A stretch of DNA of 64,000 nucleotides from contig JAOWCC010000936.1 of the NCBI GenBank assembly GCA_030867875.1, forward strand, positions 77,223,032 through 77,287,031. The letters run 5' to 3'. Below are positions 1-64,000 of the stretch, piece by piece (position 1 is the first letter of the stretch; each line of letters opens with the position of its first letter). The position numbers were made by a program, and so were the translations under genes. This DNA comes from Actinernus sp. WN-2022 (lineage: Eukaryota > Cnidaria > Anthozoa > Actiniaria > Actinernidae). Below the pieces are notes generated by a model that saw nothing but the letters and a program-made list of their open reading frames with translations, searched no databases and was not told where the DNA came from.

Positions 1-1019
1 CGTAACAGTTATTGTACTGGTTTGGTCTGTTTCTTTACGCTTTCTTCGTCTTTGCCTTCTCTGTACACTAATGATTTCTGTGAAATACCATGACAATGGT
101 AACGCTAAAATTGAACTTGTCTACTGCGATATTCAAACCGAAGATATCGCACCGAAGAGCTAACTTATCGTGGTCTGCGTAGTCCTTCACTGAAGCGCGC
201 AAAATCCATGAACAACATAGCATCGTGTTTCACTATACCTACTGGTCAACATCAAATACTGGAAAAATGACATTCTTAATGACAGATAAGTTAATTGTGT
301 CAACAAACCTCAGTGGGTGCCAGGAAACTTTGAAACCATTTTTCATGGCGTTATAAATGCAAGTTTTGTAGCATGTATTCGAAGCTCCTGTCCCTCTAGA
401 TTTTAATAGATCGGATTGAAAATTGGGATATGGCTATATCAATATGTTGACAAAAAAAGGGTGTCTCGGTTTTTTTATGCGTTGTTTTGTTCTTGAGATA
501 CTTTAATGTTTCGTTCTTCAACCCCTAAAAAAGGTGTTCCGGATCTTTGCAGTTAATTATTTTCGCGACGGAATAAGATATCATTAAACTGAGACACCCT
601 TTTTCAGATCAATCTCTCTACTTTATGAAGGTCGTTTCAGCGCGGATTTCCGTCAAATTCCCGAGGGACAGGAGCTCCAGGTATAAGGTATGGTCAAATT
701 GGATTAAAATCACAATAAATAAAAGAGTATTTACTAATGAGAAAAATCAATCTGTTTTCTAGAATCTATGTTTATTAAGCTTTCAGAAAATATATACTTT
801 GTAGGGGTTTTCTTGAATTTAACGCGCGCAATTGAAAGTTTTCGGGAAGCGCTCTTGAAGGGCTCCTGATACAAGGGCTTCTCTTCAAAAGTTAACATCT
901 CTATGTAGAACTGAGTGTTCAAAGATCAGAACATTCGAGATGATTGTTTGACAGAAAGCGAAAACAAAAACCTGCTACCACAGTTCCCTTAAGTCTTCTT
1001 CTAATCAACTGTGTTACAG
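1..1019 (+). other. intron of the PKDCC-like gene, no exon recognised
   Basis: This must be intronic if the gene continues upstream. I see no kinase N-lobe motif on the + strand. It contains one MITE-like foldback (459-607); the rest shows nothing I can name. Confidence 0.5.
459..607. mobile_element. short foldback MITE
   Basis: About 20-bp terminal inverted repeats: AAAAAGGGTGTCTCGGTTT near 463-486 and its complement AAACTGAGACACCCTTTTTC near 585-605. The interior is non-coding. Only the terminal repeats support it; a target duplication is not clear. Confidence 0.6.
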
Positions 1020-1455
1020 ATATGCTTGGGCTTAGCAAGATTGATAGACTTCATGGAGAATTCGCCCATAGGCTCTCTCATCATAAGAGACTTCAGGCAC
1101 AATCAGTTTGTTCTGGTCAGTGGTGAAATTAAACTTGTTGATATGGATGACGTAGACAACGAGGATCGCGCATGCTCATCAGACACACAATGCTTCGTTG
1201 GTACCTCGAGTAGAAATTGGACGTTACAGTGCCGTGGTGGTCAATGCGTTGGGTTTAACGCTGCAGTAAACATGATAAACATTTGTCTCTATTTTCTGGA
1301 CCATATACTGATCGCTGAGGCACCCCACAAGCTACGGCCGTATATACAGGATATGCTGATTGGCGCACATACATTGAAGATGGACAGTAAGACTCTTGTG
1401 TTGTACTTGGAACGAGTTGTTAAAAGGCTGCAAGACGGACACCACATCGTATTCG
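1020..1455 (+). CDS. PKDCC-like internal exon (kinase C-lobe)
   Basis: A pyrimidine-rich tract and acceptor ttacag end at 1019; the frame is ATA TGC TTG GGC. The exon holds the catalytic-loop and DFG-equivalent motifs and ends TTC G at donor GTAGGC (1456). 436 bases, phase 0 in, phase 1 out. Reading through the donor gives about 14 more non-homologous codons before a stop at 1494-1496, so the donor is preferred. Confidence 0.85.
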
Positions 1456-4400
1456 GTAGGCATATTGCACTTGACGCTTTCTTGGTCTCAGTTTAAAGAG
1501 AAAATATCGTTTGTGTGTAATAAAATATAAAGTCAGTGCTACTTGTGAAGAAAGTTTACCTCGTAAGGGAGGAGGGAGGGAGTTAATGACGAATAGCGGC
1601 ATTTTATCTCAGCAATTTATTATCGGGATACATTGAAGTCAATAAGTTGTATTTCAAGTGTCAATCGAATTGCACCTTCAAGTTTCTTTAAAATAAAACT
1701 ACAAAAATAGCATCCTGAGATAGAAGAGAAATACCATGTGAATGTTCTGATATGCTTTACAAACTACACAAATAACACCCTGAGATAGAAGAGAAATATC
1801 ATGTGAATGTTCTGATATGCTTTTCAAACTACACAAATAACACCCTGAGATAGAAGAGAAATATCATGTGAATGTTCTGATATGCTTTACAAACTACACA
1901 AATAACACCCTGAAATAGAAGATAAATATCATGTGAATGTTCTGATATGCTTTTCAAACTCTTTCGATAAAGGATGGCAAGGGTACAAAAGCGTCAGCTT
2001 ATTCGAGAAACTTGATTTCCGGTTACAGTAAACCGATTTCAAGTTGCTCTAAATTGCTCTTAAAAGCAGTATTTTTCATCCACTTGAATCTTTGCCATCC
2101 GTCATCAAAATTGTCTCAGATTTTCTCCAGTATATCTGGGAAGCATAGTCTGCTAATCTGAGTAGTTATTTTTGTCCGTCCTCGTGAGAAAGGTTGAAGT
2201 GTATATCAGGTCAAATTGTTTTATCATTAATTCTGTATAAAGTGAATAGTTGAATAGCATACTATTCGCGACACTCCCTTTCACGCTCATCAAATAAGAA
2301 TGGGGAAAGGCGACCGTGTTCAAACGGAGTGGAAGTGGCAAGGAAATAGGAAGGGGAGGGGAGGGAAACATGAACACAGCCGCAGAGAAAGAGAGCGTGA
2401 AGGGGAAGGCCGCTATGAGGCATGGCTACCACTGCGGGAGGCTGAATCGCATCTGACATGAACTGCGCGCCTGTTCGCTAGTGGTGTTCTTATTTATACT
2501 CGCATTGAAAGGGACTGGCGCGAGTAGCGTACTATTCGCGACACTCCCTTTCACGCTCATCAAATAAGAATGGGAAAAGGCGACCGCGACAAGGGAATGC
2601 AAGTTATAGGGTCTAAACCCCAAATCCCCAGCGATATACCCATACTTAATAAGCTGACCCCTCGATTACATAATCCCTAACCTAGACACAAACACAACTC
2701 CCAAACTTAACTATAAAGAGGGGGTCGCGAAGGGAAGTGCATTAAATTGTTTAAAGTCTGAGTAGCAGGAAGTGGACGAACGAGTGAGGGAATCATCAGC
2801 CGACAATTAATAATTCAGAGGGGTCTCCAGGACGCAGCACTTGAGCGAGCTTAAATATTAAGAGGCAGTCAGTGCGTTGCGCGAACCAACATGACTCATT
2901 GTGTCGTCTAGCTGACTCCCTGATAAGGCTAATGTGATAGCTGTGCCAGCTCTGAAACTGTGCAAAGTTTCACCTTCGTCGACTCCCGCTTCTTTCAAAT
3001 ACAATCGCAACCGAGATTGTATAGCGGAACCCGTGAGATGACTGTTGACTACCCTCCTTGTGGTGTAGTCGGCTGGGACAGGTAGCCATTAGATGTCCAA
3101 ACCAAGCGTATAAAACAGAAATAGTAGACAAAAGTATAAATACTTGTGCAACTGAGCTGCCATCCCGTGGGTCAGAAATGAAACAAACCAGTAACTCAGA
3201 AAGGGCTATAGGGGAATGGAAAATATAATAAATGAATGCTATACCGCCTAAATGCGCGGGAGGACCCAGGGGATGACAGCCTGAGCGTCAGTAATCCGAC
3301 TAGGGGATTAGTATCCCTTTCAGGCTGCCATAGGGCGTTGAATAAAGGGGCCAACGGAGCAGAAAGGAACAATGGAGCCGACCAAGTAAACAACTGAGGC
3401 AAACAATATCACTATAATGAAAGAGCTAAAAGCCAACGGACAAGGGGAAGCAGATAATAGACCATGCAAGCACTTGTGCAACTGAGCTGCCATCCCGTAG
3501 GTCAGAAATGAAACAAACTAGCAACTCAGAAAGGGCTATAGGGGAATGGAAAATATAATAAATGAATGCTATACCGCCTAAACGCGCAGGAGGACCCAGG
3601 GGATGACAGCCTGAGCGTCAGTAATCCGACCAGGGAATTAGAATCCCTTTCAGGCTGCCATAGGGCGCAGAATAAAGGGGGCAACGGAGCAGAAAGGAAC
3701 AATGGAGCCGACCGAGTAAACAACTGAGGCAAACAATATCACTATAATGAAAGAGCTAAAAGCCAACGTAACGGACAAGGGGAAGCAGATAATTAGACCA
3801 TGCAAACAAATATGACAGGTATGGCAATAAAAGGGCTAAACAACTAAAAAGGATAACTGAAAGCCAGACAATTGTATAACGCATTAAAAACATAAACAAA
3901 TAAGGAATACGAGGGCTGAAAATGCTTCAAAACAGACAAACCATGGCCTAAACAAGTATACTTCGCCAGATGACAACTGAATAAAATGCGAGTCCCAAAT
4001 GCACAATGTGAAACCATGAAAGTGCGATAAACAACTGACCTGCAGATGCCGTGCAGAAACCAAATATAAATATATATACCAGTCCAAAAGCTGGTGCTAA
4101 CCACAAGGAAGGCACGTCTGAATCAATTCGCATAAAACGCATAAGACAGAGTACCAAATAACAATCAACTAGAAACGGCTATAGAAGTGCGCAATAAGCA
4201 AGGCACCGGGACCGACCGCGGGTAAATAATTAAGCCATTACTCAAATCCGTGTTTTCAATCAGGCAAAACACGCACTAGATGACCCGCGTAGAACGAACG
4301 AAATCAGTCTGGTTATAGAAACCCATAACAATCGACTGAAGGCAACAAAATGCATATAAAACAACTATAACTGGTTATACAAGCACAAATCCGTATATGT

Positions 4401-7400
4401 GAGGCCAAGCACGTACAAATTAACTATAACTGGCTGCTCAGCCCTGGCTACTCAGCCCAACGTGCATACAAAACCGTACAGGGGGAGAAAGGGAATTATC
4501 CAGCAACTGCACAAATCCGTATTTGTAAGGCCAAGCACGTACAAATAAACTATAACTGGCTACTCAGCCCAACGTGCACACAAAACCGAACTGGGAGGGA
4601 AAGGGAAGTAGAAAAAGGCAGGGAACCGAGAGGGAAAGCGAAGATAAATAAGGGAATACGAAATAAAGATTAAAACCTGAAGCTGAGCTGGCGGCTGGTC
4701 AGGAGGATTAGGGTCAGGACGAGGCAGGAGTTCTTGTGCAGCAACGACTCTATCCAAAAGAGGACGACTGCACCGCCTTGGGCTGCACGTTGGACTTGTA
4801 ATTGAGCCATGGTCGTGGAGAACAGACTGCGGAGCTAGCTGAAACGCATTTGACATGAACTGCGCCTGTTCGCTAGTGGTGTTCTTATTTATACTCGCAT
4901 TGAAAGGGACTGGCGCGAACAGTAGAATATTTCTTGATTTGAGTGTTTCGTCTATGAGTTATAGAGGTTTCTATTTCCAATATGCTTAATGACGTGACGT
5001 AAATTCGTGAATTTACTTTCATTTCTTTTTCCTTTTGAATGAAACTGTTTTAAGATTTTGACAAAATACTGTTTGTAATATCACTGATATTATCTTCAAA
5101 TATAACGTGTTTACAAAAGGTCATTTATCTCTACCAGTTTGTTTTGTATAATAAATGAAAACCGGTTTTACGTCACCGGCTTGAATATATTATAAATAAA
5201 GACCTCTATAACTCATGGATGCAACACTCAAATCTAGAAATATTCTACTATTCACTTGATGAAGAATCAATAATACTGATAACAATGTTTGACCTGATCC
5301 CTTTAAAGAATAGGACTCTTTTCGCTGAACCCCAATTTATATTTCAGATCCAAGAAATCTGGAAAAATACATGTTTGTTCCCGAGTCGGATTTTCCCGCC
5401 CTTCACGACTACTACTGCGATTATTCGCGTTCCATGTCGTCGTGTGAGATGGCAGTGTATAGCCTGGACGAGGCTAAGTACAAGTGCAGCCAGGACTCTA
5501 CATGTAGAGCGTTCGTAGTCACCAGTGCCAAGACGTGGATCGGTGAGTAAGGGGAGATATCTCCTGATTAACATATTCATATGACGTCATGACATTGCCG
5601 TCATGTTGATGGACGTTAACAAGAGTGATTACTCATTACCTTCCATTATTAGTTTACTACCGTTTTCATTGCTGCGCGATGGCGCGATACCAAAGTCGCG
5701 ACGTATAGTTTGCATTAGACTTGCTGTCAATCATAAAGAGTGGGAGGGGCTAATCAATGGAGGTAGCAACCATTATCCCACTGCTTTGAGGTGTCGAGTT
5801 ATATACTAAATATCTACTAGACGTTGCATGTGGAGAAACATTCGGGGAGCGCAAGACATCTTGACGGTAAGTGTACAATTGTTCAACTTTCGTTCGGTGT
5901 GCTGTGATGATTGAGAACGATGTACAGAAACGAATCAAACATCGCATTTTTACCGTCAAGATGCCTTTGCTCTCTCCGATCACGATGGCTAATCAATCGA
6001 GACATTTTTGGCGTTAAATCTTTCGAATTTTCCGCACAAATGTTTTCCCGTGATGGGTAAAGTCAGGTATTTTTTGAATGATTACAGTCGATTTCACATA
6101 ACTTTTGATGTTGACAAACTTGGGAACTTCGTAACCAACTTCGTACCAATCGTCAAAAGTTATGTGAAATCGACTGGAAATCATCGCCGATCAAGTATAT
6201 AACTGTCCACCTGAAAGCAGTGGTATAACTACCACCAACCATATCTTTGAGATCAAATACTGAGTTCGAACTGACTTATCGCCATTCATTTTATTAATAG
6301 TTCGTAAGTAAGATATTAGCCCCTTCCACTTTGTATGATTGACAGCAGCTTAATGCAAACTGCAGGTCGCTACTTCGGTCTCGCGCCATCGCGTAGCAAT
6401 GAAAACGGTGGTAATGACATTTGTACCGAGGATGGTTCCATACATACATACATACATAATTTATTTAGTAATGCAGGTCAATAATGGCAACATTACAGCA
6501 GATGTGAACTTAGTTAAAATACTAAAACTACCCTATCTTATCTATATGATTGTATACATTAATAAGTAAAAAAGTTTAAATTTAGGTAAAAGATAATAAT
6601 AGTGAAAACCTAAAAAGACTAATACAACGATGAGGTCAGCGGTAATCAATAATATATATAATTCTCTAGGTCTTTATTTTTGTTCATACAAGTTCCTTTT
6701 ATCAAAGAGATCTGTTTTAATGTTTTATTATTGTTCTTGAGAGCTTTTTTAAAATGCTCCATCTTATTAATTTCACGTGTCTTTTTATCAAGACTGTTCC
6801 ATTCAATGTTCGAACTCCAACCAACGATTAGAATATTCTTTCAAGATTCTTTTTAATCCAGGTTATTTCACATGGTTCTGTTTCCTTTGTTCCTTCAGGG
6901 GAATACACTCTCATATTGTCACATCACACCTCAGTTTCTTTGTTCTTTTCCGGGGAATATTATCTTCCCCTTGCATTTTAACAATGATTTGATATATATT
7001 CTCCTTGCATTTTAACAATGATTTGATATATATTCCCCTTGCATTTTAACAATGCTTTGATATATATTCGCCTTGCATTTTAACAATGCTTTGATATATC
7101 TTCCCCTTGCATTTTAACAATGCTTTGATATATATTCCCCTTGCATTTTAACAATGCTTTGATATATATTCCCCTTGCATTTTAACAATGCTTTGATATA
7201 TATTCCCCTTGCATTTTAACAATGCTTTGATATATATTCCCCTTGCATTTCTTTGATATATATTCCCCTTGCATTTTAACAATGCTTTGATATATCTTCC
7301 CCTTGCATTTTAACAATGCTTTGATATATATTCGCCTTGCATTTTAACAATGCTTTGATATATATTCCCCTTGCATTTTAACAATGCTTTGATATATATT

Positions 7401-10305
7401 CCCCTTGCATTTTAATTTATATTCCCCTCGACTTATTGCCTCACACTTTTCCTAGTACATGAATAATTAATGAGTATTTTGTCCATCAGTTGAAGCAAAT
7501 CAGTGACGTGCATTCTCCTTTATACCCGATAAAACGTACTAAGGGTCTTTATACGATTTTCACTGTACAAGTGTGGCCCTATATAAAACTTCATGGTTGA
7601 GGCCTTTTTCCTTTGTTCATGCAACAGGAAAAAAGGCCTCAACCATGAAGTTTTATATAGGGCCACACTTGTACAGTGAAAATGGTACATGAAGACCCTC
7701 TTAGTCAATCCTCATGAAACCAAGGACTTAACCGTGAATCTTTATAAAGACCCTCACTCGTACAGTGAAAGTCCTTAAAAAGACCCTTACGGAAATCTCA
7801 GTTCTTAAAGGAGCTCATTCAACCAAGATGCATTGCGAGCTCAAATTTCTCGATCGGCCATTTTCGGGGCCCCCGATAATGGCTCTGGAGAGCTTCTTGA
7901 AACAAATCCTTTTCCATCGGTCTCACAGGGGCATACCAGTTGATTACTTATAGGGGAAAATGTTCCTTATTTATTAGCTTTTGTGTTCAGTCATATATTT
8001 CCGAATTTTCACCTGCCAGGGGAAATATTGAACGTACTCTGGGAGTCGCCTTTGGTCAGTGAAATTATTACTAGAGCCTGTACTGGAGTTAGCCGACTGG
8101 TTGATCGTAATTCCTACAGTTTAACCAAACCAGGGCCTTTCTACATTGGCTTGATCGGCCCGCAGACCTAAATGACAAGAAATTTAAAGGTCACTGAGAA
8201 GAGCTGAGCCTTTTGCTTATCATTATCGGACACTTACAACATTTAAAGCAAATTGCTTTGACTGAAGACTCGAGTACGCGGTACACGCGCGGTACATGCA
8301 AGATTACAAATCTCGCAGTTTCTCTCTTAGTCTTATAGTCTTGGTTTTCGCTCAATGTACATGGACAACGCTGAGACAATTAAAGTAAGTAAAAGTGAAA
8401 TGTTGTGTTGATATCTGCATGAGCGGCTGTAAAGTGGAAACCTATTTTATAAATGTTTCTTTGCTGATGAATATAAAACTTCAAGTTCAATCAAGTGCCG
8501 CTGGGCGCTCAGAAAACTGATTGATCGAATTTTTTTACCCAGTATATCCAATGTACGATTAACGGAAGTCAAGGGGCTTTTAAAATGACACAAACCGGCT
8601 GAAATTCAGGCTAACAAACAATAACATTTATACGGATTCGATTCCTCAAATTTGATTTAAAATTTGCATATTACACATTGGCGAGTCAAAATGTGGTGTG
8701 GAGAACGCACGGACCTTGAACACAAATAGAATGTGGCAAACAGTATAGTACTTCAACATTTCAAACCAGCATTTTGGCAGGGACAACCTAGCTCCTTTCT
8801 TTCGACTACACGTTCTTGCATGCACAAGCCTAGAAAGGAAAGAACTCTAAATGTATAACGCTATCGTAGAATTGATTAATTTCCTTGCCACACGATCTGC
8901 ATCGCTGGAACTTGGTCCAGAAGTTGGACAAGTTGGTTCGCTACTGATCGAGCATGAGATCGATGGCTAGCATCACGTCGAGGAATTTTGATCGAAGAAC
9001 CGTAGTAATTCCGCTCATTCTATTATATTTCTTCAAGTATAAAGGCAATAGATCTCCCCGCCGATCTCGGCCATTCAGTTCAACTCGTAAACTCTATTTA
9101 TAAACAGCCCGATATCACATTTTCTGATTGGCAGCTGTCCGATTTCAAGTAGTTTCCCGTATGAAAACAATAACAGTGACTCGCAATGCATCTTGGTTGA
9201 ATGAGCTCCTTTAAGATGAGACTCGTGGTTGCTCAACCAACGGTCTAAGTGCAATGACTCGAGGAGCTCGAAGACACTTAGGCCCCTTGGCTCACAGTTA
9301 TTTATACGCAACCGGCCTAACATTATGGGACCCACATTTTCGCTCCGTATTCCAACTGCGCATGTCAGTGACGCACGACGTAGCTATAAACAAATAAATC
9401 TTCGCTTTTCATCTAAATTTCTGAAAATTATTATCTTTTAGAAGTAACGTTTTTGAAGCTGTTTAATAAACTCGCAGCACGTGTTTTATCAGGTCTAAAA
9501 CTGCGCCCTCGAGTTTTAAACCTGGTAAAACACTGCTGCTCGTTTATTAAACTATACTTAGAACTACGTCCTGAGTGGCACTCGATCCCTCGGTTCACTG
9601 TACTATAAGCTTCGTTGGTTGAAAGAACCGAGAAAAACAATGATAAGCCTATGAATGGAAATTCATGCAACCAGGCAAACATGCTTCCTAATTATTTATG
9701 AAAAGAGATATTGTCGGTTGCGTGTAAAACCTCGCCATTGTGAAATATAAGCCATTTATCGGCCTTCCGCTCGAGAGTATGTGATTTATTTACCTCATGC
9801 ATCACCCTTGGGCTGCGCCCCTCGGTGAATGGATCACATAGCCCCTAGCTTCTGGCCAATAACCCTGGCATATAAACAGTGCATGGCCTAGAATAATTTT
9901 ACTTAACCATCAAAAACATACTGGACGATCAGATGATACGTTGTTGTCTTTAAATTTATTTTGACCATTATAGATGCGAACTGTTAAACATTTTGTTTGA
10001 TGGGTCAAGAAAAAACACTAACAGGTTCAGTGCCTGATAAATGAACCTAACGAATTTCATTTTGTTTTGTAAGGGATATCACTGAACTATAGATGACGAA
10101 AAGGTGCAGCCGTTGTGAAATAATCTCGATCTCGAACTGCAAATCGTTTGACCATATCATCTTCTCGTGTCAGAAGCAGAGACAGAGTAAAAGTAACTTT
10201 CTTTCTTGTACCAATGCAGGTTACACGATCATTTACCTGAAAAACGACATCACTGGGATACGTTACAGCAAGAATACGTCGGTATTCCTGAAGAATAAAG
10301 AATGA
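1020..10305 (+). CDS. PKDCC/VLK-like secreted protein kinase, 3' part of gene (5' exons outside window)
   Basis: Three exons join in frame: 1020-1455, 5348-5542 and 10220-10305. Junctions are AG/GT and phases agree (exon 1 ends one base into a codon, exon 2 starts two bases into it and ends phase 1, exon 3 completes a Gly codon). The product matches my memory of the vertebrate vertebrate-lonesome-kinase (PKDCC) C-terminal half: a stretch beginning ICLGLARLIDFMENSPIGSL, the catalytic-loop-like RDFRHNQFVLV, the metal-binding DFG equivalent VDMDD, then a Cys-rich tail (CDYSRSMSSC, CSQDSTCRAFVV, TWIG) and a short C-terminus ending KNKE. VLK family members are secretory-pathway or extracellular tyrosine kinases. 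The N-lobe and signal peptide must lie upstream of base 1. Both introns (3.9 and 4.7 kb) are almost entirely mobile DNA. Orthology to PKDCC rather than to another FAM69/DIPK-type kinase is likely but not proven. Confidence 0.85.
1696..1960 (+). repeat. 65-bp tandem repeat, four copies
   Basis: Units start AAACTACA at 1696, 1761, 1826 and 1891, exactly 65 bases apart, with a few substitutions (the first unit is most diverged). Each contains ATCATGTGAATGTTCTGATA. Intronic minisatellite in the PKDCC-like gene. Confidence 0.9.
2262..2524. mobile_element. short TIR element A, TA target duplication
   Basis: The left end begins CTATTCGCGACACTCCCTTT after TA (2260-2261); the right end finishes GAAAGGGACTGGCGCGAG before TA (2525-2526). 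The two ends are imperfect inverted copies of about 45 bp. 263 bp, no coding capacity. It shares both ends with the larger element immediately downstream, so it looks like an internally deleted copy of the same family. Confidence 0.65.
2532..4922. mobile_element. long non-autonomous TIR element B, TA target duplication
   Basis: Same left end (CTATTCGCGACACTCC at 2532) and same right end (CTCGCATTGAAAGGGACTGG, ending 4922) as element A, again flanked by TA. 2.39 kb. It contains a 330-bp direct tandem duplication (3142-3806) and a roughly 125-bp duplication (about 4395-4610, sharing AACTATAACTGGCT). Short ORFs on the - strand are duplicated with the repeats and resemble no transposase. TA duplication plus TIRs suggests a Tc1/mariner-type or similar mobiliser, which is inference. 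Confidence 0.6.
3142..3806. repeat. 330-bp tandem duplication inside element B
   Basis: ACTTGTGCAACTGAGCTGCC starts at 3142 and again at 3472. The units agree over their full length with scattered substitutions and a 6-base insertion near 3765. Confidence 0.9.
4925..5245. mobile_element. 321-bp foldback MITE, TA target duplication
   Basis: About 55-bp terminal inverted repeats: GAATATTTCTTGATTTGAGT at the left and its near-complement ending at 5245, each continuing into CTATGAGTTATAGAGGT. Flanked by TA at 4923-4924 and 5246-5247; the left TA is shared with the right end of element B. It ends about 100 bp before PKDCC-like exon 2. Confidence 0.75.
5348..5542 (+). CDS. PKDCC-like internal exon (Cys-rich tail)
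   Basis: Acceptor atttcag ends at 5347; donor is CG/GTGAGT at 5543. 195 bases in a single open frame. Translation runs from PRNLEKYMFVPESDFP to SAKTWIG and includes four cysteines in the pattern of the VLK tail. The longer frame starting at 5219 is a different frame and is a shadow. Confidence 0.85.
5610..6440. mobile_element. large foldback element
   Basis: About 140-bp arms at 5621-5760 and 6301-6440 are inverted copies (shared CCGTTTTCATTGCT, GCGATGGCGCGA, GTTTGCATTA, CTGTCAATCAT). Inside are a shorter inverted pair (ACATCTTGACGGTAA near 5857 and TTTTTACCGTCAAGATG near 5947) and a third palindrome at 6084-6181 (GTCGATTTCACATAACTTTT and its complement). No coding region. Confidence 0.75.
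6443..6830 (-). mobile_element. LINE 3' end fragment (CR1/L2-like)
   Basis: On the - strand 6700-6830 reads IEWNSLDKKTREINKMEHFK, the usual C-terminal signature of animal LINE reverse transcriptases (WN-x-L, FK near the end). The element ends at 6443 with TAAATTATG and TATG repeats, a typical LINE 3' tail. Only the last ~45 codons and the 3' UTR remain. Confidence 0.7.
6958..7420 (+). repeat. 34-bp tandem repeat, about 13-14 copies
   Basis: The unit CTTTGATATATATTCCCCTT + GCATTTTAACAATG is repeated head to tail. Variants (TTCGCC, TCTTCC, TTCTCC) recur, one unit lacks 8 bases (near 7250), and a cluster of variants appears twice in the same order, suggesting block duplication. Confidence 0.95.
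7451..9560. mobile_element. hairpin-ended composite repeat, copy 1 (interrupted)
   Basis: The left part (7451-7804) and right part (9215-9560) match 36985-37622, where they are contiguous. The left part holds a long palindrome at about 7545-7690 (GGCCCTATATAAAACTTCAT and complement); the right part ends with a hairpin at 9470-9550 (GTTTTATCAGGTCTAAAAC / TTTTAAACCTGGTAAAAC). Interrupted at 7809-9210 by a separate insertion. Confidence 0.75.
7809..9210. mobile_element. 1.40-kb TIR element inserted at TTAA
   Basis: TIRs of about 30 bp: AGGAGCTCATTCAACCAAGA at 7809 and its complement TCTTGGTTGAATGAGCTCCT ending 9210. Flanking TTAA is duplicated (7805-7808, 9211-9214). The related uninterrupted copy near 37280 shows the joined target. 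TTAA duplication is the hallmark of piggyBac-type and Kolobok-type elements; no transposase is present, so this is a non-autonomous member. Confidence 0.8.
9561..10219 (+). other. remaining intron 2 sequence of PKDCC-like gene
   Basis: No coding exon, tandem repeat or clear TIR seen. The frame open before the acceptor at 10219 is intronic. Confidence 0.4.
10220..10305 (+). CDS. PKDCC-like terminal exon
   Basis: Acceptor caatgcag ends at 10219. The exon completes Gly and reads YTIIYLKNDITGIRYSKN and then TSVFLKNKE before TGA at 10303-10305, which aligns in length and character with the VLK C-terminus (hydrophobic strand, KN/KT, Asn-Thr near the end). Overlapping AATAAA motifs lie about 200 bases downstream (10503-10518) and could serve polyadenylation. 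Confidence 0.75.
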
Positions 10306-11402
10306 TTTATAGAAAGAATGCGCTGAACAAAGGTGGAACACTTTGGTGAAGTATCAAATGCCGAACGTCACGACGAGACCTGGAAACCAAATGTGACTAC
10401 GCATGCGCTCCAGGGCGCATTTGGTTCGAATGCTCGCAGTAAGAATTGAAAAGGGTTGAAGGGCAATCTGGTTCCTAACCAGGCTCTCTCTTTTCCACTA
10501 AACAAATAAATAAATAAAAGAAGGGGGAGGGAGGGAAAGAAGAGCCTGATAACACAAATGCCGCTTATCGAGTCGTTTTCCGCCGCCTATCACGAATCGT
10601 GTCATGCATTTTGCGTGTGCCATCCAAACTGTAATCAACTGCGCTCGCCAGAAGTCGCACGTTTGAATGTACGAACCAATCAGAATACCGCAATTGTGTC
10701 TCGACCAATCAGAAAAAAGACCAGAATTTGGTCTGTTTACTCGCACATCAGCAAGTATATCAGGCCGTCCTTTCCCTTCTCTCCCTTCTCCGCGCGCGCT
10801 GTGAATTCATAGGAAAGGAGGGCATGATGCAGGTTATCTGGTTCCCAGAACGAGATTGGTTCAGGGGCCGGTTGTATAAACATTAGATAGATCACGATTT
10901 TCTCTCGTTTGCCGTTTCTACGTGAAGGTGAACTGTTGTGAACGTTCAGGGAATTCTTTTCCATTTTGCCATTAATCTCTGCAAGTTTGAAAGTACGTGG
11001 ATTTCTGTGTGTCTGTGTGTGTGTTTTTCTGTATGTCCGGTCACGTAAGAAAGTGAGCACGTGAGCTAGCGAGCTGGGAGGATACAAAGTGCAGGTTGAG
11101 GTTGACAGTTTTCGGTTGATAAATGAAATAAATTTATGGGCATGGCTTTTTGGCGATCGCTGGTTCTGCAAGACACCACATTATCCTTCGCAGCCGTTCC
11201 GTAATCGTATGCCAAATGGTTCGTTCTTATTGATGTAGAGGGAGCCGTTATGGGGCCTTCCCAAGACAGGGCCATTGAATAAACCAGGCCCGAATTGGAA
11301 TTTAGTTTTTTTTATAGCATAAAGAAAGAAGTTTGACCTTTGGCGAAACCCGAGCTCAATTTCAACTCGCATACGATCGATCGCGCATATGCGTGCCTAT
11401 AC
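10306..11402. other. intergenic region with CCAAT-like boxes
   Basis: Two ACCAATCAG boxes lie 37 bp apart (10674 and 10711 regions), followed by pyrimidine runs (10768-10795). A weak inverted pair ACCAAATG...CATTTGGT sits near 10387-10434. A 144-codon - strand frame (10737-11171) has no family resemblance. I cannot assign a gene. Confidence 0.35.
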
Positions 11403-11645
11403 TAAGGCCCTGTTTATATGAAGGAAAGTTGGCTCGGGGGGAGGGTCACCCTCCCTCCCTAGCCAACTTTACCGAGCGTTTATATGGAAGAAAAGTTGTA
11501 CTTGTCCCGGGTGCCCGAGACAACTTTGTCTTGAGCAAGTCTGGGCACGTAATATTGGATTACGCATGCTCTGTGTGTTCCGAGTTGGCCCGGTTTGGCG
11601 AGCCAAAGTGTTTATATGAGAAAAAGTTGGCTCGCCCCCCAGGTA

Positions 11646-12104
11646 CAACAACAACAACATAATTTATTTATTTGGACCCGTACACAGTCTAGTGCCTTTT
11701 TTGGTTTTCACCAAATATACTTTACATGGCGTGAACGCGATGGTAAATAGCTAATAATTAAGAACGAGCATAATATGAGGTAGTTCAGTTACTAACAGTT
11801 GGAAGCAGGCAATACTTATTCGGTTAATATATTTTTCCTAATGACGAGGCAGTCGTGTATGTATTTAGCTGCTTGTTTTGCGAACTTATTTGGTGGATTT
11901 ATGATAAGTTTGAAAAGCTCATTTTCATTCATGTGCCGGCTGTTAACATTGAATATATTTTCGAAATTAAGAAATATTTTTTTTCTAAGTACATGGTATG
12001 TTTTACATTTTAGAATAAAGTGCATTTCATCTTCTACCCCATTTTTACATAATGGGCATATCCTTTCTTCAGGTTTCAGGTAGGGTTTTAAATATCTGCC
12101 TCAT
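11646..12104 (-). mobile_element. LINE 3' fragment, minus orientation
   Basis: The - strand reads CPLCKNGVEDEMHFILKCKT, then YHVLRKK, and ends NILTE near 11816: the zinc-knuckle-like C-terminal domain (CxxC...H...C) of animal LINE reverse transcriptases. A 3' tail of GTT repeats is at 11646-11658. About 90 codons plus UTR. Confidence 0.7.
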
Positions 12105-13137
12105 ACTCCAGGTATGTTTGCAGATGACACATATATAACTACTGCAGATACTGATATCAAACAGATAGAAAAGCATATTTTTGAGGATTTAAAACAAACT
12201 GAAAAATGGCTAATTGCCAATAAGTTAAGTTTCAATGACACTAAGACTAAATATATGGTAATAGGTTCAGCAAATAGATTAAAACAGCTTGCTCCTAATC
12301 CGTCACCAAACTTCTATGGTCTATCTATTGAAAGGGTACAGGAATTTAAACTTCTTGGTGTATATTTAGATGAAAGTTTGGCCTTTAAAACACACATTAA
12401 ACATGTGATTGGCAAAGTATCAACTGGTTTGAAAATGTTATATCGTACAAGACAATATGTAGACGATAGAAGTGTATTACTTTGTGTATATCATTCCCTT
12501 ATTGAGCCATATTTTGACTATTGCAGCACTGTTTGGGGAGGTTGTTGTAGGGGTCTAAAGGAAAAACTCCAAAAGCTTCAAAATAGAGCTGGGAGGATTA
12601 TTACTAAATCTGATTATACTGTGCGCTCTCATTTTATACGAGAACAATTAGATTGGCTTCCACTAGACGAAAGAAGATTAAAAACAGAATCAGTTATGAT
12701 GTATAAATCTCTTAACGGTCATGGGCCAAACTATACCTAAGGGAATTGTTCTCTTATTCTGGAGAAGGTCACAGTTATAATCTTCGAGACTCTACCACAA
12801 ACCTTAGTTTACCAGCCCCTAAAACAAATTTTGGTAAACGTGCATTTGCTTACAGTGGAGCAGCATGTTGGAACAATTTACCTCAAACACAAAAGCAGAG
12901 TGAAACATTGATGATTTTTAAACGTAGATTTAGTGATGTAGCTTTTAATAGTATTATTTAGGCTTAGTATTTAGGTTAAAATAATTATTTCAAGTATTTA
13001 GTAGTTATAATTAGATTTATTAGTATTTATGACAGCTATTCTTGTATTTTTAAGACTTTTGTATTGGACACGGCTCGTGTGAAAACCAACCCTGTTGATG
13101 ACGATTACCGTGTATAAATAAAGATCATTCATTCTTC
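12105..13137 (+). mobile_element. LINE reverse-transcriptase fragment, plus orientation
   Basis: Starts at the FADDT catalytic motif (12117) and runs through KLLGVYLDESLAFKTHIKHV, YFDYCSTVWGG, LQKLQNRAGRII and LDWLPLDERR to a stop at 12740, then continues after a frameshift in 12746-12961 (YNLRDS, WNNLPQ, FKRRFSD). The 3' end is AATAAAGATCATTCATTC at about 13120-13137. This is the palm/thumb part of a CR1/L2-type LINE, 5' truncated exactly at the active-site segment. Confidence 0.85.
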
Positions 13138-13551
13138 ACGGTTTCTGATACTTAGAGATGCCTGCGGAGGAGGCTAACGCTCGGTAAAGTTGGCTCGGGA
13201 GGGAGGGTGACCCCCCCCCCCCCCCCCCCCGAGCCAACTTTCCTTCATATAAACAGGGCCTAAGAAACCTCATGCTCTCCTTGCAGCTTCACAGCTCGCT
13301 TTTAATGCATCCTCCCATTGCTTCTGCAAACCTTTACTGGAAACCTATACTTAAAAATATTAGAACTAGCATGAATATGGAAGCCTCAACTTGCGACACA
13401 AAATAATAACAAAATGATTAGCGGTCGCTTGTTTAGTTCCCTGACCGACACGGGACTAGCTTTAAAGTTTGTCGCTAAGCGCAAATCATAACAGTAAACA
13501 AACTTTAGCTTCTGACGTAGTTTCACATTTTTAGTAGATCCTGGTGAGCCC

Positions 13552-13617
13552 TAGCCTGCGTCGCATCCGAACTGAAAAAAACTTAACCGGGGTTCAGTTC
13601 GGATGCGACGCAGGCTA
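13552..13617. mobile_element. 66-bp hairpin element with 9-bp target duplication
   Basis: A near-perfect palindrome starting TAGCCTGCGTCGCATCCGAA and ending with its complement, loop about 20 bp. Flanked by GGTGAGCCC on both sides (13543-13551, 13618-13626). The same ends occur in a 34-bp version at 41725-41758. Confidence 0.85.
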
Positions 13618-13684
13618 GGTGAGCCCAGGCTCACGACATGAAGACAATATAAGGATTTGTATGAAACTTTATCGCTAGTATATA

Positions 13685-14115
13685 GACAGGCAGCCCAAGC
13701 TCAAGTTACGAAAATATAAGGGTTTGTATGGGAGCGTAGCGAACTCCGTTTACTAGCCAGAAATACTGTAAAATATTTGAATAAAATGACTTACCTTGCC
13801 GCTGTGATGTCTTCTGTCGTGTTTCTCTCCTTGTTGGGTAGTTTTAAGCTGATTTCAGCCGGGTTTTTTTTCGGAGCCCCTTCTTCCTAAAAAAAACACC
13901 CGGCTGAAATCAGCTTAAAACTACCCAACAAGGAGAGAAACACGACAGAAGACATCACAGTGGCAAGGTAAGTCATTTTATTCAAATATTTTACAGTATT
14001 TCTGGCTAGTAAACGGAGTTCGCTACGCTCCCATACAAACCCTTATATTTTCGTAACTTGAGCTCGCTACGCTCCCATACAAACCCTTATATTTTCGGAG
14101 CTTGGGCTGCCTGTG
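13685..14115. mobile_element. 431-bp long-palindrome element, 7-bp target duplication
   Basis: Arms of roughly 190 bp are almost perfect complements around a centre near 13880. Ends: CAGGCAGCCCAAGC / GCTTGGGCTGCCTGTG. GTATATA is repeated at 13678-13684 and 14116-14122. The right arm carries CAAG/GTAAGT, a perfect splice-donor-like site. Related in design to 52769-53182. Confidence 0.85.
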
Positions 14116-14878
14116 GTATATATAGCTGATGGAAAATGGTAATAAACAACCATTAAAGTTTACATACCACATCAAATGTTGTCCAGCTGTCATTTCTTGT
14201 CTGTCTTGGAGCCTTCAAGCCGCATTTCAGCGATAATTTTTTTTTTAGTTCACCTCTACCTAAAAAATCACTAGGGTGCACACTCGTACACTCGACAGGC
14301 CGACGAAAAAACGCCATAAATCAGCTTTAACGGATCCCAGCTAGCCAATCAGATGGCGAGACTCTCAATAGACGGTGGCTGGGTTATGCTAACAGCCGAT
14401 AGAAACTTCGAGCTCATAGGCTACAATGTAATTGTTAAATATAAAGAGAAAGGAATTTAAATGAAAGCAGAGCATGATGCTATAGATCCCTTTTAATAAT
14501 GAAAATTCTTTTTTTATTACAACTCTTCTAATAAAATAAAAGCAAAAAACTCCCCACTTCTTTCCATTTATTTAGTACTAAACAGTCCACTAAATAATCA
14601 CTTTTAATCAAGGATCAGCAAAAGTCCATTTTCCAGTTGGACAAGATTGCTCTTCATTGACCTTTTCCCTATAATTTCCTCTCTAATTTCGAGGAGGAAT
14701 GACCACTACCTCTTTGCTTGATTTGCTAAAAACATTATTCCTCATGCAGTAAATACATAAGCCACCTGAAGTGAGTCATCGTTTAACAACAACTCAGAAA
14801 ATATCTCGAATTTCAGATTTATGGTGGAAGAGAATCATTACTGGCAAATGATTTCCTTTGATTTTTAATGATACTTGC

Positions 14879-14884
14879 TTTATT
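14879..14884 (-). promoter_or_regulatory. polyadenylation signal AATAAA of P450 copy 1
   Basis: TTTATT on the + strand, i.e. AATAAA on the - strand, about 90 bases after the P450 stop codon. The same site is kept in the paralogue at 44068-44073. Confidence 0.6.
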
Positions 14885-14972
14885 TCCTATGTAGAGGCCA
14901 TATGATATAAAAAGGAACATGATACGAAGCAATATACTTTCATCTCTTTATCCAATAAGCTTCATTTAGTTC

Positions 14973-16469
14973 CTAAAGTCGCTTCTTGACACATACTTGG
15001 TACGGTTTAGGGTGTAGAATTCCTCCAGCCTCTGCCTTGAGCGATGGAAGCTCGCATCCCAGTGGATTCTCAAACCTGAACTGCTGCAATAGACGACACA
15101 GGAACAAGAACAACTCCACTCGCGCCAGTACTTCCCCCATACACATCCTCACACCTGCGCCAAAAGGTAGAAAAGTATCTGCACTTGGAGCTGAGAACTT
15201 CCCTTCCTCATCTAGGAACCGATCGATGTTGAACTGGAAAGGGTCTTTCCAGTAGGAGGGGTCGTGATGGAGGGACCACAGGTTGGTAAACAGTGTCGTA
15301 CCTTTAGGAATATGGTACCCCCCGAGGGTTATGTCCTCTGTATTCCTATGAGGGATAGCAAGAGGCAATATCGATGATAGACGTAAAGTTTCGGCCATAA
15401 ATGCCTCCAATAGCGGAAGCTCCTTCTTCAAGCTCAATGAAGGAATCTCGTCACGACCGATGACGTCATCCATCTCTCTCTGTAGCCTGTCTTGGACGTC
15501 GGGATAGCGGACTAGATATAACACAGCCCATGAAATCGATGTGCTGGTCGTTTCTGACCCTCCCAAGAAAAGCCCTGCTAAGAACATCAATATGTAATTT
15601 TCCTGCAACCATTCTTTAGCCGTTTTATCTTCTTCTTCCGCGTCTCGTTTTACCTTCAGTATAGCATCTGCATAATCTCTAATACGACCCTCCGTGTAGG
15701 TGTTCTCGTGTGCAGTGTAGTGTTTCTTCAACAATATTAGCATTTGGTCGTTTAGGCTCTGCAGTAACTTAAAGTTCTTTGGCAAAGGAAGAACTGACCT
15801 CAGGAACGGAAAAAGATCAGCAATCGATGGCTCAGGAACAAGAAGGCGGAGGATGCCGTCTTGTAGAGAATATAACTTCAGGAATTCGGGATCAGTTATG
15901 TCGTAGCGAGAGCCAAAAATCTTAGTGCAGATCACATTCGTAGTTGAAAGAGCGACTTCTTTGCTAACATCGAGAGGGACTCCTACAGATTTAGCGAGCC
16001 TTTTGCAGAGGTCGTCACTCTCTTGTCGTATCACATCCTCTAAGCGGTTTTGGCCGTACAGCCTGATCGCTGAATGTCCCAGCTTGCGATACAATCGCCA
16101 ACAGGGCCCATACTCTTGTAAAGCTGGCCACTGGGTTCCCCTTAGAGCGGAATTAATCGATCGGGCGAAACTGTTCAACGGTCGACTCGCTGTGTCACTA
16201 GATTTTCGAACCAATGCTTCCCTGATTGCCTCTCCATTTAATACAACTATTGGATTCTTGCCAATGTAGATACGAAATACTCTTCCATACTTCTTGCCGA
16301 GTTCTGTGAAACTCAAATACATCTCTTTGCTGAGAAGGTGGATGTTTCCAATCAATGGCAGTGGCTTTGGACCCGGTAGTAGGTCAAGACTGTTCGGTTT
16401 CTTGAAGCAAAACACGAGATTGTAAATCAGGAATACAATTAACCCGAGTACCAGGAGCTCAGTGACCAT
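14973..16469 (-). CDS. cytochrome P450, clan 2 (CYP1/CYP2/CYP17-like), copy 1
   Basis: A single-exon 498-codon P450. Visible: hydrophobic N-terminal anchor (LLVLGLIVFLIYNLVF), proline-rich hinge LLPGPKPLPLIGN, C-helix WRLYRK, I-helix oxygen-binding GGSETTSTS, K-helix ETLR (ExxR), FNIDRFLD in the PERF region and the heme-binding loop FGAGVRMCMGE with the axial Cys. All key residues are present, so it should be a membrane-bound endoplasmic-reticulum monooxygenase needing P450 reductase. The substrate is unknown; family flavour is CYP17/CYP1-like by my recollection. The frame stays open 23 codons upstream to 16538, but those codons lie in Penelope-like repeat DNA and are absent from the paralogue, so the Met at 16469 (MVTELL) is chosen. 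Intronless state may reflect an ancient retroposed founder; the two copies here arose by DNA duplication, because flanks are shared. Confidence 0.9.
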   Translation of the reverse strand: MVTELLVLGLIVFLIYNLVFCFKKPNSLDLLPGPKPLPLIGNIHLLSKEMYLSFTELGKKYGRVFRIYIGKNPIVVLNGEAIREALVRKSSDTASRPLNSFARSINSALRGTQWPALQEYGPCWRLYRKLGHSAIRLYGQNRLEDVIRQESDDLCKRLAKSVGVPLDVSKEVALSTTNVICTKIFGSRYDITDPEFLKLYSLQDGILRLLVPEPSIADLFPFLRSVLPLPKNFKLLQSLNDQMLILLKKHYTAHENTYTEGRIRDYADAILKVKRDAEEEDKTAKEWLQENYILMFLAGLFLGGSETTSTSISWAVLYLVRYPDVQDRLQREMDDVIGRDEIPSLSLKKELPLLEAFMAETLRLSSILPLAIPHRNTEDITLGGYHIPKGTTLFTNLWSLHHDPSYWKDPFQFNIDRFLDEEGKFSAPSADTFLPFGAGVRMCMGEVLARVELFLFLCRLLQQFRFENPLGCELPSLKAEAGGILHPKPYQVCVKKRL

Positions 16470-16489
16470 CGTTTTGAAGAGTTTGCGCG

Positions 16490-16600
16490 GCTTTGTAGAA
16501 ATTAGTGGTACAGCTACTTCTTCAGGTACAAGGTACAATACGATATACAGTGAAAAAATGTTAAGAAGGTGAAAACAGATATCTAGTATAACACTTCCCG
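16490..16600 (-). mobile_element. Penelope-like terminal fragment upstream of P450 copy 1
   Basis: AAATTAGTGGTAC and CTTCTTCAGGTACA match the intact element end next to copy 2 (45808-45862), where the characteristic TTCGGCTGGCC lies between them; here that part is deleted. GTTAAGAAGGTGAAAACAGA at 16560 is the inverted counterpart of 17136-17160. Confidence 0.6.
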
Positions 16601-17168
16601 GATGTAGTCCCTTGTAGCCTTTAGACGCACCACCAACCTGCGTGACCTACTTGTTAAAGCTAAACTCCCTTCTAATTCGACTAATTCCCAGCTCCCACCT
16701 GGCTCGTTCCGTTGTGGGAAGAACTGCGCCACTTGCCCTTACATTTCTGACGGACTTACTATTAACATTACTTTCTTTGCCACCGCTCTCAAATTTAACA
16801 TGACCTGTAACACCAAAAATATAATCTACATGATTCAATGTAACCGCTGCAATCTACAATATATAGGTGAGACTAAACAACGCTTAAAAGACAGATTTAA
16901 CGAACACCGCCGGACGATAGATAATTCTAACAACAAATCTAAACCCACAACAGTTGCCGAACATTTCTTAATTCTCCTAATCACACTGCCAGCGACATGC
17001 AACTAATTCCTATCGAAACAATATTCAGTATATTAAAGAGAGACTCTATACGTAAGGCCAGAGAAGCGTTTTTAATCGCACAGGCGAGAACACTCGAACC
17101 CTATGGCCTTAACATCCGGGAAGAGTCATACTAGATATCTGTTTTCACCTTCTTAACATTTTTTCACG
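16552..17168 (+). mobile_element. Penelope-like element 3' part with GIY-YIG endonuclease tail
   Basis: The + strand encodes the linker (NLRDLLVKAKL, FRCGKNCATCPYI) and then the GIY-YIG domain: MTCNTKNIIYMIQCNRCNLQ, YIGETKQRLKDRFNEHRR, PTTVAEHF, and after a frameshift near 16970 IRKAREAFLIAQARTLEPYG, stop near 17131. This is the C-terminal endonuclease of Penelope-like retroelements. A 40-bp inverted pair (TGAAAAAATGTTAAGAAGGT at 16553 and complement at 17168) forms the ends. 5' truncated and frameshifted, so inactive. Confidence 0.85.
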
Positions 17169-18928
17169 AGCGAAACGCTCGTCGGATCCTCCCAGCTTTG
17201 CCGGTTTCCGGATCTAAAAAATATTAAGAGTCTGAAGAGTTGCCTGCGGAGGAGGCTATGGTTTATCAACTGGCGATTGCACTGATTACGACAAGAGAGG
17301 TTTACATACGCTACGCAAGCAAGAGGAACCAGAAATTAAAACAAGAGCCCATCTGGGCTTTCACTCCTGGACGAAGGCCACATGAAATTGAAGATGAAAT
17401 ACAATACACACTACTTATTCATGAAATACAATACACACTACTTATTCATGTAACACACGTTTACAATTTAGTCTGCTGTTCTGTTATACTGCAGGTTCCG
17501 AGTACTAATAGATGAGTGTCTCAAATGTATGTTTATATTTGTACCATATTATAAGTTGTATCCTGTCTATCCTGTGATGGAGCTAGCTAGCTATGTCAAT
17601 TTGTGTGCCTCTATGTAACTTTATCTGCTGTTCTTGCCATTACGAGTCCATCTTGGTAGTTGTTGGATTAAAGAATATTATTAACTGAAATGCCTGTTGG
17701 TTATCTCTAATTAAAAGCTTTACCCACATTCCCAAAACTTCAGTCTGCTCATTATATTAAAGAACTATAAAGGGAATTGTTGGAAGACTTTAATTTCTCG
17801 AACCAAAACCTCGGTCGTGAGAGGTTTCTTGTTACTCGGGCTGCCTGTGGCAGCTCGAGTCTAAATCTGCAGGCCGTTTTTTTTTTTCGGTGCAACAAAT
17901 TTCTGCGCATGCGTTAAATTATGCATTAATTGTTGTGGAGTCGCCAGCTTCTGCGGACGCTGTCAGCTTGTTTGAGGTACGTTTCGTAGGTTTTATGCCA
18001 CATTTCATTTTACTCTCGGTCATAATACATACCAGCACAAACACCGTGATCGGTAGGCCAACACTAAAATAATTTTGACCGCGTTTTTGGCTGGTTTACC
18101 GATCTCGTACGATCTCTCTGTGTACCGCGTTTATATACAGGTATACTGAATAGCTGATTTATAGCGAAATATAGCGATTTACTAGTAAATATAGTGTGGT
18201 TGAGCAGTTTTGGGTTACTATCCTCTATCAGAAGTCTGAAGACATCTAACTCCTGAAGTGTGAGAGCAGTTGTCGCTCGCCAGCACAGAATAATTTATGA
18301 TGACCCAAGCAATATTTAACTCTCAATGTAAACTTAAACAAGAAACCTCTCACCTTCCAACAATTCCCTTTATAGTTCTTTAATATAATGAGCAGACTGA
18401 AGTTTTGGGAATGTGAGTAAAGCTTTTAAATATAGATAACCAACAGGCATTTCAGTCTTTAATCCAACAAATACTGACCAAGATGGACTCGTAATGGCAA
18501 GAACAGCAGATAAAGTTATATATTAAAATATATAGGCACACAAATTGACATAGCTAGCTCCATCACAGGATGGACAGGATACCACTTATAATATGGTACA
18601 AATATAAACATACATTTGAGACAATCATCTACAGGGTGTCCCAAAAGTTCGTTCCTCTACTTTACAGGCCTGTATTTTATTATTTCTTGACTCACGGAAA
18701 AGCTTTTCCATAAAAACATTTATAAAAACCATCTAGTTTAATGTTTTTATTACTTACGGGCTTAAAAATAATTGCAGTAGTCTTCGGACACTTTATCATT
18801 ATCATTAAAAATAACGCGAGTTTTTTGCTTTTTACATTTTCCCGCCAAAACATGTGATTTGGAATCGCGCGCGTGTACATGTCCCACTGAGTTGCTCAAA
18901 CGTTTTTGTCGTTTTTAGCAGCATCTTA

Positions 18929-19334
18929 GGGAGCGGTCATTAATTACTGGGGGGGAGGGCCGGTAAATTTAGGGAAGGGCTAAGATTTTTTGGGCTTCGA
19001 TTTGGGGAGGGTCACAAATTTTTGGGCGCCTGTTTTAACAATGAAACTTTTACAATATTTTTAGGCTACTTCAATCGACCATTCAGCTCCACCTTGGAAA
19101 TGTCACTTAACCAGCAATTAGCGCGTGCTGGATGCTGCTAATGGGCAACGTTCGAGACCTCAAACATTCTGCTTGATAACGAGGTTTTCAGGAGTAAAAC
19201 AAAATAAATGCTTTCCTCTTTTGTTAAAAAAAAAAGACGTCATTTTTTTATGTTTTTGGGAGGGCCAAGATTTTTTGGGCTGCTGTTTTGGGGAGGGCCA
19301 ACATTTGTCCAGTAATTCAGTAATGACCGCTCCC
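18929..19334. mobile_element. 406-bp MITE nested in the mariner, TTA target duplication
   Basis: TIRs GGGAGCGGTCATTAATTACT and TAATGACCGCTCCC; TTA at 18926-18928 and 19335-19337. The interior is G/T-rich with repeated GGGGAGGGCC and TTTTTTGGGC. The 3-bp TTA duplication fits PIF/Harbinger. Confidence 0.8.
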
Positions 19335-19343
19335 TTATTAAAG

Positions 19344-20488
19344 ATGAATCCTCTCAAAGCAAAAAAGTTAACCTATTTACGAGCACAAGCACCTATACTT
19401 AGATCTTCTGGTCTATCTGTTCAAGAAATCGCAAAAAATACTAAAAAGAAACACGAATGTTGGGTAGTAAAATGGTTGTCAGAGGCGAAGATTTTGAAGA
19501 CAAGAAACGAAGTGGAAGACCTAGGGTCCTAAACGAAGCGGCTAAGAAAGTCTTTGAGAAGGCAAAGCGGTATAAACGAGGAAATTAAAATCAACAAGGC
19601 AGCTATCACATCATTTAGCAAGTAAGGGCTTCAGTGTCAGGCAAAAAAAACTCTGTCTGGAGATTCATGAAAAGCGAAGGTGGGAAACCTCTGAGATGGC
19701 AAAAGAAGCCACTGTCGGACTGCAAAACAACGCGTAGCTCGTCTAAAATCCGCTAATAATACAGAAAACTGACTGCAGAGGAATGGGATGATTTTCTCTT
19801 TTATGACGAATGTCCGAAGTATCTGTTTCAGTTGCCTAACCCCAAAAATGACATCGTCTGGGGATCGCAAGAGAGCCAAGTACATGTACCTACTGCCTAC
19901 CAAGTCGAGCAAAGCTCGAAATGGATGATCTGGCATGGGGCGGAATGACAGGCCGCGGTCTGACCGATCTTCACTTTATTCCACAAAGATAGACTGTAAC
20001 TGCTGATTATTATATAAACAACAAACTAGAGAAAGAAGTTCAGCCTCTTCTTCGCCGTAAATCTACAAATGAAACAGCAGTTAAAAGAAAACTGTTCAGC
20101 TCTAACCGTAACATGACATTCGTTCAAGACTGGGCACCACATCACAGCTAAGGTCATGGATTTGCCAAACAAGGTGCGAAAAGAACTTGCCCAATCAGTT
20201 ATTGAAAAAGCAGAATGGCCAGCTAACTCACCAGGTATCAACCCGATCGAGAATCTTTGGGGTACAATAGATGAATTCGCATACAAAGATCCTGTCCCGA
20301 AGACAATGAAAGAACTGAAAATACGGCTCAAGCAAGCATGGAAAAACGTCCTGTTTTCAACGCTACGAGATTTATCTCACTCGATGCAGCGGCGGCTACG
20401 AAACGTGATAAAAAACAAAGGAGGCCAGGCATGCAGGCTACTGAAATTACGTATACAAATACTGTACATGGCAGGAAAGAACTCCTAG
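19344..20488 (+). pseudogene. mariner transposase pseudogene
   Basis: The ATG at 19344 opens a helix-turn-helix-like N-terminus (LRSSGLSVQEIAKN, then WVVKWLSE), which shifts frame near 19485 (continuing RSGRPRVLNEAAKKV in another frame) and is broken several times to 20155. The C-terminal part (20156-20488) holds the DDE-domain signature EWPANSPGINPIENLWGTI. The catalytic core is interrupted by frameshifts, so the protein cannot be made as one chain. Confidence 0.85.
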
Positions 20489-21340
20489 TACTTTAAGTTA
20501 TATAGCGCTTGTTAATCAAAAGTTATTTTAGTTGAAATCAGAGGAACGAACTTTTGGGACACCCTGTATTAGTACTCGGAACCTGCAGTATAACAGAACA
20601 GCAGACTAAATACATGAATAAGTAGTGTTTAAATTAAAAGGTCAACCTACGAGAAAAACAAAAATATTAAATTACATATATACTAGGGGAGCAGAGAATG
20701 AAAGTCACCGCGCTACCGGCCACTCCTAAAGACTGCTATTCTTCCCTTTGGTTAATATTACTAAGAGGATTTCAAATGAAAGCGTATTTCATCTTCAATC
20801 TCATGTGGCCCGAGTGAAAGCCCAGATGAGCTCTTGTTTAAGTTTACCTTGAGAGTTGAATATTGCTCGGGTCATCATAAATTATTCTGTGCTGGCGAGC
20901 GACAGCGTTGCTCTCACAGTTCAGGAGTTCAGATGTCTTCACACTTCGACAGAGGATAGTAACCCATAACTGCTCAACCACAGTATATATATTTACTAGT
21001 AAATCGCTATATTTCGCTATAAATCAGCTATTCAGTATACCTTTATTTTGCTTCGAATTTAAGATAGCAAATACATGCTAATATCTCCGAAAAAAGAGAT
21101 CGTACGAGATCGGTAAACCAGCCAAAAACGCGGTCAAAATTATTTTAGTGTTGGCGCTGTTTGCGCTGGTATGTATTATGACCGAGAGTAAAATGAAATG
21201 TGGCATAAAACCTACGAAACGTACCTCAAACAAGCTGATAGCGTCCGCAGAAGATGGCGACTGTAAAATCTATTAGCGTCAATAATTAATGCATAATTTC
21301 ACGCATGCGCAGAAATTTTCGGGGAAAAAAACTGCTCTTT

Positions 21341-22540
21341 TTTCGGCACTCAAATTTAAAAAAGCATTAGAATTGCCATCGGCAAAAGTGAGATAAGGAA
21401 TCAAAGAAGCATGTTACAATTTATTACGGAGGTTAAAGCACGCTAAGTAGTATCAGTTTTACGTAAAATATTGGCTAAATTTGACTAAATTTTGACTGAA
21501 GCCAAAGTTTGGGATGTTATTTCTCAGTCTGAAATAAAAAATGTTTACAATTGCCAGCTGCAAATAGAACTCAAGATGATTCTCTATATTCAGTAAAAAC
21601 TCGAGAATAGTCTTTAAATTTGCGTCCAAAGTTGTATCGGTTTTGACTTTTTTCCCGTAATGAGGTGTTTGGAAAACAGTTCCTCATTGCTCATATTCAA
21701 CAACAATGGTGAAGTCCGTACGCGCTGAGTACTAAACTCCGCCTCCTGTGGCTGCAATAAGTCCCAATGGACTTCATATGTACAATTGTTAGGTCACTCA
21801 AGCGGCAAATTCAAATTCGATGTGTGAATTTGGATGCGTTGAAGTATCCCAGTAAAGATGGATCCGTAAACGCTTGCCGAACATTAGCGGGACGGCTTGT
21901 GGTTTAAAGTCAGTTGTAAAGTTGTAATAAACAGATAGACGGTGTATCGATCGATGTGTGATATCAAAGTAAAGTTTTGCCGAGCACTATCAGGACAACC
22001 AAGTCAAGTCGAATCAAGCGGTAAATTCAAATTCGGAAAGGACACGAGAGGCGCATTGTTATTAGCGTGGGCTTAAGATCAACGCCGACGAATAAAAGTT
22101 GGCTCCACTGACCTCCCTGGTTATACTCATTGAGCTTTTGTTTCGTGTTTATCCCTATTTCTAAAATAAGAGAAGGCCAAACACTGACGGCGCGTGGTGC
22201 TCAATTATAAATCGGCCATTATATCTGTATGGCTTTGTAAGCGTTGTTTTAAGTAGTTGGTTTCTTTCATAAGAGACCTCGTTTCGCTCGGCGCTCTTAT
22301 AGTAATCGACGGGCCTCGCAAAATAGAAAACAGTCAAGGACTAAATTGATTGAATTGTGTAAACTATGTTTTACCAAAGCAAAGATAATTACGGAAACTT
22401 TCAGTCTTTAGATCCAAAGTCAAAGTTTAACTCTAAAGCCAATAAACATAAATTCTCGTCCAACTAAACGACGGAGTAAAACATTGCCGTAACACATCAT
22501 CGCTTTGGATAAGACATGTTCTATTCGTTTGGTTGCCATG
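21341..22540. other. intergenic, nothing assignable
   Basis: No ORF with family resemblance. A short motif CAAGCGG(C/T)AAATTCAAATTCG occurs twice (about 21800 and 22015). AGACCTCGTTTCGCTCGG near 22273 is locally GC-richer. Confidence 0.4.
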
Positions 22541-22549
22541 TATATACAT

Positions 22550-22903
22550 ACATACATACATAATCTTTATTTATACACGAAGTCGCATCATATACATAAA
22601 ATTATCTTCCTGGGAGCCGTGTTTAAAACTATAATTATATAACCATGTAATTGAAACAATACTAAATATAACTAATTGATGAACAGAGACTAAACCTACT
22701 CTTAAAATCTTAATTTTAGATGTACAATAAGCTAAGTATAACTTTACTAGTTTATTTAACTAATGTATTAAAAATAACCTTATTATGTAGCATACTTTTA
22801 AAATTATTTAAATTTGATTTACCTCTTATCTCAATGGGGATTTTATTCCATAGGATATGTTTTACCTTGAATCTTTTGGCCCGAATTAGTTTGATCAAAC
22901 ACA
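22550..22903 (-). mobile_element. LINE 3' end fragment
   Basis: The - strand reads KRFKVKHILWNKIPIEIRGK and then SNLNNFKSMLHNKVIFNTL near 22752-22880, the LINE C-terminal WN...IR...FK pattern. The 3' tail is AATAAAGATTATG followed by TATG repeats (22550-22575). Confidence 0.75.
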
Positions 22904-23113
22904 GTGAGCCGGGGCAGTGAGCCGGGGCAGTGAGCCGGGGCAGTGAGCCGGGGCAGTGAGCCGGGGCAGTGAGCCGGGGCAGTGAGCCGGGGCAGTGAGC
23001 CGGGGCAGTGAGCCGGGGCAGTGAACCGGGGCAGTGAGCCGGGGCAGTGAGCCGGGGCAGTGAGCCGGGGCAGTGAGCCGGGGCAGTGAGCCGGGGCAGT
23101 GAGCCGGGGCGGC
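22903..23113 (+). repeat. 13-bp GC-rich minisatellite, about 16 copies
   Basis: CAGTGAGCCGGGG repeated head to tail with one A/G variant (near 23021). Open in several frames because 13 is not a multiple of 3, giving false repeat proteins. The runs GGGG every 13 bases could form G-quadruplexes (inference). Confidence 0.97.
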
Positions 23114-23407
23114 GATTAGCATCAGTCAATAATTTCCTAGCCTGCAGAACAGGCGCTTTTCCGATACGAGCGGAGCGATGTATAGCAGATACGAGCGAAG
23201 CGAGTTCTGATACCGATCCGAGCGAAAAAAAATTAGTGCCTGCCGCCATCTTACAAAAATTTAAATTCTACCCTTTTCCGCATGGATTAACGTGATTATT
23301 AAACATGTCAATCAAACTTTGTGTGCTCGTAACTTTGTCGGTATCTAAGATATGTAGTCAAAACATTGCACAGTTCATTGTTATTACCTTTATTTCTCCT
23401 GTCCAAG

Positions 23408-23552
23408 CAGGGCCGTAGCGCCCTTAGGGGAGCCCCCCCAAATGTTTTCCAAAAACAAACAAACAAGGTACCTGGCCCCCTCGGAAACCCAGGGGTTAGG
23501 TTGCGAAATGACTTTGTGCCCCCCCAGTTTTTCAGGGCATGCTACGGCCCTG
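23408..23552. mobile_element. 145-bp MITE
   Basis: TIRs CAGGGCCGTAGC (23408) and GCTACGGCCCTG (ends 23552), flanked by CCAAG on both sides (23403-23407, 23553-23557). The interior has C runs. The ends resemble hAT-type MITEs, but hAT target sites are 8 bp, so the class is uncertain. Confidence 0.75.
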
Positions 23553-23559
23553 CCAAGTC

Positions 23560-24429
23560 TCTACAGTGTGGGATTTATTTACGACCACGGCCTCTATAAA
23601 GTCGCTCAGTCCCCGCTCAGTTTTTCCTTCATCAGTTCATTTACTCGACCCTGACTGACTCTTTCACTCGAACAGAATCTGTACGAGAAATGAAAATGTA
23701 TAAGGGATGGCTGCAGGCCCTCCTTCTTCTCTCTCGTGCCAGTCTCCTTTTCCCATTTTCACGCGGCCAAATCATTTTATCACTTCCTTTGCGTTGAAAT
23801 AACACTGAGGGCCTGTTTCGCAGGCTAATAATTTCCAGTGCTTAACATACTCTAGCTCTGTCAATGTACAACTTTTACCTGTCCGTCAAATGATAATTGA
23901 CAGGTTTGTATAAGGGCAAGACTTCAGATGATCACATGTGACCAAAAGCACCAATCAGATAATGATTTTGAAAGTTCATTGTTTTAATGCGCTTCATTTG
24001 AATATGTCCCTAAAACAATAGGCATTCTGTGCGATGGTCACAGCGTTTTGTGGTTCCAGCGATTTGTATTCCGGTCCTAGGGGAGGGGGGGAGTGGGGGG
24101 GGGGGGGGGGGGGATGCGCAGAAGTCTCGATAGAACGCTTAGCGTCAACGACAAGAAAATTAAATTCCATACCCCTTTCCCAGACCAAAACCGTAAAAAG
24201 GATACCCTATCCCAGACCTCAGCAGCTCCAAAACCATACCCTATCCCGCGACACAGATAGTTTGTAGTGTATGAGCAAAGTAGTAACGGTGTAAAACCCG
24301 AAAGATACGAAGACAAATTGTACTTACACAATTTCTCGTTTTTAATATGGCGCAATCTCTCGCATTACTCGTGCGCATGCGCGGTACATATGTAAATGTG
24401 GGGTTACATTAATATTTATAAGACATGGC
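23560..24429. other. intergenic with a long G run
   Basis: No gene recognised. GGGAGGGGG... followed by an 18-base G run at about 24084-24114 could be an assembly weak point. Confidence 0.4.
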
Positions 24430-24828
24430 AGTAGTATGAGAGGGATGGAATTAGCCGGTTTTTTAGGGTGTTATGCTAATTTTTAGGGTGTTATGTTAAT
24501 TTTTGGTGAACGCTCATTAATTCAGATGACGTCACGGAATAAAATGCGGCGCTATGCTAATTTTTAAGGCGCTCATGAATAAAATGTGGCGCCCTCATGA
24601 ATAAAATGTGGCGCTATGCTAATTTTTAAGGTGCGCTCATGAATAAAATGTGGCGCGCTCATGAATAAAATGCGGCGCGCTCATGAATATCTATTGTTCC
24701 TTTGGATGAGGTCATCGATCTATTCGGGCATGTTTGGGCAAAGCCTATTGTTTGGAGGCATGTTTGGACAAAGCCTATTGTTTGGAGCAGCTATAAAGCT
24801 AGAACCGATCGGTCCTGAAGCCATTCGA

Positions 24829-24911
24829 AGTGCCAAGTGGTTGGATAATTTAACAAGATACTTTGATGCACAATTAGGTACAGGGCAGTTTTTTAAAGTC
24901 CGATTTTCCAT
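24829..24911 (-). pseudogene. truncated inverted copy of the zinc-finger ORF
   Basis: On the - strand this repeats the first ~27 codons of the intact ORF at 25631 (one Ile/Leu difference) and then runs into the left TIR, which replaces the second His and everything beyond. Shared sequence continues upstream into the hairpin array, so the duplication includes the 5' flank. Confidence 0.85.
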
Positions 24912-24954
24912 GTTCACTCGTTGAAAGTTAGTATCAAATAGCACAAATCTACTT

Positions 24955-25600
24955 GATCGTCCCTTTTATCTCCTTTCGTCCCTTGTGTCTCCTTTTGTCC
25001 CGCTTTTTTTCGTTTTGAAATAAAAAAAGAAGCATAAAACGAAAAAAAAAGCGGGACAAAAGGAGACACAAGGGACGAAAGGGCCTACTGACAAGAGATG
25101 TGTTCACATTCAGATATAGGTATCTCCGTTTATCCCTTTCGTCCCGTTTGTCTCCTTTTGTCCCGCTTTTTTTTCTTTTTATGCTACTTTTTTTATTTCA
25201 AAACGAAAAAAAGCGGGACAAAAGGAGACACAAGGGACGAGAGGGTCTACTGACAAGAGATGTGTTCACATTCAGATATAGGTATCTCCGTTTATCCCTT
25301 TCATCCCGTTTGTCTCCTTTTGTCCCGCTTTTTTTTCTTTTTTATGCTACTTTTTTTATTTCAAAACGAAAAAAAGCGGGACAAAAGGAGACACGAGGGA
25401 CGAGAGGGTCTACTGACAAGAGATGTGTTCACATTCAGATATAGGTATCTCCGTTTATCCCTTTCATCCCGTTTGTCTCCTTTTGTCCCGCTTTTTTTTC
25501 TTTTTTATGCTTCTTTTTTTATTTCAAAACGAAAAAAAGCGGGACAAAAGGAGACACAAGGGACGAAAGGAGATAAAAGGGACGATCAAGTAGATTTGTG
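24955..25600. repeat. array of four long hairpins with conserved spacers
   Basis: Four successive hairpins (about 24960-25085, 25120-25245, 25285-25410, 25445-25590) each pair TCTCCTTTTGTCCCGC with its complement across an A/T-rich loop. Between them a spacer of about 50 bp recurs three times (TACTGACAAGAGATGTGTTC then AGATATAGGTATCTCCG), period about 163 bp. Arms are more than 40 bp and nearly perfect. ORFs here are repeat artefacts. Confidence 0.95.
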
Positions 25601-25630
25601 CTATTTGATACTAACTTTCAACGAGTGAAC

Positions 25631-25834
25631 ATGGAAAATCGGACTTTAAAAAACTGCCCTGTACCTAATTGTGCATCAAAGTATATTGTTAAATTATCCA
25701 ACCACTTGGCACAAGTCCATAGGTTATCAACTCAAGAACGAAAACCCTATTTACAAGAAGCAAAACTTCAAAAAAGAAAGTTTTTGTCGAGGAATGTAAA
25801 TCCAGTTGTTGATAATGGAAAATATGTTGGTTAG
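25631..25834 (+). CDS. small C2H2-type zinc-finger protein, element cargo
   Basis: 67 codons from ATG 25631 (in frame open from 25598). The N-terminus has one possible zinc site, CPVPNCASKYIVKLSNHLAQ then VH: C-x4-C-x10-H-x4-H. The rest is basic (ERKPYLQEAKLQKRKF), consistent with DNA binding. I do not recognise the family. It lies inside the Polinton-like element, 163 bp upstream of a second ORF on the same strand; its 5' flank is the last arm of the hairpin array. A truncated inverted copy sits beside the left TIR, so this ORF is a duplicated element component rather than a chance frame. Confidence 0.6.
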   Translation: MENRTLKNCPVPNCASKYIVKLSNHLAQVHRLSTQERKPYLQEAKLQKRKFLSRNVNPVVDNGKYVG

Positions 25835-25996
25835 GAATCCTACTTATAATGTTGGTCTAACTGAGAGACCTTAGCTAAATCAGCTAATCGACATTTGTTA
25901 AACGTAGTGACCACGCCAATTCATTTTCTATAAAGTTGGAAACTTTTAAGGGTCTGACATTATACTCCCGATCCTTGAAGAGTAAAGATATAAACG

Positions 25997-26509
25997 ATGG
26001 CTGCTAATCGTTCCAACTCAGATGATGAAATGACTGAAGATTCTTATCAAAGCTCTGATTCTCAGGAGAGCACGGACTCCACTGATGATAGTTATGACGG
26101 AGAAGAGGATGTTTGGGAAAGAATTCGTAACGAAGCTAAAGAACGGCACCAGGAAGATTGGGAAGCGTTGGTTCAAAAGTATGAACACGATGGGGATAGT
26201 CATGAAGTTGCTGAAATCAAAGCCAGTAACGCTTTGGTTCCTACCAATGGAAAAGACCTAAGAGTCGTGTTGTTCGAAGATATGAAATGGATTCACAGCT
26301 TAAGAAAAGATCCTGATTTCCGAAAAATCTTGGAAACAAAACAAAACTTGATGAACACGGAAGATTATGGATGGAAAGAAGCGACCGAGGCTGCAATTCA
26401 CAACCGAAAATTCTTGTTGAATAAACAATTCCAAAAACAACCTATTCCGGAACAGAGTGTTCCCGTGATGAACAATACATTTGTACCTTTTAGAAATAAG
26501 TTTTATTAA
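25997..26509 (+). CDS. acidic protein of unknown function, element cargo
   Basis: 170 codons from ATG 25997 (context AACGATGG). The first ~40 residues are Ser/Asp/Glu-rich (SYQSSDSQESTDSTDDSYDG) and look disordered; the remainder is helix-rich and charged (VWERIRNEAKERHQEDWEAL, LFEDMKWIHSLRKDPDFRKI, DYGWKEATEAAIHNRKFLLN). No transmembrane segment, no signal peptide, no catalytic motif that I know. An AATAAA lies 14 bases after the stop (26523-26528). It is the largest ORF of the Polinton-like element; a structural, replication-accessory or regulatory role is possible, but nothing in the sequence decides it. Confidence 0.65.
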   Translation: MAANRSNSDDEMTEDSYQSSDSQESTDSTDDSYDGEEDVWERIRNEAKERHQEDWEALVQKYEHDGDSHEVAEIKASNALVPTNGKDLRVVLFEDMKWIHSLRKDPDFRKILETKQNLMNTEDYGWKEATEAAIHNRKFLLNKQFQKQPIPEQSVPVMNNTFVPFRNKFY

Positions 26510-27045
26510 GTCGATTTCTATTAATAAATGTCTTTAAAAATATTCTTCCTCTTGTCATCGTTTAAATATAAGCAATCAGTAAGCAGCATTTGTCAACGAG
26601 AAAAAAATCAATGAAACATAAATCAGTGTAATCTTGTAACACGGTACATTATATCAACCCAAGAACTGAGAAATAAGAAAGTTATCAACTCCGCGAGGAT
26701 AAGGAAAACGAACTTTTTTTAAAATTGGTGTTTTTGAGATTGAATAAACTTTGATTAATTATCTGGTGGTTTGTTTATATTCGTATGGTAATTATAGTTC
26801 AGTTTTAGAGAATAATTTGCATCACAAGAGTTTTCCTCCATACAATAGGCTCTTCAGTTATCGTTAATCCCTAAGGACAATAGCAACATTTCTCACAGTG
26901 GATTTTGTATACAATTATCTTATGAGTTATTAACCGTAAAGGAAAATAATAAAGACAGTTTAGAGCCTATCACGAGTAGTTTGTTCTTACTATTTACGCT
27001 ACAAAGGGGTTTAGATATTGCGAGATATTTATTACTTTTTTCATT
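26510..27045. other. non-coding internal part of the Polinton-like element
   Basis: A/T-rich, no ORF of note on either strand, no inverted repeats that I can see. Lies between the acidic ORF and the right TIR. Confidence 0.5.
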
Positions 27046-27499
27046 CAACTTCGAATGGCTTCAGGACCGATCGGTTCTAGCTTTATAGCTGCTCCAAACA
27101 ATAGGCTTTGTCCAAACATGCCTCCAAACCATAGGCTTCGCCCAAACATGCCCGAATAGATCGATGACCTCATCCAAAGGAACAATAGATATTCATGAGC
27201 GCGCCGCATTTTATTCATGAGAGCGCCACATTTTATTCATGAGCACACCTTAAAAATTAGCATAGCGCCACATTTTATTCATGAGGGCGCCACATTTTAT
27301 TCATGAGCGCCTTAAAAATTAGCATAGCGCCGCATTTTATTCATGAGGGCGCCACACTTTATTCATGAGTCCAAGACAATAGAACCGTGACGTCATCTGA
27401 ATTAATGAGCGTTCACCAAAAATTAACATAACACCCTAAAAATTAGCATAAACACCCTAAAAAACCGGTTAATTCCATCCCTCTCATACTACTCATGGC

Positions 27500-27799
27500 A
27501 TAGATAGATAGTTTTTTATTTGGAGTCGTATACATCTGTACATAGACATTTATCCAAATGAATGTGCACTTCACTGGGCTACAAGTGTTTGGGGTCTTTC
27601 AGAATTATGAGGGTCGAGGCAGACTTTGAGACCATTGTCTCTATACATAAAGCATTCGTAATAATTCGTATATGAATTTTGCAACTGTAGCTGCTGTCCT
27701 ATTGTTGGGGCTTAACATTATTTTTAGCCGACTTTCCTCGGAGCACTTTTCTATGTTTATCTGAAATTCATTTTTGCATTGAAGCATGGAACGCATTTC
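27500..27799. other. intergenic, possible LINE tail
   Basis: ATAGATAGATAG followed by TTTTTTATTTGGAGTCGTATACA resembles the reversed 3' end of a LINE, but no coding trace follows that I can defend. Confidence 0.25.
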
Positions 27800-27935
27800 G
27801 TAAATGGTGACATGCAACTTATTCCCTTAGAAATAATTTACTCTCCACGAGACTATTCGTAAAGCCAGAGTCATTCCTTATCGACTTAGCTAAAACTCTT
27901 GAACCACTCGGAATGAATAAGCGTGATGAAACTTA
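27800..27935 (+). mobile_element. Penelope-like element relic (end of GIY-YIG ORF)
   Basis: The + strand contains MQLIPLEIIYS and, in a shifted frame, RKARVIPYRLS*LKLLNHSE-like remains equivalent to the RKAREAFLIAQARTLEPYGL ending seen at 17050-17131. Decayed. Confidence 0.55.
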
Positions 27936-28876
27936 ATATGTATTTTTTTTTCGCGGGTTATTCTATTTACGTCATTTCCTTTTTCCTCTCATATGTTGTG
28001 TAATAACGTTTTATATTTTTACTTACCATTGTGAAATATTATTCACTTGTAAGATCTAGTGACCGAGTCACGGCAGTAGTGTCATTTGAATACATTGATT
28101 CTAAAATTGAAAAAAAAAATCCTCGGACACCAGAGATATAGTTCGTTTAACAGTTTGTCCCTCGGCACGCTATCGAATGCCTTTTTAAAATCTACGAAAC
28201 AGCTGAATAAAAAAATTCCTTTCTTTTTTAATTTGGCTTTGACATATTTTTCTATGATTGTTTTCAGAACAAAGATACTTATCTGCGGTACTGTGCTTTT
28301 TTCGAAAGCCGCCTTGGACTTTCTTGAGGATTCCTTTTTCTACGAAATAAGTATAAAGCCTATTATTAAGTACGGAGGTAAAGAGTTTTCCTTGGGATGA
28401 GAGCAGGGTTATTCCTCTATAATTATCAGCTAACGTATTATCTCTTTTTTTTGTAGATTGGTACGATGCATTCTCGTTCCCAGTGCCTCCTCCGAACTAA
28501 CTGAAAAATCGGAGGCTCTGGTAAGACACGAAACAGGCTCTAATTTGATTGGCTAGCCAAATCGGCTGCGCGATGAAGACAAAATTGAACAGGTGCTGCG
28601 CACAGCGCTTTTCTTCCGGTTCACTTAGTGGTAAATCACTTCCGTTGTAAACATAACAAGTAAAGTAAGGCATTTTTTGAGGTGTTCTTTCAATAAAAGT
28701 AAAATAATCAAAAGAATAAACATTCATATGTGAAAATAATAAAGAATGAAGTGATGTGCCTTTTAAAAGAACTGATTAAACAGATTAATTAATTAATAAA
28801 CATTCATATATGTAATGTATGGTGGCAAAAGCCGAAAGGTAATTGAAATCTCCCTTCGATCGACTACAACCCAATA

Positions 28877-29140
28877 ATGGCGGATATTACGCCAAAAAAG
28901 GCAGCAGAAAAGCTTTTCGATCGAAATACATGCATTTGCTGCAACGCCGTAATATCGGATAAGAATCACCCAGTGATTTTAAACAGCGACCTAAGGAAAA
29001 GTTTGGGTTCTTATCTAAGCCATCCGTTCATTTTCTGGGAAGAATCCTACCCTACAAAAATATGCTGTCCGTGCAAAAGCTCTCTTGAAACTGCAGAAAA
29101 ATTCCGTGAGATGGTTCAGCAATCGCATGAACATCAATGA
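28877..29140 (+). CDS. Cys-rich ZAD-like domain protein fragment in TIR element
   Basis: 87 codons from ATG 28877. Two CxxC pairs about 40 residues apart (CICC at ~17-20, CCPC at ~64-67) with FIFWEESYPTKI between and a helix (LETAEKFREMVQQS) after, the spacing of ZAD-type zinc-finger-associated domains. I do not recognise the specific protein. Stop TGA overlaps ATG of the next frame (29137). DNA or protein binding is a guess from the domain type. Confidence 0.5.
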   Translation: MADITPKKAAEKLFDRNTCICCNAVISDKNHPVILNSDLRKSLGSYLSHPFIFWEESYPTKICCPCKSSLETAEKFREMVQQSHEHQ

Positions 29141-29355
29141 CCGCGGCGATCCAAAATTCCAGGCTAAAACGAGGTCGAAAGCAAAATTATAGCTCTCCTA
29201 GTAATCCACCATCCAAACGACCGAGAGAAACACATTCCGCGCCGAGTGCAAGCGCTAACACTCAACAGGTACATAGGCCTATTCTTCCTCGACCATCAGC
29301 CCTGCAGTCTAATCCAGCAGCTGAAAATCAGCATGTTCTGTGTACTCCTCGATAA
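29137..29355 (+). CDS. basic Ser/Pro-rich continuation ORF, probably frameshifted from the preceding ORF
   Basis: Begins TAAIQNSRLKRGRKQN and continues NPPSKRPRETHSAPSAS, with two basic clusters resembling nuclear localisation signals, then low-complexity Ser/Pro/Ala. It overlaps the preceding stop by 4 bases, which suggests a one-base frameshift in a single original protein. Ends where helicase-derived sequence begins on the other strand. Confidence 0.4.
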   Translation: MTAAIQNSRLKRGRKQNYSSPSNPPSKRPRETHSAPSASANTQQVHRPILPRPSALQSNPAAENQHVLCTPR

Positions 29356-29399
29356 TTGCGTTGAGAGGAGATATGACGACCACGATTGATAATATGAGT

Positions 29400-29652
29400 T
29401 GGATGATCCTTGAAGAGCATTAAACTCAAACGGTAAACTTTGGTAAATTAACGATTTACCATAACCGGTCGGAAGGACACAGAAACAGTCCTTCTTATCG
29501 ATACTAATTACCCGAATAGCTTCCAATTGTTTAGTTTTTAAAGAAAATTGTATTTTAAGCTTTGCAAGGGCGAACTGGATAGCTTCCATGAAGTCCGCCA
29601 TTGCTTTAGTTAGCAAATCGGAAATGAGTTCTAAGAGCATGCGCAGTTTCAA
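29400..29652 (-). pseudogene. RecQ-like helicase N-terminal fragment
   Basis: On the - strand from Met at 29652: MADFMEAIQFALAKLKIQF, a Q-motif-like LKTKQLEAIRVI, then the Walker A segment CVLPTGYGKSLIYQSLPFEF. This is the start of a superfamily-2, RecQ-type ATPase. Homology stops soon after (about 29410), well before motif II, so it cannot be a functional helicase. It begins about 90 bp inside the right TIR of the host element. Confidence 0.7.
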
Positions 29653-30469
29653 TGTCCTAGAATCTAGGACATCCGGTTTCGTGTCTTACCAGAGCCTCCG
29701 ATTTTTCAGTTAGTTGAGGAGGCACTGGGAATGAGAATGGGTACGATGAGGCCCTTACATGCACCAATCACGCGGGTATTTGCGCATGCCTGATTCTAGG
29801 ATTGAATTAAACAGCGATTTTAACCATGGCCTGAGTTGATTTTTGCCGCTTTTAAGGACCTCGTTTAGAATGTAGTCCCTTTCCCGGAGATTTTTTATTT
29901 TTTTATTTTCTGATTGCACATTCAAGTCCTTCGTCAGTGACTACGCTATCCAGCTCTTCGCTCTCGTTGCTCATCCATTGTCGTGATTCCCAACGGTGTT
30001 GGTACGGTTAAAGGTTTCCGACTCTGCTTTCGGCTCGTTTAATTTTTTTTTAATGTTGAAAGAAAACTTGCGGTTCTACTGGGTAGGTAGATCTTTTATG
30101 TTTTGCTTTTATATTAAAAAAATTGTGGATCTGTTTCCATGTAGTTTTAGGGTTTTTAAAATCTATCTCGTCTATTTTCTTATTAAGGTGTTCTCGTTTT
30201 TTCCTTTTCCAGAGCTTTCTGAAACGTTTCTTTTTGTTGAATAATTGATTTCTTAGTTGCTCGCAACTAGGCGATTCGCATGTCTGCCGGCCTAATGAGT
30301 TAAGATTTTCTTTTTCAGTCTTTATTTCCGTCAGATTCTCCTTTTCTCGGTGTCTGGAAGCGTAGACCGGCTTCCTTGCTTACATCAAGAATAGTCTGGG
30401 TAAAGTCGTATGTCAGTTGGTTTACGTTGCAGTTTTCGGCCATCCCTTCATGTAGGACGACACTAATTG

Positions 30470-30562
30470 CTACCAAATTGTATTCTGTTGTATTGTATTG
30501 TGTTGCGTTCTATTGTTGTATTGAATTGTATTGTATCGTATTCTATTGTATTTTTGGTAAAC
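30470..30562 (+). repeat. degenerate TTGTATTG microsatellite
   Basis: Imperfect repeats of TGTATTGTATTG, GTTGTATTGAATTG and similar between 30478 and 30560. Confidence 0.8.
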
Positions 30563-31409
30563 ATTCGTGTCATCCTACATAAAGGGATTGCCCAGTTTTC
30601 AGTGTTCCTGGAAAGCTTAAAAGATGGAAAATGAGTCTTTCTATTTTACTTAGCTGAGGTCAATGTTTGTAACTAAGTTAACTCAGTCGATTTATCCCTG
30701 TCCTCGTTGGGAGTAACAATAAAAATGATTTTATGAGTTGAATTCCAATTTCCTGTCGGACTCAAACAATATTAGGACTCAAACAATATTAGGACTCATT
30801 TTACTGAGTGACATCCATGTGACATCCATCCAATGTGAGTAATGATTTGTGAATTAAGGCTTCGGTGAAAATTCAGCTCTCGCTCCGTTAGAACAAAATC
30901 CGGGGGCCTTTACATATATGGCAGATTTAGTCCTTAAAATAAAGTGTTTTTATGAAGCCCCACAGTCACCCTAGATACTTTGCGGGCGCACACCCGTTCA
31001 ATCGCCATTTTGTTGCAGTCGAAAATTGGTACACGTGGAGCAAGACTTGATCAACCAATCAGAGCATATATCAAACAATAGCGCAATTTTCAAAACAAAA
31101 CAAACGGCCGCAATGCGTCTAGGGTGATTGTGGGCCTCTACCGATATATACCGTGAGTATAAATATTTAAAAAATGCACCAAAAGTAATGAATTACTGTT
31201 ATTAAACTTAATCACACTCGTGTCTCAAACGCCCCAAAATTAAAGCGCCCAACTGAAAACAAGCAGTAGGTTTACTTAGATCTATCAAAGAGTTAAAGTG
31301 CATAGAGGAGGACTGGGGAGGGGAGGTTAGAATCTCCCTCTTTTATTCACCTGACACAGGGAGCCCATAATCTGATTTCTTCAAAAATTAGAGATGCCTG
31401 CGGAGGAGG
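30563..31409. other. intergenic, nothing assignable
   Basis: Only a short direct duplication GGACTCAAACAATATTA at 30756-30793 and a GTGACATCCAT duplication near 30808. A GTTGCCTGCGGAGGAGG-like motif stands just before the next array. Confidence 0.4.
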
Positions 31410-32300
31410 CTAATGCCAGCACGGCTCAAACCTGACAGACATGGTAGTGGTCCCTATCAATCACTTAGAGAAAAGGTCAAAACCTGGGACCCAATTTTGT
31501 TAGGGGAGGTGGTGGGTGGCGGGTAATACCTCCTGGGTAATTTTCTTGCATTGTAAAATAGGGATACCTGATTTTAATGCAGATACACGTTCTTCTCTGC
31601 CTGTAGAAACTAGAAATATAGTTATTTCTTCAATAAGTATTTTATTCAAGAAGATATTTGTGGTAAAAAATCTAGATTTTGCCAAAATGGGTGGTGGGTT
31701 CCGGGTACGACCCCTCTTCCCTCAAAATTGGGTCCCGTAAAAGTACCATTGTTTTGACCTCTTCCCTTAGAGGCGATGACTTAACGAAGACGTCATCTGT
31801 CACGTGATATTAAGTACACCCCCATATCTCCCTCATTTCTAAAGCCAGCTGGCTCAAATCTGGACAGACATGATAGTGGATTGCTATCAATCACTTAGTG
31901 GCGATGACGTAATTTTAAGTACGAGCCAATATCTACCTCATTTCTAATGCCAGACAGTTCAAACTTAGACAGGTATGGTAGTGGGTCCCTATCAATCACT
32001 AAGTGGTGATGACTTAACGATGACGTCATCTGTCACGTGATTATTTAGTACATGCCCATATCTCCCTCATTTCTAATGCCAGCTGGCTCAAATCTGGACA
32101 GACATAGTAGTGGAATGCTATCAATCACTTAGTGGCGATGACGTCATCGATTACGTGATTTTAAGTACATGCCCATATCTTCCTCATTTCTAATGCGAGG
32201 CTGTTCAAACTTGGACATGTATGGTATTGTTTCCCCACGATTCACTTAGTGGTGATGACGTAACGATGGCGTCATCGGTCACGTAATTTTTAGTATATGC
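31410..32300 (+). repeat. tandem array of about 115-127-bp units, five copies
   Basis: Each unit contains TTTCTAATGCCAG, (T/G)GCTCAAA or GTTCAAACT, GACAGACATG, CTATCAATCACTTAGTGG, GATGACGTCAT and CACGTGAT. Anchors at about 31423, 31852, 31967, 32087 and 32207; the first unit is split by the MITE at 31468-31766. CRE-like TGACGTCA and E-box CACGTG recur in every unit. Confidence 0.85.
31468..31766. mobile_element. 299-bp MITE in the tandem array, TTA target duplication
   Basis: Ends GAGAAAAGGTCAAAACCTGG (31468) and the complement of GGGAAGAGGTCAAAAC (ends 31766), inner pair GGGACCCAATTTTG / CAAAATTGGGTCCC. TTA at 31465-31467 and 31767-31769. Uninterrupted sister units (CACTTAGTGGCGATGAC) show the empty site. 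Confidence 0.8.
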
Positions 32301-33456
32301 TAAAATAGCTCACTGATCATCCACGAGTTGCCCTTTGGGGCCCTATGTTTCAAGACGGCGACGAGTTTTGACTTGGCAAAACCTTTAATCTTAGCTATTT
32401 ATTTTATTATTTTAAATGCAAAGATTTTGTGTTTTTTCTAAATCTGATAGGATCGAGTTTCACGAGCTTATATATAATGAAAGCAACATCCAGATACGAT
32501 CAACAGCTTGTAAAATGTAAGTATAAACTAAAAACATGATAAAGTGAATACCAATTGACTGTGGTTGTGTTGTTATTTATTGTTATTAACCTCTGGAAAG
32601 TATAGTAGAAATGACCAGATTTCTCAGTCAGGGACGCAGAACCTTGGTACTGGCCAGGGGACGTGAACTCCGACATGAAGATTTTTCAAACGAACGATAA
32701 ATGACTCTGATGTGGAAATCGCATATTTATCTGTGGCGTGTCTGACAATGGTAAAAACCAACCTTTCCTAAACACTGGACCAAGGGACAGTTTCCACCTA
32801 ACACGATTAACTTTTAATTTTGTTCTATTTACATGGGCTATAGCTGTACCTCTTCAGTTATATTTGATTATTATCTCTAGCCAGTCTGGGCTCAGGCAGT
32901 CTACAGAGTATTTAATGTTTTTTTAGAACTTACATACTTCATAATGATATTATGTAAAAAGTAGTGTATTTATCATTATTGCAAGATCAAGTTTATAAAA
33001 TAAAATAAAATAAATTTGGTCCAGAACAGAGAGAGTACATACATGTAAAATGGCACTCTTTCTTTCCCGTTCCAGGTCAGTATCGGCACTTTCACTCGGT
33101 CACGATCAGGAGTACGAGTAATTTTAAAGAGTTATTTGGGAACGAAAATTAATCTTGCTGCGACCCCAATGATAGAAAAAATGAGTGGACATTGCATGTT
33201 TGAGTCTCCTTCAAGATGTAGAAAATGAGCACTAGCACAGTGGCAGCTCACTAATATTTGAAAATGGTTGTCTGTAGTTTATGACCCCAATCGAAACTAT
33301 TGTATTGAGAATTTAGCCTGAATTTCAGCCGTTTCCTCTGATTCGTTATTGAGAATTACAGATAGATGAACTTATTTCAAATGCAGAACGACATTCCCTA
33401 ACTATTCACAATAAATAGCAACATTATGTGGAATTTGTCGTTCCCGAAATTGCTTG
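32301..33456. other. intergenic, nothing assignable
   Basis: A/T-rich; AAATAAAATAAAATAAAT near 32998-33015. No coding similarity seen. Confidence 0.4.
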
Positions 33457-33463
33457 ATTTCTC

Positions 33464-33905
33464 CATAGTTAATAGAGTGGAATGCATGGTTATGAAACTC
33501 AGGGACCTTCTTTGTTATATGTCTTTGTTAGTTTTTTTCAACCACTACCGTGCACAAAACACAATAGAAATTCCAACATGTTAATCAATCAGCCAATAGA
33601 TGGTTTGCACTCAATCCCCAGAGATTCAAATGACAAAGGGCATGGTGGGCTTGGTGGCCATGTTCGTGTACAGAACAAAAGAAGCTAACGAGGAATCTAC
33701 TGTTAACTGTACACCAACATGGCGGCTATGACCTCACGTGCAAAGGGTCCATAGAAACGTGCGAGTTCACTGGTTCAGGGAACGCTAATGAACTATGACC
33801 GTGCACAATCTTTTGTCTTACCCCCTTCCAACATAAATCGCAGCGCCTGTGTTAACCCTTTTGAAGTTTGCCGGGTTTCCTAACCATTCCACTCTATTAA
33901 CTATG
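33464..33905. mobile_element. 442-bp MITE, 7-bp target duplication
   Basis: TIRs CATAGTTAATAGAGTGGAAT and ATTCCACTCTATTAACTATG; flanking ATTTCTC at 33457-33463 and 33906-33912. The interior includes CACCAACATGGCGGC-type sequence (about 33640-33730) that recurs inverted near 57450-57540. Confidence 0.8.
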
Positions 33906-33912
33906 ATTTCTC

Positions 33913-34769
33913 GTAGTCGTACTGCACCTGATACAATTACAATGCATCAAATTTGAGTGACTCAATATCTTGCAGACTACTCAAATAACCATTGCACTTC
34001 GATCCGATCAACAACACCCATACCAAGTTTTTTTTTATAATTCTAAAGATCCTCAAGGAAATTTATTGAAAAGAAAGTAATATTACCCTGCAGAATTGAA
34101 AGAAACTGTTGTTGAAATGTACATACGTGGGACATTTGCACATTGATATTTGACAGACAAGAGCATCAGTATTGAACCAATTGTCTGGTTATCCTAGCAT
34201 AAACCATATATGACACAAAAATATGCTAGATCTCCATGCATGCAGTACATGCTAGATGGCCCGAGTTAAATCTTGTTGAGAATACAGTCTATCAGGAGTA
34301 TATATGTAATATACTCCTGAGTCTATATATAAATTGATGTAGACAACTTATAAAATATACCAGAAAGGTATTAAATGTCAAGCCGATCTTCATCCCTAGA
34401 AAATCAATTCGCTATAGAACATAATATAAACTGCGAACACGAATCGCTAGCGATCATGTACATACGCTATATATTCAGAAAAATAATCCTCAAATGCATG
34501 ATAAAACAATTTTCAAACTTAAATGTACGTATCATAAAACAAGTTACAGACGTATTAATACAAATTATAGATTATTTAGTCCTTTAAATAATCATGGAGC
34601 TAGTGAAGTTCCAGACCTAATAAGTTTATCACTGAGTCAGTCAATGTTATTAACTCTCAGGAGACTGAGATTTTTCGTTCCCAAAAAAATATTTTACACA
34701 CAAATTCTGAAGATTTTAAAACATATTATATGATGTTAATTTACCGTCATGTGGTTTAATTTTCATTTT
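33913..34769. other. intergenic, nothing assignable
   Basis: A/T-rich. One small hairpin, CAGGAGTATATATGTAATATACTCCTG at 34292-34318 (core AGGAGTATAT). Short frames look random. Confidence 0.4.
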
Positions 34770-36001
34770 GGAAAGGAGGGAACACAAAACGCTAGCGATG
34801 GCTGTGACACCGCCATCTAGGATCCCTTTTCATGTTGAGGGTCAGTCTTCTTCTAATTATTGTTTGGACTGTGGAGTACCCCAGCGTCTGTACTTGGACC
34901 TGTGCTTTTCTCACTTTATATGGCACCGTTGTCTGACATTCTGCGTAAGAATAATATGTCGTATCACTTGTATGCTGACGATACCCAGATTTATGCTTAC
35001 GTTTACCTTTGATGATCCTGCTGATATGATGTTGACTAAGATTCGTATTGAAGAATATGTGAAGGACATTGACGCCTGAATGTCTGCTAATAAGCTGATG
35101 CTGAATAAAGATAAAACTGAACTCTTAATTATTAGCTCGCGCTAGCTTCCGTCTGCGCCCGTTTTTGATTCTCTTAAAGTGGTTGATGAAGTTATTTCCC
35201 AATCTGATTCTGTTATAGCAGTATCGGTGTCTTGCTTGATAATAAGCTTACTATTACTACAGATGTCAGTGCTATTTGTAAAGTTTGTTTTTTATCACAT
35301 TAGAAATTTAGCTAAGATCAGGAAATATCTCTCTTATATAGATACGGAAATCTCGCTTATTAATGCTTTTATTACGTCCAAACTTGATCACTGTAATGCT
35401 CTCTTATGCGGTTTGCCTAAATATATATGTTGCAAAAGATTCAGTATGTACAAAACTCGTCAGCCCGTCTTATCACGTGTACTCGCAAATATGAGTCGAT
35501 CACACCTTGTTTAATTCAGCTACACGTACGGTTACCTGTGGAAAAACGAGTAATATTTAAGATTCTATTGTTCACGTATAAATCCCTCAATGATTTGGCT
35601 CCTGTCTATCTTAGTCAATTATTACACCGCTATGTACCTACTAGACAGCTACGCTCTTCTTCTGCCAATAATTTAGTTATCCCTACCTATAAGTTAGAAA
35701 GTTTTGGCTGTCGTGCCTTTTCCGTAGCTAGCCCCATCCTGTGGAACAGTTTGCCCTATGAAATCAAAACTTGTTGCACTATTTCTATCTTTAAGTCTAA
35801 GCATAAGACTCATCTTTTTGAATTAGCTTAAAATTTATAAGTATTAATTCCTATTTATTGTTAGACTTATTCTAGTATTTTTTAATCACTATTAGCAGCT
35901 TTCTTAAATTTGTCTTATTATCATAGTACATATATTTATGGATTGCCATGTAAAGCGCTGAGATCCGTTTTTGTATTTGCGCTATATAAGTTATTATTAT
36001 C
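34770..36001 (+). mobile_element. CR1/L2-type LINE, 5'-truncated and frameshifted
   Basis: Traces in order: DCGVPQ...[11 protein letters not shown] (about 34868-34915), the active site [13 protein letters not shown] (34960-35000), MLNKDKTELLII, INAFITSKLDHCNALLCGLP, LQKIQYVQNSSARLITCTRK and LHVRLPVEKRVIFKILLFTY, AFSVASPILWNSLPYEIKTC, HKTHLFELA stop 35831. The 3' end is TATAAGTTATTATTAT at 35985-36000. At least four frameshifts; inactive. Confidence 0.9.
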
Positions 36002-36064
36002 TGACCGAAAAGACCTTGGAAACGAGGTTGGATCCTGGTAAAAGCCACACAGCGATTAAATGTC

Positions 36065-36075
36065 TGCGCATGCGT
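36065..36075. promoter_or_regulatory. NRF1-like site TGCGCATGCGT
   Basis: Matches the palindromic NRF1 consensus, 18 bp before the putative first coding exon. Similar sites (TGCGCATGCGCA at 38433) occur in repeats here, so specificity is limited. Confidence 0.3.
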
Positions 36076-36092
36076 CAACTAATATTTTCAAA

Positions 36093-36155
36093 ATGGCTGA
36101 AAACGTTCCACCGTCTGCACCTTATGAGACTATTTCAGTTCTGTTGAGTGTATTG
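36093..36155 (+). CDS. possible first coding exon, unknown protein
   Basis: AAAATGG start context, then 21 codons MAENVPPSAPYETISVLLSV and L, ending exactly at a donor TTG/GTATGT. An NRF1-like site lies just upstream. I found no following exon I could defend, so it is either a real 5' exon of a gene whose rest I cannot see or chance. Confidence 0.2.
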
Positions 36156-36589
36156 GTATGTTTCTGAAAAAAGAATCGGTAAACTAGTATTTAACGATAA
36201 ATCAGACTAAACTTTAAGCTGTGAATTTAATGTGTTTTTCTTGAATCTAAATTCTCAAATCTCCCGGATTAGCTCAGTACGTGCTGCGATGGGTCCTGTT
36301 TTTTTTTAAACAGAAAGCCGTTCTCGAACTGATTAATAATTCATGAGATAGTCATCCAATGGAGGAACTGTATTTGGTCACATGCATGGGTATTGATACC
36401 GGGTGAAACCCTTGTTCGAAGCTTCGTCAGGTGGATGCATCTTGACATCCAATGAAACACCAGTTCCAAACGCACTAGTGTTTGATCATATTTCCAACCC
36501 TAGTGATCAATATTTCTTAATCATCATATTCATGAACCACTAACTAATTACATACTGATAAACAACAAGTAAGGAGCGACGAAGTAAAG

Positions 36590-36710
36590 AAATAAAGAAT
36601 GACATAGAAAGAAAAAGTCTGCCTCCACTGGAGTTCGAACCACGACCCTTCCGACTGCTTGTACTAACTCTTGTCCACTACTCTACTAGTACGCTAGTTG
36701 AAATCACTGC
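36590..36710 (-). mobile_element. tRNA-derived SINE-like sequence
   Basis: On the - strand GGGTCGTGGTTCGAACTCC is a perfect pol III B box region (GGTTCGAAC), preceded about 45 bp upstream by an A-box-like TAGAGTAGTGGA. Cloverleaf pairing is poor and an AAAG-rich tail follows (36560-36605), so a SINE head is more likely than a tRNA gene. Confidence 0.45.
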
Positions 36711-36825
36711 CATCAAAAAAGAATAATAAGCCATCTATTGAATAATTAGATACAACAGTCAAACGGTAAACAATACTTGCTAATGAAGTTTGAAAAGAAG
36801 CGTATGTAAATTGTCGGTTTTGCAT

Positions 36826-36935
36826 TCGTCTTTCATCAGGGGATTCCAAATATTTCGAAAACAATAAAACCCTTGAGGCTACGCCTCTCGGGTTTCATTT
36901 GTTTTCGAAATATTTGGAACCCCTGATGAAAGACT
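36826..36935. repeat. 110-bp hairpin
   Basis: GTCTTTCATCAGGGGATTCC and AATATTTCGAAAACAA at the left pair with TTGTTTTCGAAATATTTGGA and CCCTGATGAAAGAC at the right, loop with GAGGCTACGCCTC. Probably a short foldback MITE. Confidence 0.8.
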
Positions 36936-36984
36936 CCAATTCGTGTTTGACATAGAACTTCAAAAACTCATGCATAATTAATGA

Positions 36985-37622
36985 CCATTTTGTCCAAACA
37001 GATGAAGTAAATCACTCACGTGCATGCTCCTTGTTTTATACCCGATAAAACGAAAGGGTCTTTATACAACTTTTTACTGTACGAGTGTGGCCCTATATAA
37101 AACTTCATGTTTGAGGCTCAACCATGAAGTTTTATATACGGCCACACTCGAAGATTGAAAATCGTATAAAGACCCTCCTAGTCAATCCTTATAAAACCAA
37201 GGGCTTAACCGTGAATCTTTATAAAGACCCTCACTCGTACAGTTAAAATCCTTAAAAAGACCCTTACTGGAAATCTCATTTCATAAGATGAGACTCAGGG
37301 TTGCTCAACCAACGGTCTAAGTGCAATAACTCTAGGAGCTCGAATTGAAAGGCCCCTTGGCTCACAGTTATTCATACGCAACCGGCCTAACATTATGGGA
37401 CCCACATTTTTGCTCCGTATTCCACTGCGCATGTTAGTGACGCACAACGTAGCTATAAACAAATAATTCTCTTTTCATATAAATTTCTGAAAAATCTTTT
37501 AGAAGTAACGTTTTTCAAGCAGTTCAATAAACTCGCAGCACGTGTTTTATCGGGTCTAAAACCACTCGGGCTGCACCCTCATGGTTTTAAACCCGATAAA
37601 ACACTGCTGCTCGTTTATTAAA
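36985..37622. mobile_element. hairpin-ended composite repeat, copy 2 (uninterrupted)
   Basis: Same family as 7451-9560 without the TTAA insertion. Contains the inner palindrome (GGCCCTATATAAAACTTCAT / complement, here with a very short loop near 37110-37140) and ends with the GTTTTATCGGGTCTAAAACC hairpin (37545-37615). A third copy of the right half is at 39924-40197. Confidence 0.8.
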
Positions 37623-38938
37623 CAGTACATAAATCGTTAGGCTCGGTTTCCAGCCGTGGGGGTTTCGGTGAGCCCGCGATCCTCTCCCCACTCACGGCTG
37701 GGCGCGCGAGCTGAGACATTGTCGGGTTTTAGCCAATCACAACCTTGCCACTAAATCCCGTTGCTGAATGTATTTGCATAAGAAATTACGTCTGACGTAG
37801 GCCATGTTTACTCGTTTAACTCTGCGATCACAATTCACTCGAAAATCGCTGCATCAAACGAGTTTTACAATTCTTCAAGTCCTATGTACTCAGTTTGTAC
37901 ATTTTTTTTAATGTCTACAAGACATACTCTGCAGAAGTACTGAGTGGGAATACTCGACTCTAGCTCAGAATATAATAGTTCCGAGATAACATATGACCTT
38001 TATCCCCGCAAATTTCGGCTTTAGTGTCTTGATCGGCACTTAAATATTAAAGAGTAACAAATAAAGTAGCCTGGTTTCTCTTAAATGGCGTTTGTTCTTG
38101 AGAATTAATTTCACAGGAGTTTTAGTTTAAATAATTTCAATGTGCATGTGTTTTGAAAGTTTACGCGGAATCGAACCGGTAAACTGATTTTAATCAGATG
38201 ACGTCACGGACACGGTGTGTTCACCGCGCGCCCAGCCGGTGGGGGAGAGGCTTTGGAGAAACGACACCCCAACGGCTGAAACCGAGCCTAATAAATCGTA
38301 CGCCCTCCGGCTCCGGTCTGGACCTCCTGTCCACCTAGAGTGGTAAAACAGAATAAATCAAGTGCAGTGACACCGGGTTGTTACAATTTTGCGCGGGAAA
38401 TTGGCGCGACCGTCCACCGAGACTGACAGTAATGCGCATGCGCAGATGTTTGACCGCTGTGTGGCTGAAAGCTGAATCACGTGAGAAAAATCTCCAGAAA
38501 TCCTGTAAATTTTAATACTTGACATGAGGGCATCCAAGATAGCGGCCAAGCTAAATATTTCATCACGTGATACAAGCCATAGGTATCCCAATCCGGAGTG
38601 AGGGAGATACGTGTGAAAGCGACCAACAAAGCTTGTAGAAAGTAGAACTGAATTGGGACGCTTCATCATGTGCCTCATGTGTCCTTATAAATTTAGATGA
38701 CACTAGCGGGAGTTACAAAGCTGGGCTATGATGAACAAAAATGGAAAATGAAACCCATTTTGTGGTCCTCTAAACTCTATTTAAGGTAGATTTTGTATAT
38801 CATGATTATGGATCCAGCAATCTACCCTTTGTAACGAGCAAATTATTTTTTTCTGAACAAAGAGCAACTCAAGAATGGTCTGCGGCTATAAACGGCGATC
38901 ATAGATTGAATTCCAATTCAGCGAATAAACTGCCTATT
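37372..38938. repeat. local segmental duplication, copy 1 (contains a MITE)
   Basis: Matches 39924-40791 apart from the MITE at 37638-38288 and small indels: shared GGCCTAACATTATGGGACCC, GGAAATTGGCGCGAC, AGCGGCCAAGCTAAATATTT and GATTATGGATCCAGCAATCT. Contains a palindromic TGCGCATGCGCA at 38433-38444. The - strand frame at 38358-38678 is only partly kept in the other copy and is probably non-coding. Confidence 0.85.
37638..38289. mobile_element. 650-bp MITE with an empty site in the window
   Basis: Ends TTAGGCTCGGTTTCCAGCCG at the left and CGGCTGAAACCGAGCCTAA at the right, about 30-bp TIRs continuing into GTGGGGGTTTCG-like sequence. TAAATCG (7-8 bp) is duplicated (37630-37636 region and 38290-38297). 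The sister repeat at 40198-40210 reads ATAAATCTTACG with no insert. Ends and duplication size suggest hAT-like. Confidence 0.8.
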
Positions 38939-38939
38939 A

Positions 38940-39020
38940 GGTAGGTTTAAGATTAATTTAGCAGCCTTATTGTGCAACAATTGGAGACTATTCATTGCGC
39001 TCGCATCAACCTATTTCGGA
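38940..39020 (-). mobile_element. LINE fragment (thumb region)
   Basis: The - strand reads SLQLLHNKAAKLILNLPNRQ, the LINE motif that follows the palm domain. Confidence 0.45.
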
Positions 39021-39719
39021 AGTCTTTGATGTGCCGATACCGAAGTTCATTTGAATTCTTTTGGGTTCCTCGAACTACATTTTGTCTCGCTATCATTTCA
39101 TCGGAGCAGAGAACTGGTAACTACAATCCGTGCTTTCGGTTCATTGGCCTTTCGCCATTTTGTATAGCAAATGAGACCTCAACTATTTCCACAATAATCC
39201 TCGCTTCTATCGCTTTAGGTAAGTAGGATATTGCACAAAAAGTTATTGAAACATTCTATCAAAACATTAGGATGCTGTTTACTGCTTTGGGTTGTGAAAG
39301 AAAACCCTGTTTCCATGAACTGGGTCGTTGCACAGTCGTGACTGTCGATCTTCACGCGCTGTGACGTCCTCTGAACATATATGACAACAAACAAACGGAA
39401 AAATATAATCTATTTGTTTTATATAACAATTGCCAAGCTTTTTTAATGAGAGAAACACTGAAAAAACAAACCGAATGTGCGCTGTCGACGATAGCGATCC
39501 CTCACTACATTTCAATGTACTGCTGAGATCTCGTACAAACATATACACTATTCAATGCACCACGGACGTTCAGGTCAAATACATTATCAATAATTAAGCA
39601 ACTAAAGGTTTCGGAAATGGTTGTCTTCCCTACATGAAGTGTCGATGGCAGATTCAAGCAATTTATTTACTTGTGCACTAATATCACACGGCTCTAGCAA
39701 GGAGTCAGATTATTAAACT
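39021..39719. other. intergenic, nothing assignable
   Basis: Separates two LINE pieces on the same strand, so it may be a later insertion, but I see no terminal repeats. Confidence 0.3.
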
Positions 39720-39920
39720 ACAATTTCATATACTCTACTGCTTGCAGCACTTCACTTTTGTTAGAAACCTCTAGTTACAGTCTTATTGTTTCTGTCCCCC
39801 CATACTAAATCCCCGTAATCAAATAAAGGCAAGATCAAAGTGTTAATAACAGTTTACCTAGAAGATATATCGAGGAAGTAGATGTCTAATTCGGCGAAGA
39901 AGGCCAAGTCTCTGTTTAGT
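39720..39920 (-). mobile_element. LINE fragment (palm C-terminal part)
   Basis: The - strand reads LILPLFDYGDLVWGDRNNKT, equivalent to the FDYCSTVWGG region of the LINE at 12500. Probably the same element as 38940-39020. Confidence 0.5.
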
Positions 39921-39923
39921 GTT

Positions 39924-40791
39924 ACGCAACCAGCCTAACATTATGGGACCCAAAGTTTTGCTCCGTATTAATATTCCAACTGCGCATGTCAGTGACGCAC
40001 AACGTAGTTATAAACAAATAATTCTTCGCTTTTCATCTAAACTTCTGAAAATTATTATCTTTTAGAAGTAACGTTTTTGAAGCAGTTCAATAAACTCGCA
40101 GCACGTGTTTTATCGGGTCTAAAACCACTCGGGCTGCACCCTCGTGCACGTGGTTTTAAACCCGATAAAACACTGCTGCTCGTTTATTAAACAGTACATA
40201 AATCTTACGCCGGCTCCGGTCTAGACCTCCTGTCCACCTACAGTGGTAAAACAGAATAAATCAAGTGGAGTGACACCGGGTTGTTACAATTTTGCGCGGG
40301 AAATTGGCGCGACTGCCCACCGAGACTGACAGTAATGCACATGCGCAGATGTTTGACCGCTGCTGAAAGCTGAATCACGTGAGAAAAATCTCCAGAAATC
40401 CTGGACATTTTAATACTTGACTTGAGGGCATCCAAGATAGCGGCCAAGCTAAATATTTCATCACGTGATACAAGCCATAGGTATCCCAATCGGAGTGAGG
40501 GAGATACGTGTGAAAGCGACCAACAAAGCTTGTAGAAAGTAGAACTGAATCATGTGCCTCGACATGCCTTTATAAATTTAGATGACACTAGGCTTACAAA
40601 GCTGGGCTACGATGAACAAAAATAGAAAATGAAACCCATTGTGTGGTCCTCTACACTCTATTTAAGGTATATTTTGTATATCATGATTATGGATCCAGCA
40701 ATCTACCCTTTGTAACGAGCAACTCAAGAATGGTTTGCGGCTATAAACGGCGATCATAGATCGAATTCCAATTCAGCGAATAAACTGCCTT
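39924..40791. repeat. local segmental duplication, copy 2 (without the MITE)
   Basis: Counterpart of 37372-38938. Begins CGCAACCAGCCTAACATTAT and ends GCGAATAAACTGCCT. Supplies the unoccupied site for the MITE at 37638-38289. Confidence 0.85.
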
Positions 40792-40917
40792 CAGAGAGAA
40801 AATGTTTATTTTATCAGGAGCCCATAACGTAAAACTTACACTGAGGATGAGGAACTGTGGGTTATATCCGGCGAGGAGCCGGAAAAGATGCTCTCTCCAA
40901 ACGTAATTGATGTGTCT

Positions 40918-41104
40918 TATATGACTCTAAAGAAATTGCTAATCCATGTAACAATTTGCCGTCAACAAAACAAGCAATTATATTAATTTATGCTTCAAAA
41001 AACGTGCTGCCATTTTTAATAACTTATATTCCTGCTATTCTTCAAATTGATTAATCTCTTTACTAATTTTGTTGGAGCTGCGCTACATCGATATACATGT
41101 AGTC
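40918..41104 (+). repeat. dispersed repeat, copy 1 of 2
   Basis: About 90 percent matched to 51421-51614 by eye (ATGACTCTA, AACAATTTGCCG, AAAAAACGTGCTGCCATTTT, GTTGGAGCTGCGCTACATCG). The other copy ends with a GTT-repeat tail, so this is probably the 3' part of a retroelement. Confidence 0.7.
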
Positions 41105-41675
41105 TGAGTTCCACTTTGGTTCATTGAATGACTCACTGCACTTATTCACCTTCACTCGTATGTAAAACAATAACAACATAGTACTCCAAAACTTGCTCTT
41201 AAAACATTCACGATACTCTCTAGGTCTTAAATACATCGAATGCATTCCAATAACATCCTTATACTGCTATGGTGCACATAAAAATTTAACATATTGATTC
41301 AGTTTGGACACGTACCTTAGTGTTCGCGTCAGTTCACTTCACTGACAGCTTCTGGTTCAGCAATACGTTCACAGAGTTTGACAACAGTTTTGTATATATT
41401 ACCTTATATTCCCTTATGTTTCTTTGTATTTCTTTATAAGCTTTTCAAGTTTGCTTTTACGCCTGGCAATATGACAGTGAAATGAAACTGTCGGCCCTTA
41501 CTGGAGAGACTCGGTTCAAAACAGCTCTCAAAGATTTCAGTGTGAGCTTTGCGTCTCTTGACCGTAGATATTCTAAGGCTGCATGCATGTGTATGCAAAA
41601 GTAAGTTTGACAAGAATACAAACATGAAAGCAAAGCAGGACAAAATTCTCACCGATTATTCTTCCGCGAAGGCAA
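41105..41675. other. intergenic, nothing assignable
   Basis: No family resemblance in any frame; no clear repeats. Confidence 0.4.
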
Positions 41676-41677
41676 TG

Positions 41678-41995
41678 CCTCCCGGTTTGCTCTATGGTTA
41701 AGCGCCGGTCTGTTGTGCGGGAGGTAGCCTGCGTCGCATCCGAACTGAACGCAGGCTAGCGGGAGGTCGCGGGTTCAAACCCCGGCCGGACCAACAATCA
41801 GGGTCTTAAAATAACTGAGTATAGAACGTGCTTCCTTTGTGAAACAATTTCGTTCACGAGCTGCAAATGGTTAGACCTTCACGTCTTATCGGATAAGGAC
41901 GTTAAATTGTAGGCCCATCAGTGGATGAAGAGCCACCTCGTGGATATGCCACTGATTAATCCATTATTATTTATTATCATTATTATTATTTATGC
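41678..41995 (+). mobile_element. tRNA-derived SINE, interrupted in its tRNA head
   Basis: A-box-like TATGGTTAAGCGCCGG and B box GGGTTCAAACCCCG followed by GGCCGGACCA form a tRNA-like head; the body contains AAATGGTTAGACCTTC and GGATAAGGACGTTAAATTGT, and the tail is ATTATTATTT repeats (about 41962-41991). Within the head a 34-bp hairpin element is inserted at 41725-41758. The 5' acceptor half does not pair well with the 3' half, so not a working tRNA. Confidence 0.8.
41725..41758. mobile_element. 34-bp hairpin micro-element with 8-bp target duplication
   Basis: TAGCCTGCGTCGCATCCGAA ... CGCAGGCTA; same ends as the 66-bp palindrome at 13552-13617. GCGGGAGG is duplicated at 41717-41724 and 41759-41766. 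Removing insert plus one duplicate restores an ordinary SINE head. Confidence 0.85.
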
Positions 41996-41999
41996 ACAT

Positions 42000-42718
42000 T
42001 CACTCCCCACTTGAAGGCCGCGTTGTCAACATATCCCATGATTTAGTTATTACGTTTTTAGCACAGAGGCGGCATCCCTCGGTCTTTTCGTTAAAATAAT
42101 AACTTTATTCGAGAAACTACGAAGAGCCAACACACCAAAACCGTTTACTTGCAATAAAACTAATTTATGTTGTCGAATATATTAACTAAAGAATAATTAA
42201 GTGGACAAAGATCTTTATTCTACGGTTTTCCTTACCTAACTCAACAGTACCCCCCTGAGTTAATTGTGCACTTTATCGGTTGATGCTGAGACATAGAAAC
42301 GGACATAAATGACAACTATAGCGAATTTAGAGTGTTTCATCAGAAATGCTCAATAAACCATGCTAACCCTTCTATTTAATTCGACTTTGCAATAATTTGA
42401 ATAAATACTTAACATTTTGTCTAAAATCATTTTTTTCTTTCCTAACAACTCAAAAACTATACAGTGTATCCCTGATTTTAACGAACATTTTAGATATTAT
42501 TAGCTATGTCAGTAATTACATGTAAATTTATCATATATACCGTACCCGTGTTTCAAGTAGATTTTTTACATTTCTATATTATCACACAATTTTTATAGCC
42601 TTTAATTAATATTGTAAAATTCATTAATAATTCATAAGGGTTCTAGCCAATCCCATGTGCTGAATGACACCACATGATCGCCTCTGTATACCCACGTAGA
42701 AACCTGATTAATGAAACA
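42000..42718. other. intergenic, nothing assignable
   Basis: A/T-rich with no ORF or repeat of note. Confidence 0.4.
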
Positions 42719-42739
42719 TCAGGTTCTGTATCGATATAA

Positions 42740-42870
42740 AGACCCCATGGTCCGCGATACAGACACTTTGGTCCGTGATACAGACACCATGGTCCGTGAT
42801 ACAGACCCTATGGTCCGTTATAGCTCTAGTAGTATTCTGTATCAGGTACAGAATACTAGCTAAGCTAGTG
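42740..42870 (+). repeat. 20-bp tandem repeat plus small palindrome
   Basis: GGTCCGTGATACAGACACCA occurs four times with variants (42746-42822); followed by GTATTCTGTATCAGGTACAGAATAC, a near-perfect palindrome (42832-42856). Confidence 0.85.
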
Positions 42871-42937
42871 AGGGAAGTCTCACGACCGATCACTGACTAC
42901 CCCTATCCCGGGACGGGTGAAATGACAAAGTACATCT

Positions 42938-43060
42938 GCTCTCTTATTATGTACACACCATCTATTCCATGTGGGACCTGTTTTTCTGCATGCTACGCTC
43001 TGCTCTCTTATTGCATACACATTGTCTCTTCGATGTGGGATATGTTTTTGTGAGAAACTA
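42938..43060 (+). repeat. diverged ~69-bp tandem duplication
   Basis: TCTGCTCTCTTATT... then CCATGTGGGACCTGTTTTT; repeated as TCTGCTCTCTTATTGCATAC then GATGTGGGATATGTTTTT. Confidence 0.65.
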
Positions 43061-43160
43061 ATTCATCCCATATCGATAGCAGGGTGGGAAAAATCAAAGG
43101 TTAAAATTTTATGTTGTGCATATCAATGGCTTTTAGTTATCTATTCATTTCACAAGTAAG

Positions 43161-43250
43161 ATAAAATATTCGCGTCCGATCTGTATGGGCTTTACAATGG
43201 CTCGCCGAAGCGGCTCGCCATTGTAAATGCCCATACAGATATCCCGCTCA
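43161..43250. repeat. hairpin, probable short foldback MITE
   Basis: ATCTGTATGGGCTTTACAAT then GGCTCGCC pairs with GGCGAGCC-type complement and ATTGTAAATGCCCATACAGA (43178-43240). Confidence 0.7.
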
Positions 43251-44067
43251 TATTTTAACTACTACTTAATGTTAAGCATTTTTAAGAGTTTTAATAGATA
43301 TATAATTATGATTTGATAATTTCTGTTATTTTTATACACGACCCCACAAGCAGTGATGCTTAAACTTTTAGCGTGTTTAAATACAGATTATTGTATTGTA
43401 TTTGTTTTCGCAGAAGTACTCCAAACCTATCAAAGGTTCACAGATAGAAAAATTTCAAGAAGGATTAGAAGCACTTTAACATGCTTGAGATGGCGGCTGG
43501 GTTATGCTAATTGTTAATAAACCGTGCCTGTAGCTGGCTAGCCAATCAGATGGCGAGACTCCCAATAGACGGTGGCTGGGTTATGCTAACAGCCGATAGA
43601 AACTTCGAGCTCATAGGCTACAATGTAATTGTTAAATATAAAGAGAAAGGAATTTAAATGAAAGCAGAGCTTGATGCTATAGATCCCTTTTAATAATGAA
43701 AATTCTTTTTTTATTACAACTCTTCTAATAAAATAAAAGCAAAGAACTCCCCACTTCTTTCCATTAGTACTAAACAGTCACTAAATAATCACTTTTAATC
43801 AAGGATCAGCAAAAGTCCATTTTCCAGTTCGAAAAGATTGCTCTTCATTGACCTTTTCCCTATAATTTCTTAATTTCGAGGAGGAATGACCACTACCTCT
43901 TTGCTTGATTTGCTAAAAACATATTATTCCTCATGCAGTAAATACATAAGCCACCTGAAGTGAGTCATCGTTTAACAACAACTCAGAAAATATCTCGAAT
44001 TTCAGATTTATGGTGGAAGAGAATCATTACTGGCAAATGATTTCCTTTGATTTTTAATGATACTTGC

Positions 44068-44073
44068 TTTATT
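44068..44073 (-). promoter_or_regulatory. polyadenylation signal AATAAA of P450 copy 2
   Basis: TTTATT on the + strand, about 90 bases past the stop codon; conserved with copy 1. Confidence 0.6.
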
Positions 44074-44161
44074 TCCTATGAAGAGGCCATATGATATAAA
44101 AAGGAACATGATACGAAGCAATATACTTTCATCTCTTTATCGAATAAGCTTCATTTAGTTC

Positions 44162-45658
44162 CTAAAATCGCTTCTTGACACATACTTGGTACGGTTTAGG
44201 GTGTAGCACTCCTCCAACCTCTGCCTTGAGCGATGGAAGCTCGCATCCCAGTGGATTCTCAAACCTGAACTGCTGCAATAGACGACACAGGAACAAGAAC
44301 AACTCCACTCGCGCTAGTACTTCCCCCATACACATCCTCACACCTGCGCCAAAAGGTAGAAAACTATCTGCACTTGGAGCTGAGAACTTCCCTTCCTCAT
44401 CTAGGAACCGATCGATGTTGAACTGGAAAGGGTCTTTCCAGTAGGAGGGGTCGTGATGGAGGGACCACAGGTTGGTAAACAGCGTCGTACCTTTAGGAAT
44501 ATGGTACCCCCCGAGGGTTATGTCCTCTGTATTCCTATGAGGGATAGCAAGAGGCAATATCGATGATAGACGTAAAGTTTCGGCCATAAATGCCTCCAAT
44601 AGCGGAAGCTCCTTCTTCAAGCTCAATGAAGGAATCTCGTCACGACCGATGACGTCATCCATCTCTCTCTGTAGCCTGTCTTGGACGTCGGGATAGCGGA
44701 CTAGATATAACACAGCCCATGAAATCGATGTGCTGGTCGTTTCTGACCCTCCCAAGAAAAGCCCTGCTAAGAACATCAATATGTAATTTTCCTGCAACCA
44801 TTCTTTAGCCGTTTTATCTTCTTCTTCCGCGTCTCGTTTTACCTTCAGTATAGCATCTGCATAATCTCTAATACGACCCTCCGTGTAGGTGTTCTCGTGT
44901 GCAGTGAAGTGTTTCTTCAACAATATTAGCATTTGGTCGTTTAGGTTCTGCAGTAACTTGCTGTTCTTTGGCATAGGAAGAACTGACCTCAGGAACGGAA
45001 AAAGATCAGCAATCGATGGCTCAGGAACAAGAAGGCGGAGGATGCCGTCTTGTAGAGAACATAACTTCAGGAATTCGGGATCAGTTATGTCGTAGCGAGA
45101 GCCAAAAATCTTAGTGCAGATCACATTCGTAGTTGAAAGAGCGACTTCTTTGCTAACATCGAGAGCGACTCCTTCAGATTTAGCGAGCCTTTTGCAGAGG
45201 TCGTCACTCTCTTGTTGTATGACATCCTCTAAACGGTTTTGGCCATACAGCCTGATCGCTGAATGTCCCAGCTTGCGATACAATCGCCAACAGGGCCCGT
45301 AGTCTTGTAAAGCTGGCCACGGGGTTCCCCTTAGAGCGGAATTAATCGATCGGGCGAAGCTGTTCAACGGTCGACTCGCAGTGTCACTTGATTTTCGAAC
45401 CAATGCTTCCCTGATTGCCTCTCCATTCAATACAACTATTGGAGCCTTGCCAATATAGATACGAAACACTCTTCCATACTTCTTGCCGAGTTCTGTGAAA
45501 CTCAAATACACCTCTTTGCTGAGAAGGTGGATGTTTCCAATCAATGGCAGTGGCTTTGGACCTGGTAGTAGGTCAAGACTGTTCGGTTTCTTGAAGCAAA
45601 ACACGAGATTGTAAACCAGGAATACAATTAACCCGAGTACCAGGAGCTCAGTGACCAT
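44162..45658 (-). CDS. cytochrome P450, clan 2 (CYP1/CYP2/CYP17-like), copy 2
   Basis: 498 residues, single exon, intact. All P450 motifs match copy 1: LLPGPKPLPLIGN hinge, GGSETTSTS I-helix, ETLR, FNIDRFLD, heme loop FGAGVRMCMGE. By eye it differs from copy 1 at roughly 25 positions, mostly conservative (for example KNPIVV/KAPIVV, GTQWPALQEY/GTPWPALQDY, SVGVPLD/SEGVALD, LPLPKNFKLLQS/LPMPKNSKLLQN) and clustered in the N-terminal half, including the C-helix and F-G regions that can shape substrate access. The start MVTELL is fixed because sequence just upstream differs from copy 1. Expected to be an ER monooxygenase; substrate unknown. Confidence 0.92.
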   Translation of the reverse strand: MVTELLVLGLIVFLVYNLVFCFKKPNSLDLLPGPKPLPLIGNIHLLSKEVYLSFTELGKKYGRVFRIYIGKAPIVVLNGEAIREALVRKSSDTASRPLNSFARSINSALRGTPWPALQDYGPCWRLYRKLGHSAIRLYGQNRLEDVIQQESDDLCKRLAKSEGVALDVSKEVALSTTNVICTKIFGSRYDITDPEFLKLCSLQDGILRLLVPEPSIADLFPFLRSVLPMPKNSKLLQNLNDQMLILLKKHFTAHENTYTEGRIRDYADAILKVKRDAEEEDKTAKEWLQENYILMFLAGLFLGGSETTSTSISWAVLYLVRYPDVQDRLQREMDDVIGRDEIPSLSLKKELPLLEAFMAETLRLSSILPLAIPHRNTEDITLGGYHIPKGTTLFTNLWSLHHDPSYWKDPFQFNIDRFLDEEGKFSAPSADSFLPFGAGVRMCMGEVLARVELFLFLCRLLQQFRFENPLGCELPSLKAEVGGVLHPKPYQVCVKKRF

Positions 45659-45676
45659 TGTTTTGAAGAGTTTGGC

Positions 45677-45800
45677 TTTATATGATATGCATTAATGCAA
45701 GAGGCTCGGTCCAACGTCGTGCCCAGGGTCTTCTCGGTCAGATACAAGATGGCGGCTACTCCGAGAGCTAACTATAAAGAAGCAAAGTCCGATACAACGT
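45677..45800. other. 5' flank of P450 copy 2 absent from copy 1
   Basis: About 120 bp between the duplicated block and the Penelope-like sequence, including AAGATGGCGGC and GGTCTTCTCGG. In copy 1 the block joins the Penelope-like sequence almost directly. It may contain promoter elements lost in copy 1 (inference). Confidence 0.4.
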
Positions 45801-46040
45801 AGAATATTGAAATTAGTGGTACAATATTTCGGCTGGCCACACCAGCCTTCTTCAGGTACAATGAAGAAAATTGTGATAGCTGTTGCGAATTAATATACAT
45901 AAAACAGATTACAATATGATAGACCGTGAAAAAATGTTAAGAAGGTAAAACAGATATCAAGTATGACTCTTCCCGGATGTTAAGGCCATAGGGTTCGAGT
46001 GTTCTCGCCTGTGCGATTAAAAATGGTTCCTGTACGATTC
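45800..46040 (-). mobile_element. Penelope-like element end, minus orientation
   Basis: On the - strand FLIAQARTLEPYGLNIREES is the end of the GIY-YIG ORF (about 45965-46025), followed by TGTTTTACCTTCTTAAC and the characteristic ACCTGAAGAAGGCTGGTGTG / GGCCAGCCGAAATATTGTAC terminal sequence (45815-45862). Confidence 0.75.
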
Positions 46041-46045
46041 TAAAA

Positions 46046-46360
46046 ATGGCGAACGCCACTTCAATTACTACCATAACACAAAAACGCTCCAAATTCAAGG
46101 CCGCGGAAGCTCTGACTTGAAAGAGTTGCTTATAAATATAACAACTTCCAGGGCTGCCAAAAGTAAAGATTGCCATCAGGCCGTTAGAAAGAACCACGTG
46201 CGGCTGAAGAACCGGGAGAAGCTTCGCTTGAAGCATTGCTTGAAAGAACTACCACCAGCGAAGAAATTGCCGTGGAAGAAATATCTGACAGTGAAAGTGA
46301 TGGCGAGGAAAATGACGACACTGAAGTATTAGGTGCTTCTTGGTGTAGCAGATTCATTGT
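46046..46360 (+). pseudogene. decayed ORF with acidic segment
   Basis: ATG 46046 (MANATSITTITQKRSKFKAA) is followed after a frameshift by KELLINITTSRAAKSKD and then, in another frame, EEIAVEEISDSESDGEENDD. Looks like one interrupted coding region of a mobile element, family not recognised. Confidence 0.35.
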
Positions 46361-46449
46361 TTGATTCATTGTTTCTCGGATTAGGGTTCTTTGTATTTCA
46401 GTGTATTGTAGTGTGAAATCAACGAGATCAAACAGCATATACCTTGTCG

Positions 46450-46760
46450 GGGAGGCAATGAAGAACGAATATCGACAATGCAAATGGAACTTAATCAAAC
46501 TAAGAAACGGGTTCAAGAACTTGAACAAGAAAATAGTAGCCTTCTTAAAGTAATGACTACTGAATGCTACTCCATGCAGTAAACATTTACTTCCAGCTTC
46601 GGCAAATATTTCACTTCCTTTGACGACAAGCGAAAATCAAGAAACATGTCCGCGGAATACTCCGAATGCCAACGCTAAGGAATGGGCCAAGGTCGAAAAG
46701 AAGAGAAATAAAAATAAAAACTCATAGCAAGCATAGTACCCAATCAACGTAATCAACTAA
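46450..46760 (+). pseudogene. LINE ORF1-like fragment
   Basis: MQMELNQTKKRVQELEQENS is a coiled-coil start; after a frameshift ENQETCPRNTPNANAKEWAK then VEKKRNKNKNS, a basic tail. This layout resembles the N-terminal part of L2/CR1-type ORF1. A possible continuation (the esterase-like part) is at 50601-51030, beyond the satellite. Confidence 0.45.
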
Positions 46761-46856
46761 ACCAACACAGCACCTCCGCCCCGTCAAAAGCAGTTGAAAA
46801 GCCTTCCACCCCTACACTCCCCATAACGAGCCAGAGCTTCTTAGTAACCATATTAC

Positions 46857-46902
46857 CCCCTGGTGATTGCAGAACTGGACTCTGCAATCACCAGGGGGTC
46901 CC
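46857..46902. repeat. perfect 45-bp palindrome
   Basis: CCCCCTGGTGATTGCAGA and its complement TCTGCAATCACCAGGGGG around a 9-base centre. It sits at the left edge of the satellite. Confidence 0.9.
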
Positions 46903-46959
46903 AGTAAACTCTCTACATTCCCATCAATTAAACGCAGCTTGAGTTATCTCTAATCCCTT

Positions 46960-49505
46960 TAACTATGACAGCCTTCGACGGCCTTTTCGCAGTACTGACT
47001 AACTTGAGTTGAAATCAATCTTATTTTGGAAAACTTGCCGGATGTGCTAGAAAGAAATGACTGAGTTATATATCCCTGAAGCGCTTAGGCAGACTAAACT
47101 GCCAGGACTTCCCGCTGGATGAACCAACTGGGGATATAGAACTAGCTTGAAATAAATCTTATTTAATTTGGTAAACTTGCCGGAATCGCTAGAAAAATAT
47201 GAGTTCTATATCCCTGAAGCGCTCAGGCAGACTAAGCTGCCAGGACTTCCCGCTGGATGAACAAACTGGGGATATAGAACTAACTTGAAATCAATCATAT
47301 TTTGGTAAACTTGCCAGAGTCGCTAGAAAAAAATGACTGAGTTCTATATCCCTGAAGCGCTCAGGCAGACTAAGCTGCCAGGACTTCCCGCTGGATGAAC
47401 CAACTGGGGATATAGAACTAGCTTGAAATAAATCTTATTTAATATGGTAAACTTGCCGGAGTCGCTAGAAAAAAAATAGTTCTATATCCCTGAAGCGCTC
47501 AGGCAGACTAAGCTGCCAGGACTTCCCGCTGGATGAACCAACTGGGGATATAGAACTAACTTGAAACCGATCCTATTTAGGTAAACTTGCCGGAGACGCT
47601 AGAAAGAAATGACTGAGTTCTATATCCCTGAAGCGCTCAGGCAGGACTTCCCGCTGGATGAACCAACTGGGGATATAGAACTAGCTTGAAATAAATCTTA
47701 TTTAATTTGGTAAACTTGCCGGAGTCGCTAGAAAAAAAATAGTTCTATATCCCTGAAGCGCTCAGGCAGACTAAGCTGCCAGGACTTCCCGCTGGATGAA
47801 CCAACTGGGGATATAGAACTAACTTGAAACCGATCCTATTTAGGTAAACTTGCCGGAGACGCTAGAAAGAAATGACTGAGTTCTATATTCCTGAAGCGCT
47901 CAGGCAGACTAAGCTGCCAGGACTTCCCGCTGGATGAACCAACTGGGGATATAGAACTAGCTTGAAATAAATCTTATTTAATTTGGTAAACTTGCCGGAA
48001 TCGCTAGAAAAATATGAGTTCTATATCCCTGAAGCGCTCAGGCAGACTAAGCTGCCAGGACTTCCCGCTGGATGAACCAACTGGGGATATAGAACTAACT
48101 TGAAATCAATCATATTTTGGTAAACTTGCCAGAGTCGCTAGAAAAAAATGACTGAGTTCTATATCCCTGAAGCGGTCAGGCAGACTAAGCTGCCAGGACT
48201 TCCCGCTGGATGAACCAACTGGGGATATTGAACTAGCTTGAAATAAATCTTATTTAATTTGGTAAACTTGCCGGAGTCGCTAGAAAAAAATGCGTTCTAT
48301 ATCCCTAGCTGAAGCGCTCAGGCAGACTAAGCTGCCAGGACTTCCCGCTGGATGAACCAACTGGGGATATAGAACTAACTTGAAACCGATACGATCCTAT
48401 TTAGGTAAACTTGCCGGAGACGCTAGAAAGAAATGACTGAGTTCTATATCCCTGAAGCGCTCAGGCAGACTAAGCTGCCAGGACTTCCCGCTGGATGAAC
48501 CAACTGGGGATATAGAACAAATTTGAAATCAATCACTTATTTTGGTAAACTTGCCGGAGTCGCTAGAAAAAATGCGTTCTATATCCCTGAAGCGCTCAGG
48601 CAGACTAAGCTAGGACTTCCCGCTGGATGAACCAACTGGGGATATAGAACTGTACTAGCTTGAAATAAATCTTATTTAATTTGGTAAACTTGCCGGAGTC
48701 GCTAAAAGAAATGAGTTCTATATCCTTGAAGCGCTCAGGAAGACTAAGCTGCCAGGACTTCCCGCTGGATGAACCAACTGGGGATATAGAACAAATTTGA
48801 GATCAATCTTATTTTGGTAATCATGCCGGAGTCGCTAGAAAAAAATGCGTTCTATATCCCTGAAGCGCTCAGGCAGACTAAGCTGCCAGGACTTCACGCT
48901 GGATGAACCAACTGGGGATATAGAACTGTACTAGCTTGAAATAAATCTTATTTAATTTGGTAAACTTGCCGGAGTCGCTAGAAAAAAATGAGTTCTATAT
49001 CACTGAAGCACTCAGGCAGACTAAGCTGCCAGGACTTCCCGCTGGATGAACCAACTGGGGATATAGAACAAATTTGAAATCAATCACTTATTTTGGTAAT
49101 CATGCCGGAGTCGCTAGAAAAAAATGCGTTCTATATCCCTGAAGCGCTCAGGCAGACTAAGCTGCCAGGACTTCACGCTGGATGAACCAACTGGGGATAT
49201 AGAACTGTACTAGCTTGAAATAAATCTTATTTAATTTGGTAAACTTGCCGGAGTCGCTAGAAAAAAATGAGTTCTATATCACTGAAGCACTCAGGCAGAC
49301 TAAGCTGCCAGGACTTCCCGCTGGATGAACCAACTCGGGATATAGAACTAACTTGAAACCGATCCTATTTTGGTAAACTTACCGGAGACGCTAGAAAGAA
49401 ATGACTGCGGAGTTCTATAGCCCTGAAACGCTCAGGCAGACTAAGCTGCCAGGACTTCCCGCTGGATGAACCAACTGGGGATATAGAACTATAGCTTGAA
49501 ATAAG
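46960..49505 (+). repeat. 138-bp satellite, about 18 copies, alternating unit types
   Basis: Anchors AGGACTTCCCGCTGGATGAA recur every 138 bases (47104, 47242, 47380, 47518, then 47643 after a 13-base deletion, 47781 and on). Each unit contains GTTCTATATCCC and its complement GGGATATAGAAC about 75 bp apart. Linkers alternate between type A (TAGCTTGAAATAAATCTTAT) and type B (AACTTGAAATCAATC or AACTTGAAACCGATCC), giving a 276-bp higher-order unit. No ORF. Confidence 0.97.
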
Positions 49506-50419
49506 TCTTACTGGATTCTCTCCTTTCTAACGTAAATATAAGCATAATAACTCAGTAATACGGTTAGGTGTTTAAAAAAAATTGGTGTTTCGGTTCCCAC
49601 TGTCATGTTTCTCTCTCTTGTTTACTAGCTTTGGCGGCATTTTTAGTAGGCTGTCCAAATCCGGTCTATTATGTTCGTCGCTTGAACCCTGAGTTAGGAG
49701 TACCGAAGTGTTCTTGAGTCGAAATCTGTAGCTTGAGCTTGTTTATTTCGTCTCGCAGGATCAATGTTTCCTCGTAGCTGCTTCTATTAAAACCTTGCAG
49801 TTAGCTGATTCTGTGTAAGCAACCATAAGACTTGGTTTGGCGGGAATTTCCTACCATGTAGATTTACGCCACTTTTTAGCACTACCACCTTCGCAAAGTC
49901 ACTAACGTTCAATCCAAGGCATAAATCCAAATTGTTTACTCCTAATAGCGCAGCTGATGCGGAGAAGCAATACTGGTTTAGCCGTTGTGTAATCCATATA
50001 GAGTCCATTACTGCGAAACCCACCATTTTCCTCATCGACTAGTCTTTCGCAAAATCCTTCGGTTTCTTATATATATTTTGGTCCCAAGATTTATCTATAC
50101 TCCTGTTGATGAAATGTCCAAGCTATAGGAATACTAATAATGACGGTCAGTTTGAAGCAAAATACTCTGCGCACAGCTTCAACATTCATCCTGGCTGTGA
50201 ACACGGACTTGAATGGCAGACTAAATCAGAAATAAAACAATGCATATACTAAATTGCTACCGGAATCAAAAATTAACTTCCCTACATCCCTGACATTAGC
50301 CAGGACTAGCTTTACTCACCTAACTGTCATAATCACTTAAAAGATAAATAAAACAAAACCGCGAAATGTTATTCGATTTCTAAACTATGACGTCACTTCA
50401 TAGCAACCAGACCTCACGC
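49506..50419. other. intergenic; one weak minus-strand ORF
   Basis: The - strand frame 49787-50035 (82 codons, MRKMVGFAVMDSIWITQRLN then FAKVVVLKSGVNLHGRKFPP) is followed downstream in another frame by EETLILRDEINKLKLQISTQ, a coiled-coil-like stretch. I do not recognise it; it may be a decayed mobile-element ORF. Confidence 0.25.
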
Positions 50420-51030
50420 TGATTTGGACCCTGAATGATAAGAAGCCAAAAATAATGCTGGCAGGTAGCAAAACAATGTTGTCAACTTTTGAGGATTTTG
50501 AGTTCTCTTCGGATGGTGGGCAAATAAATCGCGTTCATAATTTTAAATACCTTGGAGTAACATTGGATGAAAAGTGGAACTGGAAGAAACACATTAGTAA
50601 CTTATTACGGAAGGATCCAAACCCACTGGCACTGTAGTTATAGCTGAGGACTCGATGCTGAAGTACATCAACGGACGTAAGTTGTCCCACAGCCACAGCA
50701 CCTATGTAAAGTCTTTCTCGGGGGCCACGGTTGAAGATATGTTTGATTATATCAAACCATCACTTAGGAAAGAGCCGGATGAAATCATACTACATATTGG
50801 AACCAACGATGTTAAATTTGAGGAGCCGAAAGAAATCGCCGAAAAAAATTGTACAGCTTGGTAAGGAAATTGAAGACGAATCCCCATCTACTTGGTAACG
50901 ATTTCCTCAATTATTATAAGATCGGATGATTTCTTGAACGCCAAAAATCAAGGAAGTCAACAAAATCGTTGGTAGATTTGCCAAACAAAATGATTGGTCA
51001 CTACTCACACATTCAAATATCACAATAGAA
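50420..51030 (+). mobile_element. rearranged LINE fragment: RT piece joined to ORF1 esterase-like piece
   Basis: 50430-50595 encodes the RT segment TMLSTFEDFEFSSDGGQINR then VHNFKYLGVTLDEKWNWKKH. From about 50605 the frame changes to VIAEDSMLKYINGRKLSHSH, VKSFSGATVEDMFDYIKPSL, EIILHIGTNDVKF, the SGNH-esterase-like domain of CR1/L2 ORF1. In an intact LINE ORF1 precedes the RT, so the order is reversed here. Confidence 0.75.
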
Positions 51031-51036
51031 CACCTT

Positions 51037-51282
51037 AATTGAGGGCGGAGGAACAGAACAGGGAGGAGGGAGAATTGGCCCAAAAAAAATCAGGGAGGAG
51101 GGTGAAATGTCCAGAAAAACTAGGGAGGAGGAAGAATTTAGCATACAGGGAGGAGGAACAAAATGGGATCTACATACATGCTCTAGAGAGAAATTTTAAA
51201 ACTCACTAGGGAGGAGGGAGAAATGTCGGAAAAAATAGGGAGGAGTGAGATTTCACTACCCGTTCCTCTCCACTCTTAATTC
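51037..51282. repeat. GGGAGGAGG-rich element, possible MITE
   Basis: GGGAGGAGG recurs about eight times with AGAAAT or AGAATT spacers. Ends TTAATTGAGGGCGGAGGAAC and GTTCCTCTCCACTCTTAA are roughly inverted and both carry TTAA. Confidence 0.5.
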
Positions 51283-51420
51283 TAGCGGACTTCACTTAAG
51301 TATTGAAGGAACTAAAACTCTAGCATCATGACTTTATTGATCATTTTAGTACAGTTTTAGTTTTTTTCTAAAAATTCCCATACATTCCTTGTAAAAATCA
51401 TTAGTTTGGGCTGCCTGTGA

Positions 51421-51660
51421 TATGACTCTACAGAAATTGCTAAATCCATGTAACAATTTGCCGCCAACAAAACAAGCAATTATATTAATTTATCAGTTCA
51501 AAAAACGTGCTGCCATTTTTAATAACTCAGTTATATTCCTGCTATTCTTCAAATTAATTAATCTCTTTACTAATCTTGTTGGAGCTGCGCTACATCGATA
51601 TACATGTAGTCTTGTAGAAGTATCCAGGTCCAATAAATGTTGTTGTTGTTGTTTTCTATA
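51421..51660 (+). mobile_element. retroelement 3' end, copy 2 of the dispersed repeat
   Basis: Matches 40918-41104, then ends CCAATAAATGTTGTTGTTGT, a GTT-repeat tail like that of the LINE end at 11646. TTGGGCTGCCTGTG stands just before it (51406-51419). Confidence 0.6.
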
Positions 51661-52385
51661 AGAACTGAAATCGTATTAGTACCCAACAAAAGACCCCCGA
51701 CCCCTCTCTCCCCAGGCATTCATACCCCTGTTGAAGCTAATTAATTTCCGGCTCAGTAAACAACGGCACTTCCCTAAATGCACTAATTAACCAAAAATGC
51801 GTCCAGATTTACTTTGAACAATTAAAGAGCAAACAAGAAGCGAAGCAAGCGTCGTTCAAAATCAATACTCCGTTTTCATCACAAGAACCGTGTTCATAAC
51901 TGGTACCATGTGGCATTTAACCGCCTTCAGTTGACTTCAGAAACCTGCATTTGACGGCTTTCATTTTCGGAAACCGACCGGGTATATATCCGTCGCTATT
52001 AGACTATCGAAGTTAGAGATAACGCGTTACCTCTATTAATATGGCTAGATTGAAGGCCGAAGAAAATGGTGGCATCATAGTTATCAGAGCATACATGACT
52101 GACTTGTTCAGAGTGTCACGTTGTCGGCATTCGGGCATTTGGGCCAAACGTCAAAACGCTTCAAAGAAACGAATTTCCTAATTTAAAAAAAAATCATACC
52201 GCGATCAGGACCGCAGACTATTTTCCGTGTACTTTAGATGCTGAATAACTTGCATGATCAATTCATATAGTGTTGTCCAAGTCACTGAACGTGTTTAATT
52301 ATTAAGGACTCTTATGGTTCACATCTCCGTAAGTGCTCATCTCAAATTCAGATTTTGAAGGGCAGACGACAAGTTAGAGGACTCA

Positions 52386-52422
<37 letters not shown>

Positions 52423-52760
52423 CTATGACATATATGGAGGCATAGCTCCTAGAGTGACCAATAAGCAGAATAAGCATATACTTCTCTTCCGAATAAACGG
52501 AAGCGCCTTTTGATAAATGTATATTGCATCTAGGATCACAATCATAGTCCTGTAAAGCACGAACATGAGGTCCTTATGTCACTATCAACCGGATAAGAAA
52601 ATGCTAGACTGTTTTCTTTTACATGATTCACACTGGTGACCTAAGGCATATCATAAACAGAAACGCAAGAAAATCTTCCCAATTCCCCGATTTAGAATTT
52701 AAGAACGTTTGGAGTCTAATTGAGTTTAATATTTACCAGGGGCAGAGGTTCACAAACTGA
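51661..52760. other. intergenic with a TA microsatellite
   Basis: (TA)n of about 33 bases at 52388-52420. Otherwise no gene or repeat recognised. Confidence 0.5.
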
Positions 52761-52768
52761 CAACTGAC

Positions 52769-53182
52769 CACAGGCCGCCCAAGTTCTGACTGTGTAACAA
52801 GGTTTGTATGGGAGTTCTTCCGATAACCCAGAATAATAACATAAATCTCCTGTAATACAAGGTAAATAAAGGAAGAAAGACTTACTTGAAGTTGTTTTGT
52901 CGTCCTATGTGTATTTCAGGTCGCTAGAACGGTGTTTCATGGAATTCTTGAGTCATACGTTTCACCCCCTCTACCGGTAGAGGGGGTGAAACGTATGACT
53001 CAAGAATTCCATGAAACACCGTTCTAGCGACCTGAAATACACATAGGACGACAAAACAACTTCAAGTAAGTCTTTCTTCCTTTATTTACCTTGTATTACA
53101 GGAGATTTATGTTATTATTCTGAGTTATCGGAAGAACTCCCATACAAACCTTGTTACACAGTCAGAACTTGGGCGGCCTGTG
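52769..53182. mobile_element. 414-bp long-palindrome element, 7-bp target duplication
   Basis: Arms of about 200 bp pair almost perfectly around ACCCCCTCTACCGGTAGAGG at the centre (52970-52990). Ends CACAGGCCGCCCAAG / CTTGGGCGGCCTGTG; AACTGAC duplicated at 52762-52768 and 53183-53189. Arms contain CAAGTAAGTCTTTC, a donor-like motif at the same relative place as in 13685-14115. Confidence 0.88.
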
Positions 53183-53189
53183 AACTGAC

Positions 53190-54051
53190 TACAACTCGCA
53201 TTCAGTAGCAATAGCCTGAGAACCGTAATAGAAGCCGAGGAACTTCTTTTTCCTTCTGAATAATTGGTCACAGCCCCATTCCCCACGGGGCGTCTGTTTA
53301 TCTACGATATCCCGATCTTTCCCTCAGTTTCTGCACTGCGACAAGGCGGTGAAAATTTTAAACTGGTGAAAGTAAAGGCGGACAGACTGCCTTTAAAAAC
53401 CGTCAACTCCGACACGGGTCAATACTTTTGAATTATCACCTTCAAATCAAAACAACCGAGCGAACAAACAACACGCTGATATAAAACTATAACAGAAACT
53501 GCCTGATTAATATTGGTATAAGAGCTCTTTTAGATTTTATACCCCCATGTTAAAACTCTTTAAGAGTTGCATGTGGTGGTGATTTTTGAGTAAGTTGCTG
53601 ATTGAAATCAACTTTGATTTCGCAAACATAAATGTTATTGTTTAATCAATTTCGGTTCTTCGGGATCGGAAGAAGGTTCAGGAAATTGGGATCAGTCACG
53701 TGCACGATTCCCTAAACACAATTCCAATGGGCAGTTATATAAAATCTTCCCTGCAATATAATTGACTTTCTGAATGTCTTATGTAAATTCGTATTTCTTG
53801 CATTATTAAAGGTTTTAAGTGTCTTACTCATCTCTTAGAAAAAACGAAAAAGAGATGGTTTAATCTCCCACCTCCGTCCCTCTGATTTCACTGACATAAT
53901 TGTAACCCTCAAACTCTTACGTCCAGGAAATACTTAAGCCTATAAAGCAATGTTTAGAGAAAGCATACTGAATTTCAAATGTTTTTGTCCTCGCCGCGAA
54001 ATACTGATATGTTGTCCTTTTTTTTCCAGGAGGAAATCCACAATCAAGTAC
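53190..54051. other. intergenic, nothing assignable
   Basis: No coding similarity or repeat recognised. Confidence 0.4.
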
Positions 54052-54059
54052 ATGTAAGG

Positions 54060-54216
54060 TACCCTGGATACCAGAGGCTCGAAATCGTCGGGGCGAGCGA
54101 AGCGAGACCAGCTGAAATCAAGTCACGCAAAACAAAACTCCTTCGGGGAATCAAAACTCTTTCGATCGCGGCACATTACCGTATATTCGTACCTGAGCCC
54201 CTCTGGAACCAGGGTA
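54060..54216. mobile_element. 157-bp hAT-like MITE, 8-bp target duplication
   Basis: TIRs TACCCTGGATACCAGAGG and CCTCTGGAACCAGGGTA. ATGTAAGG is duplicated at 54052-54059 and 54217-54224. An 8-bp duplication fits hAT. Lies about 110 bp beyond the MYND gene's polyadenylation signal. Confidence 0.85.
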
Positions 54217-54324
54217 ATGTAAGGAGGCCTCATTCCCACACACAAAAAAACAGCAATAATTCTTAAATACAACGCAACATAATTTGTTGTTTGCTGGATG
54301 AATAAGACATATACTCTTCCATAA

Positions 54325-54330
54325 TTTATT
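54325..54330 (-). promoter_or_regulatory. polyadenylation signal AATAAA of the MYND gene
   Basis: TTTATT on the + strand, 93 bases after the stop codon of the - strand CDS. Confidence 0.6.
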
Positions 54331-54422
54331 CGTCATTCAGACTTAAAACTGTGCATATATTGTTTCACGCAGTATGAAACTTTGTCTGTGCGTGATATGA
54401 TCTTTCGCTGGAATATTTGAGT

Positions 54423-55487
54423 TTACAATGATTTTCTTCGAATGTTTACCCCTATACTATCTTGTACAAAGTTTTTTGGAGGTCCAGAGTAGCCATAATC
54501 CTTACTGTTTTGCGGACTTAGCGTCCTGGAGTGAAAATCTGCATGAAGTGGTACTGTAGTATAGCGAATAACCGCCGGCGTTTTATTTCTGGGAACTGGA
54601 GTTGTTTGTAGGTTTCTGCCAACGACTATTGCAATGTTAATAACAAATTCATGAATGGGTGAATAACCTGATACGACTTCAAGAAGTTGCTTTTGATACT
54701 TCGAAAACACCCCGGCCTCTTTGATTTCTTTAATCGATGAATAACTGGGTATATTTCTCGGGTTGCTGAAAAACTCTTTGCCAGTTTTCACGAATAATTC
54801 CGCCGCTGTGGGAGACAGAAAAATCACCATTAGCGCTCCGCGTCCTTTTAGCATGAAACCCTTTCTCGTAATCTCTGACAGATATAGGTGTATTTCAGGC
54901 GACTTTCGACAGATCCAGACTATAGAATTCATATGACAGTCGATTCTACCGTACTGGCAATCCAGTCTATGTTCTGGCCAGTGCAATTTTCTGCATTCTG
55001 GTGAGCAATAGTGTGTAAAACACGATGAACAAGACTTAAATGTCAGCTCCACGATCCCTAAAAGCTCCTCTTTTTTCTGACAGTGCGGGTTCACGCAAAC
55101 GAATACTTTTTTCTCCATCATTCGCGGTGGTTTCGGAGGGATGACTCTGGGTGGTTTAGGCGGTGGTTCTTTGGTCGTATGGCGTCTTGGGAGCGTGCTG
55201 GATTTTGTTTTCTCATCCTGTGTATTTTCGTTCGAGTTGATATCAAGATTAAGCGAATTCATCCTCAGCAATTTATCGCTCTTGCTACACTGGCCTCCTA
55301 GTTGACGATCTGTTGGTGTCACTGCTCCGTTCATGCCTCTGTAATCTGCAGCCATCCTTAAATTATTATGAAGTTTTGACGGGGATATCGGTAGTATGTC
55401 GCTATAATCGGGAGAGCGGCGATTTGAATGACTACAACCACCCTTCCCGGCACAAACATACATCATAGTAACACTCTGTTGACTCAC
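54423..55487 (-). CDS. MYND-type zinc-finger protein, intronless
   Basis: 354 codons, single exon, start Met at 55487. The N-terminal ~110 residues are polar and probably disordered and contain a proline-rich segment (KEPPPKPPRVIPPKPPRMME) with two PxxP motifs that could bind SH3 domains. Next comes a MYND-type Cys/His cluster at about residues 128-175: CVNPHCQ, CSSCFTHYC, ECRKLHWPEHRLDC, matching C-x4-C...CxxC...YC-x3-C...HxxxC. The C-terminal ~180 residues look globular (VWICRKSPEIHLYLSEITRK, KGRGALMVIFLSPTAAELFV) but match no family I know. MYND fingers bind proline-rich peptides and act in transcriptional or signalling adaptors. The N-terminus MSQQSVTMMY has a second Met at residue 8, so the exact start is not certain. 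Specific orthology not assigned. Confidence 0.85.
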   Translation of the reverse strand: MSQQSVTMMYVCAGKGGCSHSNRRSPDYSDILPISPSKLHNNLRMAADYRGMNGAVTPTDRQLGGQCSKSDKLLRMNSLNLDINSNENTQDEKTKSSTLPRRHTTKEPPPKPPRVIPPKPPRMMEKKVFVCVNPHCQKKEELLGIVELTFKSCSSCFTHYCSPECRKLHWPEHRLDCQYGRIDCHMNSIVWICRKSPEIHLYLSEITRKGFMLKGRGALMVIFLSPTAAELFVKTGKEFFSNPRNIPSYSSIKEIKEAGVFSKYQKQLLEVVSGYSPIHEFVINIAIVVGRNLQTTPVPRNKTPAVIRYTTVPLHADFHSRTLSPQNSKDYGYSGPPKNFVQDSIGVNIRRKSL

Positions 55488-56660
55488 GGAATATGGTTAG
55501 TTCTGTATTCGTGACGGGCTCTCAGGGAGCGACTAGCGAGACTAAACATTACAAATTTCATCGCGTCTTCAAAAAAACACGGCAGCTGTTGTTGGACCTG
55601 GCACTTGATTGGCAGCACGTATTAGGATGTTCACACCCGCCAATCATATTACTAATACCCTGTAAAATCATTAATCCTGCTACGAGAGCACAATGGCTTT
55701 TGTTCCGCTAAACGACGGTTCAGTTTATTTATAAAGTGATTAATTTGACCCCTGGGGGAGGGGAACAGAGCGAGAGCTTAGAGAGAAAAAAGGGAGAGTC
55801 AAGCTTTTTAAACGCTGTGGCTCGCTCAAGAAATAAACGAAATGGTGCCCCGTTAAACTTTTGATTGACTTCCAAGTCATACGATATAACATTTGTGTAA
55901 TTATGTAGTTTTAAACGCGGAAAACTGAACGTGAGATAAAGGCCAGGTGACTGACGTAATGCTGAGCACAAAACCTGAAGAGGAAATTATTCAGCTTCAA
56001 CGAGACCGAGATTTTAAGCAATTTAAAATTTGCATATGTAGAAACTCATAATATTTCTCAGTTTTCGACAACATTTTCTGCGTCGTTATGACGTCACTGG
56101 TCAGAGAAATAATGTTACTTATTGTAGCAATAAACTAATGTTACTTATTATAGCAACAAACTAGCATAGAAAGCCTGGTAATCAAAGTCTGTTTGTTTGT
56201 GTAGATAACTTAGTAAGTCTCTCAGCAAAAGCTGGACAAAAACAAAGGTTTCTTTCTTTCTTTGATATATTGCTGTTTTGGCTCATATCCGACAGAGCTC
56301 CTTGAATGTTTCCAAGTCAGTGAATCATAACGAGTTGGTGACGATTGAGTGTTAATTGTCTTGGCCACTTGAACTCTCTTAACGTACAAAATTTTGCCTT
56401 TTCAGAGTTATTCGAGAGTTGAGAAAACAAACGTGCTAGGCCAACCAACTTGTAATTTCACCGTAGATTTTTTCAGCTTTTTTAGGCTTTTTATGCTCAT
56501 ATCATCATAACTATCTATCTAAAATGTACCCTGTTGAACCTTCCTAAGTATGCTACGACGACTCAACAGGCAGTTTGCAGTATGAGGTCATTCGACTACA
56601 ACTACCAGTACGACATTTTTGCACGGATTCGTTTGTTGTGACGCCTATTCAATTTTTTCA
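55488..56660. other. upstream region of the MYND gene and intergenic
   Basis: No coding trace. A small direct duplication TAATGTTACTTATT(G/A)TAGCAA(T/C)AAACTA at 56112-56163. Promoter elements not identified. Confidence 0.4.
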
Positions 56661-56668
56661 CCCGGTAG

Positions 56669-56764
56669 CCATCTCGGATTGAAAACGAGGCAATCCTTCT
56701 GATATCCCTCAGTGCGAGGCTAATCTAGCAAAAACAACGGATTGCCTCGCTTTCAATCCAAGAT
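56669..56764. mobile_element. 96-bp foldback MITE
   Basis: ATCTCGGATTGAAAACGAGG then CAATCC pairs with GGATTGCCTCGCTTTCAATC then CAAGAT. Confidence 0.75.
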
Positions 56765-56835
56765 CGAAGTCACAGTCCGTTATGGGTATATGTAGTTATG
56801 TTATGAAATCATGTTATGGGTATATGGGTATGTTA

Positions 56836-56968
56836 TGGGTATATACTTCATGGTAGTGTTTCGTTCCATATAGTCTCCGGCTGCATAATCATTTTCTCTA
56901 CTGTTTTACAATATGATATATGCAGGGAGACTATATGGAACGAAACACTACCATGAAGTATATACCCC
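56836..56968. mobile_element. 133-bp foldback MITE
   Basis: GTATATACTTCATGGTAGTG and TTTCGTTCCATATAGTCTCC form the left arm; the right arm (56920-56966) is the complement. GTTATGGGTATAT is repeated several times just upstream (56780-56840). Confidence 0.8.
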
Positions 56969-57247
56969 GAGTTATGTTACTCGTGGACAGTTCCATAATT
57001 ATTTTACAGTCGAGCTCTCTCAATAGACAAAATTCGCTTCCCTCAATGTTGTCCCAATACAGAACACGTGCAGGAGGGCTCCTCCACGTGATATCTCTTC
57101 AGGGAGCTTTGTGGTGGAGTTCAAGAAACCTAAGAGAAAGAGAAACAATGAAACATTTGTCAAGGGCGTAGTCAGGTAATCACTGAGGTAATCACTGAGG
57201 TCTGAGCCCACCGCCGTTTGTTATATACTTCACTTGTCACACACTTG

Positions 57248-57418
57248 TCACACTTCCGATATATACTTCACTTGGCACGTATAAAGGCTTCAATATGAGA
57301 CTCCGGGATAAATTAAATTTATCATTTTCTCAGATAATCGAATAAATTTAATTTACCCCGACTGAACTTCATATTGAAGCCTTTGTGCATGACAAATGAA
57401 GTATTGCTGGCTTTCACT
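57248..57418. mobile_element. ~170-bp foldback MITE
   Basis: ATACTTCACTTGGCACGTAT then AAAGGCTTCAATATGA pairs with TCATATTGAAGCCTTTGTGC then ATGACAAATGAAGTAT; inner TAAATTAAATTTA pair. Confidence 0.75.
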
Positions 57419-58200
57419 GACGTCATAGCCACCGTGTTGGTCGTTAGCTTCTTTTGTTGGGCCACCAACATGGCCGCCATGCCCTTTGTCATTTGAAACT
57501 CTGGGGATTGAATGAAAACCAGCAATAAATCGAAAGTGGGCTGACTAGGGCCATCACTCGTCAAAGAAAAATAACAGCGGCTGTTTTTAATTTTTTTGCA
57601 GTTGTGTCAGTAACAACGGTCATAACTAACTTATTATGCGTCAATGTTTAGCTTTCGGCCAAGTCGCTCTCACCTGAAACCCTAAAACATTTCATTGAAT
57701 TGAATCTACAGAAAGTTCTTATAAATCAAAACCGTTTAACACCTGAGAATCTTCAAACTCTAGTAACTCTCAGCCGCTTAGTTCTTATTTCCCTGACTAT
57801 CTTATAGAATATAGACCAGCAAAGGAGAAAATTATAGTTTTTTCTGTTGTGTAGATGAATGAGTAACGAGAGAGACAAACAAGAACAGAGTTCACAATAG
57901 CGATGCGCTTACATTTGACAACAGATTTTTGTCATTAGGTGTATTTTTTGTGAATTATTTTTAGATGGTTTGTTAATTATTATATGAGCCATCAAAAAAC
58001 GTATCTTATTACGTCATCAGTAAATAGCGGTCTACAGTTCTTCATGCACCAATCGGCACTCAGTTGACGACATTGACCTTGCCATTAACTACTTTAGAAA
58101 TATAAATTAGTCTTTTATTACGACAACCATCATGTGGCTGCTAATTACAACGGGCCCCACGCACAGGTAACCGTTAGAGCATATTAATTTAGTAAAGAGT
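57419..58200. other. intergenic; dispersed repeat near the left
   Basis: 57440-57540 (CCACCAACATGGC, GGGCATGGCGG-type, ATTCAATCCCCAGAG complement) is an inverted match to 33590-33730. Otherwise nothing assignable. Confidence 0.4.
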
Positions 58201-58267
58201 TGAGGGAAACCGGAAGTCGGCCAATGTTTGCTCTCATCAGCTATATTTGGTGAGGGAAACCGGAAGT
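58201..58267 (+). promoter_or_regulatory. duplicated ETS-like sites
   Basis: TGAGGGAAACCGGAAGT occurs at 58201-58217 and 58251-58267. CCGGAAGT is the ETS-family core. A 75-codon frame starts at 58356 but has no recognisable domain. Confidence 0.4.
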
Positions 58268-58944
58268 ACATCTAGTCTCAGTATATATTCAAGTGCCTTT
58301 ATATGAAACCTTGGTAGAAATTTAATATTGCCCAGTTTCTGGGATTTCAATTTCTATGTTTCTGGTAACACTTCAGTCAGTGCCACTGACAGCTTTATCT
58401 GCTTGTTCTTTACCATATGCTCTGCCTTCGAACGTTTTTCCTTCTTTCCTCCTTTTTTCTCCTCTTTCTGCGACTCTTCTCTTCAGCAGCAATGGCGTCA
58501 CAGCTGAAACGGCTACTCAGAAAGACAGTGTAAATGGCAATGCTCAAACCCTTAATCTCAAGCCTGACTGGTCGCACTATTAACCACTATAGACATAGAC
58601 AAACGTTATTTAGACACATAATCTCGTCATATTGCATGCTCTTCCCGAGCGCTGTATGTGTAATTAAAGTAATTACGATAAATATATATACAATCTTAAA
58701 AAGCTGCGCTTGAGGAATTCAGTATTCGGTTTTGGTGCCCTGAGGTGCGATATGCTCCCTTGAGTTTTATACGAGTGGACTTCGTTAACTTTAATGAACA
58801 ATTTAGTTAGCCGATAATCTGGGGCGTTTCCTTTAAGTATTTTGCTCATAATCGCAAGTTTTAGATTACGCTGCCGTTCCTCGAGCGTTAACCATCCTAG
58901 CCTATCAATCACATCCCTAGAGCGTTAACCATCCTACAACCTTC

Positions 58945-59320
58945 GCCATTTAAGTACGGACCGCCCGACAAAATAAGGCTATTCCGAACACTGAACGAAC
59001 TCCTCTGACACATCGCAGGCATTTTTTATGACTTCGCTTGTCCCCCCTCCCCCTTCACAATGTTGGGATAGAAAGGCAACATTTCGGTCTTCTCGAAAAC
59101 CAACATTGAAATGGGGGAGGGGGATTGTGTTAAAAATAGCCGGAAATTGCTGAAGAGGTCCGACTTAAATGGCAGGGGTTGTCTGAGCGAACGACACCCA
59201 CGTCCAGGGCATTTAATTAGCTTCAGTAGATTGTGCCAGCTTTTTGAAATGGGGGAGGGGGATTGTGTTAAAAATAGCCGGAAATTGCTGAAGAGGTCCG
59301 ACTTAAATGGCAGGGGTTGT
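58945..59320. repeat. insertion in LINE with 139-bp direct repeat
   Basis: GAAATGGGGGAGGGGGATTG followed by TGTTAAAAATAGCCGGAAAT is present at 59107 and 59246. The LINE target segment CCTATCAATCACATCCCTAG is present on both sides (58896 and 59322), a duplication of about 26 bp. Confidence 0.7.
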
Positions 59321-59799
59321 AGCCTATCAATCACATCCCTAGAGCGTGTCTCGTAACCACATCGAGTAATGATTCTTGCCGCGCGGTTTTGAAGTTTTTG
59401 AAGACTATCACGAGAGACCTTGCCGCAAGTGTCCCACACAGGGGAACAATAATCAAAGTGTCACTGAACGATTGAGTGGTATATCTGAGTCAGAGTATCC
59501 CTGGGTACTAAATCGCGAATACGCCGTAATGCACCCAGGCCTTCCAAAACCTTTTTTCTTAATGACAGTAATATGCGACTTCCAACTTAGGTTTTCGTCG
59601 ATGATAACACCTAATGACTTAGTTTCTTTTATGTGTTTGAGCTGCGCACTATCTATAGTAACAGTGGGATCTGTAATTAATTTACTCACTCGATTCCGTG
59701 ATGCCACAACTACTGATATTCGCTTTTCACGACATTAAGGCTGATAAATGAAAAAGTGTCCGAAGACTACTGCAATGCTGATCAAATACAACGCCGGCT

Positions 59800-59990
59800 T
59801 GTCGAGGTTTATACGATATTTCGGCTGGCCAGTACCATCCTTCAGGTTTATTTTTATACAGTAGAGGTCACAAATGGATACAAGGCTTATATAAATTGTT
59901 AATTACGTTACTATGAGCGGAAATTACAAAATCGATGACATATGTTTATACAATAGTAACACATAAAAGGAAATAACGAAATAGGTTTGA
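59800..59990 (-). mobile_element. Penelope-like terminal fragment
   Basis: ATACGATATTTCGGCTGGCC then AGTACCATCCTTCAGG matches the Penelope-like end near 45815-45862. Confidence 0.55.
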
Positions 59991-60155
59991 AAAGATTGTG
60001 CAGATACGAAACGGTGAAATTACATGAAATTGGACCCAAATTGGACCCAAATTGGACCGTTGTGGTACTCCACACATCACCTCCCTACTGTCTAATAGCA
60101 CTCCATTCACGAAACAGCCTCTCAAATATGGCCTGGATCTGCTACATAACATTTT

Positions 60156-61043
60156 GATATATGAACGGTATGTTACTTGAGTTAGGTTGTGATAATCTTA
60201 CTTTCCCGGTCACCTGAGGAGGAGGGGAGGAGGAGGGGGTGGGGGGCGTTAAATTTGTTTTGCCACATTGGGAGGGGGGGGGGGGGGGAAGAGGACCGAA
60301 AATTGTGAAAAGTTGGCAAGAAGGGCTCCGAAAATTTCATGCTTCCAATTTCAATATCCTCATCCCTCCATCGTCATATTAAATGAACCAGTCCTTCCCT
60401 TATGCCTGACTAAGACAGGAAAAAATAATGTTCACGCTCCAAATTTAGTTTTTATTGCACAAAATATCTCGAGGAAGACATATTTAATATCTATTTTTTC
60501 ACTTCATAGGTACTTTAAGGTACACGTAAAATGTTGGATAAACATAAATGATGCTGTTTTAACCTGGTGTATATTTTCAGGAGTAAACTATAAAGGGTAG
60601 ATAACTATGTATATAACAATCGTGGCACTGACGAAGGACAACGTTTATCGTCCACGCAAGAGGTAGGCACAATTCTATTGTTCAGATGCAATTTGCTTTC
60701 TCCACTTTAGTATTTTCTGTTTTTCATACTGACAACTCATCAACCCTTAAATGAGAAATTTCTGAAATCAAATCTACTAAAAATGCATTTTAAAGGTACA
60801 TTTCTTTTGTGTGTAAACATTTCGTCCAGTCAGAAGAGTCCAAGACAATAACGAAGAAAACGTTCAATTTAAAAATGTTCCCATATTGAAAGTTCGTCAT
60901 ATTAAATGTTATGAGTGTTTTCACTTGATGCAATTCAAATCTGTTTACATAGATTTTAGAACTACACGCGAACAGTTTGGTGGCAGTTTGCGCCGGATAG
61001 CCATCAAGCCATCGCAAACTGTTTGCGACTGTTTGCGATGGCT
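60156..61043. other. intergenic with G-rich tract
   Basis: GGAGGAGGGGAGGAGGAGGG at 60218 and an 18-base G run at about 60271-60288. A small hairpin AGCCATCGCAAAC / GTTTGCGATGGCT lies at 61007-61043. Confidence 0.45.
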
Positions 61044-61046
61044 TTA

Positions 61047-61617
61047 TGTGGGTATCAGCGGCCATCCCGAGGGGGCGGCCCCCGGGCAACCCACGGGCAA
61101 CCCAGGGGCTTAGCAGGGGATTTGTAGCAAAGACATGCCCCACACGCGGGGCATTAGAGCGCTTTTGCATTTTCGTCAAAATACCCCGGGGACATAACCA
61201 CGGGGTTTGCACGTAATCTGCTGTCACAACGTTCAGCGGTTTTCGCCACAGGACTCGCTCGATCGATCGACGTTCTTCGATTTCTTTGTCCTTGAGGTAA
61301 GTCATATCATTATCATTCAAATTAAGAGATTAAATTAAGCCATCCACTGTCGGAAGACAGAACAAAGAAATAAAGGATAATATTTGTATAAAACTATTAA
61401 GATTTTTGACACTTCTATAAAAACGTTTAGCTTCTAATACTTATAATATGTTGCCCAGGTTGCCCCAGGGGTGGGGGTATTCTCTGCTATTATGTTCCAG
61501 TTGGCTTCGACTGTACACCCACCCGAGGGTTTTTAGCATGTATTTGTCATGGCTGCTGTGACAAATGCCCCTGGGTGCCCGGGGGCCGCCCCTTCGGGAT
61601 GGCCGCTGATACCCGCA
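61047..61617. mobile_element. 571-bp MITE, TTA target duplication
   Basis: TIRs of about 41 bp: TGTGGGTATCAGCGGCCATC at 61047 and complement ending GATACCCGCA at 61617, GC-rich inside (GGGGCGGCCCCCGGG). TTA at 61044-61046 and 61618-61620. Class PIF/Harbinger or ISL2EU by target size. Confidence 0.8.
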
Positions 61618-61620
61618 TTA

Positions 61621-62224
61621 CGACGACAGCATAAAACAATAGTATTCGTTACCAATAAATGCACGTGAAAATGCACGGAAGCCTCACGGAACTCTGTCCT
61701 CATCATATTAGGCACCTAATAAAGGCAACTAAAAGAAATTGTGAACTCCAAATTTCGGGAGAAAACACTTTTCTACATTCCGTCGTCACAGCCGTCGTCG
61801 TCACAAATGCCGTCTATATGAAGATACCGCGGCCCACAAACCAAGGGCTCACTGTTGCTAACGCTTGGCGTCACGAGCATTCAGTGATGCGAATCGCGGA
61901 AGCATGAGGGAATTTTGTGTCAACACTGCAACTGCATATTTATACTTCGATCGCCAAAATTATACTCGCTTCAGGTCTTGATTGTCTCTTCTTCGGAGTG
62001 CATAACTCTTCAGATACCTTGGAAACATGTTAACATAAACTAACATTGTGATAGCAACCCGCGGTATATGATCAGGCGATCAGATCAACAGTTCGAACCC
62101 GAAACTAGGATGAACAAATTGCATACAAGGAACCAGTCTGGGGAATATATGGTGGACTATTTAACGTCTTTACAACACTTCTAACAGGTCAAGAACTTCG
62201 TTATACCAAATCTCAAAAACGATT
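61621..62224 (+). other. upstream region of the Ig-domain gene
   Basis: No repeat recognised. Probably contains the promoter and 5' UTR; no TATA box that I trust. Confidence 0.4.
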
Positions 62225-62294
62225 ATGCAGAACGTCTTCGTTTGGGGTTTTGTTGTAGCGTCTTTGGTATTTTCAACTGCAACTGCAAGCCTGA
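62225..62294 (+). CDS. Ig-gene exon 1 (signal peptide)
   Basis: ATG 62225 through CTG A, donor GTAAGT at 62295. 23 codons plus one base; hydrophobic core VFVWGFVVASLVF. Confidence 0.8.
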
Positions 62295-63988
62295 GTAAGT
62301 AATTGAGTGCCTCTGTTATTTGTATACCCGTTTCTTCACATCTGTGTTTATCAATATCTAAATATGTCTCTCGATCGTTCGAGATCTTAGTCCGGATTCT
62401 GCACTTGAGATAGAAGGTTTTGTGGTAGCCTGAATAGGAGACGGCTGAAATTCAGGCTAGTTTTGTGGATATTTTGTGCAACAATTAATTGGTTCTACAC
62501 TATTAATGATTGATTGTTCTGCATTAATCGAGTTTATATCGAACTTGGTCAAATTACAGCAGGAATTGTCTTGTCGTTGATAAAGAGCTTTTATAGATGT
62601 TTGTTCGCACATATTATTAGATTCATAGGTTTCTGCCTTCCAGTGATTATAAGAAAAAAAATTAACAGACTGTATAATAGTTTTCTTGCCAAATGTTTTC
62701 GCATTAATAGTTAATTCAGATGAAGCCTGTGAATACGGGCGCGAGCTTATTAGTTCTATAACAATATACCATGCAGCTGTCGAGCGCTAACCAGCTATTG
62801 AATTGTTTCCTTTAAAGCCATATTTAAATAGCAATATTTTCACAAAACCTGTTTGAATGGATATAAGAACTTATGGAAAAAAGGTGATTTTTTGTGATTG
62901 AGTTATACTAGGTATATTACATGTATAAATGGTAGATTTTAAAAGTTATTTATCACTAGTTTACATATAATTGTGGCAATTAAGACATCAGGAGAGCTAG
63001 CAAAAGGATTCAAGGCATCTACTCTATTTAACAATTAGATGGTGAGCTTGAGGTTTCTATCTGAGACATTATAAATTCACAAATACAATACATATACATA
63101 CATGACTATAGATTCATGATACCACAGACTGTATGTTTTTGCCTACTAAACTTAGCTAATGTAATACATCTACACAGGCTTCACTGTTGAACCATCTGAT
63201 GCCGTGGTCTCGATAGGACAGTCACTCACCCTCAACTGTCAAGCAACAGACAGTAGTGGTGGCACAGTCAGAATAAACTGGAAGAAGGATTCCCATTGGC
63301 TAGTGGATCCCACAAATAAGCCATGGAGACAACTTCATAATAATTCGCTGTATTATCAAAGTATTAGTGCACAGGATATAGGGGTGTTCAAGTGTGGTGC
63401 TATTGCTACCGGTAGTAACATTAAATACAGCAGAACTGCCAATGTACAACTAGCATGTAAGTATGAAATTGAAGCTAGCCAATTATCACATAGCAGTAAA
63501 TATGAGTTGATTGTTGAATACTATACTTGTAATATTAAGGAAGTCTAGCTTTTTAAATTTCCATTTTCAATTAAGATTGTTAGATAAAATAGTGTGTGTT
63601 TACATTATACAGTACATAACTGCAGGTTTCTAACTTGATGTAAAAACCTATTTTTCACTGTCAACAGATATCAGTGCAGTGTTCTCGTCATCGCCTATAA
63701 ACCGCACAAAAAGAGTTGGGAACTTAGAGACTCATTTCGCATGTGTTACTGGAGACAGCCTTCCATTTGCCACTGTGTACTGGGAAAAAGATGGCAAAAG
63801 ACTAACTGGATACCAGACAACATCAATGCTCATTTCAGGGCCAAACCCTAATGTTAAATGGACGTCATCAAGTCTGTCAGTCAGAAACATTAGTTTTGCA
63901 AGTGCTGGTTTCTATAGTTGTGTTGCTGTTAACCCATTATTGCCCAGTAAACCAAAGAAAAGTGATGCAGCCTACCTTCACATTCTGC
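62225..63988 (+). CDS. Ig-superfamily receptor or adhesion protein, 5' part (continues past window)
   Basis: Three exons: 62225-62294, 63178-63456, 63668-63988, all joined in phase 1 with AG/GT junctions; the last ends at donor GTAAGC near the window edge. Exon 1 encodes a signal peptide (MQNVFVWGFVVASLVFSTAT, cleavage likely after ATA). Exon 2 encodes one Ig domain: LTLNCQA (first Cys), INWKKD (core Trp), DIGVFKCG (DxGxFxC). Exon 3 encodes a second: THFACVTG, VYWEKDGK, FASAGFYSCVA. Symmetric phase-1 exons, one Ig domain each, are typical of receptor genes. Likely secreted or a type I membrane protein. The linker (SRTANVQLAYISAV) recalls PTK7/Off-track pseudokinases, but the distinguishing part lies beyond the window. 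Confidence 0.85.
63178..63456 (+). CDS. Ig-gene exon 2 (Ig domain 1)
   Basis: Acceptor tctacacag ends 63177; donor T/GTAAGT at 63457. 279 bases, phase 1 to phase 1. Includes N-glycosylation sequon NNS. Confidence 0.88.
63668..63988 (+). CDS. Ig-gene exon 3 (Ig domain 2)
   Basis: Acceptor gtcaacag ends 63667; donor C/GTAAGC at 63989. 321 bases, phase 1 to phase 1. Sequons NRT and NIS. Reading through the donor gives a stop within three codons, supporting the splice. Confidence 0.88.
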
Positions 63989-64000
63989 GTAAGCATTAAA

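Follow-up and report, generated by a model that had tools for sequence, protein, structure and literature searches.

The 3,064-bp element at positions 24430-27493 of the window (the whole 64,000-nucleotide stretch of DNA analysed here) is very probably a non-autonomous element, a satellite of a Polinton/Maverick lineage that this animal genome harbours. It is one arm of a palindrome, and most of the other arm has been deleted. Three lines of evidence bear on this reading: the termini and genes of the element itself, its palindromic relatives, and larger loci that share its terminal inverted repeat (TIR).

Termini and genes of the element

The features of the element and its flanks are as follows.

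24424-24429, no strand: left 6-bp target-site duplication (TSD), CATGGC
24430-24831, plus strand: left TIR, 402 bp, AGTAGT end
24830-24831, no strand: deletion junction where the left TIR meets the P2 remnant, 2-bp GT overlap
24831-24911, minus strand: left-arm P2 remnant, codons 1-27 (27 codons), antisense (tblastn of P2 on L001, positions 1982-1902)
24972-25570, no strand: direct-repeat array with units of ~163 bp, each unit self-complementary for the most part; palindrome centre
25631-25834, plus strand: P2, 67-aa zinc-finger-like protein, homologous to a small gene of large Polinton loci
25997-26509, plus strand: P1, 170-aa protein with an acidic N-terminus, found only in satellites so far
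26510-27047, no strand: subterminal region, at least partly common to every satellite fetched and not found in five large loci
27048-27493, minus strand: right TIR, 446 bp, ACTACT terminus
27494-27499, no strand: right 6-bp TSD, CATGGC

Both termini read AGTAGTATGAGAGGGATGGA inward, and the CATGGC duplication is perfect; the exact ends, the AG-starting TIRs of about 400 bp and the flanking CATGGC described in the initial annotation are all borne out. In the alignment of the two TIRs, 397 bases match and 5 do not; the 44 gap bases come from two indels, of 43 bp and 1 bp. The termini have the Polinton form (AG...CT or (AGT)2//(ACT)2), and according to PMC8097293 the (AGT)2//(ACT)2 motif together with a 6-bp TSD is a signature of vertebrate Mavericks. 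The left TIR contains TGACGTCA at TIR position 98, CTATAAAG at 362 and three ATGCTAAT boxes, a set that looks promoter-like by motif alone; TGACGTCA was found in 23/23 TIRs examined. With at most 3 mismatches allowed, the genome has 1,349 matches to the 24-bp end and not one to its backwards-read control pattern, so the abundance of the end is far above chance. Relatives with the same TIR and 6-bp duplications were also found: both ends could be read in 17 elements (L025 and L028 are the same insertion and were entered once), with identical 6-bp flanks in 15 and a match of 5 of 6 in the other two (L023 and L026). A host gene was rejected, as the TIRs, the duplication and the copy number argue against it.

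The element has two credible ORFs, P1 and P2. The remaining listed ORFs of at least 80 aa inside it (24661-24924, 25100-25444 and 25260-25628) sit in the left TIR and the adjoining stretch, or in the 163-bp array. The claim of two small ORFs and no Polinton genes held: a Pfam search of both proteins gave no domain above cut-off and no transposase family match. Considering that its own protein-primed PolB and integrase are missing and that it holds P1 and P2 only, the element is not classed as an autonomous Polinton. P2 shows by eye a putative finger pattern, C-x4-C-x10-H-x4-H, and is probably a nucleic acid binder. P1 had seven candidates in the protein database, none at E<=0.1; this negative is informative because the database includes coral, anemone and echinoderm proteins, although small ORFs often go unannotated. 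The best match of P1 among solved structures had E 0.15, a search of viral contigs with P1 and a TIR 17-mer gave no relatives, and single-sequence structure prediction gave helices only, with a mean pLDDT of 47.8, too poor for a fold search.

Palindromic relatives and the lost arm

Several relatives, 4.4-6.2 kb long, are mirror images nearly from end to end; each arm has P2 and usually also P1, both pointing away from the 163-bp repeats at the centre. An inverted repeat extends over most of the element in relatives including L022, L023, L026, L027, L039, L051, L053 and L054. Of its own inverted repeat, the window copy retains only the TIRs and an inner 254-bp stretch, in which 24830-25083 pairs with 25459-25712. 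The claim of a "complete" element is therefore right for the ends and wrong for the interior, a palindrome from which most of one arm is gone. A 27-mer spanning the deletion junction has a single match in the 1.39-Gb genome (at most 3 mismatches), the window copy; the arm was probably lost once the element had inserted, a loss of the kind to which long palindromes tend. The palindromic family was missed in the initial annotation, the copy in the window being a one-armed derivative.

The arms of the palindromic relatives are kept alike. In 10 pairs, the mean distance between arms of the same element was 0.0048, as against 0.0169 for random pairings, and none of 100,000 random pairings was as close as the observed one. 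The arms have thus been homogenised, being more alike within an element than between elements. The difference within a pair was 0.1-1.3% in 9/10 pairs. Homogenisation is incomplete in some copies, because three of the ten arm pairs (L039, L051 and L054) are not sisters in the tree, L039 with a support of 0.91; in two of the ten palindromes (L051 and L052), one arm is not closest to its own partner. Twelve palindromes were seen, and both flanks were read in nine, seven with a perfect 6-bp duplication and two with 5/6. Arm divergence and these flanking duplications rule out an assembly artefact for most palindromes; the exception is C813, whose arms are identical over 879 bp and whose ends were not reached.

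What keeps the arms alike can be explained in two ways. First, a folded replication intermediate may be copied, as set out below. Second, chromosomal gene conversion or hairpin repair may do the same work, an explanation to which we give somewhat less than an even chance. It is known that long inverted repeats convert and rearrange; the loss of one inner arm in both the window copy and L035, and the incomplete homogenisation of some copies, fit this. The central architecture shared across copies and their 163-bp spacing steps fit conversion and copy-back equally.

Larger loci with the same terminal repeat

Of 2,675 first-look candidates from a TIR search of the genome, 40 were scored and gave 45 matches. 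By BLAST, the left TIR of the window element is 82-87% identical to five large loci and 74% identical to the right TIR of one of them, L032. The sequence shared with integrase-bearing elements runs over ~400 bp, beyond the end motif. L032 is a complete 7.7-kb element with the TSD GACGGT and an integrase of the rve plus chromodomain type (Pfam rve E 3.3e-12, Chromo E 4.1e-12). The other four (L030, L034, L036 and L040) are 10-kb stretches with one matching TIR each. Among these, L034 has an integrase (Pfam rve E 5.1e-12) that also matched solved retroviral integrases, at best with E 2.7e-8. A capsid gene is present in L030 and L034, an adenovirus-type (C5-type) protease in L030, L034 and L036, and a packaging-type (A32/IVa2-like) ATPase with polymerase-like genes in all four, the Pfam scores of protease, ATPase and capsid lying below curated cut-offs. 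L032 is thus a larger copy between the same TIRs, of the kind the initial annotation proposed to look for. The window element belongs to a Polinton family because its TIR bounds larger loci carrying Polinton-type genes. This TIR, common to a Polinton integrase element, rules out a MITE of a cut-and-paste family.

The capsid and polymerase assignments call for some care. The L030 capsid protein has 970 homologues at E<=0.01, and two of the 120 listed are named capsid or major capsid protein. The double jelly-roll Pfam model matched it with E 0.0064 and its homologue P0006 with E 8.8e-6, both below cut-off, and did not match the homologue P0043; the L034 capsid piece had no Pfam match, and the best E of the capsid piece against solved structures was 0.93. 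The polymerase pieces of the TIR-sharing loci had no Pfam DNA_pol_B_2 match, and the C-terminal piece matched no solved structure. They carry DTDS, NSSYGK and YDFE, which we take to be polymerase motifs, and they share a single short stretch (33% over 51 aa, E 1.9e-6) with a polymerase of this genome that Pfam does recognise. Among polymerase loci elsewhere in the genome, taken irrespective of this TIR, the best E for PF03175 was 7.5e-35. A search of viral contigs for the integrase found none.

The window element could also be a simple deletion derivative of a Polinton, in which P1 and P2 are left over from a larger autonomous element and there is no satellite lifestyle. The TIR identities would agree with this, and so would the presence of a P2 homologue in L030, L034, L036 and L040 (tblastn identity 53-71%; none in L032); P2 is a conserved Polinton gene. 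P1, however, was not found in the five large loci, which are stretches of at most 10 kb with L032 the one complete element. The genome search for P1 gave 1,231 first-look candidates, and the 150 scored copies are 94-100% identical; 74 of these 150 places have no partner arm in the list, although the partner may rank below the 150. None of the 150 lies within 33 kb of the 75 best-scoring polymerase loci genome-wide, which were compared irrespective of their TIRs; the nearest is 33.7 kb away. In addition, the satellites share the 163-bp array and the subterminal region, both absent from the five large loci. On this evidence a deletion derivative is improbable. P1, so far seen in satellites alone, is under weak constraint.

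A separate class of small elements, with mobility machinery of its own and Polinton-like ends by convergence, suggested by a P1 that has neither a recognised domain nor a database homologue, finds no support and is very unlikely, as neither protein matches a Pfam transposase family, in the five large loci no transposase outside the Polinton type was noticed, and L032, with its integrase, the same ~400-bp TIR and a 6-bp duplication, largely refutes it. The other suggestion of the initial annotation, that of a Polinton satellite which is non-autonomous and brings small genes of its own, is supported by the TIR-sharing loci and by P1 and P2.

A probable Polinton satellite and its possible replication

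The satellites have features in common with several known systems. Like Polintons/Mavericks (polintoviruses), the window element has (AGT)2//(ACT)2 ends, long TIRs and a 6-bp duplication, and the TIR-sharing loci jointly hold an rve plus chromodomain integrase, capsid, protease and ATPase genes and a polymerase-like gene; it differs in being only 3.06 kb, as against the usual large size of Polintons, in lacking those genes and in having P1, not found in the five large loci. In adenovirus, a protein-primed linear genome yields defective symmetric recombinants, mirror-image molecules with an identical end at either side. The satellites resemble these in form but are integrated in the host genome, have many copies and carry genes of their own. 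Satellite viruses, virophages and phage satellites are likewise small, helper-dependent and add genes of their own; the satellites here differ in being known as DNA, not from particles, infection or interference, and their helper dependence is suggested by sequence. One sister group of satellites keeps a diverged packaging-type ATPase. Foldback/Galileo elements also have very long, internally repetitive inverted repeats that may occupy most of the element, but Galileo belongs to the P superfamily, whereas the satellites have Polinton ends and 6-bp duplications.

We propose the following mechanism. A Polinton would act in trans, through its protein-primed polymerase and its integrase, on any linear DNA with AGTAGT TIRs, and the integrase would make the 6-bp staggered cut; helper dependence and trans-mobilisation of the window element are inferred in this way. 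Once displaced, a single strand of a palindromic genome may fold over itself and then be copied back; in this way the two arms would become identical in every cycle. P2 and P1 would be transcribed outward from the central repeat array, and P1 may be a satellite-specific accessory protein. It is conceivable, if on balance doubtful, that these elements form a germ-line satellite lineage of an animal Polinton, with a self-complementary (snap-back) genome and two divergent gene copies, in which protein-primed replication by the helper rebuilds the two arms from a single strand and so purges mutations, while P1 favours the satellite over the helper.

Polinton/Maverick elements themselves are known; a palindromic, gene-bearing Polinton satellite is a new variant. 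Polinton satellites seem hardly described so far: the open-access literature searched had no mention of non-autonomous Polintons or Polinton satellites under such names, and no palindromic ones appeared in the titles or abstract starts among the matches listed. To our knowledge, copy-back replication has not been directly observed for Polintons; if the arms are indeed copied back in replication, arm-to-arm identity would record that replication mode. With more than 1,000 matching ends, relatives bearing integrase and capsid, and several satellite types, this genome is a natural system for testing Polinton protein priming, the mobilisation or packaging of other DNA, and the persistence of palindromes in animals.

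Ends, duplications and genes of the window element

The initial annotation had described exact ends, a 6-bp duplication, long TIRs of about 400 bp and two small ORFs, and these features were recovered here. Both termini of the element start AGTAGTATGAGAGGGATGGA; the left TIR is 402 bp and the right one 446 bp, and their alignment has 397 identical positions, 5 mismatches and 44 gap bases. Both ORFs, the zinc-finger-like P2 (67 aa) and P1 (170 aa), are credible, and a Pfam search found no domain above cut-off in either. The window contains the following features:

24430-27493: window element, 3,064 bp
24424-24429 and 27494-27499: CATGGC, the flanking duplication
14973-16538 (-) and 44162-45658 (-): ORFs of 521 and 498 aa, which we take to be cytochrome-P450-like, closely similar by eye
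12114-12740: ORF of 208 aa, presumably similar to the terminal part of a non-LTR reverse transcriptase
22752-23249 (-): ORF across a minisatellite, encoding a repeated CPGSLPRLTAPAH unit
29296-29652 (-): ORF of 118 aa, which we take to resemble a RecQ-type helicase fragment

The P450-like ORFs, about 28 kb apart, appear to be a local gene duplication, and the 118-aa ORF is perhaps part of another mobile element. According to a study of vertebrate Mavericks (PMC8097293), the end motifs of those elements are 5'-(AG)3//(CT)3-3' and 5'-(AGT)2//(ACT)2-3', with perfect 6-bp duplications; the window element ends fit the second, (AGT)2//(ACT)2.

The initial annotation also called for a search for 6-bp duplications in relatives, and the genome yields them. 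Both ends could be read in 17 elements (the window element and the genome loci L021, L022, L023, L024, L025/L028, L026, L027, L029, L032, L033, L035, L039, L049/L050, L051, L053 and L054), and identical flanks were found in 15 of them. The flanks of L023 (GTCACT/GTCATT) and L026 (AATGAT/AATGAC) match at five of six positions, with one altered base each, at an element end, and the duplication of L027 fits only with one additional AGT at the left end. Outside this count are loci with an end missing or broken (L030, L031, L034, L036, L037, L038, L040 and L052), stretches that do not take in both ends (L044-L048), parts of L051 and L052 (L042 and L043), and short search loci (L003-L020 and L055).

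Large relatives and satellite types sharing the ends

The genome searched comprises 1.39 Gb in 1,772 contigs, in which the left TIR of the window element gave 45 matches from the 40 scored of 2,675 first-look candidates. Allowing up to 3 mismatches, the genome has 664 forward and 685 reverse copies of its 24-bp end, and none of the same pattern read backwards. Of 95 exact ends that were listed, 52 have a facing neighbour and make up 26 adjacent pairs, spaced 1.1 to 6.8 kb apart, which is the size of small elements; the other 43 have no such partner.

Table. The 20 stretches retrieved around TIR matches, sorted by content
Large Polinton-like loci (n=5): L030, L032, L034, L036, L040
ATPase-type satellites (n=6): L021, L024, L029, L031, L033, L038
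P2-type satellites (n=7): L022, L023, L026, L027, L035, L037, L039
Small element of 1.9-2.0 kb, identical flanks, scored as one insertion: L025 + L028

The L025/L028 insertion is found on two contigs, oppositely oriented and 1,893 and 2,019 bp long, and these are probably two haplotypes of one locus. The ATPase-type satellites have their TIR and some of their subterminal region in common with the window element; their ATPase shows about 50% identity to the one in the large loci, and they also encode a 162-aa protein with 37-39% identity to its large-locus counterpart. This ATPase is of a diverged, packaging type, with companion proteins alongside. A PC4-like gene is present in three P2-type satellites, L022 (Pfam E 4.9e-8), L035 and L037, the last two by sequence.

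A larger element with the same TIRs had been sought, and L032 is one: it is complete, 7.7 kb long, flanked by GACGGT, and encodes a Polinton-type integrase (rve E 3.3e-12, Chromo E 4.1e-12). Its other products are a polymerase-like piece of 482 aa, a protein of 235 aa and one that is PC4-like (E 4e-8). The L034 integrase (rve E 5.1e-12) matches solved retroviral and retrotransposon integrases. In L030, a match to Peptidase_C5 (adenovirus endoprotease, E 0.0094) and those of an ATPase to Pox_A32 (E 2.4e-4) and Adeno_IVa2 (E 0.0013) score below Pfam cut-offs. A protein database search with the capsid piece of L030 gave 970 homologues at E<=0.01; among the 120 listed, 2, both from Porites lobata, carry the name capsid or major capsid protein in their source. 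The Pfam double jelly-roll model gives E 0.0064, below cut-off, for this piece and E 8.8e-6, just under cut-off, for its homologue P0006; it does not match a second homologue, P0043, and the L034 capsid piece has no Pfam hit.

The polymerase is the weakest link in the Polinton case for the large loci. The separate polymerase-like pieces of TIR-sharing loci have no Pfam hit; they contain YDFE, NSSYGK and DTDS, which we take to be polymerase motifs, and one 51-aa match (E 1.9e-6) connects such a piece to another polymerase in this genome, one recognised by Pfam DNA_pol_B_2. Searching the whole genome with that profile gave 3,055 first-look candidates, most of those listed lying within open frames of 800 to 2,005 aa; Polinton-type polymerases thus look very numerous in Actinernus.

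P2, as judged from its sequence, belongs to the large loci as a small, conserved gene: tblastn finds homologues in L030, L034, L036 and L040 at 53-71% identity, and none in L032. Ten homologues occur in public sequence, and both cysteines and both histidines are invariant or nearly so in the alignment. Against L030, L034 and L036, dN is 0.25-0.27; dS could be computed for L034 alone, at 2.7. P1 was found in satellites alone when the fetched satellites were compared with the five large loci; the protein database holds no homologue at E<=0.1, and the structure model is helical and low-confidence. Stop-free places number 150/150 for P2 and 144/150 for P1, counts that are flattering, as the places scored are the best-scoring ones.

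Palindromic relatives and homogenised arms

Eight elements match their own reverse complement over all or nearly all of their length, with 96.5-99.3% arm identity over aligned columns: five of the seven P2-type satellites (L022, L023, L026, L027 and L039), and L051, L053 and L054, L051-L054 having been selected for paired P1 hits and giving no independent estimate of palindrome frequency. The other two P2-type satellites are L035, one-armed with P1 and P2 in the single arm only, and L037, for which the two ends were not both located. P2 points outward in both arms of all eight, as does P1 in six, the exceptions being L023 and L026; P1 is broken in some palindrome copies. L026 carries 196-aa and 254-aa proteins in place of P1 (L026:679-1266, L026:3955-4716), neither with a Pfam match; the 196-aa ORF is in each arm, and the 254-aa ORF is intact in one and shorter in the other.

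Among the 150 scored P1 places, 76 form 38 close pairs, divergent in all cases, with spacings grouping near 1,636, 1,800, 1,961, 2,127 and 2,287 bp. In 22 of the 38 pairs the spacing equals 1,637 bp plus some multiple of 163, to within 8 bp (about 4 expected; 16 misfit), the offset being picked after seeing the data and the copies being related. The central repeat is likewise 163 bp long.

The arms of one element are homogenised. We aligned 24 arms over the P2-P1 module, from 10 palindromes and including 4 partnerless arms (739 bp for C635, instead of 879). Arm identity is 98.75-100% within elements, and averages 98.1%, reaching up to 99.5%, between elements (266 pairs). The mean distance within pairs is 0.0048, against an average of 0.0169 on random re-pairing, and not one shuffle in 100,000 gave a distance as low as that observed. 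The pairing rule is not perfect, because one arm in each of L051 and L052 is not nearest to its own partner and only 7 of 10 pairs are sisters in the arm tree, the others being L039 (support 0.91), L051 and L054.

Across the 24 arms, P1 has 29 nonsynonymous changes at 416 sites versus 15 synonymous at 94 (Fisher p 0.008), with 2 stops in addition, and a smaller share of its sites is variable than in the neighbouring spacer (46/510 versus 25/162, p 0.027). The pairwise ratios (0.34-1.56, one undefined) rest on few changes each, so P1 is only weakly constrained, and the copies compared are related.

The one-armed copy and a proposed mechanism

In the window copy, the left TIR abuts the first 27 codons of a P2 in antisense (24831-24911), with a 2-bp GT overlap. 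The 27-mer spanning this joint matches only the window itself, across the genome and at up to 3 mismatches, thus the arm deletion seems private to this copy; deletion after insertion rather than before is the simpler order.

All 23 TIRs examined contain TGACGTCA, and 14 contain CTATAAAG, the nine that do not all coming from P2-type satellites. The TIR of L034 and L032 looks like a promoter, since CTATAAAG sits 55-57 bp upstream of the PC4 start codon there; it also lies upstream of P1 in the window element.

The terminal AGT repeats would fit a slide-back mechanism of protein-primed initiation; one end of L027 has apparently three AGT copies. The displaced single strand of a palindrome may fold back and be copied, thus making the arms identical. 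Non-autonomous Polintons as such are expected; among the titles and abstract openings of a portion of the open-access papers matched, we found no description of a palindromic, gene-bearing Polinton satellite family with homogenised arms. We propose that the Polinton polymerase and integrase could work in trans on any linear DNA bearing window-type TIRs. Considering that the ATPase-type satellites have the same TIR and an ATPase of their own, sequence comparison suggests that the same ends are exploited by several satellite types.
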